DNA of 11,479 bases, taken from positions 13,808-25,286 of the forward strand of contig DGNJ01000129.1 of NCBI GenBank assembly GCA_002388905.1, read 5' to 3'. The notes beneath the pieces are model-generated. The model saw nothing but the letters and a program-made list of their open reading frames with translations, had not been told where the DNA came from and searched no databases. The DNA comes from Cellvibrionales bacterium UBA4495 (GTDB lineage: Bacteria; Pseudomonadota; Gammaproteobacteria; Pseudomonadales; Porticoccaceae). Positions 1 through 11,479 of this stretch are shown in pieces (position 1 is the first letter of the stretch; each line of letters starts with the position of its first letter). The translations under genes were made by a program, and so were the position numbers.

Positions 1-415
1 CCACGGCTTCCACGGCGTCCGGTTTTTCGGCGGCGGCCATCAGGGACGCGGCGGCTCCGGTGCTGGCGCCGAAAAGCCCGACGCTGAGGTGCCGTGTCTC
101 TTTTTGATTGCCGAGCCAGGTCACCGCCTCGCCCAGCCGGCGGCTGAGCAGGTCGATATCGAAACGCAGTTCCCGGGTCCGCTCGTCAATACGGTTTTCT
201 TCCGCTGTGAGCAGGTCAAAGAGCAGGGTGCCCAGACAGGCGTGGTTCAGGTAATCCGCCACCTGGCGATTGCGCGGGCTGAAGCGGCTGCTGCCGCTGC
301 CGTGGGCGAAGGCGACGATGCCCGTGGCACCCGGCGGGATTGCCAGGAAGCCCGGTAAAGCGACATCCGCAAGGGACAGGTTGACGTCCCTGGTCAGCAG
401 GTCGTCGATGGTCAT
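1..415 (-). CDS. Dienelactone hydrolase family alpha/beta hydrolase (3' end beyond window)
   Basis: Reading leftwards from ATG at 415 the frame is open to the window edge, giving the first 138 residues. Seen: an oxyanion-type HGSGS motif at residues 38-42, and a nucleophile elbow G-A-S-T-G at 116-120 with Ser118 as the expected nucleophile. Both are typical of dienelactone-hydrolase-type alpha/beta hydrolases. The acid and the histidine of the triad lie beyond the window. A GGAGG ribosome binding site ends 5 bases before the ATG, inside the 10-bp gap after the phosphoribosyltransferase stop, so the two genes probably form an operon. Hydrolases of this kind are often found beside or fused to such phosphoribosyltransferases. 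The substrate is unknown, and true dienelactone hydrolase activity should not be assumed. Confidence 0.85.
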   Translation of the reverse strand, partial: MTIDDLLTRDVNLSLADVALPGFLAIPPGATGIVAFAHGSGSSRFSPRNRQVADYLNHACLGTLLFDLLTAEENRIDERTRELRFDIDLLSRRLGEAVTWLGNQKETRHLSVGLFGASTGAAASLMAAAEKPDAVEAV

Positions 416-425
416 GCCGCCCTCC

Positions 426-1073
426 TCAGGTTCGCCAGACCCGATTGAGAATGGTGCGGACCTCGTCGTCGGAGACCTGGTCGAAGTTACGGTACCAGCG
501 CCCGATAGCACCGAAGGCGGGCGGTGTCTCCAGGCACACCACGTTGTCCGCCGTGGCGCGCAGTTTTTCGATAGTTTCCTCAGGCGCCACGGGCACCGCG
601 ATGACAACTTCCCGCGGCTGGTGCCGTTTCACCGCAGTGGCCGCCGCGCGCATGGTGGCGCCGGTGGCCAGACCATCGTCGACGAGGATAACGGTAGTCC
701 GGGTCATGTCCGGCCAGGGACGGTCATCCCGATAGGCCTGTTCCCGCCGCTGGAGTTCCCTGCGTTCCCGCGCCGTGACTTCCTCCAGGGCTTCCTCACT
801 CACCTGGGAGTAAGTGAGGATATCCTCGTTGAGGATGCGTTCCCCGCCGCTGGCGATGGCGCCGATGGCCAGTTCTTCATGGCCGGGCATGCCGAGTTTA
901 CGGACGATCATCAGGTCCAGGTCGGCGCCCAGGTGTTCGGCAACCTGATAGGCCACGGGCACGCCGCCCCGGGGCAGCGCCAGGATTAGGATGTTGTCCC
1001 GGTCCCTGTATTCATCGAGGGCTTCGGCCAGTTGCTGGCCCGCGGCTTCGCGGTCTGGAAAAGGCAGGCTCAT
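426..1073 (-). CDS. Phosphoribosyltransferase-domain protein (type I PRTase fold)
   Basis: A 215-residue cytoplasmic protein. The PRPP-binding loop is clear: a hydrophobic strand followed by VDDGLATGAT at residues 131-140. An upstream LPRGG turn at 34-37 matches the pyrophosphate-binding loop of this group. A central segment rich in E and R (about 93-113) resembles the inserted hood of the stand-alone family found next to dienelactone-type hydrolases. The substrate base is unknown; this branch is not one of the named purine or pyrimidine salvage enzymes. I chose the ATG at 1073 because AAAGGAG sits 6 bases upstream. The frame also extends to a TTG at 1100, which has no such site. It is first gene of a likely two-gene minus-strand operon and is divergent from the CapA-family gene. 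Confidence 0.88.
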   Translation of the reverse strand: MSLPFPDREAAGQQLAEALDEYRDRDNILILALPRGGVPVAYQVAEHLGADLDLMIVRKLGMPGHEELAIGAIASGGERILNEDILTYSQVSEEALEEVTARERRELQRREQAYRDDRPWPDMTRTTVILVDDGLATGATMRAAATAVKRHQPREVVIAVPVAPEETIEKLRATADNVVCLETPPAFGAIGRWYRNFDQVSDDEVRTILNRVWRT

Positions 1074-1112
1074 AGCCGGCTCCTTTGTCGTAAAGTTCAA
1101 CTTCTTTGTTTC

Positions 1113-1142
1113 AGTCTAGACAATCGCGTTTGAAACCGACAA
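1113..1142 (-). promoter_or_regulatory. Candidate sigma70 promoter for the phosphoribosyltransferase operon
   Basis: On the minus strand TTGTCG (plus 1137-1142) is followed after 18 bp by TAGACT (plus 1113-1118). Each hexamer matches the consensus at four of six positions. The position, about 40 bp before the chosen start codon, fits. This is a weak call from consensus matching alone. Confidence 0.3.
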
Positions 1143-1213
1143 CTGCGGTTCGTTCTTGGCTATGCTGGGACTATGCGATTAAGGAGCAGTGCGGACAGGC
1201 GCTGGGTTTGAAG

Positions 1214-2320
1214 ATGATCCGGTTATTTCTCTGTGGCGACGTGATGACGGGGAGGGGCATCGACCAGGTGCTGCCCCATCCGGTTGACCCCCGGCTCCAC
1301 GAGCCCTATATGACCAGCGCCCTCGGCTATGTGGCCCTGGCCGAGAAGGCCAACGGTCCCATCCCTTCGCCGGTGGACTTCCGTTATATCTGGGGAGACA
1401 GCCTCGACGTCCTGGCTGAATGGGCGGCAGATGTCCGGCTTATTAACCTGGAAACCAGTATTACCCGCAGCGATACTTTCTGGCCGAACAAGGGCATTCA
1501 CTACCGGATGAGTCCTGCCAATACGCCCTGCCTGACCGCTGCCAACTTGAATTGTTGTGCGCTGGCCAACAACCATGTGCTGGACTGGGGCTATGACGGT
1601 CTCGAGGATACGCTGGCGGCACTCGCTCGGGCCGGCATCGCTCACGCCGGAGCCGGGCCGGACCTGCACAGGGCAAGCGAGCCTGCGATCCTTGATCCAG
1701 GCAACGGAAACAGGGTCCTTGTGTTTTCAATGGCCACCGGGTCCAGCGGTGTGCCGGGCAGTTGGGCCGCATCCGCCGGTAGTGCCGGTATTCACCGGCT
1801 CCCCGGTTTGTCTGCGGACATCGCCAGGCGGGTTGCGGAACAGGTCGGCGACTACAGGCGCCAGGGCGATATCGTCGTGGCCTCCATCCACTGGGGCGAC
1901 AACTGGGGTTATGACATTCCCGCCGAGCAGACGGATTTTGCCCATCGACTGATCGACGATGCCGGTGTCGATATCATTCACGGCCATTCCTCTCATCACC
2001 CGCGGGCGATCGAGGTGTACCGGGACAAGCCCGTGTTCTACGGTTGCGGTGACTTTATCAACGACTACGAAGGGATCGGCGGGCACGAAACCTTCCGGGG
2101 CGACCTGGGCCTGATGTATTTTGTCGATATCTCCAATGACGGGGCGTTGTCAGCCCTGCGTATGGTGCCCATGCAAATGCGCCGCTTCCGCCTGAATTGG
2201 GCAGAAGATGCCGATACCGACTGGCTGGCCGCTGTCCTGGATCGGGAGGGCCGTGGTTTCAATACCGCCGTGTCACGGAAGGACCGGTCACTGGCCCTGT
2301 CCTGGACAAGAAACGGCTAG
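1214..2320 (+). CDS. CapA family protein (PGA_cap metallophosphatase-like domain)
   Basis: A 368-residue protein spanned by one CapA-type calcineurin-like domain. Seen: CGDVMTGRG near the N-terminus (Asp9 in the metal-binding GD motif), INLE at 77-80, ALANNHVLDWGYDG at 116-129 (Asn-His metal-ligand motif), an IHWG block at 225-228, IIHGHSSHHPR at 254-264, and GCGDFINDYEG near 277-287. CapA/PgsA proteins act in poly-gamma-glutamate capsule systems, but many stand-alone members have no known substrate. No capB/capC-like genes or membrane anchor are seen here, so a capsule role is not supported. The frame is open from 1106, but conservation begins at MIRLFLCGD. I use ATG 1214; its Shine-Dalgarno sequence is weak, and TTG 1208 is an alternative. 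An intrinsic terminator follows the stop. Confidence 0.88.
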   Translation: MIRLFLCGDVMTGRGIDQVLPHPVDPRLHEPYMTSALGYVALAEKANGPIPSPVDFRYIWGDSLDVLAEWAADVRLINLETSITRSDTFWPNKGIHYRMSPANTPCLTAANLNCCALANNHVLDWGYDGLEDTLAALARAGIAHAGAGPDLHRASEPAILDPGNGNRVLVFSMATGSSGVPGSWAASAGSAGIHRLPGLSADIARRVAEQVGDYRRQGDIVVASIHWGDNWGYDIPAEQTDFAHRLIDDAGVDIIHGHSSHHPRAIEVYRDKPVFYGCGDFINDYEGIGGHETFRGDLGLMYFVDISNDGALSALRMVPMQMRRFRLNWAEDADTDWLAAVLDREGRGFNTAVSRKDRSLALSWTRNG

Positions 2321-2335
2321 CGAGTCCTGAATTTG

Positions 2336-2360
2336 GGGCCGTACCCGGACGGCCCGTTTT
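2336..2360 (+). terminator. Intrinsic terminator of the CapA-family gene
   Basis: A perfect 7-bp GC-rich stem, GGGCCGT (2336-2342) and ACGGCCC (2349-2355), with loop ACCCGG, is followed by GTTTT. It begins 15 bases after the CapA stop. Read on the minus strand the stem has no T-run after it, so it serves the plus-strand gene rather than the converging MFS gene. Confidence 0.7.
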
Positions 2361-2363
2361 AAA

Positions 2364-3647
2364 TCAGGCATTAACGGCGGATGCCTTGAGCCGGTCGTCG
2401 CTGGTGGCGGGAATGCGCAGCATCAACAGGCTGGCGATGGCGATGGCCATAACAGCGAACATCACCAGGAACAAGAGCCGGTAGCTGCCCGTAAGATCGT
2501 GGACCCAGCCGGCGAAAGGGGGTGCCAGGGCGGTCATACCGAAGACCACCATGGTGGTGGCGCCCATGACCTGGCCATAGATCAGCGTGCCATAGATGCG
2601 ACCCACCAGCGACGCCCAGACCGGCACGAGGCTGCCCCCGGTAATGCCCTGCAGCAAAGCGGCCAGCAACAGCATGGGATAACTGGCCGCGCCGATAAAC
2701 ACCAGTGCCGCGACTGCACTGAGCAACAGCATGGCCGAGGCCACCAGGCGTATGTTCCAGACATCGCAGAAGCGACCGGCCAGGGGGCTGGAAATCATGC
2801 CCAGCATGGAAAGCAGGGAAACGAGATAGGCGCCGCGCTCCGCCGAGGCGCCCAGATCAGTGGCGAACAGTGACAGGTTGGCGATAGCCGCGGTATTGAC
2901 GGCACTGGCGCCGCCGATGGCGATCACCAGCAGGATAAAGGTACGCTGGGTGAAAAGGCTTGCCAGGGTCACTTTCGGGCGCTCCGGCGCATCGCCGCTG
3001 CCGGTGGTCAAAGGTTCCTTGTCGCCGTCGGGATGGACTCCCCTGTCTTCCGGCCTGTCGATGATGGTGAAATAGGCCAGGGCGGGCATGACCAGGATAA
3101 TAAAAACGCCGAGACCGCCGATGGCCAGACGCCAGTCGGCTACCTCTATAAAGTGGGCGATTATGGGCGGGTAGATCAGTCCCCCGAACTGGGTGCCCAG
3201 GGCGGCGATACCCAGCGCCGAGCCCCGGTGGCGCAGGAACCACCGGGACAGCAGCGTGGAGGCGGTGAGAGGGCTCAGGGTGGCCATGCCGGCCCCGATA
3301 AAGAGCGCGTAGCAAAAGATTACCTGCCAGATATTGGTGCTTAGGGCGATGAGGATAAAGCCCAGGCCCATGATCAGGGCGCCCGCGATGACCACTCGCC
3401 TGACGGGAAAGCGGTCGAGCAGGGTGCCCACCTTGGGCGACATCAGGGCCATGGTCAGCAGCAGGCCCGTGGCGCCCATCATCAGCAGGAAACGCCCGCT
3501 CGGGAAGGCCTGTTCCAGGGCGCCGGCCACCACGCTGTACAAGTACAGAGAGGCGCCGACACCGATGCTCTGCATCAACAGGCAGATGGCCACCAGCCAC
3601 CAGCCGTAGAAAATGGTTGGTTTTTTTTGGTTGTCGTTCTCGGTCAT
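2364..3647 (-). CDS. Major facilitator superfamily transporter, monocarboxylate/oxalate-formate-like
   Basis: A 427-residue inner-membrane carrier with about 12 hydrophobic segments in two halves. The halves are joined by a hydrophilic cytoplasmic loop at about 197-228, rich in D, E, P and G. Seen: the N-terminal FYGWW signature (13-17) typical of MFS proteins annotated as oxalate/formate antiporters or monocarboxylate-type carriers, and a motif-A-like GTLLDRFPVRR (74-84) between helices 2 and 3. GGGGAG lies 4 bases before the ATG, supporting the start. The gene converges on the CapA gene, with its stop just past that gene's terminator. A substrate cannot be assigned. An organic anion linked to the nearby P450 and Rieske genes is inference from position only. 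Confidence 0.9.
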   Translation of the reverse strand: MTENDNQKKPTIFYGWWLVAICLLMQSIGVGASLYLYSVVAGALEQAFPSGRFLLMMGATGLLLTMALMSPKVGTLLDRFPVRRVVIAGALIMGLGFILIALSTNIWQVIFCYALFIGAGMATLSPLTASTLLSRWFLRHRGSALGIAALGTQFGGLIYPPIIAHFIEVADWRLAIGGLGVFIILVMPALAYFTIIDRPEDRGVHPDGDKEPLTTGSGDAPERPKVTLASLFTQRTFILLVIAIGGASAVNTAAIANLSLFATDLGASAERGAYLVSLLSMLGMISSPLAGRFCDVWNIRLVASAMLLLSAVAALVFIGAASYPMLLLAALLQGITGGSLVPVWASLVGRIYGTLIYGQVMGATTMVVFGMTALAPPFAGWVHDLTGSYRLLFLVMFAVMAIAIASLLMLRIPATSDDRLKASAVNA

Positions 3648-3890
3648 GGTTCTCCCCGGTATCTATTTATGTATGGTGTCCATTGAGGTGTTTGCCTGCC
3701 CGGCTTGCCGCTTCCGAGGGGAATGGACGGGGTATATTGCCGGGGTATGACAACGACAGTCCCGGCTATTGTTATGCCCACATTTCCCCCGTGCCAGGGC
3801 ATCGGGTTGGTTGGTGGGGGAATTCTACTCCGGGCCGGTTGCCGTCTCCAAGCGCTGAATGGCGCCGACAATGCGGCCCGGGCCACGGGG

Positions 3891-4232
3891 TCAGTAAATC
3901 TCGGCGGGGTCCATGCCGTTATCCGGTGGCAGCACCACCCACTCGGGCTCCTCGAACTCGCCGATGACGGTAATTTCGCATTTATCGGCGTCTTCCTCGA
4001 GGATCCGCTTTATCCGGGCGGCGCGTTCCCGGTCGTCCTCGGCCTCCCGGGTCGCCCGGGATTCCCAACTGGCAATGGCCAGAAGGACATGGGGATCGCC
4101 GATCTTGCGGTGCAGTCTCGTGCCCCGGGCGCCGGCTTTCTCCTGTATCAGTTCACTGGCCCGAACCCACTTGTCGGCATATTCCTCGGCGCTGTAACCC
4201 GGTTTGATCCGGACCTCGAATATAAACTTCAT
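3891..4232 (-). CDS. Small dimeric alpha/beta-barrel (ABM-like) protein
   Basis: A 113-residue, charged, soluble protein with no signal peptide. The pattern is a beta strand (MKFIFEVRIKPG), a helix (about 14-31), a strand with GARGTRLHRKIG, a strand with VLLAIASWES (49-58), a helix rich in E and R (59-80), and a final strand (CEITVIGEF). That order is typical of ferredoxin-like dimeric alpha/beta barrels such as antibiotic biosynthesis monooxygenase-like proteins. The fold is inferred from pattern, and no catalytic residues can be named. The start ATG is preceded by AAGAGG about 12 bases upstream. It is divergent from the P450 gene, with about 218 bp between them, so the two may share regulation. 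Function is unknown; such proteins can be cofactor-free oxygenases, dehydratases or binding proteins. Confidence 0.75.
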   Translation of the reverse strand: MKFIFEVRIKPGYSAEEYADKWVRASELIQEKAGARGTRLHRKIGDPHVLLAIASWESRATREAEDDRERAARIKRILEEDADKCEITVIGEFEEPEWVVLPPDNGMDPAEIY

Positions 4233-4382
4233 GCGCGAAACAACCTCTTATGCAAACTGGTTGGCCTGAAAGGGCACTCACCCGCAAGTATAGGAGCCCT
4301 GTCGATGGATTCCACCGGCCGTTTCCGGCCCGAATCGCTGGCGATAGGCCATAGGGCAAAGGTTAGGCTGATACCGTTGTAT

Positions 4383-4413
4383 TTGACACTTGGTGCCAGG
4401 GTGGCAAGATAAA
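4383..4413 (+). promoter_or_regulatory. Candidate promoter for the P450 gene
   Basis: A perfect -35 hexamer TTGACA (4383-4388) is followed by a mediocre GATAAA (4408-4413) at a long 19-bp spacing. The start codon is about 37 bp further on. An inverted repeat TGCCA-GGG-TGGCA lies between the hexamers and could be an activator or repressor site. The weak -10 would suit a regulated promoter. No copy of the TetR palindrome found at 6539 is visible here. Confidence 0.35.
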
Positions 4414-4450
4414 CAGCTTAAAATTTGATAACAAAACAGGAAGCCGGATT

Positions 4451-5707
4451 ATGGCCACTCCCCAAGACGCCGGGCCGGTCGAGCTCGGCGATCTGGATTC
4501 CCGCCACTTTGTCGACGTGGAATTGTGCAGCGAATCCCTCAGGCAAAACGCCCTTAAAGGGGTCATGGCCGACTGGGCCACCCGCCAGCCCTTTTACGCC
4601 TATAAAAGTGGTCTGCCAGTGCTGGTCTGCGCGCGTGCCCGGGATGTTCGTGAGGTCTATAACGACCCCCGGCGCTTTACGGTAGAGGCACCTCCCTATG
4701 ATGCCTACAAGGTGTTCGATATTTTCGGCGGGCTGGAAAATGTTCTGCAGATGGACGGTGAGCGCCATGACCGGATACGCCGTTTGATGGCGCCGGCTTT
4801 TTCTCCGGCCGCTGTCCACCAACTGGAAGGCGCAATCGATGCAATCATTCGGGAGAAGCTGGACAGGATCGAGGCGAGTGGCCCCGGCTTCGACGCCATG
4901 GCGGATTTCAGCCGCGATATCATCGTCCGGGTATTGCTGGATGCCTCCTTCCACCTGACACCCGAGCAACAGAACGTTTTTGCCCGGATGCACGACAACA
5001 TTTCCCTGGCCACCCAGTTCCGTTCCGGCGAACCCCTGCCGGAAGACTTTCTCAACAGCGTCATGGAAGTGCGCCGGGTGATTATGGAAATCGTCGATCA
5101 GCGCCGTGCCGAACCCGGCGACGACATGATCAGCCGATTGGTCACGGCAAGGGATGAGGGCAGCCGGCTGACGGACGAGGAGCTTTTCGGGCAGATCAAT
5201 GCCATTTGTGCCGCCGGCCTGGGTTCCACCGCCGCTAGTCTGGGCGCCGCCCTCCTGACGCTTTTGCGGCACAGGGACCAATGGCAACTGCTAAAGCGGG
5301 AACCGGAGCGGGTGGACGCCGCGATTGAGGAGTGTCTTCGCTTTCACGGGCCGGGAATCCATGTCTTTACCCGTTTTGCGGTCGGGGACACCGTGCTCGG
5401 CGGCACGCCGGTGCCCGGCAATATCCCGGTAATCGCCGCGATGCAGGCGGCCTCCTATGACCCCGAGGAATACGACGACCCCCTGCGTTTCGACATTACC
5501 CGAAATCCCCGGAATATCCTGACCTTCGGCGGCGGGCCCCATTTCTGTATTGGCAACCGCCTGGCCCGGCTGATTATGAAAAGGGCGCTCCTGGCCATGA
5601 TTAAAAGCTTTCCGGACCTGCAACTGGCGGATCCGTTTTACGAGCCGGAATACGGCGGCTTTCCGGGCGAACTTTGCCTGAAATCCCTGCCCCTGCGCAC
5701 CCATTAG
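4451..5707 (+). CDS. Cytochrome P450 (bacterial, soluble) with non-canonical I-helix motif
   Basis: A 418-residue soluble P450 of normal bacterial length. Seen: the haem-binding loop FGGGPHFCIG at 359-368 with Cys366 as thiolate ligand; the K-helix ExxR motif E294-C-L-R297; and a C-helix region GERHDRIRRLMAPAF that contributes haem-propionate contacts in this family. The oxygen-activating I-helix reads A255-G-L-G-S-T260. The usual acid (Asp/Glu) is Gly258 and the usual Thr is Ser259. The start is supported by AGGAAG 7 bases before the ATG. It needs external electron donors, and no ferredoxin or reductase gene is in the window. The last 107 bp overlap the converging TetR gene. The CYP family and substrate are not recognised. 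Confidence 0.95.
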   Translation: MATPQDAGPVELGDLDSRHFVDVELCSESLRQNALKGVMADWATRQPFYAYKSGLPVLVCARARDVREVYNDPRRFTVEAPPYDAYKVFDIFGGLENVLQMDGERHDRIRRLMAPAFSPAAVHQLEGAIDAIIREKLDRIEASGPGFDAMADFSRDIIVRVLLDASFHLTPEQQNVFARMHDNISLATQFRSGEPLPEDFLNSVMEVRRVIMEIVDQRRAEPGDDMISRLVTARDEGSRLTDEELFGQINAICAAGLGSTAASLGAALLTLLRHRDQWQLLKREPERVDAAIEECLRFHGPGIHVFTRFAVGDTVLGGTPVPGNIPVIAAMQAASYDPEEYDDPLRFDITRNPRNILTFGGGPHFCIGNRLARLIMKRALLAMIKSFPDLQLADPFYEPEYGGFPGELCLKSLPLRTH

Positions 5708-6434
5708 CATGGGCAGGGGGCTTTCCCGGTTCAGTTGCCGGTTCGATAAACACCAGTTGGTTAATGGTGTCTATGGTTTTCCGGACCTCCGCGTCGCTGG
5801 CCAGGTTCCGACCGGTAATGGCTTGGAATTCGGCGGCCTGGGTAAAGATATTGGCCATGCCCACAATGGCATGAGAGAGCCTTTCCGGCGGTACCTGCCT
5901 CACCGAGCCTTCGTCCTGGGCGGCCGAAATAATCGCAGTCATAGCCCGGAAATGGCGTTTGACAAAGTATTTCAGTAACCATTCCAGGCGGTCCGTCATT
6001 TCGTGTCCTTCCAGGGACATGAGTTGATGAAATTCCGGAAACTCGCAACTCACCCGGACCATGCTAACGATGATCTGCCGCAACTTGTCCGATGCAGACA
6101 GGGCCGCGTCGTCGCCCAGTTCCCGTATACGGTCGTCGAAGCGCCTGACCGCCGACTGCACCGTTTCTTTCCAGAGATTTTCCTTGGACTGGAAGTGGTA
6201 GATGATCAGTGGAACGCTGACTTTTGCCCGTTGAGCAATCTGTTGGACAGTGGCGCCCTCGTAACCCCGGTTGGCAAAGGATTTCAGGGCGGCCTCTAGG
6301 ATCCGTGCCCGGACTTCCTCGGGGCGCCGGCGGCGCCGAGGCCGAGCTTGGGCGGTTGTGGTTTCTGGCCGGATCTTCCCCAAGTCGATGCTCCTGGTCG
6401 GGATGACGCTGGCGCCGTGCGCGGTAACGTACAT
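5601..6434 (-). CDS. TetR/AcrR family transcriptional regulator
   Basis: A 277-residue protein from ATG 6434. A basic RPRRRRRPEEVRAR stretch leads into a TetR DNA-binding domain at about 41-86 (ILEAALKSFANRGYEG, VQQIAQRAKVS, IIYHFQSKENLW). An alpha-helical ligand and dimerisation domain follows. Three starts are possible. ATG 6434 has GGTGG 6 bases upstream. TTG 6383 has a better AGGAG 7 bases upstream and gives 260 residues. ATG 6539 would give 312 residues and sits at the predicted transcription start, so it would be leaderless. The frame runs 107 bp into the 3' end of the P450 gene, adding a Pro/Gly/Arg-rich tail of about 50 residues after the last likely helix. It is divergent from the Rieske pair and probably represses that pair and itself. 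Confidence 0.92.
   Translation of the reverse strand: MYVTAHGASVIPTRSIDLGKIRPETTTAQARPRRRRRPEEVRARILEAALKSFANRGYEGATVQQIAQRAKVSVPLIIYHFQSKENLWKETVQSAVRRFDDRIRELGDDAALSASDKLRQIIVSMVRVSCEFPEFHQLMSLEGHEMTDRLEWLLKYFVKRHFRAMTAIISAAQDEGSVRQVPPERLSHAIVGMANIFTQAAEFQAITGRNLASDAEVRKTIDTINQLVFIEPATEPGKPPAHANGCAGAGISGKVRPESRRIPARKTDPPVAGPESF
5690..5719 (+). terminator. Possible hairpin spanning the P450 stop codon
   Basis: CCCTG (5691-5695) pairs with CAGGG (5714-5718) and CCCAT (5700-5704) pairs with ATGGG (5709-5713), with a 4-base bulge. The P450 TAG stop sits in the tetraloop TAGC. The following bases contain only a short CTTT, so termination would be weak. The structure also lies inside the TetR frame on the other strand. 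Confidence 0.25.
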
Positions 6435-6526
6435 GAGCGTCCACCGCTGGGATGGAGCGGGCAGTCTATCAAGCTGACCATAAAGATCAATTTGGATTTC
6501 CCGGCCTGCTGGCTTGTTGACTTTCC

Positions 6527-6554
6527 TTGACGCCGGCATTAACTTATTTATAAG
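6527..6554 (+). promoter_or_regulatory. Sigma70-type promoter for the Rieske gene pair
   Basis: TTGACG (6527-6532) and TATAAG (6549-6554), each five of six to consensus, are separated by 16 bp. Predicted transcription starts near 6561, giving a leader of about 90 bases before the GTG at 6651. The -10 lies within the palindrome at 6539-6558, so a bound repressor would block it. Confidence 0.6.
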
Positions 6555-6558
6555 TTAA
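6539..6558. promoter_or_regulatory. Perfect palindrome, likely TetR operator
   Basis: Arms TTAACTTAT (6539-6547) and ATAAGTTAA (6550-6558) are perfect inverted repeats around a 2-bp centre. A third half-site-like ATAAGT occurs at 6558-6563, 8 bp after the ATAAGT at 6550. The palindrome covers the predicted -10 elements of both divergent promoters. A symmetric site of this size between a TetR gene and its divergent neighbour is the usual autoregulatory arrangement. Binding itself is inferred. Confidence 0.65.
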
Positions 6559-6575
6559 TAAGTAAAGTTTGTCTG
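6547..6575 (-). promoter_or_regulatory. Promoter for the TetR gene
   Basis: On the minus strand CAGACA (plus 6570-6575) and TATAAA (plus 6547-6552) are 17 bp apart, matching consensus at four and five of six positions. The predicted start of transcription near 6540 falls right at the upstream-most possible ATG (6539). It overlaps the Rieske promoter head-on and shares the palindrome. Confidence 0.45.
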
Positions 6576-6650
6576 GCGGGCCGGGGGAGGCAGCCAGGCG
6601 CTGGTTTCAAGGTCATCAAGAGCATCAAGGACAAGAGCAGGCAGGAATAA

Positions 6651-7631
6651 GTGATCGATAGGCAAAAACTCGGTTCGTCATGGCATCCGGTGGCACTTTC
6701 CTCGGAGATCAGCGGGAGTGTACCCCTGGCGCGCCAGTGTCGGGGCAGGGAATATGTGCTGTTCCGGGATCGCAAGGGGGTTGCCCGGGCTCTGGAGGAT
6801 CGCTGCGCCCACCGGCGCGCCCCGTTGTCCATGGGCCAGATCAATGACGCCGGCCAGATCCAGTGTCCCTACCATGGCTGGACCTTCGAGGGGGATTCCG
6901 GCCGGTGTGTCGCCATACCCAACCTGGGTAAGAACGAAGCTGTTCCCGGCGATTACCGGGTTGAGAAATATCCCCTGGTGGAAAAATGGGGTCTGGCCTT
7001 CCTCTGGGTGGATGCCGGCAAGGAAGCCGACGAAAACCTGCTGCCGAAACTCGACTTCAAGGCCGGAAAGCAAGGGTCGGAGGGTGAGGCCCTGTTGACG
7101 CTTCCCTGGCGTGCGTTTGTGGATACGCTTCTCGATGCGCCATCCCTGGTGCTTGCCGAAAAGGGGATGTCCATTATCGATGATCACCTGCTGGGCGAAC
7201 CCTTCCGGGAGGATGGCTGGTTTGTCGTCGAAAGGGCGGCGACCTGGTCCAGGCGAGGCGGAAAGCGAAAGCTGGTTCCGGCGGACTATCCCCTGGTTTT
7301 TCGCACTCGCCTGGATAGTTTTACGGGTATTGCCTGTCTGGAGCTGGTGGACGAAGGGAACCGGCTTTTGTTCTCCGTGGTTATTGCTTCGGTACCGGTA
7401 ACCGGGACGGTCACCGCCGCCTACTGGCGGGTTGCCAGGCAGTATCGGAGTGAACCGGCGCTGGACGGAAAGCTTGCCGACAAGTGCAGATCCATTGAGC
7501 TGGCTGTCTCCGATAAGGTTGACGCCCGTCGCCTCCTTCAGGTTCATCCTTATGTTTCCGGTTACTGGCGGGGTGATATCAACGTCTACAGCATTGAGCA
7601 GGCTTCTGCCAGGAAGGGGAAAGCGTCATGA
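6651..7631 (+). CDS. Rieske [2Fe-2S] protein with degenerate oxygenase domain (electron-transfer half of pair)
   Basis: A 326-residue protein laid out like a Rieske oxygenase alpha subunit. The N-terminal Rieske domain is intact: C52-A-H54 followed by C72-P-Y-H75-G-W, with 17 residues between the two ligand pairs. After it comes a linker (YPLVEKWGLAFLWVD) and a C-terminal region of the size of the catalytic domain. Where functional enzymes have DxxHxxxxH, this protein reads D162-A-P-S-L-V-L-A-E170, so both iron-binding histidines are gone while the Asp remains. It should hold a cluster but not the mononuclear iron. The GTG start is preceded by AGGA 5 bases upstream. Its stop overlaps the next ATG (ATGA), so the two are probably translationally coupled. 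It is the first gene behind the TetR-controlled promoter. Confidence 0.9.
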   Translation: MIDRQKLGSSWHPVALSSEISGSVPLARQCRGREYVLFRDRKGVARALEDRCAHRRAPLSMGQINDAGQIQCPYHGWTFEGDSGRCVAIPNLGKNEAVPGDYRVEKYPLVEKWGLAFLWVDAGKEADENLLPKLDFKAGKQGSEGEALLTLPWRAFVDTLLDAPSLVLAEKGMSIIDDHLLGEPFREDGWFVVERAATWSRRGGKRKLVPADYPLVFRTRLDSFTGIACLELVDEGNRLLFSVVIASVPVTGTVTAAYWRVARQYRSEPALDGKLADKCRSIELAVSDKVDARRLLQVHPYVSGYWRGDINVYSIEQASARKGKAS

Positions 7632-8683
7632 CCCGTGTCGATTCAACGGCGGAAGTACAGTCCGAAGTCAGGGGCAAGAGTGGCCGCATGGTCAGGTGGG
7701 AGCCGGGCAGGCATATTCTTCGCGACGCCTGGTTTCCGGTCGCCCATACACCTGTTCTCGGCAGCACGCCGGTGCGGCGCTACGTGCATTCGCAACCGTA
7801 TTATATCGTTCGTGAGGGCGACAGGTTCCGGGCCTTCGAATTTCACCCTGAAGAATTGAAAAGGCGCGGGAAAGAGGCGAGCGAGTTCACCGGCGGTACC
7901 GGCGAGTATCCGCTGGTCGATCGTTACGGGTTCACCTGGGTCTGGTATGGCAATCCGGACAATGCCGATCCGGCCCTGATTCCGGATATCCCCTTTTTGC
8001 CCTCCCGGCGTTCGATGCCCGCCTATGCCCGGGTCACCAATTTTTTTCACTGTACCTACGAACTGGTGCTGGAAAATGTCCTGGACCTGACTCATATCGA
8101 TTTCGTTCACGGCAACTTTGCCGGTACCTTCGAGTCCGAGGATGACCGGATCACTGTCGATTCCACGTCGGAAACAGTGACCATGGTGCGGACCATCAAG
8201 AAGAAACCGACGTCCGAGTATCAGAAAAAGGTCCTGGGCGTCCGGGAAAAGTTCCAGGATGTGACCACGGTAACCCATGTTTTTATTCGCAGCGGCATCT
8301 GTTTTCTGCATGCACACTACACGTCAGCGCCCTCGATGCCCCTGATGCAGAACAACACCCCTGAGTCGCCTTTCCTTACCCGGGCCGATGCCATTTTCGG
8401 GCTCGAACAGTGTCCGGACATCACCTACCGCAAAAACTGGCCCAAGACCGGGCCCATGGTGGCGGCCCAGGACGAAGCCATGCTCAATCCGCAAAACCCC
8501 AGGTACCTGTTCGAGGCGCCTGGGCCGGACATGAATACCCGCTTCGACACGGCAGGCCTGGTCTACAGGCGTCGCCATCAGGAACTGCTCGAAAGGCAGC
8601 AGATGGGTGATTATTCCTACAATACTGATATTGGCGATGGTGCAAAAATCGCCGAGATACTCAAGGTCAGGCGAATGCGCTGA
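7628..8683 (+). CDS. Rieske oxygenase-like catalytic protein lacking the [2Fe-2S] ligands (catalytic half of pair)
   Basis: A 351-residue protein. Residues 30-70 and 94-120 align by eye with the outer parts of a Rieske domain (LRDAWFPVAH; YPLVDRYGFTWVWYGNPDNADPALIPD). The section that should carry CxH and CxxH is missing, replaced by a short hydrophilic stretch (about 71-93) with no cysteine. The catalytic motif is intact: N150-V-L-D153-L-T-H156-I-D-F-V-H161, matching the DxxHxxxxH of naphthalene dioxygenase. The usual third ligand is less clear: near GPMVAAQDEAM (275-285) the expected Asp seems to be Thr274. AAGGGG lies upstream of the ATG inside the preceding gene. It probably receives electrons from the upstream partner's cluster. 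The substrate is unknown. Confidence 0.9.
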   Translation: MTRVDSTAEVQSEVRGKSGRMVRWEPGRHILRDAWFPVAHTPVLGSTPVRRYVHSQPYYIVREGDRFRAFEFHPEELKRRGKEASEFTGGTGEYPLVDRYGFTWVWYGNPDNADPALIPDIPFLPSRRSMPAYARVTNFFHCTYELVLENVLDLTHIDFVHGNFAGTFESEDDRITVDSTSETVTMVRTIKKKPTSEYQKKVLGVREKFQDVTTVTHVFIRSGICFLHAHYTSAPSMPLMQNNTPESPFLTRADAIFGLEQCPDITYRKNWPKTGPMVAAQDEAMLNPQNPRYLFEAPGPDMNTRFDTAGLVYRRRHQELLERQQMGDYSYNTDIGDGAKIAEILKVRRMR

Positions 8684-9152
8684 CGGTCGGCAGCCGGGGT
8701 GGTGAAAATCGACGCTGGCCCGGGCGGAGGTGCGCACGGGCCTGGGGACGCTGATCCGGGAGTTGTTCGTCCTGCGCCTCGATCCGAAAACCGCCCACCG
8801 CTGGTTCGCCTGCCGGTTATCGTGGCGGTGCCATCCGCTCACCGGTCAACGGCGCCGTACAGGTCTTGCCAACCTCGCATGAAATGATCCCTGCGGGTTG
8901 TCCGGCACCAAATAAGTGCCTTCCTGCATGATATTGCGCCAAAACTTTTCCACTGTGTTTCCAGACCAGAAAAAAGTTAGAAATTCAAGTTTGCAATAAT
9001 TATTGGTTTTCGTTGTAAGTCGTTGATTTTTTATGTTTGATATCCTAACCCCTTGATTTAAAAGAATATTAAATAGTGATTAAAAATTAGCCAATTTGTA
9101 GGAAAGCCCGGAGAGTAGGGGGATTAGAGGGCCTTGTCCGAAAGTAATTCAC

Positions 9153-9183
9153 AAAGTTATCCACAGAAATTGTGGGTAACTTT
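9153..9183. repeat. Inverted repeat carrying paired DnaA-box-like sequences
   Basis: Arms AAAGTTATCCACA (9153-9165) and TGTGGGTAACTTT (9171-9183) flank a 5-base loop GAAAT. They are complementary at 12 of 13 positions, and the odd pair would be G-U in RNA. The left arm contains TTATCCACA, a perfect match to the DnaA box TTATNCACA. The right arm contains, on the other strand, TTACCCACA, one mismatch. It lies next to an AT-rich stretch. Whether it acts as a DnaA site or as an RNA hairpin cannot be told from the sequence. Confidence 0.5.
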
Positions 9184-9269
9184 CCCGGGAGAATCGGGTG
9201 GGGAAGGGAAACACCCCCGAGGATTTGGGTAGAAGCGTAACGCTTCGGATACGAATTGCCGGAAACTGT

Positions 9270-9284
9270 CCCGGGAATCCCGGG
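9270..9284 (-). terminator. GC-rich dyad after the LRR lipoprotein gene
   Basis: CCCGGGA and TCCCGGG flank a single A, forming a perfect palindrome that starts 4 bases beyond the lipoprotein stop on the minus strand. The loop would be very tight and only ACAGTTT follows, so an intrinsic terminator is possible but weak. Confidence 0.25.
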
Positions 9285-9288
9285 CGGA

Positions 9289-9741
9289 TTATTTGCCGTG
9301 GCTGGTGCGGCAGTGTTCTGGTCCGATGACCCTGCCACTGACGTCCTTGCCCAGGCTCTCCACCTGGCCACAACTCAGGTCGGGATTGCCGGACAGATCC
9401 ACCACGTCGAGGTTGGGCAGGTACAGAAGCGGCGCAATATCCCTGAGCCGGTTGTCCGAAAGGTTGACCAGGGCCAGACGGCTGAACTGCTCGATACCGC
9501 CCAGATCCTGGATGCCGGCATGGCTGCAGGTCAGCGACGTGAGTTCCTCCACCCGCGTGACCTGCTGGTCGGCGATGGTCTGGGCGATACAGTCTCCCAG
9601 GGCCCTGTCGGCGACGGTATAAGCATCGAGCAGTTCCGGGGGCTGATAGACCGGCCTCTCGTTGAGGGTGACCTGATAGCGTTGACAGCCCGCCAGCAGT
9701 GACATGAACAGTATAAAAAGAAGGGCGTAACGGCTTATCAT
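9289..9741 (-). CDS. Short leucine-rich-repeat lipoprotein
   Basis: A 150-residue protein. An N-terminal signal (about 1-18) ends in the lipobox LLAG-C19, so the mature protein should be lipidated at Cys19 and membrane-anchored, probably facing the periplasm. Residues about 67-130 form roughly three leucine-rich repeats of 22 residues in the SDS22/internalin style. The clearest is LVNLSDNRLRDIAPLLYLPNL, followed by VVDLSGNPDLS. Four further cysteines (51, 72, 124, 144) could form disulphides. AAGGA 6 bases before the ATG supports the start. It is divergent from the yiaD-like gene. LRR proteins usually bind other proteins; the partner is unknown, and I do not recognise a named family. Confidence 0.85.
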   Translation of the reverse strand: MISRYALLFILFMSLLAGCQRYQVTLNERPVYQPPELLDAYTVADRALGDCIAQTIADQQVTRVEELTSLTCSHAGIQDLGGIEQFSRLALVNLSDNRLRDIAPLLYLPNLDVVDLSGNPDLSCGQVESLGKDVSGRVIGPEHCRTSHGK

Positions 9742-9824
9742 GTGTGTTCCTTCGCGTTTTGCGTATCATTCTAGCCCCGGCCCGCCATGATGACTATGCT
9801 TGGGGTAATATGCAGGCATCCCCT

Positions 9825-9830
9825 TATAAT
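9825..9830 (+). promoter_or_regulatory. Consensus -10 element upstream of the yiaD-like gene
   Basis: A perfect TATAAT lies about 50 bp before the ATG and is bracketed by CCCC and GGGG. No good -35 sits 16-18 bp upstream; the nearest, TTGGGG at 9800-9805, is 19 bp away. An imperfect dyad (GGGG, ATGC, GCAT, CCCC at 9802-9823) overlaps the -35 region and may bind a regulator. Confidence 0.45.
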
Positions 9831-9881
9831 TTAGGGGGCGAACCACAGACAGGATCACTTCAACCGGAAGAGGATAATCTT

Positions 9882-10535
9882 ATGAGGAAATTGATTGCCG
9901 GATGGCTCGTGCTGGTATTGGCGGGTTGTATGTCGACTGACCCCTACACCGGCCAGCAGAAAACCAGCAACACGGCCAAAGGAGCGGGTATCGGTGCTGT
10001 CACCGGCGCGGTCATCGGCGCCGCCACGGCCAGTGACGAGGATCGAACCAAGGGCGCCATCACCGGTGCCGTGGCCGGCGGTGCCGTTGGTGGTGGCGTC
10101 GGTTACTACATGGATCGCCAGGAGGCGGCACTGCGAGCGAAGCTGGAAGGTACCGGGGTGCGTGTTGTCAGGGAGGGCAAAAATATCCGGCTGGTGATGC
10201 CCGGTAACATTACATTCGGTGTTGATCGCCATGAAGTCCGGCCCGATTTCTATGACACCCTGGAATCCGTGGGGCTGGTGCTGAAGGAGTTCAAAAAGAC
10301 CAATATCCGGATCGCCGGCCACACCGATTCCACCGGCAGGGACTCTTATAACCAGACGCTCTCCGAGCAGCGGGCTGCCAGTGTCGGCCAGTTTTTGGTG
10401 TCCCAGGGCGTAGCCGCCGGCCGCATCTCCACCACCGGCTACGGCGAGCGCTATCCCGTTGCCAGCAATGACACCGAGTCCGGGCGCCAGGCCAATCGCC
10501 GGGTCGAGCTGGAACTGGTGCCTACCGGGGCCTGA
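9882..10535 (+). CDS. yiaD: YiaD-like OmpA-family lipoprotein with glycine-zipper segment
   Basis: A 217-residue envelope protein. The signal sequence ends in the lipobox VLAG-C16. Next comes a glycine-zipper segment (about 33-76: GAGIGAVTGAVIG, then GAVAGGAVGGGVGYYMD) and an OmpA C-terminal peptidoglycan-binding domain (about 100-214). That domain has GHTDSTGRDSYNQTLSEQRA, where Asp149 and Arg164 are the expected diaminopimelate contacts. The order, length and the GYYMDRQEAALR junction closely resemble E. coli YiaD, so the symbol is given by resemblance. It probably anchors the outer membrane to peptidoglycan. The frame is open from 9744, but the lipoprotein signal and a GAGGAT site 6 bases upstream fix the start at 9882. 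A strong terminator follows. Confidence 0.92.
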   Translation: MRKLIAGWLVLVLAGCMSTDPYTGQQKTSNTAKGAGIGAVTGAVIGAATASDEDRTKGAITGAVAGGAVGGGVGYYMDRQEAALRAKLEGTGVRVVREGKNIRLVMPGNITFGVDRHEVRPDFYDTLESVGLVLKEFKKTNIRIAGHTDSTGRDSYNQTLSEQRAASVGQFLVSQGVAAGRISTTGYGERYPVASNDTESGRQANRRVELELVPTGA

Positions 10536-10558
10536 CCGTCGATGACGGCAACCGGTGA

Positions 10559-10583
10559 GGGGGCAGCGACTGCCCCCTTTTTT
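10559..10583 (+). terminator. Strong intrinsic terminator after the yiaD-like gene
   Basis: An 8-bp perfect stem GGGGGCAG (10559-10566) and CTGCCCCC (10570-10577) with loop CGA is followed by six T (10578-10583). This is a textbook Rho-independent terminator 23 bases after the stop. It lies within the open frame that continues into rsmJ, which argues that rsmJ starts further downstream. Confidence 0.9.
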
Positions 10584-10589
10584 CATCAA

Positions 10590-11369
10590 GTGCCCGTGCT
10601 CTGTGCGCCGGGATTCGCCGGCACCTGCCGGCAAACGGTCGCTGAGTGGGGGCTGGTGTGCCTGGGCGAGTCGGCGCTCCCGCCGTCGGCGGATTACCAC
10701 CTGTGGATGGATAGCGACGGGCTCAGTCTGCGGGCCACGGGTCCGGACCCGCCCGGCCCCGTGCGCTGCGAGTTCGCCGGTGGCGCTGCCCGCCACCGTC
10801 GCCGCTACGGCGGCGGCAAGTCCCAGGCCATTGCCAAGGCTGTCGGCTTGCGGGATAAAAACGGGCTTGTGGTTGCCGATCTGACGGCGGGCCTTGGGAG
10901 CGACGCGTTTGTCCTGGCAGGTCTCGGTGCCCGCGTCCTGATGGTGGAGCGTCACCCGGTGGCCGCGGCCCTGCTGGCGGACGGCCTGCGCCGGGCCCGG
11001 GAAGCGGCGGCGGATGACGCGGATCTCGCCGATGTCCTCGAAAGGCTTGAATTGAAGCAACAGGATGCCCGGGACTGGCTGGCGGGCCAGGCCGGCAATG
11101 GACAGGCGGATGTTATCTACCTGGACCCCATGTTTCCGGAAAAGCGCAAGTCGGCCCGGGTTAAAAAAGAAATGCAGGCCTTTCAGGCGGTGGTGGGCAG
11201 GGACGATGATGCGGATTTCCTGTTGCCCCTGGCACTGGATTGCGCACGCTACCGGGTGGTGGTCAAGCGGCCGAGCAGGGCGCCGTTTCTGGCGGACCGC
11301 AAGCCCGGCTACTCCCTGACCGGCAAGTCAGTCCGCTTCGATGTCTATCCGTTGCGCAGGCTCGCTTAA
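10590..11369 (+). CDS. rsmJ: 16S rRNA (guanine1516-N2)-methyltransferase RsmJ
   Basis: A 259-residue protein from GTG 10590 (E. coli RsmJ is about 250). RsmJ methylates N2 of G1516 in 16S rRNA using S-adenosylmethionine. Seen: the family block FAGGAARHRRRYGGGKSQAIAKAVG (about 62-86), the SAM-binding motif DLTAGLGSDAF (97-107) with acidic MVERHP (118-123), the catalytic-loop motif YLDPMFP followed by KRKSARVKKEMQAFQ, and a C-terminal VVVKRPSRAPFLAD block. The same frame reaches back to ATG 10542, giving 275 residues, but that start precedes the terminator hairpin. Neither start has a strong ribosome binding site. It converges on dapE, with 15 bp between their stops. Confidence 0.93.
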   Translation: MPVLCAPGFAGTCRQTVAEWGLVCLGESALPPSADYHLWMDSDGLSLRATGPDPPGPVRCEFAGGAARHRRRYGGGKSQAIAKAVGLRDKNGLVVADLTAGLGSDAFVLAGLGARVLMVERHPVAAALLADGLRRAREAAADDADLADVLERLELKQQDARDWLAGQAGNGQADVIYLDPMFPEKRKSARVKKEMQAFQAVVGRDDDADFLLPLALDCARYRVVVKRPSRAPFLADRKPGYSLTGKSVRFDVYPLRRLA

Positions 11370-11384
11370 CGGCCAGGGGCCCGT

Positions 11385-11479
11385 TCATGCCAGGAGTCGC
11401 TCCATGATGCCTTCGTACATGGCGCTCAATGAATCCAGGTCCCCGGCGCGCACCTGTTCGTCCACCTTGTGGATGGTGG
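11385..11479 (-). CDS. dapE: Succinyl-diaminopimelate desuccinylase, C-terminal end only
   Basis: Only the last 31 residues are inside the window, with the TGA at 11385-11387. They read TIHKVDEQVRAGDLDSLSAM then YEGIMERLLA, matching the C-terminal tail of DapE. In that family the conserved histidine of the TIHK motif lies at the dimer interface near the active site. DapE removes succinate from N-succinyl-LL-diaminopimelate in the lysine and peptidoglycan pathway. The identification rests on this short tail, but the motif is distinctive. Confidence 0.8.
   Translation of the reverse strand, partial: TIHKVDEQVRAGDLDSLSAMYEGIMERLLA

Follow-up and report, generated by a model that had tools for sequence, protein, structure and literature searches.

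Why would two overlapping genes each encode an alpha-type subunit of a Rieske oxygenase from which one of the two metal sites is missing? The question is raised by a stretch of 11,479 nt (here called the window) from Cellvibrionales bacterium UBA4495, which corresponds to positions 13,808-25,286 of the forward strand of contig DGNJ01000129.1 in assembly GCA_002388905.1. Gene A (6651..7631, plus strand) has a GTG start and encodes a Rieske subunit of 326 aa without a mononuclear-iron site, and gene B (7628..8683, plus strand) encodes a mononuclear-iron subunit of 351 aa without a Rieske cluster, as judged in both cases by Pfam, alignment and AF2 models. Sequence comparison leads us to argue that A and B very probably constitute one split, two-subunit Rieske oxygenase, in which the cluster of A would reduce the iron of B.

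Two proteins with complementary metal sites

The Rieske [2Fe-2S] domain of A spans residues 10-94 (6678..6932, plus strand; Pfam PF00355, 81.9 bits), and the CxH...CxxH ligands are present in the chain as C52 and H54 (codons in 6804..6812, plus strand) and C72 and H75 (6864..6875, plus strand). Pfam reported only Rieske families for A, and no flavin or NAD domain was found. The second domain (approximately residues 141-309; 7071..7577, plus strand), whose limits were taken from a fold match to dicamba monooxygenase (DdmC) and from the alignment of D162, is of the catalytic type and has decayed: the 2-His-1-carboxylate iron triad and the DxxHxxxxH motif are absent from the chain of A. To follow these sites through evolution, we collected 116 A-B pairs in the loci described below and in the window, of which 94 are distinct (the window's pair recurs) and 67 share less than 90% identity. 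The positions of A that align with the iron ligands are variable, as exemplified by position 165, which is E in 21, G in 15, S in 8, Q in 7, D in 5 and H in 5 of the 67 pairs, with other residues in the rest. Only the Asp position is kept. D162 (7134..7136, plus strand) matches the bridging Asp that B and complete relatives have, with D present in 59 of the 67 pairs and in every sequence of an alignment of 45 A proteins; the bridging-Asp position of A is conserved though both iron histidines are gone.

B has the opposite complement. Its N-terminal part (approximately residues 28-107; 7709..7948, plus strand; limits approximate, from profile alignment and fold match) is the remnant of a Rieske domain without a cluster, and the cluster-binding segment is missing in the profile alignment to complete relatives. 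CxH is absent from B, and no Rieske family matched at E ≤ 0.1 in Pfam. Pfam assigns VanA_C to B (117.8 bits); PF08417 was not among the matches at E ≤ 0.1. The chain holds D153, at the position of the bridging Asp, and the iron ligands H156 and H161 (8084..8110, plus strand). A further residue, D282 (8471..8473, plus strand), was not named in the first-pass annotation of this DNA. An alignment of 52 B proteins shows no variation at this residue, and the way it aligns with complete relatives, together with what is known of the family, suggests that it is the third ligand, completing the 2-His-1-carboxylate triad.

The ligands that remain are strictly conserved. Among the 67 diverged pairs, C52, C72 and H75 of A are kept in all 67 and H54 in 66, the remaining residue reading X (L039), and D153, H156, H161 and D282 of B are kept in 67 of 67. 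The motif check and this alignment uphold what the first-pass annotation had said of A, namely that it has C52/H54/C72/H75 and no DxxHxxxxH. For B, it was right about D153/H156/H161 and about the lack of CxH, and wrong in denying any CxxH, of which B holds one stray copy. It had also proposed a search for co-occurring pairs with the same reciprocal losses, and the 67 diverged pairs with complementary ligands are such pairs.

Both proteins nevertheless have the two-domain alpha fold of Rieske oxygenases in their predicted single-chain AF2 models (pLDDT 91.5 and pTM 0.88 for A; pLDDT 89.2 and pTM 0.88 for B), in agreement with the near full-length alpha-subunit layout noticed at first reading. 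Residues 5-308 of the A model superpose on residues 3-329 of dicamba monooxygenase in the fold comparison, and the fold match of B starts at residue 28. Direct alignment of A with B shows that they are homologous across both domains. The nearest structures by fold for A and B, which are also among the nearest solved structures by sequence, are DdmC (3gke/3gb4) and guaiacol O-demethylase (7qwt); unlike A/B, both enzymes carry the two sites on a single chain. No NCBIfam model was passed by A or by B; for 4beta-methylsterol monooxygenase SdmA (NF052579, cut-off 600 bits), A scored 72 bits and B 32.6 bits.

The two genes overlap by ATGA (7628..7631, plus strand), the start of B lying on the stop of A, as first noted. 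Of the 114 A-B pairs that have an ATG for B, 15 show this 4-nt overlap when the nearest ATG is considered, and in 95 the nearest ATG lies within 30 nt of the A stop.

Pairing and genomic surroundings

Protein searches gave 223 matches for B and 424 for A, and the best 120 of each were analysed. Among the best 120 of the B matches, 118 have the iron motif without the Rieske motif and 2 are fusions. The best 120 of the A matches comprise 111 A-type proteins (P0121-P0231), 1 fusion, 6 complete oxygenases and 2 short Rieske proteins. A Rieske motif without the iron motif is found in 107 of the 111 A-type proteins. Two show neither motif and are read as short gene calls, namely P0121, a 266-aa version of the A in the window, and P0222, of 236 aa; the last two, P0150 (at 233) and P0180 (at 187), have a motif of the "wrong" site. 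Such motifs were also seen in the A of one locus (L065, at 177 of 303) and the B of another (L149, at 36). All four lie away from the aligned site and were dismissed as chance matches.

A genome scan found 174 B relatives in 84,980 species genomes. From these, 78 loci were kept for neighbourhood analysis, which span Gamma-, Beta- and Alphaproteobacteria, Verrucomicrobia and Actinobacteria (taxa as named in the records). The matched B is directly preceded by a same-strand A in 76 of the 78 loci. One exception (L077) is an A-B-B array in which the second B was the one matched, and the other (L027) shows no A in the 13.8 kb of sequence taken for that locus. The array, found in a Mycolicibacter (L077, 6433-10975; genome G405, contig C222), consists of a single A and then two B, and one A may serve both.

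We then counted the genes in 49 whole genomes, which were reached via 50 of the 78 loci and had been chosen for holding B. B was found 63 times (E ≤ 1e-40). A was sought at E ≤ 1e-25, which gave 109 rows; 62 rows with at least 155 bits were kept, and the remaining 47, with at most 124.8 bits and matching mainly in the Rieske part, were taken as complete oxygenases without being inspected singly. The 63 B and 62 A form 61 adjacent A-B pairs. The unpaired A belongs to the genome of L027 (G373), where it lies 10.5 kb from B on the same contig and on the opposite strand, and the second B without an adjacent A is the additional copy in G405.

Because these 49 genomes were selected by B, we also searched from the side of A in 994 genomes (298 + 349 + 347), whose group names were assigned from the loci leading to each set. 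We found 12 A in the 298 genomes of the genus Pseudomonas, 7 in the 349 of Burkholderiaceae and 11 in the 347 of the sphingomonad family. All 30 of these A genes (at least 237 bits; 13 in genomes of the 49-genome count, 17 in others) adjoin a B, in a search that scored 6-7 first-look candidates per genome and may therefore miss diverged lone A genes. A candidate for a lone A in the Burkholderiaceae set (L154, 144 bits) carries a DGAHAVFTH motif itself and was rejected as a complete oxygenase. B is also present in 4 plasmid records, and a Rieske protein gene is annotated directly upstream in all three of those examined.

When 370 genomes were sampled across the class to which the window belongs, a clear B was found only in the window's own genome, which has two copies (585 and 457 bits); the next best match in the sample scored 73 bits. 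The A-B pair has a patchy distribution, yet A and B are nearly inseparable where they are seen. The first-pass annotation had considered that homologues commonly occurring alone would speak against a joint function; in the sampled genomes adjacency is instead near-strict. Distances among A proteins also follow those among B proteins, with r = 0.92 for the 94 distinct pairs and r = 0.87 for the 67 diverged pairs, against 0.25 for the best of 1000 permutations. Such co-variation and adjacency are expected for partners, and would also result from co-inheritance of one operon.

Two observations on the relatives may be added here. The actinobacterial A (L034, L066, L077, L085, L090) score 162-199 bits, below the proteobacterial ones, and their open frames of 407-510 aa from stop to stop are longer. 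In annotated records the pairs have generic names such as 'oxygenase' and 'Rieske 2Fe-2S domain-containing protein'.

Upstream of A, the window encodes a divergent TetR-family regulator (5601..6539, minus strand; Pfam TetR_N 56.7 bits, residues 80-125) and a cytochrome P450 (4451..5707, plus strand; Pfam p450 111.4 bits); the P450 and TetR open reading frames are convergent, and their 3' ends overlap by 107 bp. Between the TetR gene and A there is a perfect 10-bp inverted repeat with a 2-bp spacer (6538..6559), a candidate operator. The longest TetR open reading frame starts inside this repeat, so its start was probably called too far upstream, with the real one further in. TetR genes stand directly upstream of A in several alphaproteobacterial loci as well.

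The neighbour survey found no constant partner gene across loci. Many loci have catabolic neighbours, including SDR, enoyl-CoA hydratase, acyl-CoA dehydrogenase, CoA-transferase, P450, MFS and DUF1329/MMPL genes. Pseudomonas loci have CoA-transferase, acyl-CoA dehydrogenase and APH-kinase genes, and some loci outside Pseudomonas have DUF1329, YCF48-like and MMPL genes. Downstream of B in Pseudomonas loci such as L035-L038, L044, L057, L060 and L062, the APH-family kinase adjoins the acyl-CoA dehydrogenase and the CoA-transferase III has ~750 aa; this arrangement is reminiscent of 4-hydroxyacyl-CoA catabolism. The second B of the window's genome belongs to a second, diverged A-B pair (L172, 3929-6051; contig C58 of genome G000), whose neighbours encode an epoxide hydrolase, a SnoaL-like protein, an enoyl-CoA hydratase, an SDR, a BKACE protein, an FAA hydrolase and a glyoxalase-fold protein. 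These neighbour genes fit the catabolism of hydrophobic compounds and name no substrate, which is probably a hydrophobic ring compound. The window's genome, a 3.4-Mb draft, is strongly oxygenase-rich, with 23 Rieske-domain matches, nine of them on contig C104.

Proposed electron transfer, alternatives and origin

What could two half-equipped subunits do together? In Rieske oxygenases, cluster and iron are ~12 Å apart across neighbouring subunits as against ~45 Å within one, and a conserved Asp bridges the two sites between subunits (PMC12445004). The A-B pair may be seen as such an enzyme after one subunit has lost all but the donor and the other all but the acceptor. We propose that the [2Fe-2S] cluster of A would take up an electron from a reductase or ferredoxin, and that the electron would then cross the A-B interface from a cluster His through the bridging Asp D153 to H156, along the route used between neighbouring identical subunits of ordinary Rieske oxygenases. 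The Fe(II) in B, held by H156/H161/D282, would receive this electron, O2 would be activated at B, and B would oxygenate a hydrophobic catabolic substrate. As to the donor, no reductase was recognised within the 11,479-nt window; the window's genome has five NAD_binding_1 matches outside it, and a small plant-type ferredoxin gene lies near the pair in some relatives.

That A and B act as one oxygenase, as had been suggested from this single locus, is strongly supported by comparison, through near-strict adjacency, invariant complementary ligands and natural fusions. The ligand distribution, the predicted single-chain folds, the pairing, the fusions and the homology over both domains were obtained directly. 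The fusions are the strongest hint that the Rieske domain of A serves B. P0101, named as Binatia, and P0103 are both 461 aa long. In each, residues 11-93 form an A-type Rieske domain, after which comes a complete B that retains its own cluster-less N-terminal remnant; the second domain of A is absent.

Complex formation, electron route, oligomer shape and substrate are what we infer, and the dead counterpart domain in each protein may serve as the scaffold of a mixed oligomer. Dicamba monooxygenase is listed as an alpha3 trimer (PMC12445004). A three-membered ring cannot alternate between A and B, so the assembly of an obligate hetero-oligomer must differ from a plain alpha3 trimer; a ring of six alternating subunits and swapped stacked rings are among the forms it might take. 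Tentatively, and with rather more doubt than confidence, we suggest that A and B represent an obligate hetero-oligomeric family with one-way transfer from A to B, an assembly unseen in the family, and a structural or substrate-sensing role for the dead domain of A.

Alternatively, A could act like a Rieske ferredoxin that has one additional domain, a dissociable carrier that reduces B in transient contacts and forms no stable hetero-oligomer with it. Both fusions keep only the Rieske domain of A, and two A-like proteins of 206-210 aa (P0235, P0237) are without most of the second domain, which suggests that this domain is dispensable. A plain carrier would need no alpha-type second domain at all, however, and it is kept in most A proteins seen, so that we regard a transient carrier as unlikely, though it is the most serious of the alternatives.

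Could A and B instead each modify complete Rieske oxygenase subunits encoded elsewhere? Candidates for such partners are at hand, in the Rieske-domain matches of the window's genome, in complete oxygenase genes within the examined flanks of 12 of the 78 loci, and in a complete ring-hydroxylating dioxygenase alpha-subunit cluster that recurs near the pair in 13 loci (L029, L095, L104 and others) and is annotated beside a beta-subunit gene in one of them (L104). A complete subunit is near the pair only in a minority of loci, however, A and B stand side by side in unrelated bacteria, and the fusions join the domain of A to B. Such outside partners are therefore very unlikely, and one split oxygenase remains our reading of the pair.

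To understand where A and B came from, we compared them with complete single-chain relatives (the P0232 group), 30 proteins of ~350-400 aa that are of the VanA_C type and carry both metal sites; we know of no member with an experimentally established function. The profile of this group matches A with E = 7e-46 and B with E = 1.4e-78. In a catalytic-domain tree that holds 20 P0232-group and related proteins (C1), B, the fusions and C1 fall on one side of a branch with SH-aLRT 99, under a long-branch warning. On this sequence evidence B appears to group with the complete single-chain relatives, which have in one chain the two sites that the pair has in two. The source of A is not indicated by the Rieske tree without outgroup. 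With outgroups, A falls outside the complete groups C1+C2, which group together at 99 (100/99 on 47 thinned rows), and this speaks against an origin of A from a C1-like gene. These trees rest on 128-129 columns, too few to place A: a forced grouping of A, the fusions and C1 is not rejected for the Rieske domain (p-AU 0.115), nor is a clade of A and the fusions (p-AU 0.181), and the fusion proteins shift from inside A in the tree without outgroup to a basal position in the 47-row outgroup tree.

The first-pass annotation had supposed duplication of one gene followed by reciprocal loss. This would fit the architecture of A and B, which share homology across the two domains and can both be aligned to one complete single-chain family; the Rieske trees leave the source of A unplaced, and an older or another alpha subunit may also have given rise to A. 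Fission, in which one gene was broken in two rather than two full copies each losing a site, is highly improbable. The genes do lie adjacent on the same strand in the order Rieske then catalytic, and fused proteins exist. But remnants of both domains are present in each protein, A aligns with B over both, and the profile alignments to complete relatives cover most of B and much of A. Moreover, the fused proteins carry the Rieske-like remnant of B in addition to the Rieske domain of A, and with both Rieske parts they look like secondary fusions. Finally, that one of A and B is a non-functional pseudo-subunit or decaying gene and the operon a relic, as the cofactor site missing from each and the stops counted inside the whole-genome matches for 2 of 63 B and 2 of 62 A might suggest, is scarcely credible when the ligands that remain do not vary among the 67 diverged pairs.

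Significance and known two-chain systems

Each subunit of an ordinary Rieske oxygenase both gives and receives electrons, and the two roles are hard to separate. In A/B they lie on different chains, so that each metal site could be loaded, reduced, mutated and titrated on its own chain. The pair would open the one-way cluster-to-iron step, substrate gating and the role of the bridging Asp to direct tests. It also bears on activity screens, in which B expressed alone is predicted to fail without A; one genome collection holds 174 B relatives.

The closest precedent is the chlorophyllide a oxygenase of Micromonas, which was absent from the first-pass annotation and is closer than the NdmC cited there. 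In the work of Kunugi et al. 2013, MpCAO1 reportedly has the Rieske motif and MpCAO2 the iron-binding motif, and both are said to be needed together. With the motifs so distributed, A/B would have the same arrangement, a cluster on one chain and an iron site on the other. MpCAO1/MpCAO2 is one Rieske oxygenase in two chains, as we propose for A/B, and the authors consider a trimer of dimers likely for it (PMC9615114). The Micromonas enzyme is eukaryotic and acts on chlorophyllide, whereas A/B are bacterial and operon-borne, lie in catabolic-type clusters and occur in several phyla. The complete relatives of B are of the VanA_C type, and the likeness to the chlorophyllide a oxygenase is one of two-chain layout, with no claim of shared descent.

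The 7-methylxanthine N7-demethylase NdmCDE resembles the pair in another respect. NdmC, with NdmD/NdmE, is like B a cluster-less catalytic subunit that receives electrons from the Rieske domain of another chain (PMC4408171, PMC10380055), and according to PMC4408171 it was with NdmCDE that a Rieske domain detached from the oxygenase and fused to the reductase was first reported. NdmCDE differs from the pair in that its reductase carries the Rieske domain and that it needs a GST-like protein; by Pfam and its alpha-like second domain A is no reductase-borne Rieske protein. The Rieske domain of the pair instead belongs to a subunit that is alpha-like and whose catalytic domain has decayed. A third comparison is with NdmA/NdmB, an alpha3-alpha'3 hexamer in which two different alpha-type subunits share one assembly (PMC12445004, PMC10380055); unlike A and B, NdmA and NdmB each carry both metal sites (PMC10380055).

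No bacterial pair like A/B was found in the literature searched by title and start of abstract, a search that covered few subscription papers and so gives a weak absence. We consider A/B a new and widespread bacterial form of an oxygenase whose two-chain principle was already known from the Micromonas chlorophyllide a oxygenase and from NdmCDE.
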